Part shown: positions 1 through 64,000 of the stretch, piece by piece | How positions within the stretch are numbered: the stretch's first letter is position 1 | Layout of the letters: the number at the start of each line of letters is the position of its first letter | Origin: Desulfoscipio sp. XC116 | Lineage (GTDB): Bacteria; Bacillota; Desulfotomaculia; Desulfotomaculales; Desulfallaceae | Assembly: GCF_039851975.1 (NCBI RefSeq) | Contig: NZ_CP156660.1 | Span: forward strand, 2,485,035-2,549,034 | Direction: 5' to 3' | Length of the DNA: 64,000 nt | Notes under the pieces: model-generated | Told to the model about the DNA's origin: nothing | Databases searched by the model: none | The model's input: only the letters and a program-made list of their open reading frames with translations | Program-made: the position numbers and the translations under genes

Positions 1-1030
1 GGTATACTCGGCGCACGGTCATTTCATTTTGCGTCAGGGTACCGGTTTTATCGGAACAAATAAATGTGGCACAGCCCAGTGTTTCCACGGCGGGCAAGCG
101 TCTTATGATGGCATGTTTTCTAATCATGCGCTGCACCCCGACAGCCAAAGCTACAGTCACTATGGCCGGCAGCCCCTCGGGAATAGCCGCCACCGCCAGG
201 CTGACACCGGTAAGAAACATCTGGTAAACTGCCTCACCGCGCAGTACACCCGCCACAACCACCATGGCGCACACAGCCAGGCAAAAAAGCACCAGCCCGC
301 GACCCAACTGGGCCAGCCTTTTCTGCAGCGGCGTAGGCTCCTGTTCGGCTTCCTGTATCATGCCGGCAATTTGTCCCATTTCCGTAGCCATACCCGTGGC
401 CACCACAATACCCTGGCCACGGCCTCTGGTCAGCGCCGTACCCATGAACACCATGTTGCCGGCATCCGCCGGGCCCGCTGTTTTTTCCAGCGCGCGAGTA
501 TGTTTGCGCACAGGTGTGGATTCCCCCGTTAAAACAGCTTCCACGGCTTCCAGATCCACTGTCCGGGTTAGGCGAATATCCGCCGGTACCCGATCGCCCG
601 CCTCCAGTAAAACTATATCCCCCGGCACAAGCTCGGCAGCGGGTATTTTTCTTTCCATGCGATTTCGAATCACTCTGGCCTCAGGGGAAGCCAATTCCCT
701 GAGCGCCTCCATGGAACGCTCGGCCCGATATTCCTGCGCCACCCCCAATACGGCATTGAGCAATACAATAATAGAAATGGTAACGGCATCGGACCATTCC
801 CCCAAAAAGCCGCTTACAGCTGTGGCTGCCAGCAGGACTAAAACCATAAAATCCTTAAACTGATTTAATAACATCTGCCACATGGCTACACCGGGGCCCC
901 TTTCCAGCATGTTGGGGCCTACTCTTTCCAACCGGCTGCGGGCTTCGCCGTCAACTAAACCCTTGGTTGTATTCACTTCTAAGCGCAGAGCCGTTTCTTC
1001 GGCACTAAGCGTTTGCCAAATATCGGGCAT
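1..1030 (-). CDS. Cation-translocating P-type ATPase (Ca2+/SERCA-like), 5' part only
   Basis: The reading frame runs off the left edge; about 343 N-terminal residues are present. It starts at ATG 1030 behind an AGGTGAGG Shine-Dalgarno. The translation opens with a cation-ATPase N-terminal domain, then membrane helices, an actuator domain with a TGES motif, the ion-site motif PEGLPA near residue 285, and the phosphorylation motif SDKTGTLT near residue 330. PEGLPA followed by DKTGT is typical of P2A calcium pumps and related P2 ATPases (family knowledge). The likely role is ATP-driven export of Ca2+ or a similar cation across the cytoplasmic membrane. The ATP-binding domain and the last helices lie outside the window, so ion specificity cannot be settled here. 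Confidence 0.93.
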   Translation of the reverse strand, partial: MPDIWQTLSAEETALRLEVNTTKGLVDGEARSRLERVGPNMLERGPGVAMWQMLLNQFKDFMVLVLLAATAVSGFLGEWSDAVTISIIVLLNAVLGVAQEYRAERSMEALRELASPEARVIRNRMERKIPAAELVPGDIVLLEAGDRVPADIRLTRTVDLEAVEAVLTGESTPVRKHTRALEKTAGPADAGNMVFMGTALTRGRGQGIVVATGMATEMGQIAGMIQEAEQEPTPLQKRLAQLGRGLVLFCLAVCAMVVVAGVLRGEAVYQMFLTGVSLAVAAIPEGLPAIVTVALAVGVQRMIRKHAIIRRLPAVETLGCATFICSDKTGTLTQNEMTVRRVY

Positions 1031-1408
1031 GTCCTCACCTCTTGCAGTTTATTTCCATAATTATCTAATAGCATATTCAAGCACCCGGAAAAAATTACTA
1101 CAAGTTTGGACATACTCTTAATTTGTTAAACAACTGTCCGTTAATAATGAAAGCTTTCTATTTTACCAACCCCCGAGGTTGTAAAAAATTTACCACACCT
1201 TTTAAGCGATTGTTTCCGGCCCCGCCCAACAACCCAAATCATTTATTTAGTTACAACAGCACTCATGAAAATGGTTTTTCACTCACTATTCTCCGCAGAG
1301 ATTACAGAGCGTCTCGCATCCAAAGACCGTTTGACCCTCTTTAAGCCCCGGTGTTATACTGTTAACGTTAAAGATATTAACTTAGAACCAAAGCCGGAGG
1401 TAACCGCC

Positions 1409-3184
1409 ATGCCCTTTGACGGTCTTTTTTTATACAATGTATGCCACGAGTTAAACGATAATTTGCGTCAGGGACGCATTGAAAAAATTTATCAGCCCGC
1501 CCGGGAGGAGATAGTTTTAATTATTAGCAAGCCCGGGGGCAAATACCGCTTAATCATCAATGCAAACGCTCAAAACGCCCGGTTACACCTCACCGGGAAG
1601 TCCGCGCCCAATCCTACCGCCCCCCCCATGTTTTGCATGTTACTGCGCAAACACCTGGAGGGCGGTAAAATAAGCGGCTTCCTTCAGTCCGGCTTAGACC
1701 GGGTATTGAATATACAGGTGGACTGCCGCGATGAACTGGGCCGCCCGGCCGTTAAATCACTGATTTGTGAAATAATGGGCCGCCACAGCAACATCATACT
1801 GGTATCGCGACCGGACAACACTATACTGGATGGCATAAGGCGGTACGGCCACGCCGTCAGCCGCCACCGGGAAGTGTTACCCGGTCAGCCCTATATACCC
1901 CCGCCCGAGCCACAGAAGGTCAACCCGCTGATGGTTTCGGAGGAGGATTTCCGAGAAGCCGTCATGAACGGCCAACTGGAAGACAATCTGGCTGTAGCCC
2001 TGCAAAAATCTCTGGATGGGCTGAGCATTCCCACCTGCCGAGAGATCATCAAGCTGGCGGGCCTGGAGCCCAATATCCTTTTAAACTACTGCGGCGAACA
2101 CGAACTGCGCACCCTCTGGCAAACCTGGCAACCTCTGGCTTCCGACGCCCGGAAACAAAAGCTGCAATCCGTGCTGGTATGCAACTGCGATGGCGAACCC
2201 GTAGATTTTTTCCCACTTCCCGTGGTTAAGAATGAGAAATTCACCTACACGAAAGCCCGGGCCAATGATACAGTTGATGCTTTTTTCTCCCATAAGATAA
2301 TACGGGAAATCATAAACAAACAAAGAAGTCAGTTGCTGAGCATTATCAATAAGGAAGCCAAGCGCATACAAAAGAAACTGGCACTGCAGAGAAAAAGTGT
2401 TGCCGAAGCCGGGGAATCCGACCGGTTGCGTTTATACGGTGAGCTCCTCACAGCCAATATTTATCGCCTGGAGCGGGGCATGCAGGGTATTGAGCTGGAA
2501 AACTATCATGATCCGGAGGCTAAAACGGTAGTTATACCGCTCGATAAATCGCTTTCCGCCTCAGAGAACGTACAGTCTTACTTCAAAAAATATAACAAGG
2601 CTAATAAAACCAAAAAGGCGGCCGGACAAATGGCCCGGCTGAGCGAAGAGGAACTGCAATATTTGGATAGTGTTAAAGCAGCATTGGAAATAGCTGAAAA
2701 TATGGATGACCTGAATGAAATAAGACAGGAACTGACTAAACAGGGGTACATCAAAAAAACAGCTGTGCAGCCCGGCAAAAAACGCGAAAAAGATACCCCG
2801 CAGAAGATCAAGCCGCTGCAATATGTTTCCGGTGATGGTTTTATCGTGCTGGTCGGTAAAAATAACCGCCAAAACGACACCTTAACTTTAAAAACAGCCG
2901 AGGACAGCGATATCTGGCTGCATACCAGCAAAATACCGGGCTCTCACGTCATCATTCGCACCAAAGGCCGGGAGGTACCCGAAAAAACTCTGCTGGAAGC
3001 GGCTACTCTGGCGGCTTACTTCAGCCGGGCCAGAGAATCCACCAATGTACCCGTAGATTACACACTGCGCAAACACGTAAAAAAACCCAATGGAGCCAAG
3101 CCCGGCTACGTAATTTATGAAAAGCAAAAGACTGTTTTCGTTAACCCGCAACCCAATGCCATGCAGCAAGCAGAGCGGGAATGA
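1409..3184 (+). CDS. rqcH: NFACT-family protein RqcH (ribosome quality control; formerly fibronectin-binding protein A-like)
   Basis: The frame is open from 1265, but the start is placed at ATG 1409 (MPFDGLFLYNVCHEL), which follows CCGGAGG at 8 bases and gives the usual N-terminus; the product is 591 aa. The family (Rqc2/NEMF/RqcH) binds obstructed 50S subunits carrying peptidyl-tRNA and recruits tRNA-Ala to add alanine tails for degradation. Visible parts are an NFACT-N domain over roughly residues 1-200, a central helical coiled-coil region, and an NFACT-R domain near the C-terminus with DIWLHTSKIPGSHV. The protein is cytosolic. It appears monocistronic and diverges from the P-ATPase gene. 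Confidence 0.93.
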   Translation: MPFDGLFLYNVCHELNDNLRQGRIEKIYQPAREEIVLIISKPGGKYRLIINANAQNARLHLTGKSAPNPTAPPMFCMLLRKHLEGGKISGFLQSGLDRVLNIQVDCRDELGRPAVKSLICEIMGRHSNIILVSRPDNTILDGIRRYGHAVSRHREVLPGQPYIPPPEPQKVNPLMVSEEDFREAVMNGQLEDNLAVALQKSLDGLSIPTCREIIKLAGLEPNILLNYCGEHELRTLWQTWQPLASDARKQKLQSVLVCNCDGEPVDFFPLPVVKNEKFTYTKARANDTVDAFFSHKIIREIINKQRSQLLSIINKEAKRIQKKLALQRKSVAEAGESDRLRLYGELLTANIYRLERGMQGIELENYHDPEAKTVVIPLDKSLSASENVQSYFKKYNKANKTKKAAGQMARLSEEELQYLDSVKAALEIAENMDDLNEIRQELTKQGYIKKTAVQPGKKREKDTPQKIKPLQYVSGDGFIVLVGKNNRQNDTLTLKTAEDSDIWLHTSKIPGSHVIIRTKGREVPEKTLLEAATLAAYFSRARESTNVPVDYTLRKHVKKPNGAKPGYVIYEKQKTVFVNPQPNAMQQAERE

Positions 3185-3305
3185 CAAAGCATGCTTTTCC
3201 TCCTTAACCGCATATAGACAACTATTTTACACATTGATTTCTTATTCATTCCACAGTTTTGCCACATTTACAGGTTATAATTGAAAAGACAAAGGAGGAG
3301 ATACG

Positions 3306-3647
3306 ATGAAGAAAAAAATAGGGATCGCTATAGCGACATTATCACTGGCAGCTGCCATGGCCGTGCCCGCCTTTGCGGACAGCGCGGCCGACGCCAAGGC
3401 CTGGTTTGACCAGCGGTTTGCCGCCAAGGAAGCAGCTGTGGAACAAGCCGTGGAATCCGGTCGCATAACTGCTGAGCAGGGAGAAGCCATGAAGCAGCAC
3501 TTCGACCAAATGTACGAACTCCATGAGCAAAACGGTTTTACCTGCCCGTACGGAACTCCTGGCCAGGGACCGGGCTTTGGCCACGGCGGCAGAGGCTTTT
3601 GCGGTGGAAACGGCATGGGCTTCGGCGCCGGCGCCCAGCAGCAATAA
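3306..3647 (+). CDS. Small secreted DUF2680-like protein
   Basis: This 113-aa protein has a clear Sec signal peptide (MKKK, a hydrophobic stretch, then AFA-DS near residue 25). A short helical segment rich in Ala, Glu and Gln follows, and the tail is rich in Gly, Phe and His. The start has a strong AAAGGAGG site 7 bases upstream. The layout resembles DUF2680 proteins, which are common in Desulfotomaculum-like Firmicutes and have no defined function. A hairpin terminator follows at once, so it is probably a single-gene unit. Glycine and histidine in the tail could suggest metal binding, but that is speculation. Confidence 0.8.
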   Translation: MKKKIGIAIATLSLAAAMAVPAFADSAADAKAWFDQRFAAKEAAVEQAVESGRITAEQGEAMKQHFDQMYELHEQNGFTCPYGTPGQGPGFGHGGRGFCGGNGMGFGAGAQQQ

Positions 3648-3655
3648 AGACAAGT

Positions 3656-3718
3656 GGGGACGGTTCTTGCTTTTGCCAAACCTTACATGGCAAGCAAGAA
3701 AACCGTCCCTCTTTTTTT
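3656..3718 (+). terminator. Rho-independent terminator after the DUF2680-like gene
   Basis: A long imperfect inverted repeat (GGGACGGTTCTTGC and its complement) is followed by a run of seven T residues, immediately downstream of the stop codon at 3647. Confidence 0.85.
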
Positions 3719-3767
3719 ACATATTTCCTCTACCTTAATACATTAGCAATCATTTTGAACAATCATT

Positions 3768-4080
3768 TTACTTTTTGGCGTAGCGGTCAAAGTAACGGCT
3801 GACTACAATTCGTGTATTCTCGCCGCCATGAGCCGGTAAAAAGAGTCTGCATTTGGTGTTTAATAGCTTTTGCCAGGAATTTAACAGCAGTTTCGGATTA
3901 TCAACAAACAGCGGGTAAATATTGCCACTTATGCCATGAACCATGGCGTCCCCAACCAAAGCGATTTCCTCATCGACAATGATACTTACGGAACCCAACG
4001 TATGGCCGGGCGTATGCATTGCACAGGGTTACAGAATCGGGCAACAAAGAGTCCGGTTCAAGTAAGTGAAAAAATTATGA
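3768..4080 (-). pseudogene. Broken metallo-beta-lactamase-fold hydrolase (C-terminal fragment)
   Basis: An 83-residue open stretch (stop at 3768, first ATG at 4019) holds the C-terminal part of an MBL-fold enzyme: HTPGHT, a GDAM motif and LPAHGG, which are metal-ligand motifs of this fold. The N-terminal half, including the HxHxDH motif, is missing. Just upstream of the ATG the same frame has a stop, while a neighbouring frame continues with an MBL-like segment (EPDSLLPDSVTL) over about 4030-4075. This indicates a frameshift and truncation rather than a short functional gene. Confidence 0.7.
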
Positions 4081-4207
4081 TATAATCCCTTCAGAATAAA
4101 AAACTGGAGGGATTCTTGTGATAGAATTAGCACAAGACACTAAAACGTCTATGGTTAACCTTACCACTGTTTGAATTATTCTTCTACCATTTATGAAAGG
4201 AAACAAT

Positions 4208-4681
4208 ATGATGAATGATTTGATTAAAAAATATAAACATAAGATTATGCCTCGGGAAAAAAGTGTCGAAGAACTGATAGACTACTTAAGACATAAAACT
4301 GATATTGTGGAAATAGCCACAACAGCACTGCCGGAATCATATGTAAAACTTATGATATTTAATATTATTCATTGTTTGCGGAATGAAAAATTTGCTATAC
4401 CTGCCCATGAATTCAATTTTGTCGCATATAAGATTATAAGAAACCATAGAAGCAATCCATATTATCAGCATGACTATGCACATCTTTCCGACGTTCAAGG
4501 GGACGACTTCATTTTTGTTATCTTTGAAACAAAAACAGGAGTTATCCATTGCAATAGTAGTAAATTGATGTTGGAATTACGTATTGAACAAGGTGTTAGC
4601 CAATATGATTACGACAATGAAACTCTTTTATTTGTCGATTATCTATCATCTTTAGAACAGTATTCTAATGGAGATTATTAA
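4208..4681 (+). CDS. Hypothetical protein
   Basis: This is a 157-aa protein I do not recognise. The frame also has an ATG at 4193, but that codon overlaps the only ribosome-binding site (GAAAGGA), so ATG 4208 or 4211 is preferred. The product is soluble, rich in Asn, Tyr and Ile, with no signal or membrane helix. The local DNA is clearly more AT-rich than the surrounding housekeeping genes, which fits acquired or decaying DNA. Upstream, an 18-codon stretch starting at GTG 4118 behind a GGAGGG site ends at TGA 4172-4174 in the same frame as this gene; see findings. Confidence 0.5.
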   Translation: MMNDLIKKYKHKIMPREKSVEELIDYLRHKTDIVEIATTALPESYVKLMIFNIIHCLRNEKFAIPAHEFNFVAYKIIRNHRSNPYYQHDYAHLSDVQGDDFIFVIFETKTGVIHCNSSKLMLELRIEQGVSQYDYDNETLLFVDYLSSLEQYSNGDY

Positions 4682-4895
4682 CCGCAAAGTAAATCAAGTC
4701 AGTCTGTGGTAAATGCTTCGTCAACCGCAGCGTACGGATTGCCCGCACTGTTTTTCCCGCTAACTTCACATCAAGGGTTATGTGCCTATGTGCCTTATAT
4801 TGCACCGGCAGCACTTTCGGACTGTCCCCACACTGTGGTCAACGGTAACCAGCGATATATTTGGAAGGGTCTTTTCCTGATGGGTGTGTTGATTA

Positions 4896-5105
4896 ATGTT
4901 AAAGAAGTTGCTTAGCACAATAAATAGTCACCGTATTTATATATTAAACTTCTTTTGTGCTCTCATTGCTATTGTGATAACTAAAATCATTTGGGGCTTT
5001 TACCACAAAACTCTCTTTTCCAGGGAATACCTGGAATGGTCTCTCGTATTAATTGTTTTCTATATTATATCCTTTGTTTTTTTCTTTAGCTTCAAGAAAA
5101 AGTAA
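4896..5105 (+). CDS. Possible small two-helix membrane protein
   Basis: A 69-aa frame with two strongly hydrophobic segments (about residues 15-33 and 47-63) and a lysine-rich end. No convincing Shine-Dalgarno is seen upstream of ATG 4896, and the region is AT-rich and contains broken genes, so it could equally be a chance frame or a relic. Confidence 0.3.
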   Translation: MLKKLLSTINSHRIYILNFFCALIAIVITKIIWGFYHKTLFSREYLEWSLVLIVFYIISFVFFFSFKKK

Positions 5106-5394
5106 GCTAGTTATAATGCATTTTCAAATTTAACAGTGTCTGGAAACGAAGTGGGCCACGGATATTAACGAAAAAGTTTAATGTTTGGGGCTGGCTTGCG
5201 CCGTTTCCCAAGTAAGGCTGTCACTTGTTTGCCAAGTCCATATTATTGCCCGCATAATTAATTCAACAGCCAACCTATTGGAAAAAACAGGCGCCATAAA
5301 AAGCCGAACAAATAACACCTGGGAATGGGATATAGGGAAAATGGGGTTCCTTGGGGGAATGGGTCTGTGAAAATTTTCTGGAAAGGTTGCTGGA

Positions 5395-5703
5395 TTGCTA
5401 TTTTTACTATGTATACCCCTTGGTCTTATGGCTATTTTCGCAGTTGAGCAAGGTCAAATACAAATACAAGACTTTGGTGATATTTTAGGAATCCTTATAT
5501 GGTCTTTTCTTTTTTACTCCATAGCCTTAACCGTGGCAGGGCTTTTTTGCCGATCTTCAAGAACAATATATTTAGCAGGCGGACTATCACTATTATTAGC
5601 AGTTTTCACCGCGTGGTCAATAGGCAAATTTGTGCTTATATGGAGTTGTATACAAATTTTGATTGCAGTTATTTTAAGTTCAGCTAATCAAAAAGAAATT
5701 TAG
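5395..5703 (+). CDS. Possible small membrane protein, N-terminus perhaps disrupted
   Basis: A 102-aa hydrophobic frame with three likely membrane helices. TTG 5395 is preceded by GGAAAGG at 8 bases. A second frame starting at GTG 5366 encodes a membrane-protein-like N-terminus (MKIFWKGCWIAIFTM) that overlaps this start and then ends, which suggests that a frameshift near 5400 broke an originally longer gene. No family is recognised. Confidence 0.35.
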   Translation: MLFLLCIPLGLMAIFAVEQGQIQIQDFGDILGILIWSFLFYSIALTVAGLFCRSSRTIYLAGGLSLLLAVFTAWSIGKFVLIWSCIQILIAVILSSANQKEI

Positions 5704-5879
5704 CACACCCTGGCATTCCATGCTAAAAGAGTGTGTTCAAAAAGCTTCAGGGTTTACTAATTACGGAGCTATTGGTATTACGATTACACATATCTTAAAA
5801 TGGAGTTATACTTGGATTTATAAAATTAGATAGTATATATAAGGTAGATGACAATTAACACTAGCTGGATATATCATAT

Positions 5880-5920
5880 TGCCGTTATTTTGCCGTTATT
5901 TTGCCGTTATTTTGCCGTTA
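5880..5920. repeat. 11-bp tandem repeat, 3.7 copies
   Basis: The unit TGCCGTTATTT is repeated three times without mismatch, followed by an 8-base partial copy. It lies about 240 bp upstream of the acyl-CoA ligase start. The 11-bp period places each copy on the same face of the helix, so a protein-binding array is possible. Confidence 0.9.
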
Positions 5921-6101
5921 GGCTATACTGTCGCCCTTTTTTAGATGAGTTACTTACTATCAGCCATCCATTATTTTTTATAATATTGCAAAATTTCGCA
6001 ATTCAATATAATCTATATTAAACAAGCTAATGCCATCCTGCTCTAATAAATATCGTTATTATCCAAATTTTTAAACATACTGTTAATTATGCATAACATT
6101 G

Positions 6102-6114
6102 ACCGACTGTCGGT
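6102..6114. promoter_or_regulatory. Palindromic operator candidate upstream of the acyl-CoA ligase
   Basis: ACCGACTGTCGGT is a perfect 13-bp palindrome (6-bp arms around a T), embedded in TTGACCG...CGGTTTGAC, 49 bp before the start codon. Its form resembles TetR-family operators that control fatty-acid genes; the regulator itself is not in this window. Confidence 0.5.
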
Positions 6115-6162
6115 TTGACTTGCTTTTTACCAACTGAATATTAAAAATAAAGGAGTGTTCGA

Positions 6163-7818
6163 ATGGATAAAATCTGGTTAAAAAAAAGTTGGCCTAAGGA
6201 CGTGCCCCAAAAGCTTGCATACAGGCTTGGCGTTAAGCCGTTATATGAATATCTGCGTGCTAATGCCAAGGACATACCGAATAACATTGCCTACATTTAT
6301 TATGGCCAAGAGATTACCTGGAAAGAACTTGACCGGTATTCCGACAGCATTGCCAATTTCCTTTTATCAAAAGGTATTACCAAAGGCGATAGGGTTGCAA
6401 TTTTTATGCAAAATTGTCCTCAATACATTATTGCGCATTATGCAATTCAAAAAATTGGAGCCATCGTGGGTCCCGCCAGCCCAATGTTTAAAAAATGGGA
6501 ATTGGAGTATGAAGTAAACGACATGGGGGCAAGAGCAATCTTCACAACAGATGATCTATATCCTATTGTAGCTGACATTTTAGAAAAGACAACACTGGAG
6601 CAAGTGATCCTTTCCAATTATGCTGATTTTGCGCCAAATCAACCGACTATACCATTTCCCAAAGAATTAATACATGAAAAAATAAATTACCCCAACACCT
6701 ATGATCTAAAGGAATTGACAAGCCTTTATAAACCTGAAGTCCCGCCTCTGCAAGTTAATATCTGGGACGATATAGCATTGATGGTTTACACTTCAGGCAG
6801 TACCGGCAGGCCCAAAGGTGCAATGCTAACTCACGGAAACGCTTTATTTAAAACTGCGGCCAGTTACCAAGGCAACAGAATGTCTGCTCATGACATATTT
6901 CTTGTCACAAACCCAATTTTCCATATTGCGGGGATGGTTATGGGGGTTAATATTCCCATATACGGTGCTAACGCCACCATACTTCTAACAAGGTATGATC
7001 CAGAGGCGGTTATTACAGCAATAGAAAAATATAACTGCAGCAAGTGGTATAGTATTGTGCCAATGAACGTTGGTATTTTACGCTATCCCGGTATTGAAAA
7101 AAGAAATCTGAACTCTCTGAACACTAATATCACTACCAGTTTCGGTATTGCCTTAACTGAAGAAATAAGCAATGCCTGGGCGCAGTTAACCGGCGGATGC
7201 TTACTTTATGAAGCTTCCTACGGACTCAGTGAAACTCATACCTGTGACACCTTTATGCCCTGGGACAAAATAAGCTACAACAATTGCGGAATTCCCACTT
7301 TTGAAACTGATATAAGGATAACTGATCCTGAAACCGGCAATGAACTTCCAACCGGCCAAATGGGTGAAATACTTATTAAAAGCCCCGGGGTATTTAAAGG
7401 TTATTGGAATAACTTTGAGAGTACACAAAAAACATTACGTGACGGTTGGGTGTATACAGGTGATATGGGTATGATTGACGAGGAAGGTTATCTTTATTTT
7501 AACGGCAGACTTAAAGAAATGATCAAGTGTTCAGGCTACAGCGTTTTTCCTGAGGATGTTGAAGTATTATTGCTTAAACATGCGGCGATTGCACAAGTAG
7601 CGGCAATTGGGATTCCTGACCCAAACCGCGGTGAAAGTGTTAAAGCATTTATAGTACTCAAAGAGGAATATAAATGTAAAATAACCCCGGAAGAAATTAT
7701 CCAGTGGTCCAAGGAACATATGGCTGCCTATAAATACCCTCGATATGTTGAGTTTATGGATAATTTGCCTACATCCGGCACAGGCAAAGTGCTGCGCCGA
7801 ATGTTAAAGGAAAAATAA
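6163..7818 (+). CDS. Acyl-CoA synthetase, AMP-forming (fatty-acid CoA ligase type)
   Basis: A 551-aa member of the ANL adenylate-forming superfamily, which activates a carboxylic acid with ATP and joins it to CoA. The ATP-binding motif YTSGSTGRPKGAML lies near residue 208, the YGLSETHT motif near residue 352, GDMG near 433, and the catalytic lysine region SGTGKVLRR near the C-terminus. AAAGGAG precedes the ATG. It is flanked by an operator-like palindrome upstream and a hairpin downstream, so it appears to be a single-gene unit. Medium or long-chain fatty acids are the likely substrates, but the substrate cannot be read from the sequence. Confidence 0.9.
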   Translation: MDKIWLKKSWPKDVPQKLAYRLGVKPLYEYLRANAKDIPNNIAYIYYGQEITWKELDRYSDSIANFLLSKGITKGDRVAIFMQNCPQYIIAHYAIQKIGAIVGPASPMFKKWELEYEVNDMGARAIFTTDDLYPIVADILEKTTLEQVILSNYADFAPNQPTIPFPKELIHEKINYPNTYDLKELTSLYKPEVPPLQVNIWDDIALMVYTSGSTGRPKGAMLTHGNALFKTAASYQGNRMSAHDIFLVTNPIFHIAGMVMGVNIPIYGANATILLTRYDPEAVITAIEKYNCSKWYSIVPMNVGILRYPGIEKRNLNSLNTNITTSFGIALTEEISNAWAQLTGGCLLYEASYGLSETHTCDTFMPWDKISYNNCGIPTFETDIRITDPETGNELPTGQMGEILIKSPGVFKGYWNNFESTQKTLRDGWVYTGDMGMIDEEGYLYFNGRLKEMIKCSGYSVFPEDVEVLLLKHAAIAQVAAIGIPDPNRGESVKAFIVLKEEYKCKITPEEIIQWSKEHMAAYKYPRYVEFMDNLPTSGTGKVLRRMLKEK

Positions 7819-7843
7819 ATATAAGTTAACTAAACGTTTATAA

Positions 7844-7875
7844 AAACAGATCCGCACGAATAAGGCGGATTTGTT
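7844..7875 (+). terminator. Hairpin terminator after the acyl-CoA ligase
   Basis: The stem AACAGATCCGC pairs with GCGGATTTGTT and is followed by a short AT-rich tract. It lies between two convergent genes. Confidence 0.6.
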
Positions 7876-7948
7876 AATTTATAAACCATATTAAGTTGAC
7901 GTCCCAGCCAATTAATAATTAAGTCATGCGATAGCATAAATTGTTTTC

Positions 7949-9175
7949 TCATACTTTAGCTATTTTCTTGCCATATTCCATAGCGTCATTTTGTGAATTG
8001 CCATCAGGATTCCACTGATTTCTAAAGCCTTCACCAATAACCTCAAAGCCTGCATTTTCCATTAAATTATTAATTACTTTCGTTGATTCCCCACTCCAGC
8101 CGTAACAGCCAAATGCCGCTGCTTTTTTATTTGTGAATTTTAGCTCCTTCATTAAATGAATAAATCCTGCTACTGAGTGTAGAATGCTTCTTGAAATGGT
8201 TGGTGAACCTATAACAACGGTTTTTGATTTGAAGACTTCGGTAATCAGGTCGTTCTCATCACTTTTGGCCAGGTTGAAAACTTTTACCATCACATCTGAA
8301 TCTACCAAACCGATCCCTTCAGCTATTTTTTCGGCCAATATTTTTGTGCCATTCCACATCGTATCGTAAATAATGGTGATTTGATTCTCTTGATAGTCAT
8401 TTGCCCACTGGGAATATTTTTCAACAATCTGCATGGGGTTTTCTCTCCAGATAACACCATGACTTGTTGCGATCATATCAATTTGTAAGTTTAAGGAGAT
8501 GACTTCAGCAAGCTTTTTCCTTAATATTTGGCTAAAAGGCGTTAAAATATTTGCGTAGTATTTTATAGATTCGTTTGCTAGATCACATTGATCTACCAAA
8601 TCATTAAATAGTTTTTCGGTTGCGTAATGCTGTCCAAAGGCATCATTACTGAATAAGATATTATCTTTCGTTAAATACGTCGCCATACTGTCCGGCCAAT
8701 GCAGCATCGGCATTTCAACAAATACCAACTCTTTGCCGTTTCCGATATCCAGTTTATCTCCGGTTTTTACTACATGAAAATCCCATTCTTGATGATACTG
8801 TCCACTTAAAGATTTAATGGCATTGGCGGTACAATAAATCGGTTTGTCAGGAATATGCTTCATCAACGCAGGTAGTGCCCCGCTATGATCAACTTCTCCG
8901 TGATTTGCCACGATATAATCAATTTCATTTAAATCGATTTCTTTAGCTAAATTCTCAACAAATTCCTCCGCAAATGGAGCCCAGACCGTATCAATCAGAA
9001 TAGTCTTTTCTTCTTGTATCAAGTACGAATTATATGTGGAGCCTTTATGAGTCGAATACTCATCACCATGAAACTTCTGCAGTTCCCAGTCTACTTTACC
9101 TACCCAAGATACATTGTTTTTTATTTCCTTTTTCAATTTATGTTCACAACCTTTCTTTATTATTATTCGTCGCAT
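7949..9175 (-). CDS. Flavodiiron protein (A-type flavoprotein, FprA family)
   Basis: The protein has an N-terminal metallo-beta-lactamase-like diiron domain and a C-terminal flavodoxin domain. The diiron ligand motif NHGEVDHSG is present near residue 92. A second histidine-containing segment (MLHWPDS) and the flavodoxin part (IIYDTMWNGT, later GSPT and GCYGWSGES) are clear. Members reduce O2 to water or NO to N2O in the cytosol of anaerobes, using rubredoxin or F420H2. No rubredoxin domain is fused here and none is encoded next door. The frame opens at ATG 9175, but a TTG at 9136 (LKKEIKNN...) also fits the family's usual N-terminus, so the start is uncertain. Confidence 0.92.
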   Translation of the reverse strand: MRRIIIKKGCEHKLKKEIKNNVSWVGKVDWELQKFHGDEYSTHKGSTYNSYLIQEEKTILIDTVWAPFAEEFVENLAKEIDLNEIDYIVANHGEVDHSGALPALMKHIPDKPIYCTANAIKSLSGQYHQEWDFHVVKTGDKLDIGNGKELVFVEMPMLHWPDSMATYLTKDNILFSNDAFGQHYATEKLFNDLVDQCDLANESIKYYANILTPFSQILRKKLAEVISLNLQIDMIATSHGVIWRENPMQIVEKYSQWANDYQENQITIIYDTMWNGTKILAEKIAEGIGLVDSDVMVKVFNLAKSDENDLITEVFKSKTVVIGSPTISRSILHSVAGFIHLMKELKFTNKKAAAFGCYGWSGESTKVINNLMENAGFEVIGEGFRNQWNPDGNSQNDAMEYGKKIAKV

Positions 9176-9376
9176 AACCTTGCGGCTTAGCTTACACTCC
9201 CCAGCACCAACCCCTTAAGATCACTTAACCCCCTGGTGCATATTATTATTTGATTATAGTTTACCTTTCCGGCATACTCAACAATTTCATAGCCCGGATC
9301 ACCTGTGCTTTTTCATAAAGCGCTCCCCTTAGATTTAACAAGATTTAACAAAGTTATTCATTTAAAGTGTTGTCAT

Positions 9377-9414
9377 AACCAGTTAAACAGATAGTGTTTA
9401 CCGAACTGGTTATA
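9377..9414. repeat. Inverted repeat between uppP and the flavodiiron gene
   Basis: Perfect 10-bp arms (ATAACCAGTT / AACTGGTTAT) flank an 18-bp loop. No T-run follows, so this could be an operator for the downstream flavodiiron gene rather than a terminator. Confidence 0.5.
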
Positions 9415-9454
9415 CCTTCTTCCGTGTTGGCGATGCAAAATTTTGATAAACGAA

Positions 9455-10282
9455 TTACAGATAAATAACGTAAATTAAAATTGCAAGCACTATACGATAA
9501 AAAGCAAATGGAACTAATTTAATGCGATTGATTAATTGCAGAAAGAATCTTATAGAAAGCAGTGCAAATAAAAAAGCGCTAATAAAACCTACAATAAAAA
9601 ACGGAAGAGCATCTATGGTAAAATACTGCCAGTTCTTAATGAGAGATAATCCACTTGCCCCCAGCATCACCGGTACAGCCATGATAAAAGTAAAATCAGC
9701 CGCCGCACGGTGACTCATACCAAGCAAGACACCACCCGAAATGGTAGATCCGGAACGGGAAAAACCCGGCCATAATCCTATACACTGAAACAATCCCATA
9801 CCGATGGCTTGCTTATAGGTCATTTGATCTACCGTTTCCACCTTGGGCGCCTTCGGGCGATACCAATCGGCTATAAGCATGAGCAATGCTCCCACTACAA
9901 GACCGATAATAACTGTTTGAACAGAAAATAAATATTTATCGATATAATCCTCAAACAAGAACCCCAGCACGGCGGCAGGAATTAAACCCACAACAACATG
10001 TTTTAAACTTAACCTTTTAGTGCGTTGATCAACAAGAACATACCTTTTTAAACCTAGCAAGTCTATAAATCTATCTTTAAAAACAACAACTACAGCTAAA
10101 ATAGAGCCCAGCTGGATAACCACTTTAAATGTATTGGCGGTTGATGCCGAAAATAATTCCTTTGAATGGAGTAAAATATCATCCACAATAATCATGTGAC
10201 CGGTGGACGAAACTGGGGCAAACTCCGTTAAACCTTCTACAACACCTAAAATAAATGCGACAAATAAAACCCATATATTCAT
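9455..10282 (-). CDS. uppP: Undecaprenyl-diphosphatase (UppP/BacA)
   Basis: A 275-aa polytopic membrane protein. Both family signatures are present: an EGLTEFAPVSSTGH motif near residues 16-29 and GFSRSGST near residue 175. It dephosphorylates undecaprenyl diphosphate on the outer face of the cytoplasmic membrane to recycle the lipid carrier for peptidoglycan and other wall polymers; overexpression of family members gives bacitracin resistance. The start ATG 10282 has AGGAGA 8 bases upstream. It appears to stand alone. Confidence 0.95.
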   Translation of the reverse strand: MNIWVLFVAFILGVVEGLTEFAPVSSTGHMIIVDDILLHSKELFSASTANTFKVVIQLGSILAVVVVFKDRFIDLLGLKRYVLVDQRTKRLSLKHVVVGLIPAAVLGFLFEDYIDKYLFSVQTVIIGLVVGALLMLIADWYRPKAPKVETVDQMTYKQAIGMGLFQCIGLWPGFSRSGSTISGGVLLGMSHRAAADFTFIMAVPVMLGASGLSLIKNWQYFTIDALPFFIVGFISAFLFALLSIRFFLQLINRIKLVPFAFYRIVLAILIYVIYL

Positions 10283-10417
10283 TAGCTAATTCTCCTATTT
10301 ATCATGACTCCGGTAACTTCCCGGCGCCGGCGTTAATCAATGATAACATTATAGCCTACATCAAATAAATAGCAACCTTTAATAGCTCACCGATAACCGC
10401 CGCTACAGATACAAAGA

Positions 10418-10458
10418 ATAGACCCCTGCCTGTTCATATTAAAAGGGCAGGGGTCTAT
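10418..10458. terminator. Hairpin terminator, probably bidirectional
   Basis: The 13-bp arms ATAGACCCCTGCC / GGCAGGGGTCTAT enclose a 15-base loop, 50 bp downstream of the 55-aa gene on the minus strand. A short T-rich tract follows in the minus direction. Confidence 0.65.
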
Positions 10459-10507
10459 ATCACTGTAGTAGGCAAGTAATTTTTCATGCAATACCTCCGT
10501 AATTCTG

Positions 10508-10675
10508 TTACTTAGCCGGGCGCAGCGCAATCACTTTTTTATGCTCTTTGCATCCGCCATACCTATCAACAGAATGCTCTTCTTTAAGCAAGTCGGCGCG
10601 CAGCATTTCTGCTTCGTATAGTGGTGTTTCCAAGTTTTTCTCCATCCATCTGGTCAGCCTGTCAAAAGTTTTCAT
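10508..10675 (-). CDS. Small hypothetical protein, 55 aa, N-terminus shared with the 11148 product
   Basis: The start ATG 10675 has TGAGGTG 8 bases upstream and the stop is at 10508-10510. Residues 10-31 (WMEKNLETPLYEAEMLRADLL) match the N-terminal part of the divergently encoded 68-aa protein starting at 11148 (WMVKNFEEPLLQAEIYRADLL), a shared module of about 21 residues with roughly 60% identity. The rest is polar, without a membrane helix, and ends in a basic tail. The conserved pattern in two neighbouring small genes strongly supports translation. Function is unknown. Confidence 0.65.
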   Translation of the reverse strand: MKTFDRLTRWMEKNLETPLYEAEMLRADLLKEEHSVDRYGGCKEHKKVIALRPAK

Positions 10676-11147
10676 ACTAAACACCTCACGTTATATTGGA
10701 AATCATTTGTTATATTTAATTGTTATTTTACTCCCACTCACACAAGACCAAAATCTTTTACCGCCGAATTACCATAATATCAAGGCGAAAGTTTCACAAA
10801 CCCATTAATCATCATTATAGCCATTTATCTTTGTATTAATCATGGTTTTATACCGGCCGGCACGTTTATCAGCCTGGCTTTAATTGACTATTTATAGAAC
10901 ATAGCATTAGCTATCTTCCTGCTCAATATGAGGCAGGTAAGCTGTTTCATATAAGCACAGGCCGGTTAAACCATCCGACCTGTACAGATAAAAGTCACCG
11001 GTGATGTTAAATTAGTCAAATGCGAATGTCCGGCCAGCAACGAAATCCTTTATTTTAGCGGACTGCGGTATAAGATGGTCATGGCACGCACTTTGCACAT
11101 TAATTTACATTAGAAAAAAGTTATCTTTGTCAAGGAGGCTCCGGGCC
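10676..11147. other. Divergent intergenic region with sigma-54 promoter and dyad
   Basis: This 470-bp spacer between two related small genes carries a dyad at about 10958-10984 (ACAGG.CGG with its complement CCG.CCTGT) and a -24/-12 promoter at 11082-11097. The dyad is about 100 bp upstream of the promoter, where sigma-54 activators usually bind. Confidence 0.6.
11082..11097 (+). promoter_or_regulatory. Sigma-54 (-24/-12) promoter
   Basis: TGGCACGCACTTTGCA matches the consensus TGGCACG-N4-TTGCA exactly in both boxes, with GG-N10-GC spacing. The start codon of the 68-aa membrane protein gene lies 51 bp downstream. Confidence 0.88.
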
Positions 11148-11354
11148 ATGAAAAAAAACGCTAATTTATATTCCTGGATGGTTAAAAACTTTGAAGAACC
11201 TTTACTTCAGGCTGAAATATACAGAGCGGACCTTTTGAAATGTGCTGACAACGAAAATTGTTCCCTTAGTTTGATTGCCGTATTAGCAGCATTAGTCATG
11301 CCTATAATAATAGTGGCAGCCAGTATGTTAAAGATAAAATACCCTTTTTTATAA
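11148..11354 (+). CDS. Small membrane protein, 68 aa
   Basis: ATG 11148 is chosen because AAGGAGG lies 10 bases upstream. The N-terminal half carries the same WMxKNxExPLxxAExxRADLL module as the 55-aa protein encoded at 10508-10675. The C-terminal half is one membrane helix (about residues 43-62), so the module probably sits at the cytoplasmic membrane. It is the first gene behind a perfect sigma-54 promoter, with the 218-aa hypothetical gene 30 bp downstream. It may be a small regulatory or partner subunit; no function is known. Confidence 0.75.
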   Translation: MKKNANLYSWMVKNFEEPLLQAEIYRADLLKCADNENCSLSLIAVLAALVMPIIIVAASMLKIKYPFL

Positions 11355-11384
11355 ACATCAGGCAACAGGAGGAGGGAGCCCAAA

Positions 11385-12041
11385 ATGACTGATAGGGAAT
11401 TCGTTTCTACATTTGTTCAACAAAAGGAACGCTTTATCAGCCAAAACATGCCCAGGGGCATCAACTGCAAAACCCTGGACCTGTTTGAAAGCTGGTTAAT
11501 GGAACGTCTTTCATCAGCCAAAGGCGAAAAATCAGCACCAGTATCCCCCAAAACAGAACTGCCTGCTCTGCTGGACCAGGCTATCGAAAAGGCTGACACT
11601 CTACTGCAAAAGAAAGATATTCGTATTAAACGTATTTCTTTAAACGTACTGGGTAATAAATCAAAGACGCGCTGCATCAAGGTTTACCCATTTGATAATC
11701 TTTATTACCGCATATGTAAAACTTCCCCCCGCAAGGGTAAACATAAAGGTGAAAATTTGATCGCTATTGAGCTGATAATGGATGGCAATAAAAATAATAT
11801 TTTTGTTCCCATGGCCGCTGAAAAGGATAATATAGAAAATCAATTAGGCATAGCTGTGGAAAGAGAAAGGCCATCTATTGAGGCAACCGGCAAATACAGG
11901 CTTAAAGTACTGTTTAATCTTGATGAAAAGAGCAAGCAAGAAATAGCCGGGCAACTTGGCATTGCCCTGGCCGATTTCGTTTGTATTACCAACCGCTATT
12001 TACAAAAAATTAAACGTTTTAGTAAAAGTAATCATCCATAA
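11385..12041 (+). CDS. Hypothetical protein, second gene of a sigma-54 transcription unit
   Basis: This is a 218-aa soluble protein with GGAGG just before ATG 11385. I recognise no family. An acidic N-terminal part, a central segment with many Lys/Arg (about residues 70-135) and a C-terminal part reading GKYRLKVLFNLDEKSK can be seen. It is the second gene behind the -24/-12 promoter at 11082. Its last 23 bases overlap the convergent CBS protein gene, so the two loci face each other tightly. Confidence 0.7.
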   Translation: MTDREFVSTFVQQKERFISQNMPRGINCKTLDLFESWLMERLSSAKGEKSAPVSPKTELPALLDQAIEKADTLLQKKDIRIKRISLNVLGNKSKTRCIKVYPFDNLYYRICKTSPRKGKHKGENLIAIELIMDGNKNNIFVPMAAEKDNIENQLGIAVERERPSIEATGKYRLKVLFNLDEKSKQEIAGQLGIALADFVCITNRYLQKIKRFSKSNHP

Positions 12042-12507
12042 CCGTGAAAACATCCATAGTGCGTACAATGCCCACCGGTTTTCCTTGTCTCAGCACAGGC
12101 ATCGAATTAACCCCGTGCTTTAAGAGGGCCAGGGCCACATCCAAAACCGGAGCCTGATAATCTACAGTAAATAACGCCAAAGGACGCATTACATCCTTAA
12201 CTCTTATTTTAGTTTCTTTACGCATAGCATTAATATAATACCAGCCCCAGGATTCCGCTTTAATTTGCGGGTCATTATCCAATTCTTTAAGACCCGCGGC
12301 CCTGAGCAATCCGCGCATGGTCAGCATGCCCACCAAATGGCCGCCCCTCCCCAGCACCAGCACACTCCGATGGCCGTGCCAAGCGCCTCCTTTACTGTGC
12401 ATGGCCTGTTGCAGCGCCTTGATCGCCTCATACAAGGTAGCATTTTCCTCAATTGTCACGTAGTCTTCGATAGGCAGCATGATATCAGCCGCGGCTTTAT
12501 TTTGCAA
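12019..12507 (-). CDS. CBS-pair protein 2
   Basis: A 162-aa protein made of two CBS domains with no other domain (MLPIEDYVTI... near residue 10, then RVKDVMRPLALFTVDY... near residue 97). CBS pairs bind adenosine nucleotides and act as energy or ligand sensors. It is a tandem paralogue of the protein encoded at 12522-13013, 14 bp upstream. Both lie at the end of the operon with an NtrC-type regulator and sensor kinase, so they may add a nucleotide signal to that pathway. That link is inferred from position only. Confidence 0.88.
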   Translation of the reverse strand: MQNKAAADIMLPIEDYVTIEENATLYEAIKALQQAMHSKGGAWHGHRSVLVLGRGGHLVGMLTMRGLLRAAGLKELDNDPQIKAESWGWYYINAMRKETKIRVKDVMRPLALFTVDYQAPVLDVALALLKHGVNSMPVLRQGKPVGIVRTMDVFTVMDDYFY

Positions 12508-12521
12508 AGCTATCCCCCCAC

Positions 12522-13013
12522 TTAATCCAGCATTTCACCTACCACCCAGAATAAATCAATGGGGCGCACCATACCTACCATACGTTCTTTATCCATAACA
12601 GGCAGCAGGTTAACGTTCTTCCTCACCATTATTTGCACCGCTTCAAAGACACTGCTTTGTCTATTTAAAGCAGCTGTCTTGATAGGACGCATGATATCCC
12701 TGACCACAATCTGCATGTTATCGTTAAACTTATTGGGGAAAAACAGACCTATAGCATCGCTCTTCAATAAATGATCCTGAATCTGCTGCAATTGGAAAGC
12801 GCGCAATAGCCCCCGCAAAGTCAGCAGCCCCACCAATTTATCCCTGCTGTTCAGCACCAGGGCCGCCTGGAACCCAAACCACGTTCCGTCCAAAATATGC
12901 ATAAACCGGCGCATCGTATCTATAGCCTCGGCAACAATATCAGCTTCGCGCACTACAGGGCAATCATTTATGGGTACCATGATCTGATCCACCGTCTTGT
13001 TATAATAAGACAA
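12522..13013 (-). CDS. CBS-pair protein 1
   Basis: A 163-aa stand-alone CBS pair, similar along its length to the next gene: both share IMxPIxD near the start, a VLxLxxRGLLRA segment in the middle and VxDxMRP before the second domain. It follows the NtrC-type regulator gene after only 14 bp, consistent with translation from the same mRNA. It has no transmembrane helix, so it should be cytosolic. Confidence 0.88.
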   Translation of the reverse strand: MSYYNKTVDQIMVPINDCPVVREADIVAEAIDTMRRFMHILDGTWFGFQAALVLNSRDKLVGLLTLRGLLRAFQLQQIQDHLLKSDAIGLFFPNKFNDNMQIVVRDIMRPIKTAALNRQSSVFEAVQIMVRKNVNLLPVMDKERMVGMVRPIDLFWVVGEMLD

Positions 13014-13027
13014 GGCAAAAACCCCCG

Positions 13028-14392
13028 TTAATCAATTATCCCCAATTCTTTCATCTTAGCGTAGAGAGAACTCCGGTTCATTTTTAACGCCTGGGCAGTG
13101 GCCGAGCGATTCCAATTATTATCTTCCAACGCCTTTAGAATAACTTCCCGCTCCACCTCGGCCACAATTTCCTTCAGGGAATCACCCTGCAGTTCACCCA
13201 GCCAGTCGATGCGCCGGCTGCTTTTCCTGAGGCCTAACGGCAAATCCTCCACCGTAAGCAGCGGTCCGCTGGACATTAGCACCGCCCGCTCACAAATATT
13301 TTTTAGCTCTCTGATATTGCCCGGCCAATCATAAGCTTCAAGCAGGTCTATAGCCTCCCGGGAAAAACCGGTTATCGTCTTGCCGTGTTCCAGGCTGGTA
13401 TTTTTTATGATATGTTCCACCAGGGCAGGGATGTCCTGTTTACGTTCCCTGAGAGGGGGCAGCATAATATCCACCACATTAATCCGGTAATATAGGTCTT
13501 CCCTGAATGTACCTTCCTCTATGGACCTTTCCAGGTCTTTATTGGTTGCAGCCACAATCCTTACGTCCACCTGAATGGTTTCGGTGCCGCCAACACGTTC
13601 AAATTCCCTTTCCTGAAGCACGCGCAGTATTTTAGCCTGAGTGCCCGCGGACATTTCACCGATTTCATCCAAAAATATGGTGCCCTTATGAGCTATTTCA
13701 AACTTGCCCTGTTTTGCCGCCACTGCTCCGGTAAAAGCACCCTTTTCATGTCCGAACAATTCACTCTCCAGTAAGTTTTCGGGAATGGACGCACAGTTGA
13801 TTTTTACAAAATTTCTGTCTTTGCGCACGCTGTTAAAATGAATGGCTCTGGCCACCAGTTCCTTCCCCGTACCGCTTTCTCCTCTGATTAATACCGTCGC
13901 ATTACTGTTGGCCACCCGCCCGATGGTCTTATAAATACTTTGCATGGCCGGTGACAGACCGATCATCATGTTTTCATTTATATCGCCTTGGCAGTCACTT
14001 TGGTTATGCCTGAAACGGCGAATCATTTCCCTCACTTCCACCGCTTTTCCGAGAGCATCCAATACCTCATTAACTTTAAGCGGTTTCATGAGATAGTCAA
14101 AGGCGCCCAGCTTCATGGCCTCAATGGTGGTTTCCGTGGAACCGTAGGCAGTCATGATAATCACCGGCACGTTCCGGCCCCGCTGATTGATAATTTCCAG
14201 TGCCCGGATGCCGTTCATTTCCGGCATTTTAATATCCAGCAGTACCGCGTCCGGATCCAGGCGATCAATCAATTCCAAGCCTTCAAGCCCATTGGAAGCG
14301 CATTCCACCCGGTAGCCGCTGTCCTCCAGTATATCGCGCAGAGCTTCCTGCACACTCCGCTCATCATCAACAACCAGAACTAATTTTGACAA
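13028..14392 (-). CDS. NtrC-type sigma-54-dependent response regulator
   Basis: The 454-aa protein has a receiver domain (residues 1-120, phospho-acceptor in DAVLLDIKMP near residue 53), an AAA+ sigma-54 interaction domain (Walker A GESGTGKE near 170, GAFTGA near 218) and a C-terminal Fis-type helix-turn-helix. The intact GAFTGA loop means it can contact sigma-54. It is followed by two CBS genes and preceded by its kinase gene with 2 bp between. Likely targets are the sigma-54 promoters at 11082 and 17823, which flank the locus; this is an inference from proximity. Confidence 0.93.
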   Translation of the reverse strand: MSKLVLVVDDERSVQEALRDILEDSGYRVECASNGLEGLELIDRLDPDAVLLDIKMPEMNGIRALEIINQRGRNVPVIIMTAYGSTETTIEAMKLGAFDYLMKPLKVNEVLDALGKAVEVREMIRRFRHNQSDCQGDINENMMIGLSPAMQSIYKTIGRVANSNATVLIRGESGTGKELVARAIHFNSVRKDRNFVKINCASIPENLLESELFGHEKGAFTGAVAAKQGKFEIAHKGTIFLDEIGEMSAGTQAKILRVLQEREFERVGGTETIQVDVRIVAATNKDLERSIEEGTFREDLYYRINVVDIMLPPLRERKQDIPALVEHIIKNTSLEHGKTITGFSREAIDLLEAYDWPGNIRELKNICERAVLMSSGPLLTVEDLPLGLRKSSRRIDWLGELQGDSLKEIVAEVEREVILKALEDNNWNRSATAQALKMNRSSLYAKMKELGIID

Positions 14393-14394
14393 CT

Positions 14395-16215
14395 TTAGGC
14401 TACCTCCTTGGTCTTTAAATAAAATATCAACTCAGTCCCTTTCCCAACCTCACTTTCCACTTCAATATGACCGCCGTGCACCTGGATAATTTCATGGACA
14501 ATGGCCAGCCCCAATCCCGTGCCCTTGGGACGGGTGGAGAAAAACGGGTCGAACAAGTGTCCCAAATGTTCACGAGGAATACCCCGCCCGGTATCTTTTA
14601 TGGACACAAAAACTTCCTCGGCATCCCCATAATACCCGGTAGACACTGTTATAGTACCGGACTCAGGCATTGACTGCAGGGCATTGAATAGAATATTGGC
14701 CAATACCCGCTCAATTTGCTCGGGATCTATCCACACCTGTGGAATACCGTCCTTAAGGTTCCTAATCAAACTGAATTTACCCTGGTGTATTTCATTAAAA
14801 AAACCCAACACATCTTCAACAAGTACATTAATATCCTTTTGTACAAACTTGGCCTCACCAGGCTTGGCAAAATAAAGCAATTGATCTACAATAGCATCCA
14901 GCCTGGACACTTCCCGCTGCATAGTGGCCAGGGCCCGCTGATTGGGCTCATGCCGGTTTTGCCAGTGCTGAATATACATGCTGATGGAAGTCAGCGGATT
15001 TCTGATTTCATGGGCCACGCCGGTAACCAGTTTACCAAGTGACGCCAGGCGTTCCTGGCGATGAGCTTTTTCCCTGAGTCTGAGCCGCTCGGTGATATCG
15101 CGGCACAGCAGTACGACTCCCAACATACTCCCCCGGATGCTTTTTAACAGTGAAGTGCTGATCAATAATTCCAACGTATTATGATTACCGTTATTGGCCC
15201 AGGAGATATGCAGATCTTTAAAATTATTTTTATCCTCCATAGTTCTGCCAATCAATTCCGCAAATGGGGACCCGGTGGGGAGTAATTCAAGATAATCCAT
15301 ATCCCGGCAGTCTTCGGGCAATCCCATTAACTTGACCGCCATTTTGTTGGCAATCATCACCCGGCCATGTACGTCAACCACCAAAATGGCATCGTCGATG
15401 GTGGCCAGCATGGTTTCATTGTATAAATTTAAATCAGATATTTTATGGGCAAAGCCGTTAATGGCATCCACTATTTCACCAAGCTCGCCGGGCGCTGTCG
15501 GCAGGGTTTGATTCAAGTCACTCTCCAGTAATTTAACCCCGTTTTTAATATTTTCCACCTGGCTCACCAATTGCCGGAAAAGCAACACGGCTCCGGAAAT
15601 GCCGGTAATAATTACAAAAGAAATTATTGAGTAAACGGTATATTCAATTTCCTTGCGCTTGCTGTAATAACTGGTTTCTCCCAGGTATTCGGCTGATCTG
15701 ATCACCCCTTCAACACGCCCGTTCCTGGTAAAAGGTTTATAAACCTCCACCACGCCGCCCTCTTCTTCACCCAGGCTTTGGGTTAAAGCGTTTTTATTTT
15801 CTAAAACGACATCAAATGCTTTTTTCCGCCGCAGGGAATAGTTTTCCCCAAAACGCTGGGTACCGTCAAAAAAAATATCCAAGTCCTTATAATAAAGACC
15901 GATATGCACTTCAGGGTACTCGCGGTGCACCTTGCCGATCGCTTCATTCAGATACTCTCCCATAACCAGCATCTGCTCTTGTTTGCTTTTACTTTCCGCA
16001 TGACGACCGTCCAGGTAATCATACAGACTGCCGTCCAGGTTTTGGTCAAACAGGTAAGCAGCCTGGTTAAGACGTGCCTTCTGGTGTTCCAGAAGAGAAA
16101 GCTCACTGTTGCTGATAATACTCATCAGGTATACCGTCAGTAGCACAGTGAGAACGAGCAGCAGCGATACAAATATTAAAATACGATTGCCGAAATACAC
16201 ATTTTTCTCGGTCAT
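14395..16215 (-). CDS. Membrane sensor histidine kinase
   Basis: The frame opens at 16245, but ATG 16215 (MTEKNVYFGNR) has a GAGG site and gives a normal N-terminus (606 aa). It has one membrane helix near residues 10-35, an extracellular sensor region of about 150 residues, and a second helix near residues 190-215. A HAMP-like linker, a PAS domain (about 265-380), a HisKA domain with VAHEIRNPLTS and an ATPase domain with the G boxes (DTGRGIP, GTGLGLAI) follow. It phosphorylates the regulator encoded 2 bp downstream. The ligand sensed outside the cell is unknown; association with a TauE/SafE permease suggests a sulfur compound or organic anion, which is an inference. Confidence 0.92.
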   Translation of the reverse strand: MTEKNVYFGNRILIFVSLLLVLTVLLTVYLMSIISNSELSLLEHQKARLNQAAYLFDQNLDGSLYDYLDGRHAESKSKQEQMLVMGEYLNEAIGKVHREYPEVHIGLYYKDLDIFFDGTQRFGENYSLRRKKAFDVVLENKNALTQSLGEEEGGVVEVYKPFTRNGRVEGVIRSAEYLGETSYYSKRKEIEYTVYSIISFVIITGISGAVLLFRQLVSQVENIKNGVKLLESDLNQTLPTAPGELGEIVDAINGFAHKISDLNLYNETMLATIDDAILVVDVHGRVMIANKMAVKLMGLPEDCRDMDYLELLPTGSPFAELIGRTMEDKNNFKDLHISWANNGNHNTLELLISTSLLKSIRGSMLGVVLLCRDITERLRLREKAHRQERLASLGKLVTGVAHEIRNPLTSISMYIQHWQNRHEPNQRALATMQREVSRLDAIVDQLLYFAKPGEAKFVQKDINVLVEDVLGFFNEIHQGKFSLIRNLKDGIPQVWIDPEQIERVLANILFNALQSMPESGTITVSTGYYGDAEEVFVSIKDTGRGIPREHLGHLFDPFFSTRPKGTGLGLAIVHEIIQVHGGHIEVESEVGKGTELIFYLKTKEVA

Positions 16216-16291
16216 AAAAAGGCCTCGCTGATAAATATTTTGCATCCTTAGCCATATTATAATGATTAACCGCGCTCATTGAAACCATTAA

Positions 16292-16333
16292 TAAAAACAG
16301 ACGCCGACGACATCGCACCGGCATCATGTTTTT
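16292..16333 (-). terminator. Imperfect hairpin between permease and kinase genes
   Basis: The arms AAAACA.GA.GCCG and CGGC.TC.TGTTTT pair with two bulges, followed by a T-rich tract on the minus strand. It may partly terminate the permease transcript before the kinase gene. Confidence 0.45.
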
Positions 16334-16360
16334 ATCTATTTTACTTGTTTTTTAACTTTT

Positions 16361-17467
16361 TCAACCGGACACCTGCTGACCGCTATGCACTTCATTCCGG
16401 GCGGCCTGACCCGCCCGCCGGTAAGCAAGGAACATCCAGTAAAAGATAACCGCAACGCCCACCACGCCGCTGCCGTATAAGAATACACTGCTCAGAAGAT
16501 TAACGGTATCATAGGTACCGGCGCTCATGGTCATTTTACCCATATCGGCCAGGTAAACAGGTACCATGGCCAGCCTGCTCAGGGCCACTAAAGCTATAAT
16601 AGATACCATAACCATCCTTATCTGGGCCCCGCGTACCACCCGGGTGCCGATGGCCCCCAGGTTGACCCCGATCAGCGAGCCAACGTACAACAGCAAGGCT
16701 ATCCGCAAATCAACCAGGCCATGCAGCGAATAAAGAAATGCCCCCTGCGCCCCGGAAAATATAGCTAAAAAAAGCTCTGTACCGGCGGCCACATAGGTAG
16801 GTATGCCCAGCAGGTAGATCATGGCCGGAACGCCTACAAAACCACCCACGCCGATAGTACCGGCCAGAAAACCCGTCGCAAAGCCGACAAGAAGGGCCAG
16901 CCACAATGATGTGCGGACACCGGCTACCTTGAAATTGATCATGGGCGGGAGGTTCAGTTTTTGAATTTTTTCGGCCAGCGTAAGAGCTGCCTGCCCCCCG
17001 GCACCGGACGCGGTTTTTCGTTGTCTTAGAATATCCCGGGTCATAAAAATCGTTACCCAGGTAAGTATAATTACAAACATAATACTGATATACAGATTGG
17101 AGCCTGATTCACCCATTTTGGCCAGCACCCCTCTGTTTGCCGATACGGCCACTTCAACTCCGGCAAACAGGGCAAGAAACATCACCAGGCCCATGCGCAT
17201 ATCCACGTTGCCAAATTCACTGTGTTTCTTGGACCCCATGATAGCCTTGCCAAATTTATGTGTAATATTAGCGGCTACCGCCATAATTCCGGGAATACCC
17301 AGACTCATCATGGCCGGAGTCATAATGAATGCACCTCCGCTGCCCATGAAACCGCTCAGAACCCCCCCCACCAAGCCAATGCCAAACAGGGAAAAGGCGA
17401 TTTTAGGCGTAATAGCAATAAATTTTATTGCTTCCACCGCCGCCGGAATTTCTACAGCACCTGCCAT
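16361..17467 (-). CDS. TauE/SafE family permease
   Basis: The 368-aa protein has about eight to ten membrane helices and two glycine-rich repeats typical of the family (GGVLSGFMGSGGAFIMTP near residue 36 and TGFLAGTIGVGGFVGVP near residue 200). Members export or import sulfite, sulfonates or organosulfur anions. It follows a two-helix membrane protein gene with only 4 bp between, and lies behind a sigma-54 promoter. In a sulfate-reducing or sulfonate-using anaerobe, export of sulfite or uptake of a sulfonate would fit, but the substrate is not visible in the sequence. Confidence 0.9.
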   Translation of the reverse strand: MAGAVEIPAAVEAIKFIAITPKIAFSLFGIGLVGGVLSGFMGSGGAFIMTPAMMSLGIPGIMAVAANITHKFGKAIMGSKKHSEFGNVDMRMGLVMFLALFAGVEVAVSANRGVLAKMGESGSNLYISIMFVIILTWVTIFMTRDILRQRKTASGAGGQAALTLAEKIQKLNLPPMINFKVAGVRTSLWLALLVGFATGFLAGTIGVGGFVGVPAMIYLLGIPTYVAAGTELFLAIFSGAQGAFLYSLHGLVDLRIALLLYVGSLIGVNLGAIGTRVVRGAQIRMVMVSIIALVALSRLAMVPVYLADMGKMTMSAGTYDTVNLLSSVFLYGSGVVGVAVIFYWMFLAYRRAGQAARNEVHSGQQVSG

Positions 17468-17471
17468 TTTA

Positions 17472-17741
17472 TCACTCCTCTCTTAACTCCTGGGATTTTA
17501 ATCTTTCCTGCAAGGTGTATTTAAGGATGTTGGAAACCGCCGTTCCGTATAGAAATGCCACGACGACTACCAGGACCATGCATAAAGCCGGTGCAGCATA
17601 GCTTTCGCTCTTTAAAATCTTAACCAACTGGTCGGTATTGGTGAAAACATAAAAGTAAATAATTGCCGACAACACCAAACAAATAACAGCGGAAACCATA
17701 GCCTTTCCTTTACCTTGGGCTGTATGGGATGCCACAGACAT
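17472..17741 (-). CDS. Small two-helix membrane protein, partner of the permease
   Basis: An 89-aa protein with two membrane helices (about residues 13-33 and 49-72) and a charged C-terminus. It is the first gene after the sigma-54 promoter at 17823-17837, and its stop lies 4 bp from the permease start, so the two are almost certainly translationally linked. AGGAGG precedes the ATG. It could be a small subunit or chaperone of the permease. I do not recognise a named family. Confidence 0.75.
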   Translation of the reverse strand: MSVASHTAQGKGKAMVSAVICLVLSAIIYFYVFTNTDQLVKILKSESYAAPALCMVLVVVVAFLYGTAVSNILKYTLQERLKSQELREE

Positions 17742-17822
17742 TACCTCCTTTTAACTTTAAAAAATTGGCAAAATCCCGAAAACCCCGCCTACACCTCCCT
17801 GTTTGTTTTTGTAACTTAAGGT

Positions 17823-17837
17823 GCAAACGAAGTGCCA
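17823..17837 (-). promoter_or_regulatory. Sigma-54 (-24/-12) promoter of the permease operon
   Basis: On the minus strand the sequence is TGGCACTTCGTTTGC: a perfect TGGCAC -24 box and TTGC -12 box with GG-N10-GC spacing, 81 bp before the start of the two-helix protein gene. Confidence 0.85.
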
Positions 17838-18187
17838 GCCGGGAAAAGCACCTGATCCCAGCATTGACGCCGGTTTGTGAAAAAGAAGATCTTCACTATT
17901 TGTTGCGGATTTAGTCACAGCTGACCCAATTCCCAACAACATATACGGGTTGCAGTAACTGCATAGCCTAATGGAGCCTGGCGTTGATAACTGGCTGTAT
18001 GGTTTTAAGTCAAAAAAACCCCCGGCAGTTTCCACCCCGGCATAAAATATTTTTTAATCTTATATTTTTCAAATCAGACGCTTATTGAATATTGCTTGTT
18101 ATACTAAACACAATACTGTTGCAATATCGCAATATATTCATTAATATACAAGCATACTTAAAGTGCGGGGTCGAAAAGGCAGGCTCC

Positions 18188-18246
18188 GGTGCCCGGGTGT
18201 TGAAGGTTGAAAATCTAAGATTTTCAACCTTTTAACACCCGGCACC
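18188..18246. repeat. Long palindromic element, copy 1
   Basis: The arms begin GGTGCCCGGGTGTTGAAGG and close with the near-exact complement, around an AAATCTAAGATTT centre. Related sequences occur at 61542-61612 and, broken up, at 38773-38858. No T-run follows, so it is more like a REP-type element than a terminator. Confidence 0.75.
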
Positions 18247-18406
18247 CATCAAAAAGATAATCTCATGCGGACTTTTCAAACAAGCTTTTTTAAAGAGATT
18301 TAATTAAAGGGGGATAAGATTGAATGTATTGAATGTTATATTGAAAAAATCGGCACGCTAATAAATATTATAGAATAATATAGGTACTTACAATATTAGG
18401 AGATGA

Positions 18407-19525
18407 TTGCATTTGGCGGTTAACTTTAATAAAGAATCACTGGGAAATGAGATTGTAGAGCTGCTGCAGGAGCTAATCACCGTAGCCGGTGTTACCGGAT
18501 TTGAGGATGCGGTAAGGGAAAAAATTACTGCGTTGCTGCGACCCGGCGGCGCACATATCAGCACAGACCATATGGGTAATTTATACGCCACTGTACCCGG
18601 GAAAAATAAAAGCGGCAACAGCACCTCCCCGCGGGTGATGATTTGCGCCCATATGGATGAAGTAGGTTATGTGGTTAGCAATATTGATGACCGAGGGTTT
18701 ATTTACCTCTATCCCCTGGGCGGCATTCCCGATTACCTGGGTCCGGGTGAATGGGTGTCGCTGCATACCGGTTCGGGAGTCATCCAAGGCAGCGTGGGCA
18801 TTCACCCACCGCATTTGCCGGTAACGGGACAAAAAGAAATTTTTGTTGACGTAGGAGCAGAAGACAGGAACGAAGTGCTGCAACTGGATATTTCCGTGGG
18901 CACACCGGTTACTTTCAGCCATGGTTTCCGCCGGCTTAATCGAAACCGGGTGCTGGGCAGGTGCCTGGATGATCGAATGGGTTGCGCCCTGCTTACGGCA
19001 CTTTTGCGCAAGTTATCCGCCGACCCGATTGAGGCCGAGGTCATCGGAGTTTTCTCCAGCACTGAAGAGCACGGCATGCTGCCGGGCAGCGGACCATCCG
19101 GTGTGCACGGCTCCCGCGGTGCTCTGGTGGCCGCTATAAAAATGCGCCCGGACTTTGCCGTTGTGGTAGACAGTATGGTATGCAGCGATATACCGGGCAT
19201 TCCCTCCCACATGCGCCAAATACGCCTGGGTCGGGGGGCGGCACTGCGCCTGGTAGACGATTTAGCCATCATGCGCCCACCCATGCGGTCATTTTTAAAA
19301 AAAGTGGCCCAAACCGCGGACATTACCATACAGGAAGGCATTTCACGCTCTTACACCGATGCCTCGGTAATCCAATTGTTGGATATACCGGTAGCCACTC
19401 TGGGCATCCCACTGCGCTATGCTCACGCTCCGGCTCAAATCGCCGATATAAATGATTTAGTACAAACATTGCTATTTATCCATGCAATTGCGCAAAACGC
19501 GGGACAATATTTAAAGAATGAGTGA
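18407..19525 (+). CDS. M42 family metallopeptidase (glutamyl/deblocking aminopeptidase type)
   Basis: A 372-aa cytosolic di-metal aminopeptidase. Family motifs are CAHMDEVGYVV near residue 75 (first metal histidine), RCLDDRMGC (bridging Asp) near residue 185, the catalytic STEEHG near residue 222, a VVVDSM Asp and a C-terminal YAHAP histidine. These enzymes form large dodecamers that trim peptides. Either TTG 18407 or TTG 18413 could be the start; TTAGGAG lies upstream of both. No operon partner is evident, though the SASP gene follows in the same direction. Confidence 0.9.
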   Translation: MHLAVNFNKESLGNEIVELLQELITVAGVTGFEDAVREKITALLRPGGAHISTDHMGNLYATVPGKNKSGNSTSPRVMICAHMDEVGYVVSNIDDRGFIYLYPLGGIPDYLGPGEWVSLHTGSGVIQGSVGIHPPHLPVTGQKEIFVDVGAEDRNEVLQLDISVGTPVTFSHGFRRLNRNRVLGRCLDDRMGCALLTALLRKLSADPIEAEVIGVFSSTEEHGMLPGSGPSGVHGSRGALVAAIKMRPDFAVVVDSMVCSDIPGIPSHMRQIRLGRGAALRLVDDLAIMRPPMRSFLKKVAQTADITIQEGISRSYTDASVIQLLDIPVATLGIPLRYAHAPAQIADINDLVQTLLFIHAIAQNAGQYLKNE

Positions 19526-19618
19526 ATACAATATTTCACAGGCATATTCAATGAATTTTCCTCAAATACTAACAGTCGAACTTGCTTATCTCTAAAACCC
19601 AAAGGAGGCAGGCTAATT

Positions 19619-19792
19619 ATGGCCAGAAGGCGCAGCGGCATTATGTCGGACAAGCTGAAAATGGAGTTAGCCGAAGAACTTGGGGTTGCCGGTGTTGTGC
19701 GTGCGGAAGGCGGTTTCGGCAGCGTTTCGTCCAGAGACTGCGGCAATATGGTCCGCCTTGCCATACAAAGAGCGGAACAGTCAATGATTTAG
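19619..19792 (+). CDS. Small acid-soluble spore protein, alpha/beta type
   Basis: This 57-aa gene is flanked by an AAAGGAGG site 10 bases before ATG 19619 and a terminator. The sequence carries the alpha/beta SASP hallmarks: a KMELAEELGV segment that includes the germination protease cleavage region, GGFGSVSSRDCGNMVRLAI as the second conserved block, and a basic N-terminus. In the forespore such proteins coat DNA and protect it from UV and heat, and are degraded at germination. Expression is expected from a forespore sigma G promoter, which I could not place with certainty. It is direct evidence that this organism makes endospores. Confidence 0.93.
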   Translation: MARRRSGIMSDKLKMELAEELGVAGVVRAEGGFGSVSSRDCGNMVRLAIQRAEQSMI

Positions 19793-19806
19793 GGAAAGCA
19801 GGTTGG

Positions 19807-19836
19807 GGATGCGCTAAATAGCGCATCCTCTTTTTG
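19807..19836 (+). terminator. Rho-independent terminator after the SASP gene
   Basis: The stem GGATGCGCT / AGCGCATCC with a 4-base loop is followed by CTCTTTTT, 14 bp downstream of the stop codon. Confidence 0.9.
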
Positions 19837-19943
19837 ATTACCCGATAACGTCCCCACTTACCCTTTAGTTAATCAGTATAATCTGTTACAATATATTGTG
19901 TACCATTTTGGCACACCAATTTTACATGATGCGAGGTAGCAGC

Positions 19944-21107
19944 ATGAACAGAACAAATATAGATATTATCAAATTTGTGTCGCCGGAAATCATCTTTGGT
20001 ATGAACGCCATCAGCCAGGTGGGTGAAAGCGCGCTGCGCCTGGGCGCCAAAAAGATTTTTGTGGTTACCGACTGCGGTGTAAAAAGTCACAGCTGGGTGA
20101 AAAAAGTTTTACTTTACCTGGATCAGGCGGGACTGGAATACCAGGTCTGGTACGATCTCACCAGCAATCCCAAGGATACCGAAGTAGCCAGAGGAGCCGA
20201 GGAATATCTGGCCTCCAAATGCGATGCCATAGTAGCCGTAGGCGGCGGCAGTCCTATTGACACGGCTAAATCCATAGCCACCATCGCCACCAACGGCGGT
20301 AAAATTCAGGATTATGAAGGCATCAATAAAATCACCCGGCCGCTCCCGCCCATGATCATGGTGTCCTCCACCGCCGGCTCGGGCTCGGAGGTAACCCAAT
20401 TCGCCATTATAGTGGACAAGCAGCGCAAGAAAAAAATGACTATCATATCCAGATCACTGGTACCGGACATTGCCATTATCGACCCGCAGCTGCTGCAAAC
20501 CAAGGACGCCCAGCTTACCGCAGCCACCGGGGTGGATGCTTTAAGCCACGCCATTGAGTCCTACGTTTCGCTGGCCGCCAACCCGCTGAGCGATGTCCGG
20601 GCTATGGACGCCATCCGGCTGATAGCGGAAAATCTGCGGGAATCAGTGGCCTGCCGGACTAACATGCGGGCTAAATCCGCCATGTTCATGGCCAGTCTGC
20701 AGGCCGGCCTGGCCTTTTCCAACGCCATACTGGGAGCCACCCACGCCATGGCCCACCAGGTGGACGGTTTGCTGGATCTGCACCATGGAGAAACCAACGC
20801 CATTTTACTGCCCTATGTCATGGAATTTAACTTAATATCCTGCGCCGATAAATATCGCAAGGTGGCCATGGCCATGGGTGAAAACGTAACCGGACTGAGC
20901 AAACAGGACGCAGCCCAAAAGGCCATCAGCGCCGTGCGCCGCCTGGCGGAGGACATCGGCATCAACTACGGGCTCTCCGCTATGGGCTTTAAAAAGGAGT
21001 ATATACCCGAACTAAGCAAAAACGCGCTGCATGACGCCTGTATAATAACCAACCCAAGAGATGCCGACGCGGAAGATTTGGCCCGCATTTTTTATAAGGC
21101 TTTATAG
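19944..21107 (+). CDS. Iron-containing alcohol dehydrogenase 1
   Basis: ATG 19944 is chosen over the upstream 19896 frame start because GAGG lies before it and the translation then opens like the family. The 387-aa protein has the group III dehydrogenase signatures: GGGSPIDTAK (NAD binding) near residue 97, STAGSGSEVT near 142, and the iron ligands in DALSHAIE (about 196) and the later ATHAMAHQVDG and HHGETNAILLPYV segments. It oxidises or forms an alcohol with NAD(H). Its sequence resembles the dehydrogenase at 24707. It precedes a kinase and NtrC-type regulator. Confidence 0.93.
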   Translation: MNRTNIDIIKFVSPEIIFGMNAISQVGESALRLGAKKIFVVTDCGVKSHSWVKKVLLYLDQAGLEYQVWYDLTSNPKDTEVARGAEEYLASKCDAIVAVGGGSPIDTAKSIATIATNGGKIQDYEGINKITRPLPPMIMVSSTAGSGSEVTQFAIIVDKQRKKKMTIISRSLVPDIAIIDPQLLQTKDAQLTAATGVDALSHAIESYVSLAANPLSDVRAMDAIRLIAENLRESVACRTNMRAKSAMFMASLQAGLAFSNAILGATHAMAHQVDGLLDLHHGETNAILLPYVMEFNLISCADKYRKVAMAMGENVTGLSKQDAAQKAISAVRRLAEDIGINYGLSAMGFKKEYIPELSKNALHDACIITNPRDADAEDLARIFYKAL

Positions 21108-21118
21108 AGGAGAGAAAG

Positions 21119-22792
21119 ATGAAAAACCAGCACTTAATCAATGAAAAAAAACACCTTATCGAACAACTAACCGGCATTCATTCCTCCAAGATAAATTATT
21201 ATTCAGAAGTTAAAAAAAGAAATGAAGAAATCATTAAGCAAAATAATCGCCTTGAGATAATTCACCAAATCATTAAAGATATTAACATTGATATGTCACT
21301 GTCGGATATCATTGAGCGGGTTTACCAACGTTTGCCGCTGGCTATTCACTGTGATTTTCTGGGCTTGGCGCTGATGCAGGACGACGACTTAATTATGACG
21401 GCCATGATTCCCAACTGCGACTGCACCGGACACCCCGTGCCTTTTAAATCACTGCTCTGGCGTGCCGTACGGGAAAGCCAAAGCAAGGTATATTCTCTCA
21501 CTGAAGAAGAGCGCGCCACCCAGAAATGCCCGCCCATTAAAAAAATGGATCTGATCTCCCTGGCCATAGACCCACTGATTGTCAAAAGTAATGTGATCGG
21601 TGTACTGATGATCGGCAGCCGCCGGGAAAACGCCTATGCCGAAAATGAGGTTGGATTTACCCGGCAGTTGGCCGACCAGCTGGCTATTTGCATAGAAAAC
21701 GCACGTCTTTACGAACAAGTATTAAACAGCAAGACGGAATGGGAAGAAACTTTCCGGGCCCTTACCGACCCCATTTTATTAATTGATCAAAACTATAATA
21801 TTATCCGCTGCAATAATCAACTTAATGGGCTGCCGGGCCAAATAAACGGTAAACCTGAAAAAAACAAATGTTACCGTTATATATGGGGGCGGGATACCAA
21901 ATGCGATGCTTGCCTTATGGATGAAGTTAATAGAAATCAGGCCCCCGCTTACCGGCGCATCCAATTGGAGTCAGGTAAAACTTTTGATGTACACTACTAT
22001 CCGGTTTTTAAACCAAACCGGCGGATTTACTCGGTAATCCACCATATCAAAGATATTACCGAGCAGGTTAAAATGGAAGCACAACTAATGCAATCCGACA
22101 AATTGGCGGCCATCGGTGAAATGGCCGCGGGGGTAGCCCATGAATTAAACAGCCCCATGACTGTGGTCATCGGTAATTCCCAGATGATCATGCGTGATGG
22201 CGAGATTGAAGAAAACAGCGTGGAACTTCTACAGGATGTAATAAACTGCGGCCTGCGATGCAAAAGAATTATTCAGAACCTGCTTACCTTTTCCAGGCAG
22301 GATCAGCGCCCCATGTCCCGCACCAACCTTAATAAAGTAGTGGAAAGCGTGCTCTCTTTAGTTCAGTATCAGATCAACCGCAGCAACGTGGATATTATAC
22401 TGAATCTTGACCCGCATCTCCCGGACGTGTTGGCTAATGAACAGCAACTGGATCAGGTACTGATTAATCTACTGCTGAACGCCCGGGATGCACTGGATAA
22501 CAACGCAAAAGATAAGAAAATCACCATTACCTCAAAAATTAGAAAAGCCGATAAAGGCGAATATATAACCGTAACGATTAGTGACAATGGTGAAGGCATC
22601 CCAGCAGAAAATATCATGAAAATTTTTAATCCTTTTTTCACCAGCAAGGAGACCAATCGTGGTACCGGGCTTGGCTTATCGGTCAGCCTGGGTATAGCCG
22701 AGGCGCACGGAGGCACTATCGAAGTAAACAGTGCACCAGGCCACGGCAGCTGTTTCACCCTGGTTATTCCAGTTAACCACCAGCAAGTTTAA
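21119..22792 (+). CDS. Cytoplasmic sensor histidine kinase (GAF-PAS)
   Basis: A 557-aa kinase without membrane helices. It has an N-terminal coiled coil, a GAF-type domain (about residues 55-200) and a PAS domain (about 210-320) with cysteines in KCYRYIWG and TKCDACLMDE. A HisKA domain with VAHELNSPMT and a HATPase domain (DNGEGIP, GTGLGLSV) follow. GGAGAG precedes ATG 21119, 11 bp after the dehydrogenase. The soluble layout suggests sensing of an internal signal such as a metabolite or redox state. It should phosphorylate the regulator encoded 23 bp downstream. Confidence 0.93.
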   Translation: MKNQHLINEKKHLIEQLTGIHSSKINYYSEVKKRNEEIIKQNNRLEIIHQIIKDINIDMSLSDIIERVYQRLPLAIHCDFLGLALMQDDDLIMTAMIPNCDCTGHPVPFKSLLWRAVRESQSKVYSLTEEERATQKCPPIKKMDLISLAIDPLIVKSNVIGVLMIGSRRENAYAENEVGFTRQLADQLAICIENARLYEQVLNSKTEWEETFRALTDPILLIDQNYNIIRCNNQLNGLPGQINGKPEKNKCYRYIWGRDTKCDACLMDEVNRNQAPAYRRIQLESGKTFDVHYYPVFKPNRRIYSVIHHIKDITEQVKMEAQLMQSDKLAAIGEMAAGVAHELNSPMTVVIGNSQMIMRDGEIEENSVELLQDVINCGLRCKRIIQNLLTFSRQDQRPMSRTNLNKVVESVLSLVQYQINRSNVDIILNLDPHLPDVLANEQQLDQVLINLLLNARDALDNNAKDKKITITSKIRKADKGEYITVTISDNGEGIPAENIMKIFNPFFTSKETNRGTGLGLSVSLGIAEAHGGTIEVNSAPGHGSCFTLVIPVNHQQV

Positions 22793-22815
22793 CAATATAC
22801 GGGAGGTGATTTACT

Positions 22816-24366
22816 TTGGCCTCAGGTGAAAATATACTGGTTATTGATGATGAGGTGGAGGTTGGCAGCTTTTTCCGCCGTCTGCTGCAAAGAAAGGGTT
22901 TTAGCGTCAGTCTTGCCCATGCGGGTGACGAAGCCTTACACTTAATTGATTCCACTAATTTTACCGTAGCTTTAATCGATTTAAAGCTGCCTGATACAAG
23001 CGGTCTTAAATTACTGCAACGTTTAAAAAACAGCCAGCCTGATTGCGAAGCTATTATTATGACCGGCTATGGCACCACCCGCACAGCGGTCAAGGCCATA
23101 CAATTGGGTGCCTTCGACTATATAGAAAAACCCTTTGAGGATATTACCGAAATTGAAGAACTAATTAGCAAAGCACTGGATTACGGGCACCGGACAACCG
23201 GTAAAAATACCGGCCAGCCCGAATGGGCCGCAACCGCCAAACAAACGGGCTTTATAGTGGGCAAAACCCCCAAGATGTTGCGTCTGGCCACCGTAGCCGA
23301 TAAAATCGCCAAAAAAAATATCAATGTACTGATCCAGGGAGAAACGGGCACAGGCAAAGAGGTATTGGCCAGATTTATTCACGCCGCCAGCCCCCGGCAT
23401 CAACAAACATTTATCCCTATAAACTGCGGCGCCCTACCTGAAAACTTATTGGAAAGCGAACTGTTCGGCCATGAGAAAGGAGCCTTCACCGGGGCTTCTT
23501 ACCTGCGGCGGGGTATTTTTGAAGTTGCGGATAACGGTTCGCTTTTTTTGGATGAGATAGGGGAAGCCAACCCGCCCATCCAGGTTAAATTACTGCGTGT
23601 TTTGGAAACAGGTGAATTTTTACGAGTGGGAGGTGAAAAGCCGGTCAAAACCGACGTCCGCATCATTGCAGCCACCAACGTAGACCTGGAACAAGCCGTT
23701 CGGGACAAGCGGTTTCGGGAAGACCTTTTTTACCGTCTGGACGTGGTAAGGCTGGAATTACCGCCACTAAGAGAAAGAAAAGAAGATATTCCCATGCTGG
23801 TAAACCATTTTATTTCCCGCGCCAAAGATCAGGCCTCCAGAACACTGCAGGTTTCCCCGGAAGCCATGCTGATACTGCAAGAGCACAACTGGCCGGGCAA
23901 TATACGGGAACTCGTGAATATCATAGATCAGGCTATTGCACTATGCGAAGGCAATCTGATTTTACCCGCGCATTTACCGGATAAAGTACTGCAGGCTACG
24001 GGCAATTCCTTGGCGCCGGCGGCAAAAAATGCAGCCAGCAACCCTCGACCGAACTTTTCGGGACAATCGCTGGAAACGCTTGAAAATTTAACTCAGAGTG
24101 CTTTTTGGACCAATGCATTAACCAAGGATAACATATTAAAAGCCTACCGTTTAACCAAGCAAATTGAAGAAAAACTGCTTAAACAAATGCAGACGCTGTC
24201 GGTACCGGGCCCGCTCCCGCCCAGCCTGGAGGAAATAGAAGTTAAAACAATCACTCACACCTTGACTTATTATGACGGCAACATAACCACCGCAGCCCGT
24301 TCTCTGGGTATTGGCAGAAACACCTTATACAGAAAAATCAGGGAATATAGTATTGATATTAAATAA
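22816..24366 (+). CDS. NtrC-type sigma-54-dependent response regulator
   Basis: The 516-aa protein has a receiver domain (ALIDLKLP near residue 54 as phospho-acceptor), an AAA+ domain (Walker A GETGTGKE near 175, GAFTGA near 223) and a Fis-type helix-turn-helix at the very end. Between them lies an unusually long linker, about residues 395-465. GGAGGTG precedes a TTG start. Its likely target is the -24/-12 promoter of the dehydrogenase gene at 24604-24618, 240 bp downstream of its stop; this inference rests on proximity and on sigma-54 dependence. Confidence 0.93.
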   Translation: MASGENILVIDDEVEVGSFFRRLLQRKGFSVSLAHAGDEALHLIDSTNFTVALIDLKLPDTSGLKLLQRLKNSQPDCEAIIMTGYGTTRTAVKAIQLGAFDYIEKPFEDITEIEELISKALDYGHRTTGKNTGQPEWAATAKQTGFIVGKTPKMLRLATVADKIAKKNINVLIQGETGTGKEVLARFIHAASPRHQQTFIPINCGALPENLLESELFGHEKGAFTGASYLRRGIFEVADNGSLFLDEIGEANPPIQVKLLRVLETGEFLRVGGEKPVKTDVRIIAATNVDLEQAVRDKRFREDLFYRLDVVRLELPPLRERKEDIPMLVNHFISRAKDQASRTLQVSPEAMLILQEHNWPGNIRELVNIIDQAIALCEGNLILPAHLPDKVLQATGNSLAPAAKNAASNPRPNFSGQSLETLENLTQSAFWTNALTKDNILKAYRLTKQIEEKLLKQMQTLSVPGPLPPSLEEIEVKTITHTLTYYDGNITTAARSLGIGRNTLYRKIREYSIDIK

Positions 24367-24380
24367 ATTGATAAAGAACC

Positions 24381-24413
24381 GCCGGGCCTATATTTTAGCC
24401 CGGCAATTTTTTT
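24381..24413 (+). terminator. Rho-independent terminator after the NtrC-type regulator
   Basis: The stem GCCGGGC / GCCCGGC is followed by A and seven T residues, 14 bp after the stop codon. Confidence 0.9.
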
Positions 24414-24603
24414 AATAACGTTTTTAATCCGAAACAAACCTGATTCCTGTCCCCTTTCGGCACTTTTGTTCCATTTCGTTACACCATATATCAGCATCAA
24501 TGTTCACATTTTAGTTTCATTTTAGACCATTGACTTAATTTATTACATATTTACTGCTGCCTATTTACGCCGCAAATATTAACCGGGCTTGATATAACTG
24601 CAC

Positions 24604-24618
24604 TGGCACGACCTTTGC
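24604..24618 (+). promoter_or_regulatory. Sigma-54 (-24/-12) promoter of alcohol dehydrogenase 2
   Basis: TGGCACGACCTTTGC carries perfect -24 and -12 boxes with GG-N10-GC spacing, 89 bp upstream of the ATG. Confidence 0.92.
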
Positions 24619-24706
24619 GTTTAAAATACTCAAAATTAAATAAATAGTGGGTAAATTTTTTAAACACCTACTATTCTTTCAAATTCTAAAGGAGGTAATT
24701 TAAAAA

Positions 24707-25870
24707 ATGGCATTAGGAGATCAGGTTTTCGGGTACTTTATTCCTACGGTTAATCTCATGGGTGTAGGTTCGCACAAGGAAACCACCAATCAGGTAAAAG
24801 TATTAGGCGGCACCAACGCACTTATCGTAACCGATGCGTTTCTGGCCAAGTCCGGTATGGCTGATGAAATTAAAGGTCTGGTAGAGGCAGCCGGCGCCAA
24901 AGCTACCGTATGGGGCGGAGCCGAACCCAACCCAACCGATAAAAACGTGCACGACGGACTGAAAGTATTCCAGGACAACAAATGCGACATGATCATTTCC
25001 CTGGGCGGCGGCAGTTCTCATGACTGCGCCAAAGGTATAGGCATTGTAGCTAGCAACGGCGGCAACATCCGTGAATATGAGGGACTGGACAAGTCTGCCA
25101 AAGCCATGCCGGCATTTATCGCCATCAACACCACCGCCGGCACAGGCAGTGAAATGACTCGTTTCTGTATTATTACCGACACCGCCAGAAAAGTTAAAAT
25201 GGCTATTGTAGACTGGCGGGTTACCCCCAACGTAGCCATTAACGACCCCTTATTGATGGTAGGCATGCCCCCGGCCCTTACCGCCGCCACCGGCATGGAC
25301 GCGTTAACCCACTCCGTGGAGGCTTATGTTTCCACCGCCGCCACACCGGTCACCGACTCAGCAGCTTTAATGGCCATCAAGCTAATCTCCGAAAACCTGC
25401 GTGCCGCGGTAGCCAATGGAACCAATATGGTAGCCCGGGATAAAATGGCCTACGCTGAATACCTGGCCGGTATGGCCTTCAACAACGCCAGTCTGGGCTA
25501 TGTACATGCTATGGCTCACCAACTGGGCGGATACTATAACCTGCCTCACGGCGTATGCAACGCCATTTTGTTGCCATATGTATGCCAGTTCAACTTAATT
25601 GCCGCCCAGGAACGCTTTGCGGATATCGCTGAAGCCATGGGCGAAAATATAGACGGACTCAGTACTCGGGCAGCCGCTGATGTGGCCATTGAATCTATCC
25701 AGCAGCTTTCCGTGGATGTGGGCATACCCACCGGCCTGACTGAATTAAACGTACAAGAGAAAGATATCCAGATAATGGCTGAAAACGCCATGAAAGACGC
25801 TTGTGCCCTGACCAACCCACGTTTAGGCACACTGGAAGATGTCATTCAAATTTACAAAAACGCCATGTAA
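24707..25870 (+). CDS. Iron-containing alcohol dehydrogenase 2
   Basis: A 387-aa group III alcohol dehydrogenase with GGGSSHDCAKG near residue 97, TTAGTGSEMT near 143, iron-ligand region DALTHSVE near 197 and the histidine motifs in YVHAMAHQLGG and YNLPHGVCNAILLPYV. AAAGGAGG lies 10 bases before ATG 24707. The family acts in the cytosol on ethanol, butanol or diols with NAD(H). A sigma-54 promoter upstream and a strong terminator downstream make it a regulated single-gene unit, probably controlled by the adjacent kinase/regulator pair. It is closely similar to the enzyme encoded at 19944. Confidence 0.95.
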   Translation: MALGDQVFGYFIPTVNLMGVGSHKETTNQVKVLGGTNALIVTDAFLAKSGMADEIKGLVEAAGAKATVWGGAEPNPTDKNVHDGLKVFQDNKCDMIISLGGGSSHDCAKGIGIVASNGGNIREYEGLDKSAKAMPAFIAINTTAGTGSEMTRFCIITDTARKVKMAIVDWRVTPNVAINDPLLMVGMPPALTAATGMDALTHSVEAYVSTAATPVTDSAALMAIKLISENLRAAVANGTNMVARDKMAYAEYLAGMAFNNASLGYVHAMAHQLGGYYNLPHGVCNAILLPYVCQFNLIAAQERFADIAEAMGENIDGLSTRAAADVAIESIQQLSVDVGIPTGLTELNVQEKDIQIMAENAMKDACALTNPRLGTLEDVIQIYKNAM

Positions 25871-25940
25871 TAGGCAGTCCATTACTGCCACTTACTATAT
25901 TTAAACTTACACCTCTCGGTTAATAACTTGATTTATTATA

Positions 25941-25976
25941 AACCCCTGTTCCTTGCCTGGAACAGGGGTTCTTTTT
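25941..25976. terminator. Strong hairpin terminator
   Basis: The 13-bp arms AACCCCTGTTCC / GGAACAGGGGTT enclose TTGCCT and are followed by CTTTTT. It sits between convergent genes and may serve both. Confidence 0.9.
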
Positions 25977-26003
25977 ATAGCTGCCGATAACACTGGCATA
26001 TTT

Positions 26004-27350
26004 CTAAAACCCGGCTTCGTTACCCCTCCTGGCAGATACATCGTCGTCAATAGCATCCGCCGCATATCCGCCGTTGGCACAACGAAAGACTTTTCCCTCC
26101 CAGGTTCTAATCATCACGCTGTCCTTTTCAATAGACAGCAAATATTGGGGAAGCAGCGGCGTTTTGCCGGCTCCGCCGGGCGCATTGATAATATACCACG
26201 GCACAGCCAGACCGGACGTATGGCCGCGCAAGTTTTCCATGATTTCCAACCCTTCTTGAATAGTGGACACAAAATGTGTTGTGCCTTTAACCGGCTTGGC
26301 ATGAAAAATATAGTACGGACGAACATGTATTTTAAGTAATTCATGGTTTAATTTTTTCATTATATGCGGGTCATTATTAATCCCTTTGAGCAGCACAGCC
26401 TGATTACCAAGCGGTATACCGGCCTTGGCCAACATCCGTGTAGCTTTAAGTGCTTCCCGGGTTACTTCCACAGGGTGATTAAAGTGGGTATTCAAATAGA
26501 TAGGATGGTGTTTTTCCAGCATATTGCAAAGTTCGGGTGTGATACGCTGCGGCATGGTCACCGGCACCCGGCTGCCAATACGTTTAATTTCCACATGCTC
26601 GATATTATCCAGTTCAGCAAGCATCCAATCCAGCCAATCGTCAGACAAAGTTAGCGGATCACCGCCCGTAATCAACACATCCCGAATCTCGGGATGTGCC
26701 CGAATATAATCCATGGCCGCCTTGACATCCTCAACCGGTGCAGGCCTGTCTACTTCACCGATATTGCGCCTGCGCTGGCAGTGCCGACAAAACATAGCAC
26801 ACTGATTAGTCACGTTGATAATCAGCCGGTCTGCATAACGGCGGGTAATCCGAGGGGCCGGTGATGTATATTCTTCGGCCATAGGATCTTCTTTACCCCG
26901 ACTGCCGCGTATTTCCCAAATACTTGGTATGCCCTGCATCCTCACCGGACAACGGCGGTTTTCCGTTTGCATTAGACTTAAATAGTAGGGCGAAACTGCC
27001 CAGCGAAATTTCTTACTGACAAATTCAATATGCCCGGCTTCCTCATCGGTCAGCGGCAAAAGTTGTCTTAATTTTTTAACATCGTTAATCCTATTACGCA
27101 TCTGCCAATGCCAATTTTGCCAATCAGATTCAGTGGCATCTAAAATATCAAGTATTTGCCTTTTTCTCAGCCGGTATTGTTCATCTAATTTAAACCCGGT
27201 AGGAATATGCTTAACAGCCTCCAAGTACCCCGTAATACGGTATTTTAGTTCCTCCGCCCGCTCCGCGGCTACCCGGCGTTTATCGTTATCCGGGTGCATC
27301 GGCAAACTCGTTTTATTGATTATACTCTCCAATAAATACCACCCCCCCAT
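26004..27350 (-). CDS. KamA-family radical SAM aminomutase (lysine or glutamate 2,3-aminomutase type)
   Basis: A 448-aa radical SAM enzyme. The 4Fe-4S/SAM cluster motif is CAMFCRHCQRRR near residue 195, and ITGGDPLTLSD near residue 235 is a PLP/SAM-binding family segment. The N-terminal helical part and the later GINNDP segment agree with the family. It moves an amino group from C2 to C3 of its amino acid substrate using PLP. The residues around the cluster (QCAMFCRHCQRRRNIGE) look more like the glutamate-type than the lysine-type enzyme, but this is a weak judgement. ATG 27350 is in a GGGGGGTGG tract; TTG 27332 is another possible start. Confidence 0.85.
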   Translation of the reverse strand: MGGWYLLESIINKTSLPMHPDNDKRRVAAERAEELKYRITGYLEAVKHIPTGFKLDEQYRLRKRQILDILDATESDWQNWHWQMRNRINDVKKLRQLLPLTDEEAGHIEFVSKKFRWAVSPYYLSLMQTENRRCPVRMQGIPSIWEIRGSRGKEDPMAEEYTSPAPRITRRYADRLIINVTNQCAMFCRHCQRRRNIGEVDRPAPVEDVKAAMDYIRAHPEIRDVLITGGDPLTLSDDWLDWMLAELDNIEHVEIKRIGSRVPVTMPQRITPELCNMLEKHHPIYLNTHFNHPVEVTREALKATRMLAKAGIPLGNQAVLLKGINNDPHIMKKLNHELLKIHVRPYYIFHAKPVKGTTHFVSTIQEGLEIMENLRGHTSGLAVPWYIINAPGGAGKTPLLPQYLLSIEKDSVMIRTWEGKVFRCANGGYAADAIDDDVSARRGNEAGF

Positions 27351-27496
27351 TTAACATTAGTTAACATAAATAAACAAACTTGCAAACATATTATTTTATC
27401 ATTCAAAGTTGCCGGATTGTGCAAGCCAATATTGATTAACTATATTATATCAATTATTCGTTGGGGTGAAAAGTAAATTTTAAATTTATTATCTGA

Positions 27497-29284
27497 TTAA
27501 TGCCGGGTTAACCTGTATTTACTAACTTTACGGTAAATAGTAGCCCGGCTGATACCAAGCGCGGCCGCAGCAAGTGTTTTGCCTTCGTCCGTCCAGCCAT
27601 AAAGATTCAGCGCGCTGCTAATGGCGTCCTTTTCCAGCTGTTCCAGAGGCTTTATCTGCGTTACATTTATCGGTACGGAATGACTTTCATAATGACGCAA
27701 GCGCGGGGGCAGACTGTCCGGTTCAATAACCGGCCCTTCCTCCAAATTAATAGCATATTCCACAGCGTTAATCAATTCTCTGATATTGCCCGGCCAATGA
27801 TAGTCCAGGCACAATTTCAGCGCCTCTTCATTAAAGCCTGTGATACTTTTATGCAACAGCCCGGCAAACCACTGCCTGTAGTGTTCCAGCAATGCGGTGA
27901 TATCATCTCGGCGCTCCCTCAACGGGGGTAGTATCAGGGGAATAACACTGAGCCGATAGAAAAGATCCTCACGAAATTGTCCCCGCCGAACCATTTCGTG
28001 CAAATCACTGTTGGTGGCCGCGATTATCCGGATATCAACAGGTACAAGCCGCGTAGCGCCCACCCTTTCAATCTGCCTTTCCTGCAGCACACGCAATAGC
28101 TTGGCTTGTAGATAAAGAGACATATTGCCGATTTCGTCCAGAAAGACAGTACCGCCATTAGCCAGCTCAAATTTGCCCGGTTTGCCGCCACGCCGCGCAC
28201 CGGTAAAGGCGCCTTCCTCATAGCCAAATAGCTCGCTTTCCAATAAATGTTCGGGTATCGCTCCACAATTAATCGGCATAAAAGGCTTATGTCCGTGCGG
28301 ACCGGCAGTGTGAATGGCCCGGGCGAATACCTCTTTACCCGTGCCGCTTTCACCCAGAATAAGTACAGTGGAGTTGCTGCGGGCTATCTTTATGGCCTTG
28401 CTTTTTACATCCCGAATAGCCTTGCTCTCACCAATAATATCCTTAAAATCAAGGGTTTCCTGCGTAGTAACAATTCGATAAGCCAGCTTCTGGGCCTCCT
28501 GAAAATCACTAAATGTGGCTACCACCCCCGCGAATGTTCCTTCCCCGGATTGTATAGGCCGGGCGGTAATTAAAAGGTGCCACCTTTTGCCACGGGCGTT
28601 AACAAAATATTCACGGGAATTAAACCCTTTACCTTTTTGAAGCACCTGCAGCAAAGGCATATCCTCAAAAATCCGCTGCACCGGCTGGCTGAGCAACTGT
28701 TCCTTCGGCATGCCAAACATTCTCTCCGCCGAGCGGTTGAAATGGGTAATGACCCCATATTTATCAATGGCCATCACCCCCTCGTAGACGGTATCCACCA
28801 CCGCTTCCAGCCTGCCGGCCATCACAATTTTTTCTTTAAGCATTTCCCGCTCCATTATTTTACCGGAAATTAGATCAGCCATGCGGCCCACAAAATCAAT
28901 TAATGTTTCCGTATTATTACATAGGGTTTGTTTTTGCTCTTCATTAAAGGCTACCAGACTGATGGTGCCGAGTACTTTATCTTCCATTAAGATGGGATAG
29001 ACAATATAGGCCCGGTAAAAACAGATGCCCGAAAGCGGGCATGATAAGCAGATGGAATGGAAACCCGGCTCATTGATGAACACATGCTTGCCTGTCTGCA
29101 AAACATGTTTGTTAACCAGCCCCCGGAGCAATCGGTTGCCCACATCGGCCCGCACCTGGCCGGTACCGGCTACCCGTACCAGGTTGGCGTCAATTATTTC
29201 CACCTCAACCTTTAAGGCGGCGGCAATTGCGTCGGATACCCGCTGTTCCATTTCCTTGGCTTGCATCAAGTTAAGCATGGTCAT
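27497..29284 (-). CDS. PAS-containing sigma-54-dependent transcriptional activator
   Basis: ATG 29284 is preferred; the frame is open to a GTG at 29338, but that codon lies inside a terminator hairpin. The ~595-aa protein has an N-terminal sensor domain with a cysteine cluster (CLSCPLSGIC), then a PAS domain (about 170-280), an AAA+ domain (GESGTGKE, GAFTGA) and a Fis-type helix-turn-helix. It has no receiver domain, so it should respond directly to a ligand. It sits between the 2-oxoacid oxidoreductase operon and a KamA-family gene. The nearby -24/-12 promoters at 32394 and 34597 are candidate targets, by proximity. Confidence 0.93.
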   Translation of the reverse strand: MTMLNLMQAKEMEQRVSDAIAAALKVEVEIIDANLVRVAGTGQVRADVGNRLLRGLVNKHVLQTGKHVFINEPGFHSICLSCPLSGICFYRAYIVYPILMEDKVLGTISLVAFNEEQKQTLCNNTETLIDFVGRMADLISGKIMEREMLKEKIVMAGRLEAVVDTVYEGVMAIDKYGVITHFNRSAERMFGMPKEQLLSQPVQRIFEDMPLLQVLQKGKGFNSREYFVNARGKRWHLLITARPIQSGEGTFAGVVATFSDFQEAQKLAYRIVTTQETLDFKDIIGESKAIRDVKSKAIKIARSNSTVLILGESGTGKEVFARAIHTAGPHGHKPFMPINCGAIPEHLLESELFGYEEGAFTGARRGGKPGKFELANGGTVFLDEIGNMSLYLQAKLLRVLQERQIERVGATRLVPVDIRIIAATNSDLHEMVRRGQFREDLFYRLSVIPLILPPLRERRDDITALLEHYRQWFAGLLHKSITGFNEEALKLCLDYHWPGNIRELINAVEYAINLEEGPVIEPDSLPPRLRHYESHSVPINVTQIKPLEQLEKDAISSALNLYGWTDEGKTLAAAALGISRATIYRKVSKYRLTRH

Positions 29285-29308
29285 AAACCCCCGAGTTGTT
29301 TGCGATAT

Positions 29309-29336
29309 AAAAAAGGAGGCTTTAGCTATCGCCTCC
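29309..29336 (-). terminator. Terminator of the 2-oxoacid oxidoreductase operon
   Basis: Read on the minus strand, GGAGGC / GCCTCC arms enclose a 10-base loop and are followed by six T residues, 65 bp after the last gene of the operon. Confidence 0.85.
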
Positions 29337-29400
29337 ACGGTTATTATTTATAATAAACCAGACTCGAACTTTTTAGCAATATATAAAGATTTAAAAGTTA

Positions 29401-29949
29401 TCAGTTTAATACCTGTTCCGCCAGCTGCCAGCCAACATCGAGCGCTTTTTTATTTAATTCCTCGGTCCCCCGTGGCACACGGGCCAGCAGTGCCTCAGTT
29501 AAAGATCCCTGAGAAACCACACCCGTAATTCTGGTCACGACCCCCAGCGCCACCACATTGGCCACTATTTCCCTTCCCAACTGCTCACGGGCCGCCCGGC
29601 TGATCGGCAGAGCATAAACCACACCCTCTACAGCAGGCCGGTCATATACATAGGTAGAATCAACAATCAGCACACCGCCTTGCTCCAGACCGTCGGCAAA
29701 TTTATCGCAAGCCTCCTGGCTCATGGCCAGCAGTACATCCGGTCGAGCAACCCGGGGATAATCGATTTCCTCATTACTTATAATGACCTCGGACCGGCTG
29801 GCGCCACCCCGGGCTTCAGGCCCATAGGACTGGGACTGTACCGAATTTTTACCGTCCCTGATAGCCGCATCTGCAATAATAATACCGGCCAGGATGAGCC
29901 CCTGTCCCCCGCTGCCGCTTAACCGCAGTTCCGTATTATTTTCACCCAT
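29401..29949 (-). CDS. 2-oxoacid:ferredoxin oxidoreductase, gamma subunit
   Basis: A 182-aa subunit of the pyruvate/ketoisovalerate ferredoxin oxidoreductase gamma family, recognisable by its start (LRLSGSGGQGLILAGIIIADAA) and the EARGGASRSEVIIS motif near residue 48. Together with the alpha and beta subunits it converts a 2-oxoacid, CoA and oxidised ferredoxin to acyl-CoA, CO2 and reduced ferredoxin. It follows the beta gene with 4 bp between and is the last gene before the terminator. Confidence 0.93.
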   Translation of the reverse strand: MGENNTELRLSGSGGQGLILAGIIIADAAIRDGKNSVQSQSYGPEARGGASRSEVIISNEEIDYPRVARPDVLLAMSQEACDKFADGLEQGGVLIVDSTYVYDRPAVEGVVYALPISRAAREQLGREIVANVVALGVVTRITGVVSQGSLTEALLARVPRGTEELNKKALDVGWQLAEQVLN

Positions 29950-29953
29950 TATC

Positions 29954-30811
29954 TCACCCCCGTTGAGTACCCTTGAGCGGGGTTACCATCGTACCACCTG
30001 TCTGAAAACCGCTCCGGTTGATAAGCTGCTCATACATGTCAGTGTATTCAGGGGCTGCCTGGCTGTGCAAGCGCCCGATTATTATTTTCCCGGCCAGTTC
30101 CTCCGGGTTCATTTTCTTCGCTTGTTGTATTTGTACCGCGTTTTCCTTTTGCCACAGCAGCATTTCCAACCCGTCTTTCATGCTGTTGCGTCTTCCATAG
30201 GCCGTAGGGCAAGCAGTGACAGCTTCAACCAGGCTAAAACCCTTGTTCTCAATACCTTCCATAATTAACCCGGTAAGCAAGCTGCTGTGATAAGTGGTAC
30301 TTCGGCCCACATAGCTGGCACCGGCGACTCGGGCCAGTTCCGCAATATCAAAGCTAGGTTCAATAACACCATATGGCGCAGTAGTAGCTTTTTTATTTAC
30401 CGGCGTCAGCGGTGAATACTGCCCCCCGGTCATCCCATAAATACTGTTGTTAAACAGTAAAAGCGTGATATCTATATTACGCCGGGCCGCATGAATAAAA
30501 TGATTGCCACCAATGGCGGTTGCGTCCCCATCCCCGGTGATTACAATTACTTTTAAATCCGGCCGGGCCATTTTTATACCCGTAGCAAAAGCAATTGCCC
30601 GCCCGTGAGTGGTATGCAGCGTGTTAAAATCAAGATATCCAACCGCTCTGGATGAGCAGCCTATGCCGCCTACTATCACCGTTTGGTCTTGATCCAAATC
30701 AAGCCTTTTTACAGCCCGCAGCATAGAGCCCAGCACAATTCCATTACCGCACCCGGGGCACCAGATATGAGGAAACTTTTCTATACGCAGGTAACGTTCC
30801 AATTCCCGCAC
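29954..30811 (-). CDS. 2-oxoacid:ferredoxin oxidoreductase, beta (TPP-binding) subunit
   Basis: The 285-aa subunit carries WCPGCGNGIV near residue 17, the thiamine-diphosphate motif GDGDATAIGGNH near residue 93 and NNSIYGMTGGQ near residue 120. These match the beta subunit of the 2-oxoglutarate/ketoisovalerate oxidoreductases. Its ATG directly follows the alpha subunit's stop. It is cytosolic, and the exact oxoacid (branched-chain, 2-oxoglutarate) cannot be decided from the sequence. Confidence 0.94.
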   Translation of the reverse strand: MRELERYLRIEKFPHIWCPGCGNGIVLGSMLRAVKRLDLDQDQTVIVGGIGCSSRAVGYLDFNTLHTTHGRAIAFATGIKMARPDLKVIVITGDGDATAIGGNHFIHAARRNIDITLLLFNNSIYGMTGGQYSPLTPVNKKATTAPYGVIEPSFDIAELARVAGASYVGRSTTYHSSLLTGLIMEGIENKGFSLVEAVTACPTAYGRRNSMKDGLEMLLWQKENAVQIQQAKKMNPEELAGKIIIGRLHSQAAPEYTDMYEQLINRSGFQTGGTMVTPLKGTQRG

Positions 30812-31954
30812 TTAAACCACCTCCCGGATGGCCGCCAGTATGTCGCCGGGTTCAACTAATTCACCGTGCACCCGGTGCACTCCCCGGACACAAGCCCGCT
30901 CCCGAACCACTCGCTCCACCTCCAGCCGGTACTGGCCCAGGTTCATTTCCGGCACAATGATAGTATGCGCGCAACGTGCCACTTCCAGCACCCGCTGTTC
31001 AGGAAACGGCCAAAGAGTTATCGGGCGGTACAAACCGGCTTTAATTCCTTCTGCCCGGGCTTCCTTTACCGCACGGCGGGCCGAGCGGGCTGAACAGCCA
31101 TAGGCAAGCACCGCTACCTGAGCGTCATCCAAATAAAGTGCTTCGTCAAACAGAATATCAGGCAGATTATAGTTTATCTTATTATGCAAACGCAGCAACA
31201 GCTTTTCCAACACTTTCGGGTCATTGGCGGGCATGCCCTGTTCATCATGAGCCAAACCGGTAACATGGTAACGATAACCCTCCCCGAAATTGGCCATAGG
31301 GGGTACCCCGTTTTCATCCGGAAGGTATGGTGAATATTCCTCAACGTTTGGAGATGGCGCCGGGCGGTTGATTATTTCCACCTCACCCAAGGCAGGTAAA
31401 ACCACCTTTTCCCGCAAATGCCCAACTACTTCATCCATGAGCAAGATAACCGGCACCCGGTATTTTTCAGCAAGGTTCACTGCCCGCACCGTAATATCAT
31501 AGGCTTCCCGCACCGAAGCGGGACTAAGTACGATAACCGGATGGTCGCCATGAGTCCCCCAGCGGGCTTGCATAACATCACCCTGGGCCGGCGCCGTGGG
31601 CATACCCGTACTTGGACCGCTGCGCTGAACGTTGACGATAACACAGGGCACTTCAGCCATAGCGGCAAAGCCAATGTTTTCCTGCATCAGAGAAAAGCCC
31701 GGACCGCTAGTGGCAGTAATAGATTTTTGGCCGGTAAGTGACGCACCGATTACTGCAGCCAGACTGGCCATTTCATCTTCCATTTGTATAAATTTACCAC
31801 CCAGTCGAGGCAAGCGTTCCGCCATTATCTCGGCAATTTCGGTTGACGGAGTAATCGGATAACCCGCAAAAAAACGCACCCCCGCAGCCAATGCACCTTC
31901 GGCTACAGCTTCGTTTCCCTGCATCAACCGGGCCATTTCAAATATCCGGCTCAT
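30812..31954 (-). CDS. 2-oxoacid:ferredoxin oxidoreductase, alpha subunit
   Basis: A 380-aa alpha subunit. Family segments include GNEAVAEGALAAGVRFFAGYPITPSTE near the N-terminus (only partly quoted here: GYPITPSTEI) and TSGPGFSLMQE near residue 82. The second, transketolase C-terminal-like domain includes residues ~265-375. It is followed without a gap by the beta gene and preceded, after a 134-bp space, by a ferredoxin-type delta subunit. Together they form a VOR/KOR-type complex that links amino acid or fatty acid catabolism to reduced ferredoxin. Confidence 0.94.
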   Translation of the reverse strand: MSRIFEMARLMQGNEAVAEGALAAGVRFFAGYPITPSTEIAEIMAERLPRLGGKFIQMEDEMASLAAVIGASLTGQKSITATSGPGFSLMQENIGFAAMAEVPCVIVNVQRSGPSTGMPTAPAQGDVMQARWGTHGDHPVIVLSPASVREAYDITVRAVNLAEKYRVPVILLMDEVVGHLREKVVLPALGEVEIINRPAPSPNVEEYSPYLPDENGVPPMANFGEGYRYHVTGLAHDEQGMPANDPKVLEKLLLRLHNKINYNLPDILFDEALYLDDAQVAVLAYGCSARSARRAVKEARAEGIKAGLYRPITLWPFPEQRVLEVARCAHTIIVPEMNLGQYRLEVERVVRERACVRGVHRVHGELVEPGDILAAIREVV

Positions 31955-32088
31955 TTCAAATACTCCCTTCGGGCCCCATTTTTCACCTACCGTGGCGGTT
32001 TTATTATAACCAATATCTTTATCCTGACCTGCAGTTTATTTAACCAAAATACATGCCGCCGAAGTAAAGCGGTACAGTCATTTAAAAG

Positions 32089-32325
32089 TTATCTTCCATC
32101 CTTTGGAATAGGCCGTTCAATAGAAATAGCCAATTCAGGGCAGTGATCCTCACACTGACCACAACCCGTACAAGCCGCCGGATTTACTGCCACCGCCTTA
32201 CCCCGACTATCCAATAACAGCACCTTATGTTTACAAAGAGCGGAACAAATGCCACAGCCCTTACACCATTGCTGATTGATATATATCCCATGGTCATCAT
32301 TGTATTGCCTGGCTGGTCTGGCCAT
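32089..32325 (-). CDS. 2-oxoacid:ferredoxin oxidoreductase, delta (ferredoxin-like) subunit
   Basis: ATG 32325 follows AAAGGAG at 9 bases. The 78-aa protein has two 4Fe-4S motifs, CKGCGICSALCK and CTGCGQCEDHCP, in the classical two-cluster ferredoxin fold. It is the first gene of the operon behind a -24/-12 promoter and probably passes electrons from the TPP subunit to a free ferredoxin. Confidence 0.92.
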   Translation of the reverse strand: MARPARQYNDDHGIYINQQWCKGCGICSALCKHKVLLLDSRGKAVAVNPAACTGCGQCEDHCPELAISIERPIPKDGR

Positions 32326-32778
32326 GTACAATCACTCCTTTCATCATATCGCCATATAACCCGTTATTTAGAATGTCTTTTATTTCTCAATAAGCAATTT
32401 ACATGCCAGCTCCCAATATATTAAATAACTCCATTATTACCGCTCTTTTATTTAATTAAGCGACAAAAGAAATACCATGGTTATCTCAAATTGATATAAA
32501 AGAATATTATTCCTTAATACAATAATGAAAGTCTCATTTTGACATGCATATCATTTTGACATAATCTTTTTTACGGTGCCGTCTTTAACGGCACGATGTC
32601 TAAATAAATTTAAAAGACAACTGTAATCTTATCAAAGATAAACGGTTGCCTTTTAATTTTATCATGAACAAGCATGAAATTATTATGTTAATACCACCGG
32701 TTTAACTTTATCCTGCTAATACATCCGGGATTTGTTCAGCTTAAGCGAGTTGGCAAAGATTTGCATTCAATTGATTAA
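32326..32778. other. Intergenic region with sigma-54 promoter and hairpins
   Basis: Besides the -24/-12 element at 32394-32408, it holds a short hairpin near 32575-32594 (GTGCCGT / ACGGCAC) and a longer inverted repeat near 32612-32657 with arms AAAAGACAAC / GTTGCCTTTT. The longer one probably terminates the leftward acyl-CoA ligase transcript. Confidence 0.6.
32394..32408 (-). promoter_or_regulatory. Sigma-54 (-24/-12) promoter of the 2-oxoacid oxidoreductase operon
   Basis: On the minus strand TGGCATGTAAATTGC; one mismatch to TGGCAC, exact GG-N10-GC spacing, 69 bp before the ferredoxin subunit start. Confidence 0.75.
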
Positions 32779-34368
32779 CTAGTCACGCAGCAAGCGGCGT
32801 AATACTTTACCCACGGCGGACTTGGGCAGTTGTTCACGAAACTCCACTATTCTGGGCACCTTATAGGCCGCCAGTTTGGTACGGCAGTAAGCGACAATAT
32901 CTTCCCGGGTAGCTGCAGCCCCTTCTTTAAGAACAATGACCGACTTCACCGTCTCACCCCGATAGGCATCAGGCACACCCACCACCACGGCCTCTAGAAC
33001 CCCGGGGAAAGTAAACAGTACATCTTCCACTTCCACCGGGTAAATATTATACCCACCCGCTATGATTACATCCTTTTTCCTGCTTACTATGAACGCATAG
33101 CCTTCATCATCCACTTCCACCACGTCACCGGTTTTTAGCCAGCCGTCTTCTAAAACATTGACAGTTTCATCAGGACGATTCCAATAGCCCCTCATAACCT
33201 GAGGTCCCTTAACCCACATTTCACCGGCCTGATTAATCTCGCATTCTTTACCTGTGTTTATATCAACAACCAGCATATCGGTGTCCGGAACAACCAACCC
33301 AATGCTGCCGATTTTCACCTTGCCATTGACCGGGTTACTGTGCGTAACCGGCGATGCCTCGGATAATCCGTATGCTTCAACTACTTCCACACCGGTTAGT
33401 GCCCGAAACGCTTCCTTTACCTCATTGGGCAGGGGTGCGGAACCACTGACGCAGGTATGTAAGCAGCGCAGGTCGTATTTATCAATATCTTTATAACTAT
33501 TAATGGCAATTAACATGGTCGGGCTGGCAAAGTATACCCCCACTTTATAATTGTGGATGGCCTCGATGATCGCCTTGGGTTCAAACCGCGGGAAAAGAAT
33601 CATCGTTATACCCATGTACACCGACATATTCATAACACAGGTAAGCCCATACACATGAAATAGAGGCAGTACACCGATTATATGGTCATTGCCACGACGG
33701 TAATTTTTACCCATCACTTCGACCGACTGCAGTACATTGGCCACCAGGTTGCGATGGGTAAGCATGCATCCCTTGGATACGCCCGTGGTGCCGCCGGTAT
33801 ACTGCAGCAGGGCCAAGTCGGCGGCATCAACCGCAACCTTACTATACTCCGCATTGTAACCGGCCAGAATTTGCTTCAAATCCTCAACTTCCTCGCCGGC
33901 GGCCGTGGCAGAGCCATCCATATTAAAAACAATTACATTCTTTAATGAAGTGTTGGCACGGATACTCTTAATTTTGGGGTAGAGATCAGCTAAGCACACG
34001 ATTGTCTCACTGCCGGAGTCGTTCAATTGATGCTCCAACTCTCTCTCCACGTACATGGGATTATGCTGTACGACCACCGCCCCCGCTTTTAACGCGCCAA
34101 AGAAGCATAGCACATTTTGCGGACAGTTGGGTGCCATAACAGCCACCCGATCACCTTTTTGAACGCCTTTATTTTGCAGATAGTTAGCAAAACGACCGGT
34201 TAGTTCATTCAGTTCGCTATACTTGATTTTTTGGTCAAAAAAGATGATGGCATCATTATCCGGGTATAACCGGGCACTATCCTCTAAAAATTGAAAAACG
34301 GCTATATCGGGATAGTCCAACTGTCGCCTCGTATCCGGCAAATAATTTTCAAACCATACTTTTCCCAT
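32779..34368 (-). CDS. Acyl-CoA synthetase, AMP-forming (long-chain type) 2
   Basis: The 529-aa protein has the AMP-binding motif YTGGTTGVSKGCMLTH near residue 178, the YGLSEASP motif near residue 325, a LKTGDVVEVDDEGY segment near 410 and a C-terminal KSAVGKVLRR lysine motif. It activates a carboxylic acid to its CoA ester in the cytosol. It differs from the ligase at 6163 by having the long-chain-type GGTTG motif. AGGAGG precedes ATG 34368. A sigma-54 promoter lies about 230 bp upstream. Confidence 0.93.
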   Translation of the reverse strand: MGKVWFENYLPDTRRQLDYPDIAVFQFLEDSARLYPDNDAIIFFDQKIKYSELNELTGRFANYLQNKGVQKGDRVAVMAPNCPQNVLCFFGALKAGAVVVQHNPMYVERELEHQLNDSGSETIVCLADLYPKIKSIRANTSLKNVIVFNMDGSATAAGEEVEDLKQILAGYNAEYSKVAVDAADLALLQYTGGTTGVSKGCMLTHRNLVANVLQSVEVMGKNYRRGNDHIIGVLPLFHVYGLTCVMNMSVYMGITMILFPRFEPKAIIEAIHNYKVGVYFASPTMLIAINSYKDIDKYDLRCLHTCVSGSAPLPNEVKEAFRALTGVEVVEAYGLSEASPVTHSNPVNGKVKIGSIGLVVPDTDMLVVDINTGKECEINQAGEMWVKGPQVMRGYWNRPDETVNVLEDGWLKTGDVVEVDDEGYAFIVSRKKDVIIAGGYNIYPVEVEDVLFTFPGVLEAVVVGVPDAYRGETVKSVIVLKEGAAATREDIVAYCRTKLAAYKVPRIVEFREQLPKSAVGKVLRRLLRD

Positions 34369-34596
34369 GGTAAAACCTCCTCATCTATTCGTCAATTGCC
34401 TGAATGTAAGCAGTTTGGCGGCTTTTACTACATTAACAGACTTTCTCCCCCCTTTTATAGTGCCCGCATCATCATGCATCACTTAAAATAAGAGATACAA
34501 ACCAGTATTTCATCTCCCAAACCATAGAGAATATTTAAAGCGTTAAAATATCTATAATTTGTGAAATGTTAAAATATTATTACTATATCAAACAAT

Positions 34597-34611
34597 GCAA
34601 AAAGTCTGCCA
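34597..34611 (-). promoter_or_regulatory. Sigma-54 (-24/-12) promoter of acyl-CoA ligase 2
   Basis: On the minus strand TGGCAGACTTTTTGC has the invariant GG and GC with N10 spacing; the -24 box has one mismatch. The leader to the start codon would be about 215 nt. Confidence 0.6.
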
Positions 34612-34681
34612 CTTGCAAATAACCCTGTAAGGTACTAAAATTGAACCGTATATAGTATTAAAAGCCACATATAACACTGAT

Positions 34682-34713
34682 CGCATCATGCACGCATCAC
34701 CACGCATCGCATC
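34682..34713. promoter_or_regulatory. Candidate activator-binding array (CGCATC repeats)
   Basis: CGCATC occurs at 34682, 34693, 34703 and 34708; the first three are spaced by one helical turn. The array is placed where sigma-54 activators usually bind relative to the 34597-34611 promoter. Confidence 0.45.
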
Positions 34714-35022
34714 AAAAGCAAAAACTGCCGGTTACTTTTAATACATCTTGCTGTCTTTCATTTGATAGTGTTATTAAATAATACGGCAAGATTGTGCAGA
34801 CTCTTGCGGCTGCGGTCGATGATGCAGGAAGCTACCGCCTCTGTGGGCGGGAGTGACTTTACAATAATTGTGGATGCATGTGGCGTATTGACACCCGAAT
34901 CAGTTTGCCGAACCGGGTAAAACAGCGCATGATTGTGATATATTCTGGAGGGTTAGCAGTGATCCAATGGAAAGACCGGTTTATTGTTTAGTTTAAAAGT
35001 ATATATTAAGGGAGGCTACAAA

Positions 35023-35370
35023 ATGTTTCTTGACAATGCCAAAAACATTAAGAAGATTGATATAAACGCCCCGGGGGCGTTGAACGTCATCAAACAAACC
35101 CTGGTGGGTCCGGCTCAGGGCTGGGAAGGTTGGGTGATGCGTTTATTCACCGTTGCCCCAAATGGATACACACCCCGTCACTCCCACCCCTGGCCGCATA
35201 TCAACTACATTGTAAGCGGCCAGGGCGCCATGTACCTTGACGGGCAAGAACACCTTGTAAGCCCCGGTTATACGGCCTACGTTCCCGGCGGCGCGGAGCA
35301 CCAATTCATCAACCGTAGACAGCAGGACTTTGTTTTCATTTGCATTGTGCCGGAAGAAGGAGACATGTAA
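35023..35370 (+). CDS. Small cupin-domain protein
   Basis: ATG 35023 is chosen because GGGAGG lies 9 bases upstream; the longer frame from 34984 lacks such a site. The 115-aa protein is a single cupin barrel with a metal-binding motif RHSHPWPHINYIVSG near residue 47 and GAEHQF near residue 97. Cupins of this size often bind a metal and a small molecule or act as a sensor; no function is evident from the neighbours. It diverges from the acyl-CoA ligase and converges with the DUF1287 lipoprotein. Confidence 0.82.
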   Translation: MFLDNAKNIKKIDINAPGALNVIKQTLVGPAQGWEGWVMRLFTVAPNGYTPRHSHPWPHINYIVSGQGAMYLDGQEHLVSPGYTAYVPGGAEHQFINRRQQDFVFICIVPEEGDM

Positions 35371-35451
35371 AAAACACATTAATAGTAGTTATCATGTTCT
35401 TCGCTGATGTTTTGCTTAACACGCCTGTGGAAAGTTTATAAAAGTTTGGCT

Positions 35452-36204
35452 TTAATTAGCCGGCGGAAACCGGTAATGACCAATTATTTCCCAGTCGGTC
35501 AGACAATCTTCTTCCCTGGCTATGCCGGCATTGTGAATGGCCAGAGGCACACCCCGTTCGTTTTTACGGTCGCTGACAATACCACAGTGTTCCAGATCAT
35601 TTGAAAATCGCCAATAAACCACATCACCCCATTGCCAGGTTGATAAATCAGCTCCCTCCACCGATAAAGGGAGAGATTGTCCATACCTGGCAAAAAAATT
35701 CATTTGATTGGGTACCCGGCGGTGGTCAATGTTGGTATCCGGTCCTCTTAGACCCCAGTTCTGCGGGTATTGTTTAAAATGTTCCCGCATATCCTCGTGT
35801 ATGAGTTTCTGCAAATCAATTCCCCCGTGGCGCAAAGCCCGCACCACCACATCGGTGCAGGCCCCGCCTTCGGGCGGAACGTCACCGCCCGGGTAATCAA
35901 TTTGGCGGTAAGAAGCGTCATAAATCACTCCTCCGGCCACTTCCTCCCGGGCACCGATAACCAGTAAGTCATACACATTGCGTTTTTCCGGCGGTATTTT
36001 TTCCACCGGTGAAGGGCCGAGTGCCTCGGTCTGCGGCTTATTGGCCCGCTCCTGCTGTTCAGGTACGGTTTCACAACCGGCAACCAGCCAAATAATCGCC
36101 AGCAACATCAGGCACAAACCGGCACACACCTTAACCCGGCCATTTACCGCCTCAACGGTCACTCGCATAGATATAATTGATTGATCATTTTTTTTCTTAA
36201 TCAT
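35452..36204 (-). CDS. DUF1287-domain lipoprotein
   Basis: The 250-aa protein has a lipoprotein signal ending in VAGC near residue 44 and a DUF1287 (YiiX/NlpC-P60-like) domain. The visible features of the domain are IDYPGGDVPP, CTDVVVRALR near residue 115, a HRRVPNQ motif near 163 and the late HCGIVSD histidine. This fits a cysteine-histidine hydrolase fold on the outer face of the membrane, possibly acting on wall peptides or amide bonds. AGGTGG lies 7 bases before ATG 36204. The downstream gene order does not tell its substrate. Confidence 0.85.
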   Translation of the reverse strand: MIKKKNDQSIISMRVTVEAVNGRVKVCAGLCLMLLAIIWLVAGCETVPEQQERANKPQTEALGPSPVEKIPPEKRNVYDLLVIGAREEVAGGVIYDASYRQIDYPGGDVPPEGGACTDVVVRALRHGGIDLQKLIHEDMREHFKQYPQNWGLRGPDTNIDHRRVPNQMNFFARYGQSLPLSVEGADLSTWQWGDVVYWRFSNDLEHCGIVSDRKNERGVPLAIHNAGIAREEDCLTDWEIIGHYRFPPAN

Positions 36205-36265
36205 AATTCAAACCACCTGAGTATGTATCACAAACACAAAATCAATTTTACCAAAGATATTACGA

Positions 36266-36820
36266 TTACTTCGCCGCCCCGGCTCGTTTGGGCAAATTAC
36301 TTGCAACAACCGGTGCGGTTAATAATTTCCTTAACGACCATCTTCCCGCGGAAAGCAAGCAAACCACATCGTTCTTTTCCAGCCCGGTCAGGTCGGCTAT
36401 TTCAGCATAGTTCAGACCAAGTATGTCCCGCAGCACCACCAGCAGCCTTTCCTTGGGCTGCAGATACAGCAACGCCTCTTGTATCTGCGACCCGTTACGG
36501 GATAATTCATAAATTGCCGCATGAGCAGTCGCATGATTCCGCCCGTACATCACTGTAAATTTATTTACGTACGTGAAGCATAGAGTTTTAAGGATGGCAG
36601 CGAAAACTATGTGATTACTACCGCTTAGCAATTGACCCACATCTTTAAATGGCGGATTTTGGGCGTGTGGGTTTTGCCGGTTCAATTCGCTGATTGACGC
36701 CCCGATAAGCTCGACGGTCAACCTGTGATTACCTGTTAACCTGTAGCCAACAGTGTATAGTACTTTAAATATCTGATCGGGATTTTTGACTGTGTTAAAA
36801 ACCCCGCTCGTCCACGACAC
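36266..36820 (-). CDS. Sigma factor-like protein (region 4, ECF type)
   Basis: The frame opens at TTG 36847, but GTG 36820 follows GGGGGAGGAG and is preferred. The ~184-aa product has a C-terminal sigma region 4 helix-turn-helix (LQPKERLLVVLRDILGLNYAE near residues 120-150, quoted only in part: LGLNYAEIADLTGL). The N-terminal half is a helical sigma-2-like segment (KNPDQIFKVLYTVGYRLTG). It probably directs RNA polymerase to a small set of promoters; no anti-sigma gene is seen beside it. It lies 61 bp upstream of the DUF1287 lipoprotein, in the same direction. Confidence 0.7.
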   Translation of the reverse strand: MSWTSGVFNTVKNPDQIFKVLYTVGYRLTGNHRLTVELIGASISELNRQNPHAQNPPFKDVGQLLSGSNHIVFAAILKTLCFTYVNKFTVMYGRNHATAHAAIYELSRNGSQIQEALLYLQPKERLLVVLRDILGLNYAEIADLTGLEKNDVVCLLSAGRWSLRKLLTAPVVASNLPKRAGAAK

Positions 36821-37280
36821 GGCCACTCCTCCCCCATACTGTTTCAATATAATCTCCTATGATTATTAAAATTTGAACATCCCACACTATAACTCTAAGC
36901 AAAGAGGTATTTGTTAATCTGATCCCTGCGACTCCCACTCCCCATAAGTAGAAATTCCACTATTTGCTTCAGATGGGGTGTACTCTCCCCCCTGAAGCCT
37001 CGATGTCCGGCTTTAGCCGGACAAGCTCACTGTCGCATACACTGATCTAACAAACTATCACCTATCCTATAAGTTAAACACATCAAACCATAAAAAAATG
37101 ACCTGCGTTATAGAAATAATTAAAAGATGCCGCCGTTAAATTTACCAAAAAGTTACATAGATAATGCTGTCACTAATTACAATTTGCATGTGTTATAATT
37201 ACGTTATTATTTTTAAAAATTTAACGCCAAGGAGGTGGATTTTCCGCTTATCAATCAATCAATAAAGGAGGCTGTTATTC
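36821..37280. other. Intergenic region with inverted-repeat element
   Basis: The 460-bp region holds the left inverted-repeat element (36930-36998), a 20-bp palindrome TGTCCGGCTTTAGCCGGACA at 37004-37023, and the promoter and leader of the SLH protein gene. Confidence 0.6.
36930..36998. repeat. Inverted-repeat element, left copy
   Basis: Two hairpin-like blocks: GACTCCCACTCCCC... and GCTTCAGATGGGG with its complement CCCCCTGAAGC. The same blocks recur in opposite orientation at 38655-38730, so they flank the SLH protein gene. Confidence 0.65.
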
Positions 37281-38645
37281 TTGTTCATTAACAAAATGCG
37301 CCGGGTAACCGTTTTAGCCGTGCTATTGTTATTTACATTATGTTCCGCCGCCTATGCCGCCACCAGCACGGATTTACTGGATGTATTGCCGGGGGAGCAG
37401 GGCGATGTATTAACCAGATCCGAATTCTGTGCCATGCTGGTTAAATCAGCCGGCTTACAACCAACCGACAAGGCGGCCCAGCTGCCCGGCGATGTAAAAG
37501 CTGACGCCTGGTATGCCGACGATATCCAGATACTGATATCTGCAAACATTTTAAGAAATTCCGCAGACAATACGGTTAAGCCCGACCGGCCCATCACCCA
37601 AGCGGAGGCTGTGGCATTAATTGCCAGAACACTGGGTCTGCCCCAAATAGCGGCCCCGGAGATAGACCAGTTAGCCGTTTCCAACAACCACTGGGCATTT
37701 AATGACTATAGCTGGATGGTCAGTGAAGACCTGATAAACCAGGTGGATCCTCAAAAAGTTTTGACCCCGCAAGACGGTGCCGATCTGCTCATCCATGTAT
37801 TTGGCACAGCGGAGCAGTGCAAAGAGATCATCGACAAAATGGAAGCAGCCAATAAAGACATTACCAGCATACGCATGACCGGGGAAATGGATATGCAAAT
37901 GAATATGAGAGAGACTACGGAAATTGCAGACATGCCTTCCAGCATAAGCGCCAAAGCAAGTATGGAAACTGAATTGGTTATGGATAAGGGACTGCATATG
38001 ATTGCGGAAACCTCTTTGCCGACCGGTGAAGACCAAGCACCGCAGTCCCTCACCATTGAACAGTACATGACCAATGACGGTATGTTTATGGGTATACCTG
38101 ACCCGGAAACAAAAAAAGTTACCTGGGCTAAAATTCCCAGCGATGTATTACCCAATATGATGGAGTTAATAAAACAGCAAGCCAACCCTCTGCCTGATGA
38201 AATTAAAAATATGTTCCACTACAGGTATCTGGGTGAGGAAAAACTGGCCGACCGGAATGCATATAAACTGGCGTATTACGGAGAAATTAAAGATCTGACC
38301 AAAATGATGGCCGCCTTTGGCCAACTGGGTGGTCAATTACAACAAGTCCTCGAACAAAGCCAGGGAATTTTAGAATCAATTACCTACGTTGGCACCATGT
38401 ATGTAGATAAAGAAACATATTTACCGTTAAGCACCAGTAATTATTCCGTAGTTACTTGCGCCAACGAGTTTCAGAACCAGCCAATGCCTATTGAAACCAT
38501 GCGTATTGGTTATGATTTCACATTCAGTGACTACAATGCTTCAATGGACATAGTGCTGCCGAAAGAAGCCTTAAACGCTGAGGAAATATCATTGCCTGCT
38601 CCCAATGCCGACAGCGAAACCGTGCCAACAACACCCGAACAATAG
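37281..38645 (+). CDS. Secreted SLH-domain protein with a LppX/DUF6612-like C-terminal part
   Basis: TTG 37281 lies behind AAAGGAGG; the product is 454 aa with a Sec signal peptide cut near AYA-AT (residue 26). Two S-layer homology-like segments follow (about residues 40-150), with ITQAEAVALIARTLGLP as the clearest. The rest (residues ~185-430) is a beta-rich domain with a tyrosine/lysine pattern resembling LprG/LppX-like lipid-binding proteins. It should be exported and attached to cell-wall polymers. It is flanked by inverted repeats on both sides. The C-terminal assignment is tentative. Confidence 0.78.
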   Translation: MFINKMRRVTVLAVLLLFTLCSAAYAATSTDLLDVLPGEQGDVLTRSEFCAMLVKSAGLQPTDKAAQLPGDVKADAWYADDIQILISANILRNSADNTVKPDRPITQAEAVALIARTLGLPQIAAPEIDQLAVSNNHWAFNDYSWMVSEDLINQVDPQKVLTPQDGADLLIHVFGTAEQCKEIIDKMEAANKDITSIRMTGEMDMQMNMRETTEIADMPSSISAKASMETELVMDKGLHMIAETSLPTGEDQAPQSLTIEQYMTNDGMFMGIPDPETKKVTWAKIPSDVLPNMMELIKQQANPLPDEIKNMFHYRYLGEEKLADRNAYKLAYYGEIKDLTKMMAAFGQLGGQLQQVLEQSQGILESITYVGTMYVDKETYLPLSTSNYSVVTCANEFQNQPMPIETMRIGYDFTFSDYNASMDIVLPKEALNAEEISLPAPNADSETVPTTPEQ

Positions 38646-38654
38646 ACAAACCTA

Positions 38655-38730
38655 GTTTCAGATGGGGATTCTACCCCACCTGAAGTAAAAATAGGGACTC
38701 CCACTTATAGAAGTAAGGAAGTGGGAGTCT
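38655..38730. repeat. Inverted-repeat element, right copy, with terminator-like hairpin
   Basis: It holds TTTCAGATGGGG with complement CCCCACCTGAAG, then a hairpin GACTCCCACTT / AAGTGGGAGTC (38696-38729). These are the same blocks as at 36930-36998, inverted. Confidence 0.7.
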
Positions 38731-38772
38731 TGGAATTTGATTAATGTAACCGCACTCTTAACATTTAGTTAT

Positions 38773-38858
38773 TCAACTTTCAACATCTCGACACCCGGCA
38801 CCGATTACAACCTTTCAACACGCGGCACCGATGTGGCGCCGACGACACCCGGTACCAT
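38773..38858. repeat. Degenerate tandem units related to the long palindromes
   Basis: Three imperfect units of TTCAACA...ACACCCGGCACCGAT are seen between the terminator and pyrF. Their core (CAACACCCGGCACC) matches the right arm of the palindrome at 18188-18246. Confidence 0.55.
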
Positions 38859-39568
38859 TAGCTTATTTCATTCAGAATGGCGGCTGCCGCGGCGGCCCGG
38901 TCCGCGGCGCCGGTCACCGGGCGGCCCACCACCAGGTGAGTAGCACCCGCATTGATGGCTTCTTCCGGGGTCATTACCCGTCGTTGATCGCCCAGCTGCG
39001 CTCCGGCAGGGCGTATGCCGGGCGTAATAATTTTGAAGTTTGGACCACAGGCATTGCGCACCAGCTCAATCTCCCGCGGTGAGCAAACCACCCCGTCCAA
39101 ACCCGAATCCCGGGCCAGCAGCGCCCAGGCGCGTACCCGCTCCGCAATCTCCCCGGCAAAACCCATCTCCCGTTGATAGGTTTCCCGGTCAATGCTGGTG
39201 AGCACGGTCACCGCCACCACCAGCGGGGCCGGCATACCCAACCGGCGGGCCTCCTCCCGGGCGGATGCGCCCGCGGCCCGCAGCATGGCAGCGCCCCCCG
39301 CGGCATGCACATTGATAATGGAAGCCCCGGAGCGCACCAGCACTCTCGCGGCCCGCCCCACGGTGTTCGGTATATCATGCAGTTTTAAGTCCAGAAAAAC
39401 TTGCGCCCCCGCAGCTACTATTTCTTGAACAATACCAGCCCCGGCCGCATAAAACAGTTCCATGCCCACTTTAAAAAATCCCACCTGCCCGGCCAGCTCG
39501 CCCACCAGCGCAAGCGCCTTTTCCCGGCTGTCCACGTCCAAAGCTACGATTAATTTATCCTTAGACAA
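38858..39568 (-). CDS. pyrF: Orotidine-5'-phosphate decarboxylase
   Basis: TTG 39568 (LSKDKLIVALDVD) is preferred over ATG 39601, because AGGGGTGA lies 7 bases before it and the family begins here. The 236-aa enzyme has the catalytic DLKLHDIPNTV motif near residue 60 and a C-terminal PGIRPAGAQLGDQRR segment. It decarboxylates OMP to UMP, the last step of de novo UMP synthesis. It is the last gene of the pyrK-pyrD-pyrF part. No pyrE is found next to it, which is unusual for this cluster. Confidence 0.96.
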   Translation of the reverse strand: MSKDKLIVALDVDSREKALALVGELAGQVGFFKVGMELFYAAGAGIVQEIVAAGAQVFLDLKLHDIPNTVGRAARVLVRSGASIINVHAAGGAAMLRAAGASAREEARRLGMPAPLVVAVTVLTSIDRETYQREMGFAGEIAERVRAWALLARDSGLDGVVCSPREIELVRNACGPNFKIITPGIRPAGAQLGDQRRVMTPEEAINAGATHLVVGRPVTGAADRAAAAAAILNEIS

Positions 39569-39760
39569 CTTTATATCACCCCTTATTTTTGCAACAAGCA
39601 AACCCCTGAAAGCCCGGTTAAAAGGTTACCAAAATATTTTACACATACAATATTGGTTATGTCTATTTTTAGCAATACCAAATCTACTTAGCACCACAGC
39701 GTAAAGTATAGTTCATTGAGGGAACTCGAGGAAATCAACGAGACGCCCCCGGCGTGCCTT

Positions 39761-40678
39761 TTAATTATCCCCGGTGTACCGCTGGGCCAATCCAACCAGT
39801 TCATTGATATCGGTAAAGCCATGCTCAACCATGTATTGCTCAATACCCTCCAGCACATCCAAAGTTGCACGGGGGTTGACAAAATTACCGGTGCCCACCG
39901 CTACCGCCGTGGCCCCGGCCAGGATAAATTCCAGGGCGTCCCGGGCCGTCATAATGCCCCCCATGCCCAGTATGGGCAAAGCCACCGCCCGGTACACCTG
40001 CCACACCGCCCGCACCGCCACCGGACGCACTGCCGGGCCGCTAAGCCCGCCGGTGACATTGCCCAGCGCCGGTTTACGCCTGCCCACATCAATGGACATG
40101 CCCAGCAAGGTATTAATCATGGACAGAGCATCCGCACCGGCCCCGGCCACCGCATAAGCCATAGCCGCCATATCCGATACATTGGGGGACAACTTAACAA
40201 TTACGGGCAAACCGGCAGCCGATTTGACCGCACGGGTTACCTCGGCCGCCGTGCGGGGATCACTGCCGAACTGAATGCCACCCTTTTTAACGTTGGGACA
40301 GGATATATTAACCTCCAGACCCGCCACCCCGGGGACACCGTCCAAACGATGTGCCACCCGCGCATAGTCCTCAACCGTATCCCCGGCAATGTTCACTATC
40401 ACCGGCACCCCCAGCCCGGCCAACCGGGGCATGATTTCCTCCGCCACCCGCTCCACGCCCGGGTTTTGGAGCCCAATTGCATTGAGCATGCCCGAAGGTG
40501 TTTCAACAATGCGCGGCGGCGGGTTACCCAAGCGCGGTTTAAGCGTGGTGCCCTTGACAGTTATCGCCCCCAGCCGCCGCAAATTAACGTACGCCTGATA
40601 CTCCAAGCCGAAACCGAATGTCCCGGAAGCCGTGGTTACAGGATTTTTCATAATAACGCCGCCCAAGTTAACCGTCAT
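39761..40678 (-). CDS. pyrD: Dihydroorotate dehydrogenase, class 1B catalytic subunit
   Basis: ATG 40678 ([14 protein letters not shown]) is chosen because the pyrK stop lies at 40681-40683, just before it, and GGTGG precedes it. The 305-aa protein has the FMN-binding [15 protein letters not shown] segment, an [10 protein letters not shown] motif with the catalytic cysteine loop and a late GMGGI phosphate-binding motif. It oxidises dihydroorotate to orotate and passes electrons to PyrK. The two genes are translationally coupled. Confidence 0.96.
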
Positions 40679-40680
40679 AT

Positions 40681-41541
40681 TCACCACCAGACCACCTCCC
40701 CCGCCGGAAAGACCGGGCCATCCACACAGGCATGCCGATACGTTTCCAACCCACCGGCATCCTTCACCCGGCAAACACAGGACAGGCAGGCACCCACGCC
40801 ACAGGCCATTCTCTCCTCCAGCGACACCTCACCGGGCACTCCGGCATCATGCAGTATAGCACATAGCGCCCTTAACATGGGCGAAGGCCCGCAGGCATAA
40901 ACGTAACCCGCTTCCCGCCTTAGTTCCTCCGCCAGCAAATCGGTAACCGGGCCCCGGCGCCCGACCGAACCGTCGTCCGTAGCCACCCTTATTGAGAAAC
41001 CCAATTCTTCAGCGGCATCAAAAATCAGCAATTGATCGGCACAGCGTGCGCCAAGCAGCACCTTAACCCGCCGAATGCGGCCCATCCGGGCCATTTCCTG
41101 CAGCAAAAAATACAGCGGCGCGGCGCCAATACCACCACCCACCACTATAAAATTCGCGGGCGTATTCATAACCACAGCAGAATCATTCTGTGTAGACAAT
41201 GTATCAACATTGCCATACTTTGCCCGCTCCCCAGTGAAAATAGTAAAGCCGTGACCAAGAGGGCCCATAATATCGATCAAGCCATTTTTACGACCGGCGA
41301 GCCGGGATGTTCCCTTGCCGACCACCTGAAACATTATTTTCACCCGACCGGTCTGCCGGTCCACGGCATGAATGCTGATAGGACGGCGCAGCAACGGATC
41401 GCTGCCCTCCCCGCAGCGGATATGCAAAAACTGCCCGGGCATGGCCGCCTGAGCCAGGGACGGAGCCAAAAATTCCATGACCCAAACACCGGGTATCCGT
41501 TCCCGACAGTCGGTTATCTCTGCCTGCACCAAACGGGACAT
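40681..41541 (-). CDS. pyrK: Dihydroorotate dehydrogenase electron-transfer subunit (class 1B)
   Basis: A 286-aa iron-sulfur flavoprotein of the ferredoxin-reductase family. It has an FAD-binding RRPISIH motif near residue 50, the NAD-site [12 protein letters not shown] near residue 135 and a C-terminal 2Fe-2S site ([11 protein letters not shown], then HACVDGPVF). It links PyrD to NAD+. Between the FAD and NAD parts, residues ~107-130 form an extra polar segment ([20 protein letters not shown]) not seen in most PyrK proteins. GAGGTGA precedes ATG 41541. It should follow carB directly in the usual operon, but here carB is 12 kb away. Confidence 0.94.
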
Positions 41542-41735
41542 AAAACGATCACCTCTTATGAATAATACTCCATAATTTTAGATTTTAGAATTTATTGTTC
41601 AATGACATGAAAGCAACCCTGCTAAACTATTGGCTCAAATTAAATCAATAGCTTTATTATCCCTTAAAGTTAATATTAATTTAATGAACTATTAACAGTA
41701 TTATGTTATATTAATATTGAAAGGAGGTCTGCCGA

Positions 41736-41888
41736 ATGTCGGATAAAGAGCACGCTATCAGCGCGTTAACTCAAATGATCCGTTCCAACAATGAAAAGGC
41801 TGAAAAGAACCTGGAACTTAGAGATTGGTTCAACAACCTGAACCGGGACCTGATGCAAGCGGTTGAATCCTTACGGAAAAGCGCTTAA
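41736..41888 (+). CDS. Small hypothetical protein, 50 aa
   Basis: ATG 41736 lies 8 bases behind a strong GAAAGGAGG site. The product is a charged, mostly helical 50-aa protein (rich in Asn, Glu, Lys, Leu) without a membrane segment. It is divergent from pyrK and lies just outside the duplicated carB end. I do not recognise a family; its short helical make-up might suit a Spo0E-like or regulatory peptide, but the motif for Spo0E (SxxxD) is not clear. Confidence 0.6.
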   Translation: MSDKEHAISALTQMIRSNNEKAEKNLELRDWFNNLNRDLMQAVESLRKSA

Positions 41889-42078
41889 AGCAGGTCTTTT
41901 TATTTTCCCTAAAAACTAACTTACGAGCAGCAGCCCGTTTATGATAAACCCCGCACGGAATGTTTATTCCCGTCCGGGGCTTAAGCTTTCCAATATCCCC
42001 GCACATCTTTTGACCGTCGTCGAACTTTATTTTTTTAGGTGTTATCGAACGCGGTTTTCAGCCTTTCAAACTTTTAAA

Positions 42079-42145
42079 TTTCAACACCCGGCGACATATT
42101 CCTGCAGCGCTACCGATGGGAAATCCGAGCCTTCCTTAATATGGT
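42079..42145 (-). repeat. Direct-repeat copy of the carB 3' end (island left boundary)
   Basis: The first 31 bases (TTTCAACACCCGGCGACATA... on the plus strand) are identical to the end of carB at 53970-54000, and the following ~35 bases are about 80% identical. Translated on the minus strand it gives [19 protein letters not shown] and a stop, against [19 protein letters not shown] and a stop in carB. Both copies have the same orientation. The copy carries no other part of carB, so it is a border duplication and not a full gene. Confidence 0.93.
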
Positions 42146-42346
42146 CCCTTAACCTGTTCCAAAAGTAAAGCCAGGTTTTTTGCCCTGGTTTTTTAATAAT
42201 GCAGGAAACAAGGTAAAAAAGGAGAAAAAATTTTAAATCAGGCTTTCATCAAAACAAAGGTTAATGCCGAGTTTATCTAACCTGTTTTAGAAAGAACAGC
42301 ACAGTAATCATCCCCGCCGGAAAAGCCAACCATCCAAATAACGCAC

Positions 42347-42367
42347 AGGGAGTGCTACGCACTCCCT
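42347..42367. repeat. Perfect hairpin
   Basis: The 9-bp arms AGGGAGTGC / GCACTCCCT enclose TAC. No T-run follows, so it is not a typical terminator. Confidence 0.6.
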
Positions 42368-42538
42368 GCTGTCGATCTGTTTTATTTTAAATTTAAAAAA
42401 ATATGCAGGATTTAATACACAGAGATAGCAAATAAACGCTATTTCATCTATTTCTTCTATCCTCCATTTAGGAAGGAACATCTCCCCCTGGCGTTTAACT
42501 GCTGGTAAATTACTGCCGTAAAACAACTTATTATAAAC

Positions 42539-42700
42539 CTACCCATTTTCATCGGTACTGTAATGGATATAGACCAATGACCCCCCTATTAAGCACGGCG
42601 GCGTGGAAATTTTCTCCGCGCCGCCGCAGGAGATGTCGGTAGGATAGCTGAAGTATGCTTCTTCCTCCGCCCAATTCGCAAGGTCGACCATGATCTCCAT
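42539..42700 (-). pseudogene. Possible gene fragment, 53 codons
   Basis: The minus-strand frame from ATG 42700 reads MEIMVDLANWAEEEAYFSYP and then SCGGAEKIS..., a normal-looking amino acid mix, but no ribosome-binding site precedes it and an in-frame stop lies 15 codons further upstream. It could be the relic of an immunity-type or toxin-associated gene. I do not recognise it. Confidence 0.3.
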
Positions 42701-42822
42701 GAAAACCGTTTTAATTATTGCAGCCGTTTGTTTGCAAAATTAATTTATCCTCTGTCGAACGAGCACAGCCTTTTAACATTCACAGCAGCGGTTCCATTAG
42801 CGACCTGGAAATGCAAAACCCG

Positions 42823-43644
42823 TTAGTTTAATTTTTCTTTCAACTTTAAGACTGTTTGTTTGTCCAATCCGGTAATTTTAACTACGAATTCCACTTCAGC
42901 GCCTTCTTTTAACGCTGCTCTGGCTATTTCTTCCCTGCCTTCCTCCCTGCCTTCTTCCCTGATCCACTGTTCTATCTGGGTCATTTTCAACACCTCCAGA
43001 AGATGCCTTTTATATTCTTCCGATAAATGTTTATCGGTCACCACTATTATGCCGGACATGGCAAAAGTTCTTTGCTTTTCGTCTTTCAGCCGCCTGGCCA
43101 GTTCCAGAGATTGAACCGCTTGTTCTTCTATTGGGGACCTGCTTTTCATGAGGGGCAGAAAAACCAGCTTTATCAGGTCTTCATCATCCAGCGATTCACC
43201 GGCCTCGATTTTTTGCTGCAACCTTTTGTATTCCGCGTCACCGTCATAATCTTTCATGTATACGTTGGTTACCCTGTATAGTATGGAACCACAGTCCAGC
43301 AGTTCAGGGGCCTCTTGTATGTTGCCCGAGTATACGACGGCAGTGTTGATGATCCACGCCTGCTTTTCCCGGTTTGTTATTCTGGCATCATATAGCAGGA
43401 ACCGTTTCATGTCTTTTTTGCTTACCGTGGTCTGGAATTCCAGGTGCAGCAACGTTTGGTCCTCTAACAGAAAGACTGTGTCGGTCCTGGTTTCCCTGGC
43501 TTCTATGGCGGGTAGTGCGGTGGGTGATAGTCCTACTATCCTGGCTGTCGGCAGCCCAAAGAAGGCCAGGGTTTTGTCTTTAAAGTTTTCAGCCATGCAT
43601 TTCATTAAGATGTCGTTGCTGTTACGGGCTATTTCGGTGTCCAT
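42823..43644 (-). CDS. Rpn-family recombination-promoting nuclease/putative transposase
   Basis: A 273-aa protein of the Rpn/YhgA-like PD-(D/E)XK family. The nuclease core shows ETRTDTVFLLEDQTLLHLEFQT near residues 51-75, in short DTVFLLEDQTLLHLEFQ, where D and the later E-x-Q are the expected metal ligands. A helical region and a charged tail with REEGREEGREE (residues ~231-242) complete it. AGGTGA precedes ATG 43644. Members promote RecA-independent recombination in enteric bacteria and are frequent in mobile regions. It may help reshuffle the Rhs locus beside it, but that is speculation. Confidence 0.85.
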   Translation of the reverse strand: MDTEIARNSNDILMKCMAENFKDKTLAFFGLPTARIVGLSPTALPAIEARETRTDTVFLLEDQTLLHLEFQTTVSKKDMKRFLLYDARITNREKQAWIINTAVVYSGNIQEAPELLDCGSILYRVTNVYMKDYDGDAEYKRLQQKIEAGESLDDEDLIKLVFLPLMKSRSPIEEQAVQSLELARRLKDEKQRTFAMSGIIVVTDKHLSEEYKRHLLEVLKMTQIEQWIREEGREEGREEIARAALKEGAEVEFVVKITGLDKQTVLKLKEKLN

Positions 43645-44219
43645 TTTATTTCACCTGCTTTTAATGCCATTATATCTTACCCGGTGAAGATTGGAAATAG
43701 GGCTTTTGCGTTGGTCATAGGCTAAGGATGGATTTATGTCTTTCACGTCTTTCAGCTTTTTCAATGAGCCATACCGCAAGGACTCTTCCGTAGCCGTAAG
43801 CGTTTTCCAAACCGTAGATCGGTGACAAATTAAGTCTTAAGGCTGCTTTATCAACCTTCTTTGCGGGTATTTCTTCCCGGCGGCCGTTGTATAGGTAGTA
43901 GTATTTGTTGCCGTCGGCTGCTTTTTTCATTAGCAGCCGGTCGGGTAAAATGCAGCCCCAAAATGTGTTTCATCCCCTCAATCACAAGATGAACCATGGG
44001 GTCAAAAACTGTGAAGGTTAAAGCGCCGGGGACGCAGAGCTTCCCGGCGCAGTTTTCACCGCCCCGCAACGCGAGTCGGGAATGATTTTAATCGGGGTCG
44101 GATTTGCGACAATGGGGTTAGAAGCGGTATTATGCTATGCAGATTGCTGCATTTGTCAAGAAACACACAGGGGTCATTGCTGACCCCTATGGCTTTTAAT
44201 TTCAATCCACCTATTTCTT
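43645..44219. other. Rhs relic region and spacer
   Basis: The stretch holds the 65-bp Rhs duplicate at 43882-43946 with a 71-codon frame around it, GC-rich disrupted sequence to about 44130, and a short inverted repeat AGGGGTCA-TTGC-TGACCCCT at 44168-44187. No intact gene is seen. Confidence 0.6.
43715..43946 (-). pseudogene. Rhs core fragment with an unrelated tail
   Basis: Bases 43882-43946 are identical over 65 bp to 45561-45625 inside the Rhs gene, coding LLMKKAADGNKYYYLYNG. Downstream the frame continues into a different basic tail (REEIPAKKVDKAALRLN... to 43715), and upstream into unrelated sequence. It looks like a small displaced piece of Rhs core joined to another C-terminal tip, as left by recombination in polymorphic-toxin loci. 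Confidence 0.65.
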
Positions 44220-44573
44220 TTACAACAGTTTTCTCACTTTCAAAGACATTTCAGCGTTCAGTCCAAGAATGCCTGCCTCAGACATTTTTGCAATTTTTTT
44301 TAGCGTTTCAACTGCCTCCGCATATTTGTAACCGATATCCAATGCTTTTCCCGATGCCCAAATTCTTACACTGATATTATCGTGTTCCAACAGAACATCT
44401 AGCATTTGCTGGGCAACTTCTCGTTCCCGTTCCATCATTTTACTAATCTTAAAAAGTTTATTACTTGCTTTGTTTCCCGTTTTGTAATCGCCTTCATATG
44501 TCGCTTCACCTTGAATCACTGCATGTTTGACAAAGTCATCAATTAATACTTGGACATCCAGCTTTTTTGTCAC
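44220..44573 (-). CDS. DUF2019-like protein, candidate immunity protein of the Rhs toxin
   Basis: GTG 44573 is chosen because GGAGG lies 7 bases upstream, overlapping the region just after the Rhs stop; the frame itself opens at 44618. The 117-aa protein is all alpha-helical: LIDDFVKHAVIQGEATYEGDYKTGN near residue 8 (quoted in part: YEGDYKTGNKASNKL), then LLEHDNISVRIWASGKALD near residue 63 and a C-terminal LNAEMSLKVRKLL. This matches the DUF2019 family, found next to polymorphic toxins as immunity proteins. It follows the toxin gene with 16 bp between stop and start, which fits co-expression and neutralisation of the toxin in the cytosol. Confidence 0.72.
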   Translation of the reverse strand: MTKKLDVQVLIDDFVKHAVIQGEATYEGDYKTGNKASNKLFKISKMMEREREVAQQMLDVLLEHDNISVRIWASGKALDIGYKYAEAVETLKKIAKMSEAGILGLNAEMSLKVRKLL

Positions 44574-44589
44574 AGAAAAACCTCCATTT

Positions 44590-47500
44590 CTACTTAACTC
44601 CAAATCTATTGAGTACATCTAGTCCGAATTTATACTGTTCTTCATAGCTCTTTCCAGCAAGCCAATCCCTCACTGTCTTGCCGTGAGCAAATTCAGGTTT
44701 TGAGGAATAATACCCGCTTATCTTCGCGTGTGTAGCTTTATCAACAGCAATAAGGTTATTTGTGTTATGAATCTGCGTTGGACTAAAGCCTGATTTATTT
44801 ATTTGTGACTGCTCAACAATATGATGCCATTGCCTTCCTTCACCAGGGGAACCTAAAAACTTCTTCACATCATTAAACGTATTGAAGCCTTTACCAGTCT
44901 TCCCCGCGCCCTTAATAGCCCTCTTCAAAGTAGGCGAAGCCTTGGAAATCATGCTGAGTGCCTTGCCACCACTATTATAAGCCATCTCCAACAAATTACC
45001 CAGGTATTTGCCGTATTCGAAGACTGCTTCGTCCGTCGGTTTGCCGAACCAGACATGCTTAAAATGTTTAGTCAGGTAACTGACCGGTTCAGTGGCGGAG
45101 GCGCCGATGGCTTTCCCTAAATCGGTTAGGGATAATCTGCCGGACCGAATGGCGCTGCCGATTTCATATATTGCCACGGGTGACTTGATGATATCTTTAA
45201 TACCCTGCCAGCCGGATGCCAGCACCCCTTTGCCCAGGTTATCCAGTTGCCTGAAGCCTAGGTTGCCGGAGGGGTCGATGTATTGCATGGGGTTGTTGTA
45301 GGCATAGGTGTACAGGTTCAGGGTCAGGGGGTTGCTTATGTCTCCTTCATAGGGATCCTTGTTGATGAAACGGCCGGTGACCGGGTCGTAATATCTGGCC
45401 CGGAGGTAATAGAATCCTGTTTCCGGGTCGTAGATTTCTCCCGCGTATTTGAATGAGTTGCTGATGTTCTCAACCTGGCTGAGGATGTTGCCCCATTCGT
45501 CGTAGCTATAGTTGTTGACTATGTTGCCGGCGGTGTCTGCTATTTGAATTACATCGCCATGGCCGTTGTATAGGTAGTAGTATTTGTTGCCGTCGGCTGC
45601 TTTTTTCATTAGCAGCCGGTCGGGTCCCCAGACGTAATTGGCGGTCAGGTTGTTGGAGGCGTCGGATTCGGCGACGACCTGGCCGGCGTTGTTGTAGTGA
45701 TAACGAATGGTTTCCGACATGGTGACTTTTTTGGTCCTTAAGCCCGTCGGGCCGTATTGGAACGCCGCCGACGAGTTGGTTCCGGCCAGCACCATGGTCA
45801 GTTGATTCCATTCGTTAAAAGTGTAGTCAGTGTCTTCCGGGTTAACGGTTACCGCGCTGTTTTGGGCCGTTGCGCGGTTGCCGCGTACGTCGTAGGTATA
45901 TTTGATTGTTTGGCCGTCCGGGCGGCGTATTTCTTTCAAACGGTCCAGTTTGTCGTAAATATAGCTTGTCGTTCCCGCTGCATCGGTTATTGCTGTGATG
46001 TTGCCGTTGCTGTCATAGGCATATTGGTATTCCGACAGCACTTGGGCGCCTTTGCTGTTGGTTATCTTTGTCAGACGGTTCAGACCGTTATAGTAGTAGC
46101 TGGTTTTTAAGTAAGTCCCGTCCTGCAGCTTCGGGTAAGTGACACTGCGCAGGGTGCCGTTTGGGTAGTATGCATATCTGGCGTTTGCTTCGTCCGAGGT
46201 GTTGATAGCGGCGCTGCCGTTGGTCTGCACTCTCACCGGACGGTTTTTGTCGTATCCGTATTGGGTGACGTGTGAAAAAGGGTCTTGGACGCCGATTTGC
46301 TTGCCTGCTTTGTCATAGACGTATGCGGTTTCGTGTGCGTATATTTCGTTGTAGAGTATGGAATAGCTTATTTGTCCTTTGGCGTTGTAGCCAAAACCCT
46401 GCAGGCGAATTAAGCCGACGTTGTTAAACTGTTCAATCCACGAGACGCCCAGCGGGTTGTAGTAGGTATAGGCAAAGGATAATGCCGGGCCGCTTTTGGT
46501 GATCTCGCGCTTTTGGGCGTCGTAGGTGTAGCGGAATGTGTTTTGGTTGGGATCCTTTCTTTGTTCCAGCAGCCCCAGGCCGTTGGGTACGTATTGTTCC
46601 GCCAGAGAGGTTGGGGTGATCTTCTTGGTTAGCCTAGCCAGTTCGTCGTATTCTCTGGCGGTAGTCCATGTCTTGGTTCCGTCGGTTTGTTTGACGCTTT
46701 TTAGTTCGTCCAGGACGGTATATGCGTATTCCGTGGTCTGGTTTAACGGGTCGGTTATTTGATATAGCCGGTCGAGTTGATCATAGGTGTATGTTGTTGT
46801 ATCTCCGTTGGGGTTGGTATAGGTGCGCACATTACCCGCAATGTCGTAGGTGTAGCTTTCCGAGATGGCTCCCGTCGTATTGGGCCAGGTTTCGAAAGCA
46901 CGCTGTGCTGTTACCTCTCCCCATTGGTCCAGATTGGTTTCTATTACGTTTTGTTTGCTGCCGGCGCCGTTGGCTATGAAATAGTCGGTATATTTCCGTG
47001 CGATCAAGTCATAGTCGGTCCGGTAGGTGTTGCCAAAGGGGTCTACTGTGATATAGTGTTCTCCCCATGGGTTATAGGCATAGGTGCTGCTGTTCCCTTC
47101 GGCGTCTACAAAGTAGTTGGGGCGGGCCAGGCTATCGAAATGGTACTGGCTTTGTGGCACCCATACCTCCGATACCCACAATGTCTGAAGGCGCAGGTTG
47201 CCGAATCCATCGTAGAAGCTGTGACGTGCATCATAATAGTATTCCTCCCCGGTGGCCGGATCTTTATAGTAAGTATAGGAGAATACCGCTGTGGTATACA
47301 GGTTCTGGTTAAAGGCGTCAAAGCTATTGGTAGTGCCATTATAGTATTCAAAGTTCTGTTCTACTTCAAACTCGTCTCCATCAACAGTAGTGTAATTCGG
47401 TAATTTAACGGATGTTATCCGGGCCAGATTGTCGTAGGTATAGGTGGTGGTGTTGCCATCGTTGTCTGTTTCGGTTTCAAGCAGCCCCAACAGCAAGGCA

Positions 47501-49692
47501 TAGGTTTTGGTTGTTTTTGTTTCTTTGCTGCTTCCGTTTGCACCGGTGTAATATTCTTTGATGATAGTGGGGTAGGCATAATTGGTTTCGGGCCCGTATA
47601 TTTTGATTGTCCTGGCTGTCTTGCCGTTTTCCAGACCTTTGGTGATGGTTACTTGTTCTCCGCCAGCGGTATTGGCATATGCGTAATTGGTGGTTTCACC
47701 TTTCGGGTTGGTTGCGGTCTCAATTCTCCCCAGGCTGTCATAAGCGTACTGTTCCATTAACCTGGTTGAATTGTTTTGGTACCATTTCCTTTCCGTCAGG
47801 GCTTTATATGTCGGGTGATACTGATAAGTGGTGGTGTATAAAGCCTTAACCGAAGTGTTGTTCAGCTGCTCCAGGGTCAGGGGTTTGGTTTCGCTACTTA
47901 GCCCGCCCCATTCGTTATATATTTGGTCGATATAGAGTTTATTGGCAGTTCCCCCGCTGGAGTACTCGGCAATTTCCGTTCTTGTCGGTTTAAATTTAAA
48001 ATTCGCATCGAAAGATTGATGGGAGATGATTTTCTTTTCTCCGTTGTTTGCAGTTATTTCCGTGTTAATTTGCTGTTTTTTTCCGTTAAACACAGTTTTG
48101 CTTTTTAGACCGGTATCAGCAACGGTGGCTTCGGAGCTAAATCGGTAGCTTTCGGGTAATTCTTCATCCATGTCATAATCCGGATATCCGGTATAATCGT
48201 TAACATATTGATAATTAATCCGGTTAATATAGCTGTTTTCGGGCACATATAACGTTTGGGTAGTAGGATCGTAGCAGTATTCTTGATCGTATCGCGATCC
48301 CACCCGGTACCCTTGATAGGCGCCATCAGGGCCCAGGTTTCGCAGTACCAGCTCTTGATTAACATATGTGCTTTTTAGGTGCGGATACCATATATTGCTT
48401 AGCCAAGCAACGTGTGTAGAGGCCGTGGCTCCGGATAAGTTTTTGCTATTATATAAAAATTTTGTTTCGAGAAAATCATAGGCATAGCTGGTTTGGAATC
48501 CTTCCGGGTCTGTGTAACCGCTGAGTCTGACGTCGCGCCAGGCTAAATTACCGTCATGAATAATATCTATCCCTGCCTTATTATATTGAATAGACAGGCT
48601 TTTACTATTGAACGGGTCCTGTACCGTAACGAAGATTTTTTCGGACGTGCTGTTTTCAATGGTGTTTTCATATGTGAAATTAATGGTTCTGCCGATACTG
48701 TCTATAATTTGTGCAATAAATGGATAATTGTCGCCATTTATTGCGCGGTTGATATGGGTGAATCTGATCTCATTGCCAAACCGGTCTTTGACTCCGATTA
48801 GTCTGCCGTCTGAGGCAAAATATGTTTCTCGCCGGTCTGAGCCGATAAAGATATATTTGGAAGATACTTGACCGTTGCTGTAGGAATTGTTGTCGTCTTC
48901 AATAAACTCAACGTCTTTGCCCTGGTAGTTCTCCAGGTTGCTGTCCGTTGTATCCAGGGTAATGTGAGCCCGGTAGACGGCTCCTGTTCCATCATGGAAG
49001 AATAGTTCCTTTATTCCGTTATTGTCTTCGATTTCCACGGACGGAAACGCCAGCGACCAACCGGCCCCCAAATCATATCTGGATCTCAGATAATTATACT
49101 TGTCAGGGTAATTACTGGTGGTAACGGTATAGTAGGTGCAATAAGTTTGTATCAGATCGTAATAAAGTGTATAGCTATAATAAATGTTATACGGATCAGA
49201 CGTATCGTTTAGCCAGCGTTCCCCTTCGGCAATAGCTGCAAAATTATTGCTATAGGGACCGCTTGTTTTAGTCCACCATTTGCCGGAGGTTAAATTATAG
49301 GTTAAAATATCCACATAAAAATAATAATCGTAGTCTACCCCATAGCCGGTCGTTGATGTTACGCTTACTCGTTTGGTTCCAATTTCAGCCTGGGAAGAGT
49401 TGTAGATGCGCGCAATGGAGAGATCCAATCCGTCCTTGCCGGGCAAGCTTATATCCGTTTCTTTAATGGTCAACGAACCGGTCATCGGGTCAATAATTTC
49501 TTTTGTTTCATTACGGTCCGCCATTGCTTGCTTTTTTACTTCGTTAACTTGTTGCGGTGTTATCAGCCCGTTAATAACTCCTTGCAATTGCTCAATATTT
49601 ACATCGGCGTATGCTGCTTTAATGGGAACCATGAAAATTAGCATGCTAAGTAGAATGGTTCTTATATATTTTAAAATTAATTGATTGGTCAA
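44590..49692 (-). CDS. Rhs-repeat polymorphic toxin with WHH/HNH-type nuclease C-terminus
   Basis: The 1700-aa protein starts at TTG 49692 behind AAGGAGG. A signal-peptide-like hydrophobic segment (residues ~8-28) is followed by a domain with DPMTGSLTIKETDISLPG near residue 65 and then about 1300 residues of YD/Rhs repeats (YxYDxxGRL type). The core ends near residue 1476 with the conserved RYYDPVTGRFINKDPYEG... NPMQYIDPSGN block. The variable tail of ~220 residues ends in GRQWHHIVEQSQ... NTNNLIAVDKATHAKIS, the pattern of WHH/HNH-Endo VII-type nuclease toxins. The beta-shell made by Rhs repeats is expected to enclose the tail until release. Target nucleic acid is unknown. Confidence 0.9.
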   Translation of the reverse strand: MTNQLILKYIRTILLSMLIFMVPIKAAYADVNIEQLQGVINGLITPQQVNEVKKQAMADRNETKEIIDPMTGSLTIKETDISLPGKDGLDLSIARIYNSSQAEIGTKRVSVTSTTGYGVDYDYYFYVDILTYNLTSGKWWTKTSGPYSNNFAAIAEGERWLNDTSDPYNIYYSYTLYYDLIQTYCTYYTVTTSNYPDKYNYLRSRYDLGAGWSLAFPSVEIEDNNGIKELFFHDGTGAVYRAHITLDTTDSNLENYQGKDVEFIEDDNNSYSNGQVSSKYIFIGSDRRETYFASDGRLIGVKDRFGNEIRFTHINRAINGDNYPFIAQIIDSIGRTINFTYENTIENSTSEKIFVTVQDPFNSKSLSIQYNKAGIDIIHDGNLAWRDVRLSGYTDPEGFQTSYAYDFLETKFLYNSKNLSGATASTHVAWLSNIWYPHLKSTYVNQELVLRNLGPDGAYQGYRVGSRYDQEYCYDPTTQTLYVPENSYINRINYQYVNDYTGYPDYDMDEELPESYRFSSEATVADTGLKSKTVFNGKKQQINTEITANNGEKKIISHQSFDANFKFKPTRTEIAEYSSGGTANKLYIDQIYNEWGGLSSETKPLTLEQLNNTSVKALYTTTYQYHPTYKALTERKWYQNNSTRLMEQYAYDSLGRIETATNPKGETTNYAYANTAGGEQVTITKGLENGKTARTIKIYGPETNYAYPTIIKEYYTGANGSSKETKTTKTYALLLGLLETETDNDGNTTTYTYDNLARITSVKLPNYTTVDGDEFEVEQNFEYYNGTTNSFDAFNQNLYTTAVFSYTYYKDPATGEEYYYDARHSFYDGFGNLRLQTLWVSEVWVPQSQYHFDSLARPNYFVDAEGNSSTYAYNPWGEHYITVDPFGNTYRTDYDLIARKYTDYFIANGAGSKQNVIETNLDQWGEVTAQRAFETWPNTTGAISESYTYDIAGNVRTYTNPNGDTTTYTYDQLDRLYQITDPLNQTTEYAYTVLDELKSVKQTDGTKTWTTAREYDELARLTKKITPTSLAEQYVPNGLGLLEQRKDPNQNTFRYTYDAQKREITKSGPALSFAYTYYNPLGVSWIEQFNNVGLIRLQGFGYNAKGQISYSILYNEIYAHETAYVYDKAGKQIGVQDPFSHVTQYGYDKNRPVRVQTNGSAAINTSDEANARYAYYPNGTLRSVTYPKLQDGTYLKTSYYYNGLNRLTKITNSKGAQVLSEYQYAYDSNGNITAITDAAGTTSYIYDKLDRLKEIRRPDGQTIKYTYDVRGNRATAQNSAVTVNPEDTDYTFNEWNQLTMVLAGTNSSAAFQYGPTGLRTKKVTMSETIRYHYNNAGQVVAESDASNNLTANYVWGPDRLLMKKAADGNKYYYLYNGHGDVIQIADTAGNIVNNYSYDEWGNILSQVENISNSFKYAGEIYDPETGFYYLRARYYDPVTGRFINKDPYEGDISNPLTLNLYTYAYNNPMQYIDPSGNLGFRQLDNLGKGVLASGWQGIKDIIKSPVAIYEIGSAIRSGRLSLTDLGKAIGASATEPVSYLTKHFKHVWFGKPTDEAVFEYGKYLGNLLEMAYNSGGKALSMISKASPTLKRAIKGAGKTGKGFNTFNDVKKFLGSPGEGRQWHHIVEQSQINKSGFSPTQIHNTNNLIAVDKATHAKISGYYSSKPEFAHGKTVRDWLAGKSYEEQYKFGLDVLNRFGVK

Positions 49693-49707
49693 ATTAACCC
49701 GACCTCC

Positions 49708-50625
49708 TTACCTGTGTCTTTCTTCCTGATATCCTTTTATCAATTCTTTTACCGGGATATCGGTTTTTTGGGAAAGCATTTCCATCTTTTGAATTATTTC
49801 ATCGGAAATTTCTTCCGTGTCTTGCTGGGTGAGGCCATACTTATCTATTTTTTCTTTGGAAACATTCGTTACGGGCTTTTGATTCTTGATGATATTTGTT
49901 AGTCCGCCTTCCCCATCTTGCTCGTACGTTTTAATCAATTCTTGCATTGTCGGCGCAATATGCTTATCGTACATGGCCATTAAGGTAAATTGTTCTTCCA
50001 GGGATAATCCCCGGGCTTGCAATTGCTCATATTCTTCCGGGTGCTTTTCTTTAAGCTTGGCTAAATATTTTTCCGCTCTTTCCATAAGCAGGCTTTTTTC
50101 TACTTGCTCCCAACTTTGGTTTTTCCCTTTTTTCAGCGCTAATAGTTTTTGCGGGTCTTCATCAAGCCTGTTGGCTAATTCGTCTAATTTGAAAATATCC
50201 GCTATTGAATGACCTTCCTTTATTAGTTCTTCCATTTCATCTTTCCCAATATGGTACTTGTCATTTTTGAAAGCATCTCCCTCTTCCAAGGATACTCTTT
50301 CCCCCTGATAGATCATTCCCTCGTTATCATTGTTTTCCACAATAATAGCCTCAGGAGGATCAATATTTAAATTAGCACTGTGGGCCAAAGAATTGTTAGT
50401 CGGCCGATTATCGAAGGCGCTCTCTAAAAATTGGGCGTCTGATTGAGCATTGGATAGATCTTTTTTATCCGTAGATTTACCAATGGTCTGTTCCATATGT
50501 TGCTGGTTAACAAACCAGTCTTTTATCTGCATAGGATCACCGGCAAACCCTGTGGATATAAAACCTGCTCCCGATAGTAAAAAACTTACGCATAAAATAA
50601 CGGCTATTGTTTTTTTATTCTTCAT
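49708..50625 (-). CDS. Secreted alpha-helical protein of the Rhs locus
   Basis: A 305-aa protein with a Sec signal peptide (MKNKK, hydrophobic stretch, cleavage near GFA-GD at residue 29) and an otherwise polar, helix-rich body. Segments such as LLALKKGKNQSWEQVEKSLL and YLAKLKEKHPEEYEQLQARG suggest coiled coils. GAGGAGG precedes ATG 50625. It lies 48 bp downstream of the subtilase gene and 15 bp upstream of the Rhs gene, so the three genes are probably one transcript. No family is recognised. A chaperone, docking or delivery role is conceivable, but not shown. Confidence 0.75.
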   Translation of the reverse strand: MKNKKTIAVILCVSFLLSGAGFISTGFAGDPMQIKDWFVNQQHMEQTIGKSTDKKDLSNAQSDAQFLESAFDNRPTNNSLAHSANLNIDPPEAIIVENNDNEGMIYQGERVSLEEGDAFKNDKYHIGKDEMEELIKEGHSIADIFKLDELANRLDEDPQKLLALKKGKNQSWEQVEKSLLMERAEKYLAKLKEKHPEEYEQLQARGLSLEEQFTLMAMYDKHIAPTMQELIKTYEQDGEGGLTNIIKNQKPVTNVSKEKIDKYGLTQQDTEEISDEIIQKMEMLSQKTDIPVKELIKGYQEERHR

Positions 50626-50673
50626 TCTTTATTCCTCCTCGCAAGGTATGATACAGCAAAGATAACCTTTATG

Positions 50674-53406
50674 TTATTGTATCAGCATCCGGCGGATTAA
50701 ATTTCCATTGTTATCATATTGGTAGTCGATGGTTTGTCCCACTGGCGTAATAATATAATCCAAACAGTTGTTATCGTCATATTGATACTGATGCAAATCG
50801 GATAACTCAAGACCAAATTCTTGAACAATATTTAAATGTCCACTGACGCCAGAACCGCCGATGGCGTATATTTTTCCATTAACCGACGTCGCCGCCAAGT
50901 CCCCCCTCGGTATAAGCATACTTGCTTTTGCCGTCCAGGTATTTGCGGCCGGATCATATTCCTCCACTGTATTTAGACGCCCGCCGCCATAACCGCCGAT
51001 GGCATATATCTTCCCGCTTACCACCGCCGTGGCCAGTGCTGTTCTTGGGTTGTACATGCTCGCTTTGATAGTCCAGGTATCTGTGGCGGGGTTATATTCT
51101 TCCACTGTATTTAAACGCCCGCTGCTGCCAGAACCGCCTATAACGTAAATCTTTCCGTTTACTGCTGCCGCTGTTAAATGACTTTTCGTTGCAGGCATAT
51201 TTGCCTTTGCTGTCCAGGTGTCTGTGGCGGGGTCATATTCTTCCACCGTGTTTAAAAAACTCCCGTCAAAACCAACACCGCCCATGACATAGATCTTTCC
51301 ATTTACAGCCGCCGCCGCAAGATACGCTCTTGGCGTTGGCATGTTTGTTTTTAAGCTCCAGGTATTCGTGGCGGGGTTATATTGCTGAACATTACTGTAT
51401 ACAGATCCGTCGGCGGCGCCGCCGATAGCGTAGATCTTACCGTTTACTGCCGCCGTGGCCAGTGCTTCTATGGGTATCGGCATGTTCGCTTTGGTTGTCC
51501 AGGTATCTGCCGCGGGGTCGTACGCTTCTACTCTGTTGCATATCCCGCCGCTGTCGGAACCGCCTATGGCGTAGATTTTTTGATTTGCTTCTACCGCCGC
51601 CAGGCTGTGTCTTGCTGTGGGCATACCGCTCCTGGCGGCCCAAATCTCTCCGGAATACAAGCTGTACCCGCCGTCGTCCCGCATTGTTTCATTGGTTAAA
51701 GAGGTTATGTTTGTGTCGTACACTGATTCGGCGACGGAAAGATCGTTATGCGATGCATACACCGACTCACTGACTGAAAGAGACCGAGCGTTTTTACTTA
51801 TCAATTCGCCGCTTTGCGATACGGGGTGCGATACGCCGCCGCCGCAGTTGATTTTGTTCCCGTTGGTTATTTGTTTAGCCAGATCGGGCAGTTTATTGGA
51901 GGTCCGGATAATGGTTTGTTTTATTGCCCGGGCGTTTGTGTTTTGATGTGCGCCCAGGATCAGCGCGGCTTCGCCCGCCACAAAGGCGGCCGACTGGGAG
52001 GTGCCGCTGCTTTTGTTATATCTGTCGCCGGGGGTGCTGCTGATGATGTTTTCGCCGGGTGCAGCCACATTTGCGTTTGTGACGCCGTAATTGGAATAAC
52101 CGGATAACCGACCCCATTTGTTGATGGAAGCCACGGTGATGATGTTATCGTAGCCGTATGAGGCGGGATAAACGGGGCTGATGTCAATATCCGTGTGGCT
52201 GTTGCCCGCCGCGCACACAAAGAGCATGGCTGATTTTTCGATGGCTTCCGCCAGGGCGGGGTTGTCAAAGGCTGTCTCCCAACTGCAGTTGGCTATTTGA
52301 GCGCCGTTTCTTTCGGCATAGGCAATAGCTTCGATGATGTCGCTGGTGTAGGCGGTGCCGTTTTGAAATACTTTCAGCGGCATGATTTTGGCTTTGGGTG
52401 CGACTTCAGCTATAATGCCCGCGATGTGGCTGCCGTGCCACTCGTCGTATTCCCGGCCGGCTTGGTGTACCGCACTGTTATTGCCGCTGAAATTCCAGCC
52501 GTTAATGTCGTCAACGTAGCCGTTATTGTCGTCGTCAATGCCGTTGTCCTCTGTTTCAGCGTTGTTTTCCCAAATCTTATGGGCCAGATCCCGGTGGGTG
52601 ATGTCTATGCCTGTATCCAATACAGCAATTACGGTTCCTTCTCCGCGGGATTTTTCCCAGGCGGCTTTTAAGTTGACATCGGCCAGGTCAACAGGTGTGC
52701 CGACGTCGTATAGGTTTTGCGGCGTTTCTTCTCTGGGCTGGTGAGTGTTAAGCCACTGCTCTACCATGGGGTCGTCAGAGGAAAGTCCTTGCAAATATTC
52801 CGGCAGTTGTCCTATTTGTTTGTCTGTACTTTCATTTAAAGGTTCCGCCATTGTTTTGGTGATATTTTGCCCTGCTTGCCGTGCAGTTGTTTCCGCAGCC
52901 AGCGATGCTGCGGTTAGTTGATAATCGGGCTGGATATATTCGATCTCGCCGTCTGTATTTTGGCTGTTTATTTTGGCTGTAAAGTCTTCTGATTTCATTT
53001 TCGTTCTTGTCGTTACAACACTAAAATTTTTAAAACGATGGTATTTAAAATTTCTTATCTGTTTTAAATCCCCGCTTATGGAATTAGCAAGGGTGCTTTT
53101 GCTTTGATAATTTTTAAATTTAATGATAAAACGATCGGTTTTAGCATCACATAAATTATCAAGCAATATTGGCGCGTAAATCTCTTCGACAACACTTTGA
53201 TTTTGCGGATCTCCGGGCTCTGAATTGCCGTTTTGCATGCCCGGACCGGAATAGACGTCTTCCACCGTGCTTGCAGCTTTGGCTGCGGTTGATGCTGCTC
53301 CACCATAAGGCTTGGCATTGACCGATAACGGCGATTGCATTGTTGCAAGAGCCAGAGACAACGCCAAAAACATTGCTATAAATGCTTTCAATCGGCCTTT
53401 TTTCAA
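50674..53406 (-). CDS. Secreted subtilisin-family protease with Kelch propeller and terminal YD repeat
   Basis: A 910-aa protein from TTG 53406 behind GGGGG. It has a signal peptide (residues ~1-31), an inhibitor-like prodomain (about 88-165), and an S8 catalytic domain with the complete triad: Asp 264 in AVLDTGID, His 324 in WHGSHIAG and Ser 470 in SGTSQSAA. Then come at least five Kelch repeats (IYAIGGxx...YDPAxxTWTxKAxM, about 590-870). The last ~35 residues form a YD motif (YQYDDNNCLDY... IDYQYDNNGNLIRR), as in Rhs proteins. It is expected outside the cell. It may process the Rhs protein encoded next in the operon; this is an inference. Confidence 0.9.
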   Translation of the reverse strand: MKKGRLKAFIAMFLALSLALATMQSPLSVNAKPYGGAASTAAKAASTVEDVYSGPGMQNGNSEPGDPQNQSVVEEIYAPILLDNLCDAKTDRFIIKFKNYQSKSTLANSISGDLKQIRNFKYHRFKNFSVVTTRTKMKSEDFTAKINSQNTDGEIEYIQPDYQLTAASLAAETTARQAGQNITKTMAEPLNESTDKQIGQLPEYLQGLSSDDPMVEQWLNTHQPREETPQNLYDVGTPVDLADVNLKAAWEKSRGEGTVIAVLDTGIDITHRDLAHKIWENNAETEDNGIDDDNNGYVDDINGWNFSGNNSAVHQAGREYDEWHGSHIAGIIAEVAPKAKIMPLKVFQNGTAYTSDIIEAIAYAERNGAQIANCSWETAFDNPALAEAIEKSAMLFVCAAGNSHTDIDISPVYPASYGYDNIITVASINKWGRLSGYSNYGVTNANVAAPGENIISSTPGDRYNKSSGTSQSAAFVAGEAALILGAHQNTNARAIKQTIIRTSNKLPDLAKQITNGNKINCGGGVSHPVSQSGELISKNARSLSVSESVYASHNDLSVAESVYDTNITSLTNETMRDDGGYSLYSGEIWAARSGMPTARHSLAAVEANQKIYAIGGSDSGGICNRVEAYDPAADTWTTKANMPIPIEALATAAVNGKIYAIGGAADGSVYSNVQQYNPATNTWSLKTNMPTPRAYLAAAAVNGKIYVMGGVGFDGSFLNTVEEYDPATDTWTAKANMPATKSHLTAAAVNGKIYVIGGSGSSGRLNTVEEYNPATDTWTIKASMYNPRTALATAVVSGKIYAIGGYGGGRLNTVEEYDPAANTWTAKASMLIPRGDLAATSVNGKIYAIGGSGVSGHLNIVQEFGLELSDLHQYQYDDNNCLDYIITPVGQTIDYQYDNNGNLIRRMLIQ

Positions 53407-53442
53407 TTTTATACCCCCTTATATAAGATTTTTTATATTTAA

Positions 53443-53481
53443 TAAGCCCTGCATTGCGAAATGAATCGTAATGCAGGGCTT
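53443..53481. terminator. Symmetric hairpin before the subtilase gene
   Basis: The 12-bp arms AAGCCCTGCATT / AATGCAGGGCTT enclose a 15-base loop; TTTTATT follows on the plus strand and a short T-rich tract on the minus strand. It can insulate the subtilase gene from readthrough of carB. Confidence 0.7.
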
Positions 53482-53809
53482 TTATTGTTCCCAGCATATA
53501 CTATCCTTTCCTCAACGGGAGGCAGCCGTTTCCAGCTTGCACACTACCGGTCAGGTTACTATAGCTCGGCCACAGGTAAAATAAACTTTAGATATTGTTA
53601 TATGTTAGAACAACCTAAACATTTAAGCTCGAAGAATCCATATTTTTAGTATACCGTACCACTATAGGAAAAATATGTCGATATTTGCGCATTTTAACAT
53701 ATTTTTTTAAAAACACAGAAAAATTTATCAGCTATACGATCAGGGCAACGTAAGGGGAAGACCGGTAGTTTGCAGTCGGCGAACATAACTTTTTCAAAAG
53801 AACAGATTT

Positions 53810-53848
53810 AAAAAATCCCTTATCCAACAAAAGAGGAAAAGGGATTTT
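53810..53848 (-). terminator. Rho-independent terminator after carB
   Basis: Read on the minus strand, AAAATCCCTT and AAGGGATTTT pair and TTTTTT follows. It lies ~125 bp downstream of the carB stop, and ~12.3 kb before pyrK. Confidence 0.8.
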
Positions 53849-53866
53849 ATGATTCGGTCTCAACCA

Positions 53867-53953
53867 CTATTTTCGTTTGAGAACTTCATGAACGGCCAGG
53901 GTGATGTCGGCAGGAGTCAGGCCGCGCAGGCATTGACGGAACAGTGCTGCCAT
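53867..53953 (-). CDS. Possible short frame after carB, 28 codons
   Basis: ATG 53953 lies 18 bp after the carB stop behind AAAGGCGGA. The frame reads MAALFRQCLRGLTPADITLA and ends VLKRK, a natural-looking helical sequence. It may be the tail of a longer lost gene or a real short peptide. No counterpart is seen at the left duplicate. Confidence 0.35.
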   Translation of the reverse strand: MAALFRQCLRGLTPADITLAVHEVLKRK

Positions 53954-53969
53954 TGGGTGGCTTTCCGCC

Positions 53970-54036
53970 TTTCAACACCCGGCGACATATTCCTGCAGCG
54001 GTACTAATGGGAAGTCAGAGCCCTCCTTAATATCGC
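53970..54036 (-). repeat. Direct-repeat copy at carB 3' end (island right boundary)
   Basis: It is the last ~65 bp of the intact carB gene, matching 42079-42145 with 31 identical bases including the stop codon and then ~80% identity. The two copies are in the same orientation and enclose 11.9 kb. Confidence 0.93.
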
Positions 54037-57000
54037 CCAACACTTCCAGGATGGCCCGAGCGGTATCCAGGGAGGTCAAACACGGTACAGCCAGTTCCAC
54101 GGCAGCCCGCCTGATCACAAAACCGTCCCGCTCGGGAGCCTTGCCCTTGGTCAGAGTGTTGATCACCAGATGAATATCTCCCTGACGCAGCAGATCGGCA
54201 ATGTGGGGGGAACCTTCCCGCACCTTATGCACCCTCGTCACCGCTACCTCACGTTCCTTCAGATAGCGGGCCGTGCCCGCAGTGGCAAATATATTGTAGC
54301 CCAGGCTGCTGAATCCTTTGATAATGGGCAACATTTCTTCTTTATCTTTATCGGCCACCGTCACCAGAATATTGCCCTGCCGCTGGAACACCACGCCCGA
54401 GGCCAATAACGCTTTATATAGAGCCACCGGGTAGCTTGTGTCCACCCCCAGCACTTCACCGGTAGACTTCATTTCGGGGCCCAGCGATATATCCACCTGC
54501 AGCAGCTTGGCAAAACTGAACACAGGCGCCTTGACCCCCACCAATTGGCTTTCCGGGTATAGACCGCCCCGATAGCCCATACTCTTTAGTTTTTGTCCCA
54601 TAATAATCTTGGTTGCCAGGTTGATCATGGGAATGCCGGTTATCTTGCTCATGTACGGTACCGTACGGCTGGCCCGGGGGTTGACTTCCAGCACGTAAAT
54701 CTGACCGTTATAAAGCACATACTGAATATTGATCATACCCCGCACATCCAGCTCCAAGGCCAGCCTGATGGTATAATCCACAATTTGCCGCCGCGCCGTC
54801 CGGTCCAAATGGTTGCCGGGATAAACGGCAATGCTGTCTCCCGAGTGCACCCCGGCCCGTTCCACATGTTTCATAATACCGGGGATAAGCACCGTTTCCC
54901 CATCGGCAATAGCGTCCACTTCAATTTCTTCCCCCAGGAAATATTTATCCACCAGCACCGGGTGCTCCGGCGTTACCTTAACCGCCGTTTGCATATAGTT
55001 TCTCAAGTCATCGATATTATAAACGATTTCCATAGCCCGCCCGCCCAGCACATAGGAAGGGCGTACCAGCACCGGAAAACCGATTTTACCGGCAATTTCC
55101 TCGGCGTCGGCTACCGAAAAGGCGGTTTCCCCCGGAGGTCTGGGGATATCCAGCCGACTGACCAGATCATCGAAGCGTTCGCGATCCTCAGCCCGGTCAA
55201 TGCTATCCAGGGAAGTACCCAAAATATCAAAACCGGCTTTGTGCACATGCGCAGCCAGGTTGATAGGCGTCTGGCCGCCGAACTGCACGATTACACCCGC
55301 GGGCTTCTCCTTCTCCAGTATATTTATTACATCCTCGGGCAGCAGCGGCTCAAAGTAAAGCCGGTCGGCGGTATCAAAATCGGTGCTGACGGTTTCCGGG
55401 TTATTGTTGATGATTATGGCCTCGCAACCCATCTCTTTCAGCGCCCACACCGAATGTACGGAGCAATAGTCAAATTCTATGCCCTGACCAATGCGAATGG
55501 GACCACCGCCCAGCACCACTACTTTGCGATTGCCCGTGGGCTCGGCTTCATCCTCGGTATCATAACACGAATAATAGTAGGGCGTAACGGCCTCGAATTC
55601 CGCGGCGCAGGTATCCACCATTTTATAAACCGGCCTGATGCCATGCTCTTGGCGCAACGCCCGCACCTCATCTTCCGCAATGCCCGCGATCTGAGCCAGA
55701 TAGGCATCGGCCATGCCCATTACCTTGGCTTCCCTGAGCAGTTCCGGTGTCAGAGCCGCCCGGCCCTCGCCGCGCAACCTGTTCTCCACATGCACCACAT
55801 TATAGATTTTTTGTATAAAGAAACGGTCTACTTTACTCAGGTTATATATACGGTCAAAAAGCATCCCCCGGCGCAGTGCTTCAGCCAGTACAAACAACCG
55901 CTCGTCGTTGGGACGCACCAGCTTCCGCTCGATTTCCTCCTCTGAAAGATGAGCCAGCCCGGGGTAATTCCACCCCGACACGCCGATTTCCAGGGAACGA
56001 ATTGCTTTTAGCAGCGCCCCCTCCAGGGTACGGTCAATGGACATTACCTCACCGGTAGCCTTCATTTGAGTGCCCAGAGACCGGTCGGCCAGGGCAAATT
56101 TATCAAAGGGCCAGCGTGGAAACTTGATTACCACATAATCTATCGCCGGTTCAAAACAGGCATAGGTTTTACCGGTCACCGTATTTTTAATCTCGTCCAG
56201 ATTCAGGCCTATGGCAATTTTGCTGGCCACCTTGGCGATGGGGTAACCCGTAGCCTTGGAGGCCAGAGCCGATGACCGGGACACCCGGGGATTGACCTCG
56301 ATAACATAATAAGTAAAACTGTTGGGATCCAGGGCATACTGAACGTTGCAGCCGCCCTCGACGCCCAAAGCGCGGATAATCTTAAGCGCGGCGCTGCGCA
56401 GCATCTGATATTCCCGATCGCTCAAGGTCTGGGCCGGTGCCACCACCACACTGTCGCCGGTATGCACGCCCATAGGATCAATGTTTTCCATACTGCAGAT
56501 AGTGATGCAATTATCCGCGCCGTCCCGCATAACCTCAAATTCGATTTCTTTCCAGCCTACTAAACTGCGCTCAATAAGCGCCTGGTGGATAATGCTGGCC
56601 TTTAAACCTCTGGTGCAGGTAGCGGTCAGCTCATCCATATTGTAAACCATGCCGCCGCCGGTGCCGCCCAAAGTATAGGCCGGGCGCACCACCAACGGAA
56701 AGCCGATTTGTTTGGCAAAGGCTACGGCTTCTTCCACCGAACAGACAATGACGCTTTCCGGCACGGGCTCATTGATTCTCTGCATGGTGGACTTGAACTG
56801 CTCCCGATCCTCGGCCCGCTTAATAGCATCCAGCGGAGTACCCAGCAGCTGCACATTATATTTTTCCAGCGTTCCCAACTCAGCCAGCTGCAGAGCCATA
56901 TTCAACCCCACCTGGCCGCCTAGGGAGGGTAAAAAACCGTCGGGCTTTTCTTTTTCAATAACCCGGGTAACAAATTCGGGAGTAATAGGCTCAATATATA

Positions 57001-57190
57001 TTCGGTCGGCCATGTTGGCGTCGGTCATGATAGTGGCCGGATTACTGTTAATCAGTACCACTTCCAGCCCTTCCTCCCGCAGCGCCCGGCAAGCCTGAGT
57101 ACCCGCATAATCAAATTCGGCGGCTTGGCCGATAATAATGGGGCCTGACCCCACCACCAATACTTTTTTAATCCCTTCCTTAATCGGCAT
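53972..57190 (-). CDS. carB: Carbamoyl phosphate synthase, large subunit
   Basis: A 1072-aa full-length protein with two ATP-grasp halves: the N-terminal half starts [23 protein letters not shown] (in short [14 protein letters not shown]), the second [15 protein letters not shown] near residue 558. The C-terminal MGS-like domain shows [19 protein letters not shown]. It makes carbamoyl phosphate from glutamine ammonia, bicarbonate and two ATP with CarA. It is separated from carA by 1 bp. The C-terminus [16 protein letters not shown] is the sequence duplicated at 42079-42145. Confidence 0.97.
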
Positions 57191-57191
57191 T

Positions 57192-58271
57192 TTATTGTCC
57201 CTCCCCGCGCATCATATCCATAAATTGGTCGAATATATAATCGGATTCCTGCGGCCCCGGTGACGCTTCGGGGTGATACTGCACCGCAAACAAAGGCAAG
57301 TGCTTGTGCCTTATGCCTTCCACAGTATGATCATTTAAATTAATATGAGTAACATCAATATCCAATCCTGCAATAGATGCTTCATCTACGGAAAACCCAT
57401 GATTTTGCGAGGTAATGTAAACTCTGCCGGTACGCAAATCTTTCACCGGATGGTTGGCGCCCCGGTGGCCAAACTTCATTTTATAGGTCTTGGCGCCAAG
57501 TGCCAATGCCATCACCTGGTTACCCAGGCAAATGCCGAAAATGGGATATTTGCCGGTGATCGCACGGGTGGTATCGATAGTAGCAGGTACGTCTACCGGG
57601 TCGCCGGGGCCATTGGAAATAAGCACCCCGTCGGGCGCAAGCTGTCCGATTTGCTCCGGAGTAATGTCGGGCGGCGCCACAATTACCGTGCAATCTCTCT
57701 CCTTAAGCTTGCGAATAATGTTCTGTTTGGAGCCCAGATCAACGAGTACCACCCGAAAGCCACGTCCTTCAATGGTGTATGATTCTTTAACAGCAACATC
57801 GGCCACCAATTTTTGACCACTCAAATGCGGACAGGCCCTGGCTTTTTCAACTAACCGGGCCGGGTCCGCCGCACCGGTGGCAATGTAGCCCCGCATGGTT
57901 CCAAAACTGCGCAGGTGTCGGGTAAGCGCTCTGGTATCCACACCGCTGATGCCAGGCACTCCCTCCCGGGCCAGGAAATCACCGATACGGTAGCCGGCAC
58001 GCCAGTTACTGGGATGGTCACAGGCTTCTTTGACTACAAAGCCGCGAATAAATGATTTCTTAGCTTCGAAGTCTTCCCGGTTAATACCGTAATTACCGAT
58101 GAGCGGATAGGTCATGACGATTATCTGACCGTAATAGGAGGGATCGGTCAATATTTCCTGGTAACCGGTCATACCGGTGTTAAACACAACCTCACCCCAT
58201 TGCTCCCCGGTGGCGCCAAATGACCGGCCCGTTAAAAGAGTCCCGTCTTCAAGAGCTAAATAAGCTTTCAA
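57192..58271 (-). CDS. carA: Carbamoyl phosphate synthase, small (glutaminase) subunit
   Basis: TTG 58271 ([10 protein letters not shown]) is preferred to ATG 58304, since GGAGG lies 10 bases upstream and the family starts KAYLxLEDG. The 359-aa protein has the class I glutamine amidotransferase site [10 protein letters not shown] (catalytic Cys near residue 247) and [11 protein letters not shown] with the His-Glu pair. It hydrolyses glutamine and channels ammonia to CarB. It is followed after 1 bp by carB and preceded by pyrC. Confidence 0.96.
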
Positions 58272-58388
58272 AATGCATACACCTCCGCAGTTTATTCCAA
58301 TCATTTTCTCTCAGCATATTTCTTCCGTTCCGCCGGATAACATTTAGATATTTATATATTAACCGCCTAATAGCGCGGAAAAAATCAG

Positions 58389-59657
58389 CTAAGCTGTATA
58401 CGTACAAAGGCCGGACCGGATGGTGATTACCGGCAGCCCCTTCAGCGTGCGGCCGGTAAAGGGTGTGTTTTTCCCCTTACCGACAAATTGTTCGGGATGC
58501 ACCGTTTGTTCATATAGGGGATCGATAATAGTAATATCCGCCGCACAGCCCTCGGCCAGCGTACCCCGGTCAACACCCAATATACGGGCCGGGTACAGCG
58601 CTAATTTGGCCACCGCCTGCAAGGGCGTGAGGATGCCGGTATGCACCAGCTCGGTCCAAACCAGCCCTACTGCGGTCTCCAGCCCCACCAGGCCAAAGGG
58701 AGCGAGGTCAAACTCCACATTTTTTTCATCAAAAGTATGGGGAGCGTGATCTGTGGCGATCACATCAATAGTGCCGTCGGCCAGCCCCTCGCGCACCGCC
58801 TGCACGTCATTCTCCCCGCGCAGCGGCGGGTTAACCTTGGCCGCAGTATTGTAACGCACCACTGCCCGGTCGGTTAAGGTGAAGTGATGCGGTGTTGCTT
58901 CCGCGGTTACCGGATATCCCCGTCTTTTAGCCTCCCGTACCAGCGCCACCGATCCCGCGGTGCTGATATGGGCTATGTGCAGCGGGCAGCCTGTTTCAGC
59001 CGCCAATATAATATCGCGAGCCACCATAACTTCTTCAGCGGAAGCAGGTATTCCCTTCAGTCCCAATATAGTGGAATGATAGCCCTCGTGCATCACCCCG
59101 TCCGCAGCCAGTGTTTGATCCTCGCAGTGGGAGATCACACAAACGCCCAGCATCTTACAGTACTGCATGGCGCGCCGCATTATTCCGGCGTTCGGCACCG
59201 GCCGTCCATCATCGGAAAAAGCCACCGCCCCGGCGTCCCGCATGTCCGCCAGTTCGGCCAACTCCTCGCCCCGGCTGCCCCTGGTAACGGCACCGATGGG
59301 GTAAACATCAGCCCGCCCTGCTTCGGCTGCCCGCTTGCAAATAAATTCAATAATAAAGCGGTTGTCCGCCACCGGATCGGTATTAGGCATACAAGCCACA
59401 CCGGCAAAGCCTCCCCGGGCCGCCGCCGCGGTACCGCTGGCAATGGTTTCCTTGGCCTCGTAGCCCGGCTCCCGCAAGTGTACGTGCATATCCAGAAATC
59501 CCGGCGCCACCAGCTTACCGGCGGCATCAACTATTTTTGTGTTCTCATCCGGCACAAAACGGGCCGAGATGATACCATCTTGCACATATAAATCGGCCTG
59601 CTCATCCCTGCCCGAAGCAGGGTCAATTATCCGGCCGTCCTTAATAATCAGCTTCAT
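58389..59657 (-). CDS. pyrC: Dihydroorotase
   Basis: ATG 59657 ([10 protein letters not shown]) is chosen because GGAGGAGG lies 8 bases upstream; a GTG at 59666 is the frame's first start. The 422-aa type I enzyme has zinc-binding [10 protein letters not shown] near residue 57, [10 protein letters not shown] near residue 228 and an ATDHAPH motif near residue 305. It cyclises carbamoyl aspartate to dihydroorotate. Its start overlaps the end of pyrB by 17 bp, a sign of coupled translation. Confidence 0.96.
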
Positions 59658-60579
59658 TATGAGCACCTCCTCCGGTAAGCAGGTACAGCAAGGCCATGCG
59701 TACCGCCACCCCGTTGGTCACTTGTTCTGCGATCAGCGCCGCCGGCCCATCGGCAATTTCATGGGCGATTTCCACCCCGCGGTTCATCGGCCCCGGGTGC
59801 ATGACCAGCGCATCCGGCTTGGCCAGGGCCAGGCGCTCCCTGTTTAAACCATACAGCCGGGCATATTCCCGCAGCCCCGGGAACAAGCCCTGCCGCTGCC
59901 TTTCCTTTTGAATACGCAGCATAATAACCACATCCGCGCCCTTTAAAGCCTCTTCGGGCCGGTAAAACACCCGGGCACCGGTTTCGGCAAGCCCGGGCGG
60001 CAGCAGTGTGGGCGGGCCGCAAACCCGCACCTCGGCCCCCAAGCCGGTAAATCCCCAAATATCGGAGCGAGCCACCCGGCTGTGCAGTATATCTCCCACG
60101 ATTACCACCGTAAGACCTTCCAATTTGCCCCGGGATTCACGTACTGTAAAAAGATCCAGCAGCGCCTGGGAAGGATGCTCATGGGCTCCATCACCCGCGT
60201 TAATCACCGCCGCGCCCACCGTCTTGGCCAATAAGTGCGGCGCCCCGGCCATAGGGTGACGCAGAACAACCACATCGGCTCCCAACGACTGAATGGTCCG
60301 GGCGGTATCGTATAAACTTTCGCCTTTGGCCACACTGCTGGAAGAACTGGATATATTGATACTGTCCGCGCTTAAGTACTTGGCCGCCAGCTCAAATGAG
60401 CCGCGAGTACGGGTACTGTTTTCATAAAAAAGATTTACCACCGTACGGCCCCGCAAAGTAGGTACTTTTTTAATGGGTCTGGTAATAATTTCTTTCATAG
60501 GTACAGCCGTATCCAATAAAAACTGAATTTCGGCCGCGGTCAAGTCCTTTAATTCCAACAAATCCTTACGTTTATACAA
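59641..60579 (-). CDS. pyrB: Aspartate carbamoyltransferase, catalytic subunit
   Basis: A 312-aa protein with the carbamoyl-phosphate binding [11 protein letters not shown] motif near residue 53, [10 protein letters not shown] near 107 and a C-terminal [11 protein letters not shown] near 260. It forms carbamoyl aspartate, the first committed step of UMP synthesis. No pyrI regulatory subunit is encoded nearby, as is usual in Firmicutes. A PyrR-type attenuator precedes it. Confidence 0.97.
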
Positions 60580-60606
60580 TCCAGGGACCCCCTCCCCAAT
60601 AAATAA

Positions 60607-60738
60607 GCCTCCCCGGGTTTATAAAAACCCGGCGGAGGCCGGCTGAGCCATCATATAGGGATGCAGCTTTAACTTAAATGCCTAAAGCGTACTCTCCCCA
60701 TGAAGCTTAAAGCTCTCCCTTGCCAGCCTCTCGGGACC
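60607..60738 (-). promoter_or_regulatory. PyrR-dependent attenuator between pyrR and pyrB
   Basis: On the minus strand GGTCCCGAGAGGCT (60725-60738) fits the PyrR-binding consensus ARUCCNGNGAGGYU except for the first base. It is followed by the terminator stem 60607-60639 (GCCTCC...CGGG with its complement and a T-rich tract). This resembles the known PyrR anti-antiterminator arrangement: high UMP favours termination before pyrB. Confidence 0.8.
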
Positions 60739-60761
60739 GCTTAAAAGGAGCCATGTATCGC

Positions 60762-61431
<670 letters not shown>

Positions 61432-61460
61432 GATATTAAAGGTGACTTTTCACTTAAATA

Positions 61461-61489
61461 ATACTATCAAAAACACAGGTGACCGTCAA
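61461..61489 (-). promoter_or_regulatory. Sigma-A promoter of the pyr operon
   Basis: On the minus strand TTGACG and TAGTAT are separated by 17 bp, about 30 bp upstream of the PyrR site. The transcript would have a ~145-nt leader before pyrR. Confidence 0.7.
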
Positions 61490-61541
61490 CGGGTTTTTAG
61501 AAAACCACAGGGACCGTTCCGCCGGCTGGTGCTGTCTAGCC

Positions 61542-61612
61542 GGTGCCAGGCACCAGATGTTGAAAGTTGAAAATCTTTAGTTTGCAACTTTCAACACTTG
61601 GTGCCTGGCACC
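61542..61612. repeat. Long palindromic element, copy 2
   Basis: The arms GGTGCCAGGCACCAGA.. and the complementary ..GGTGCCTGGCACC flank TGTTGAAAGTTG / CAACTTTCAACA. The structure is like that at 18188-18246, with shared TGTTGAA(A)GTTG and GGTGCC blocks. It lies between yqhV and the pyr promoter. Confidence 0.75.
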
Positions 61613-61622
61613 AGTCAGACAA

Positions 61623-61898
61623 TTAAAGTTTGTTAATCCCCAGGAAAATCAGGGCCACCCCAAGCATTATAGAGGCCGTGCCGGCAAGCGACACTTTACC
61701 GGCCAACCCCACAAGTCCCAGGGTGGTTACAGTAATAAACACGGTGGGACCGACCACGGCCAGCACCGCATTAATTTTAAAAGCCGTCTCCACTTTATTA
61801 AAGTGCAGCATTAACAATGCCGCTGTAAATTCAATAGACGCCGATAAGAGCCTCAGCGCTGCCATAGAAATGACAATCTTATCAAACACAAAAAACAT
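61623..61898 (-). CDS. yqhV: YqhV-family membrane protein (DUF2619)
   Basis: The long frame starts far upstream, but ATG 61898 follows GGGGGG at a suitable distance and gives a 91-aa protein with the YqhV layout: SMAALRLLSASIEFTAALLML, then KVETAFKINAVLAVVGPTVF and a third hydrophobic segment. Three membrane helices are likely. In Bacillus subtilis yqhV lies beside the spoIIIA operon; the function is not known. Only the sequence similarity supports the name. Confidence 0.8.
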   Translation of the reverse strand: MFFVFDKIVISMAALRLLSASIEFTAALLMLHFNKVETAFKINAVLAVVGPTVFITVTTLGLVGLAGKVSLAGTASIMLGVALIFLGINKL

Positions 61899-62016
61899 TT
61901 TTTTCCCCCCCGAATAATTACTATTTTTTCTTATGCGGGGACAGGCGTTAAAATGCATAGCACCTTCGAGCGGGAGATAAAATATCGGTGTGTTTAAAAA
62001 AAGGATGTGAACCGTT

Positions 62017-63360
62017 ATGGAGACAAAAGCCGGAAACGCTGTACTGGCCGCCATAGCAGGCGTGCCGTTCATTATGGTGCTGGGCAATTCCATGCTCATA
62101 CCGGTATTGCCGCAGTTGCAAGAAGCACTGCACCTAAGCCAGTTAAAAGTCAGCATGATCATCACCGCATTTTCCGTACCCGGCCTGCTAATTCCGCTGG
62201 CCGGCTTTTTATCCGACCGGATCGGACGCAAAAAAGTAATAATTCCCGGCTTAATTTTATACGGCTTGGGCGGAATAATCGCCGGACTGGCCGCAGTATT
62301 ACTGACTGAAAGAGCCTATACATGGATTATCAGCGGTCGTATTGTTCAAGGTATCGGCGCCGCGGGCACCTCTCCCATTGCCATGGCCCTGACCGGGGAT
62401 TTATTTGCCGGTCTCCGGCGCAGTAAAGCGCTGGGAGTGGTGGAGGCCGCCAACGGATTCGGCAAAGTACTCAGCCCCGTGCTGGGTGCAGCCATCGGTC
62501 TGATTGCCTGGTACGCCACCTTTTTATTTTTCCCGGCTATTATCATTCCCATCGTACTGGGTATTTGGTTTTTAGTAAAGGAACCCCAAAGCAATCGGGC
62601 TACCCAAAGCGTAGCTCAGTATGGCAAATCCATAAAAGAAGTATTTCAAAAAAAATCAGCCCTGCTGGTCACCATTTTCTTAAGCGGTATGGTAGCGCTG
62701 CTTATACTTTTCGGTATGTTATTTTTCTTGAGCGATTACCTGGAAGAAACCATAGGTCTGACCGGTATCATTAAAGGTGCGGCCCTAGCCATACCCGTGC
62801 TGTTCATGTCCGTTACCTCATATGTCACCGGCCTGCTGATCAAAAAAAAGGTTCAGCTAATGAAATGGCTGGTAGTAACCGGGCTCGGGCTGGTAGCCGC
62901 CTCTCTGGCTACATTAAACTTATACCAGAACATTTACTTTTTCTTCGCCGGCATTTCCGTTACCGGACTGGGTACGGGACTGCTTCTGCCCTGTTTAAAC
63001 ACCATTATTACCAGCACCACGGCCGCCGAGGAAAGAGGTTTGATTACTTCAGTATACGGCAGTGTACGTTTTTTAGGCGTGGCCGCGGGACCACCCCTGT
63101 TTGGATACCTGATGGGTATCAGTAACGCTTATATGTACTGGGGCGGTGCCATACTGGCCGGTACGGCGGCGCTGACAGCATTGTTTTTAATCAGAGTAAA
63201 GGACATGAAACAAACAGCGAACGATACAGAACAAGGACAACAGCCGCAGCAAGCAAATACTTCGTCAGTTCAGGCCATCAAAACTGAATTTGTATTTTCC
63301 CCGGCTCGTAAACCTATACCCGAGGGAAAGGAAAACACAGGGAACACCAGACGGAATTAA
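62017..63360 (+). CDS. MFS transporter, drug-efflux type
   Basis: A 447-aa protein with about 12 to 14 membrane helices. The family motif A is GFLSDRIGRKK near residue 62 and motif C-like sequence appears in helix 5 (GAAIGLIAWYATF). It has an ATG with AAGGATG upstream. The N-terminal half resembles the Bcr/EmrB/TetA group of proton-driven efflux pumps. The last ~60 residues are a hydrophilic tail rich in Gln and Lys (GQQPQQANTSS). Substrate unknown. It diverges from yqhV. Confidence 0.9.
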   Translation: METKAGNAVLAAIAGVPFIMVLGNSMLIPVLPQLQEALHLSQLKVSMIITAFSVPGLLIPLAGFLSDRIGRKKVIIPGLILYGLGGIIAGLAAVLLTERAYTWIISGRIVQGIGAAGTSPIAMALTGDLFAGLRRSKALGVVEAANGFGKVLSPVLGAAIGLIAWYATFLFFPAIIIPIVLGIWFLVKEPQSNRATQSVAQYGKSIKEVFQKKSALLVTIFLSGMVALLILFGMLFFLSDYLEETIGLTGIIKGAALAIPVLFMSVTSYVTGLLIKKKVQLMKWLVVTGLGLVAASLATLNLYQNIYFFFAGISVTGLGTGLLLPCLNTIITSTTAAEERGLITSVYGSVRFLGVAAGPPLFGYLMGISNAYMYWGGAILAGTAALTALFLIRVKDMKQTANDTEQGQQPQQANTSSVQAIKTEFVFSPARKPIPEGKENTGNTRRN

Positions 63361-63690
63361 ATCAACGGATTTCGTTAAGAGTGCAAATTTAAAGCATTGG
63401 GATTGTCCCAACCCTCCCGCTCGTATTTTTACACCATGTTCCTCTCCCGTCTAAAAGTGCATCGCATAAGCAGCACTTGGCCCGCACCGGCGGGGTAAAA
63501 TCACTAACCCTGGCGACTGCCGTTTGCTGTGGCAGTTGCCAAAGCTGCGTCCATATAATATCCTAAATCAAATAATTACTGTGCAACCAAAAAACGATCA
63601 TGGGCTACTTTAGCCGGATTTGATGGTGGCCTTATAATTCCGGCTATTATTTATAATTCTCCTGACTTTATTGGGACTTAGCGCCTATAA
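63361..63690. other. Intergenic region without gene
   Basis: The 330-bp stretch carries an inverted repeat GGCGACTGCC / GGCAGTTGCC at 63512-63540 and no convincing frame. I checked it for known riboswitch patterns and found none. Confidence 0.5.
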
Positions 63691-64000
63691 CTATTGGTAA
63701 ACGCTCAAGGCCCTTTGAAATACTTGATATGACTGGGCGCCCACCAGCCTTTTCTTATCATTGATGATAAATGCAGGTACAGCCGTGATCTCGTATTGCC
63801 GGGCCAATTCCCGCGCCTTTTGCAAGCGCGGCAAAAAAGGCTGTTTATCCAGCGTTTCCATTAGTTCATCTTCATTTAAGCCAATCTCTTTAAACAACTT
63901 GATAAGCACCTGTTTATCGCCGATATTCATTTCCTCTTGAAAATAAGCTTTAAACAGCCGGGCATGTGCTTGTTCATATTTTCCTTTGTCCCGGGCAAAT
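63691..64000 (-). CDS. DsbA/FrnE-family thioredoxin-fold protein, C-terminal part
   Basis: The frame continues to the right edge, so at least 103 C-terminal residues are present and the N-terminus with the CxxC-type active site lies outside. The visible part has a helical segment (KYEQAHARLFKAYF), then ITAVPAFIINDKKRLVGAQSY, the cis-proline loop and last strand of the DsbA fold. FrnE-like members act in the cytosol on disulfides or as polyketide-related oxidoreductases. Confidence 0.85.
   Translation of the reverse strand, partial: FARDKGKYEQAHARLFKAYFQEEMNIGDKQVLIKLFKEIGLNEDELMETLDKQPFLPRLQKARELARQYEITAVPAFIINDKKRLVGAQSYQVFQRALSVYQ

Follow-up and report, generated by a model that had tools for sequence, protein, structure and literature searches.

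A module of about 25 residues, with the consensus W-M-E-x-x-L-E-E-P-F-x-x-A-E-x-x-R-A-E, is a single family that occurs in three contexts, i.e., as the C-terminal tail of SulP permeases, in proteins with a one-helix membrane tail and in small polar/basic proteins. The membrane-tail and polar/basic forms are usually encoded beside a TauE/TSUP permease, together with an AtoS-like kinase, a sigma-54 activator, paired CBS proteins and a conserved partner protein, here called C2. To the reading that this module is portable and serves docking in the anion-permease systems of Gram-positive sulfate reducers, with C2 as its candidate receptor, we give slightly less than even confidence.

The two genes from which the module was defined, A and B, lie in the window, i.e., the whole stretch of 64,000 nucleotides of Desulfoscipio sp. 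XC116 DNA that was analyzed. Both small ORFs were confirmed on opposite strands, divergently oriented, where the initial annotation had placed them:

10418..10458, no strand assigned: perfect 13-bp inverted repeat found in the sequence, a probable terminator downstream of A
10508..10675, minus strand: A, soluble protein of 55 aa in which a basic tail follows the module (ORF listing, orthologue-pair dN/dS 0.127)
11148..11354, plus strand: B, 68-aa module protein with a predicted C-terminal membrane helix (ORF listing, predicted model)

A starts with the ATG at 10675 on the minus strand and its stop codon ends at 10508, while B extends from the ATG at 11148 on the plus strand to a stop codon ending at 11354. 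Putative ribosome-binding sites were seen by eye 9 nt 5' of the start of B (AAGGAGG) and 6 nt 5' of the start of A (GAGGTG). When the orthologues of Desulfotruncus arcticus and D. alcoholivorax were compared, the differences by codon position were 8/5/17 for A (56 codons) and 9/6/17 for B (62 codons), with dN/dS values of 0.127 and 0.250, respectively. Since the differences were mostly in third positions and dN/dS was low, A and B appear to be translated and under purifying selection, as judged from the sequences of this one species pair. On the same codon-position pattern and dN/dS values, again of one species pair only, non-coding ORFs were ruled out.

The segments WMEKNLETPLYEAEMLRADLL of A and WMVKNFEEPLLQAEIYRADLL of B were identical at 14 of 21 positions, and the ungapped local alignment of the two proteins was 31 residues long. 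Their Smith-Waterman score was 83, whereas 20,000 shuffles of B averaged 20.7 and did not exceed 46. As none of the 20,000 shuffles scored as high, likeness by chance was ruled out, and the common 21-residue module described initially was borne out. Searching with B recovered gene A in its own genome with E=6e-4, and the module HMM (about 32–37 positions) matched A with 5.7e-18 and B with 3.0e-15, both proteins being among the rows from which this model was built. The contrast between the two tails also held: that of A is polar/basic, and that of B contains a hydrophobic 17-mer with a mean Kyte-Doolittle value of 3.0. The AlphaFold2 model of B (14 sequences), which was weak with a mean pLDDT of 70.9, placed a helix at residues 3–32 followed by a helix at residues 36–64.

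With regard to known families, A had no Pfam match above cut-off. The only match of B, HcgF, reached 14 bits against a cut-off of 25 and was discarded as chance. NCBIfam and PHROGs gave nothing for A or B, and the best match in a PDB sequence profile search with the module profile A3 had an E-value of 0.048 across 13 residues. Homologues were found in related genomes. Among 16 genomes of the window's family (E<=1), the B query matched 9 and the A query 10. A 24-row profile, A1, matched 12 of the 16 at E<=1; at E<=0.01, it matched 30 of 113 genomes from the window's class. Profile A1 was built only from hits in the window's family, so its rows from that family match by construction; the matches in further families of the class (f4, f9, f10, f15, f16 and f18) are independent of that. 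The residues P and E of the module were invariant in all 46 aligned modules, and the residue A was conserved in at least 90%. The carriers of the module are Desulfotomaculum-type sulfate reducers, and dsrA was present in 28 of the 30 module genomes compared with 76 of 113 genomes of the class overall. A spread across Firmicutes, where a search had been suggested, did not emerge, as profile A3 (E<=0.001) found the module in 4 of 398 genomes sampled from the phylum, all of them from the window's class.

The stand-alone set comprised 56 unique proteins (E<1e-3, <200 aa), in which the module was constant and the sequence following it variable. A hydrophobic 17-mer above the cut was present in 22 tails, 4 were just under the cut, and 30 were polar, mostly basic. 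One membrane-tail and one polar-tail member occurred together in the window and in seven further stretches (L098–L101, L105, L127, L129). In four stretches (L119, L121, L124, L125), a separate module subfamily ends in ...WSK, and its gene is divergent from that of a large beta-propeller protein (PF09826 in the one member scanned). Further module genes that are not part of a TauE cassette lie beside hydrogenase-subunit-like genes (L126:7176-7325) and beside a DUF169-like gene (L134, L135), the neighbors being assigned by eye.

The third context was found in SulP permeases (PF00916 plus the STAS domain PF01740), some of which carry the module after STAS at their extreme C-terminus, i.e., in the last ~30 residues. 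A SulP hit was obtained in 25 genomes of the class, 22 of which had a full-length copy. The tail was present in 8 of these 22 genomes, matching the module with E-values from 8e-16 to 3e-11, and absent from 14. The window's genome has one SulP (C1:1877548), which carries the tail, and at three loci (L118, L130, L131) the tailed SulP gene is preceded, 0.37 kb upstream, by a small module gene. Stand-alone module genes were present in 8 of 8 genomes with a tailed SulP versus 3 of 14 with an untailed one (Fisher p=0.001, phylogeny ignored). Three genomes in which the module is present and SulP is untailed (G028, G029, G069) count against the docking reading. The likeness to the SLC26-like SulP proteins is that the module ends these permeases in 8 genomes of the class. 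The common part is the tail alone: by Pfam, the PF00916 permease domain and STAS are absent from A and B, and so the A/B-type small proteins differ from SulP in lacking both, while the other SulPs examined (14 of 22 genomes) lack the module. The SulP tail and the conserved partner C2 are additions to what the initial annotation contained.

In the window, a minus-strand operon consisting of a sigma-54 site, a small membrane protein, TauE, the AtoS-like kinase, an NtrC-type activator and two CBS proteins converges on the plus-strand unit formed by a sigma-54 site, B and C2:

11082..11097, plus strand: sigma-54 (-24/-12) promoter TGGCACGCACTTTGCA upstream of B-C2, exact consensus match
11385..12041, plus strand: C2, orphan protein of 218 aa encoded about 30 nt behind B; its C-terminal domain (residues about 55–215) is predicted to be type III chaperone/YbjN-like
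12019..12507, minus strand: CBS-pair protein 1 (PF00571, cluster C3)
12522..13013, minus strand: CBS-pair protein 2 (PF00571, cluster C3)
13028..14392, minus strand: sigma-54 activator, NtrC/AtoC-like response regulator (PF00072, PF00158, PF02954)
14395..16245, minus strand: AtoS-like sensor histidine kinase (NCBIfam NF008468)
16361..17467, minus strand: TauE/TSUP permease (PF01925, E 3.1e-34)
17472..17741, minus strand: C22-like small membrane protein (89 aa), first in the TauE operon, resembling the C22 protein of L105 by eye
17822..17837, minus strand: sigma-54 promoter TGGCACTTCGTTTGCA of the TauE operon, exact consensus match

Against the NCBIfam AtoSC equivalogs, the kinase scored 657.1 bits with a cut-off of 646 (AtoS), and the AtoC score of 534.5 was below its cut-off of 714. 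PF01925 also matches the permeases of L113 and L123. The C22-like protein had no Pfam match above cut-off and was left unclustered because its 89 aa are under the 90-aa clustering limit. Proteins of this kind (window 17472-17741; L136–L140, L155) are encoded directly before TauE and, in several genomes, directly behind a sigma-54 site; C22 is possibly a second TauE accessory protein.

ORF clustering of the window and 40 chosen stretches placed the kinase in 23 loci, C2 in 22, CBS proteins and the activator in 21 each, TauE-5 in 16 and a second TauE type in 6. When the genome contigs were searched with the C2 profile (A2), 35 loci were obtained, among them loci of Desulfoscipio geothermicus, Desulfallas, Desulfotruncus, Desulfocucumis, Desulfofundulus, Desulfovirgula and Desulfotomaculum copahuensis. 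A module gene lay within 10 kb in 26 of these 35 loci at E<=0.01 (27 if L162, at 0.06, is counted), nearly always beside TauE, the AtoS-like kinase, the sigma-54 activator and CBS genes, so that homologues near NtrC-type regulators or TauE genes, which the initial annotation had named as support, were indeed found. Since the module gene is part of the cassette in 26 of 35 C2-anchored loci, the proposed new family of small proteins, for which Pfam, NCBIfam, PHROGs and PDB offer no usable match, is supported by sequence comparison; with the regulatory or adaptor role proposed for it, the data are compatible.

The nine C2 loci without a module gene count against the docking reading. No module gene was detected within 10 kb at L143, L149, L157, L158, L161, L163, L167 and L169, and at the module-negative loci a TM-type model and an unfiltered search gave weak candidates only (E-values: L163 0.014, L162 0.017, L161 0.057, L158 0.5). 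Across the 113 genomes of the class, module and C2 occurred together in 27, the module only in 3 (G031, G094, G111), C2 only in 4 (G002, G066, G067, G071) and neither in 79. The p-value of this co-occurrence, 1e-18, is inflated by relatedness, and both groups of exceptions count against docking. In the genus of the window, module and C2 are both present in G000, G013 and G015 and both absent from G010, G011, G012 and G014. In the sample of 398 genomes from the phylum, C2 was found in 5, all in the window's class. Four records titled as Armatimonadetes or Actinobacteria MAGs (L149, L150, L164, L165) carry the cassette and are probably mistitled sulfate-reducer bins.

Seen from the module, 23 of 38 stretches with a stand-alone gene contained TauE (one of them, L150, seen via its named copy), 3 contained SulP, 11 contained neither, and in 1 the contig was too short. 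The 11 stretches without TauE or SulP again count against the docking reading; in three of them (L121, L124, L125) a PF03601-type permease cluster (one member scanned) lies ~4 kb away. In L120, L147 and L155, TauE (or TauE, CBS, CBS) is followed by the module gene and then C2 on a single strand, with the membrane-tail gene inside the TauE operon. In a second cassette type (L113:10624-11139; C9 cluster, six stretches), a different TauE is accompanied by a membrane protein of ~165 aa that has no Pfam match, a paralogue of C2, a CBS protein and a module protein of the membrane-tail kind. Both cassette types occur in the genome of the window, one near 1.25 Mb of C1 and one in the window.

The proximity to TauE could also mean that the membrane-tail proteins are accessory subunits that structurally stabilize or assemble TauE, with the module on the cytoplasmic face of the permease and no separate receptor. 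TM-type module genes do adjoin TauE: the one in L123 is 215 nt upstream of it, and those in L127, L129, L154 and L164 share its cassette. SulP, moreover, bears the module itself. However, 34 of the 56 stand-alone proteins are under the hydrophobicity cut, and 30 of these clearly have no membrane tail; B is paired in a unit with C2 rather than TauE in the window, and module-only loci without TauE exist. An accessory subunit is an unlikely explanation.

The perfect sigma-54 promoter noted initially before B was confirmed as an exact match to TGGCAYN5TTGCW at 11082-11097, and the window contains only two other exact matches. The third exact site in the window is TGGCATGTAAATTGCT at 32393-32408 on the minus strand. 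Other genes were tested for TGGCAC-N5-TTGC at 9 or 10 of 10 positions. All seven B-type genes heading a unit with C2 (window, L098–L101, L103, L105) have a site just upstream, compared with 12 of the 374 remaining genes of these stretches. Among A-type genes, 0 of 5 had a 9/10 site, and no sigma-54 promoter was found for A. At 17 of 35 named loci, the 600 nt upstream of either TauE or the small membrane gene preceding it contained a site. Since sigma-54 sites precede both, the sequences suggest that TauE and B-C2 are co-induced by the cassette's own activator. On the upstream side of A, the four related genomes of L098–L101 contain the conserved clusters C12 and C13 (some also C21), which by eye resemble acyl-CoA carboxylase, HMG-CoA lyase and enoyl-CoA hydratase genes, and in L138–L140 (named copies) 9/10 sigma-54 sites lie just past A, on the C12/C13 side.

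C2 proteins are ~215 aa in size. At E<=0.05, no Pfam family matched more than a single one of 36 members, and no member matched the YbjN or class I type III chaperone families at this threshold. The model of C2 (36 rows) was confident, with a pLDDT of 86 and a pTM of 0.71. Its top Foldseek match in the PDB was ExsC in the ExsC-ExsE complex (E 1.3e-3, prob 1.00), followed by YbjN/AmyR and other type III chaperones, none at E<=0.001. In a second structure comparison, Bacillus 2a8e (Z 8.9), SycT (Z 8.9), Spa15 (Z 8.7) and YbjN (Z 7.3) were matched, and with residues 55-215 many chaperones and YbjN proteins scored Z 6-8.5 and KH RNA-binding domains about Z 5. Z-scores below or near 8 can reflect common arrangements, and the fold match is borderline. 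The predicted order of elements (helix 56-75, strands 81-84, 95-100, 107-113 and 125-131, helices 136-154, a short strand at about 159-160, strand 172-178, helix 184-215) agrees with the topology of DR1245, YbjN and type III chaperones as given in the part of PMC3575483 consulted, save for the extra short strand. DR1245, a YbjN-type protein, binds a partner protein according to the same part of that paper. C2 may work like a peptide-binding chaperone, on the basis of a modeled fold resemblance rather than family membership. What C2 has in common with ExsC-ExsE, class I type III chaperones, YbjN and DR1245 (PMC3575483, as far as consulted) is, besides the predicted fold of residues 55-215, the general theme of a small partner for a chaperone-like protein; it differs in having no Pfam sequence match, in coming from Gram-positive sulfate reducers and in an extra helical N-terminus of ~50 residues.

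The resemblance to ExsC also bears on a signaling role, in which the module proteins would regulate the kinase or activator, as an anti-activator or a permease-to-kinase link, and couple transporter occupancy to sigma-54 transcription, similar to ExsE/ExsC partner switching. At most loci the cassette includes a kinase and an activator gene, B lies under a sigma-54 site and ExsC is the closest fold match of C2. The fusion of the module to SulP speaks against this role: in the stretches fetched, the SulP genes have no kinase or activator neighbors except in L114. We consider such a role improbable. That C2 is instead an RNA-binding protein, with the small proteins as incidental neighbors or leader-type peptides, is very doubtful: although KH domains are among its fold matches and it has many invariant Arg/Lys/Gly residues (R109, R116, K117, G118, K136), the KH matches reach a Z of about 5 versus 7–9 for the chaperone-like group, and the module is not a leader peptide because it is conserved at the protein level (dN/dS 0.13-0.25) and recurs in SulP tails.

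Docking is the reading that we prefer. We infer that the module is an amphipathic helix that would bind a common cytoplasmic receptor. C2 is the best candidate for this receptor because of its position directly behind B and its predicted type III chaperone/YbjN-like fold, known members of which bind partner proteins. Upon firing of the kinase and activator, sigma-54 would turn on both the TauE operon and B-C2. The membrane-anchored copy, B, would then bring C2, and perhaps the CBS proteins as energy/nucleotide sensors, to the permease and thereby set its activity, while the soluble copy A, without a sigma-54 site, would compete with it for the receptor and so act as decoy or antagonist. SulP would have its docking tail built in. 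The net outcome would be control of anion-permease activity. Sulfur oxyanions as TauE substrate fit the distribution in sulfate reducers and the SulP link, and organic acids fit the AtoS-like kinase. A more far-reaching version, to which we assign a low probability, is a permease-docking code, in which the ~25-residue module is read by the chaperone-fold hub C2 in the form of a SulP tail, a TauE-side membrane peptide or a free decoy, so that two unrelated permease families would be under partner switching via one receptor, fed back to sigma-54 transcription, in Gram-positive sulfate reducers.

The entry of sulfate is the first step of sulfate respiration. A module linking SulP tails with small proteins of TauE cassettes predicts a shared regulator, for which C2 and the CBS pair are candidates. 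If true, this would be a clear case of a regulatory tail that occurs free-standing, in micro-proteins, as well as fused to a transporter. The findings suggest a previously undescribed plug-in part for anion-transport control. A literature search with partial coverage, which falls short of proving absence, surfaced no account of the module or C2, and the sections consulted of PMC5840216, PMC4641369 and PMC6615313 describe neither. The first of these, a survey of sulfate transporters in sulfate reducers, states in the part consulted that TSUP function predictions 'are not feasible'. In Desulfovibrio vulgaris, TSUP operons are controlled by sigma-54 (DVU0132-DVU0133; PMC4641369, in part). Their likeness to the present cassette is that, in a sulfate reducer, a sigma-54 activator governs operons with a TSUP permease; they differ in being proteobacterial, with no mention of a module protein, C2 or a CBS pair in the sections consulted. 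The sections consulted of PMC6615313 list the Clostridiales EBP regulons 'XhpR: hyp-memP' and 'XptB: sulT, hyp', of unassigned function, including Desulfotomaculum and Desulfosporosinus. As sigma-54 regulons that pair a hypothetical gene with a membrane or transporter gene, they are similar to the present cassette by description only, no sequences or module being given in those sections, and they may overlap with it.
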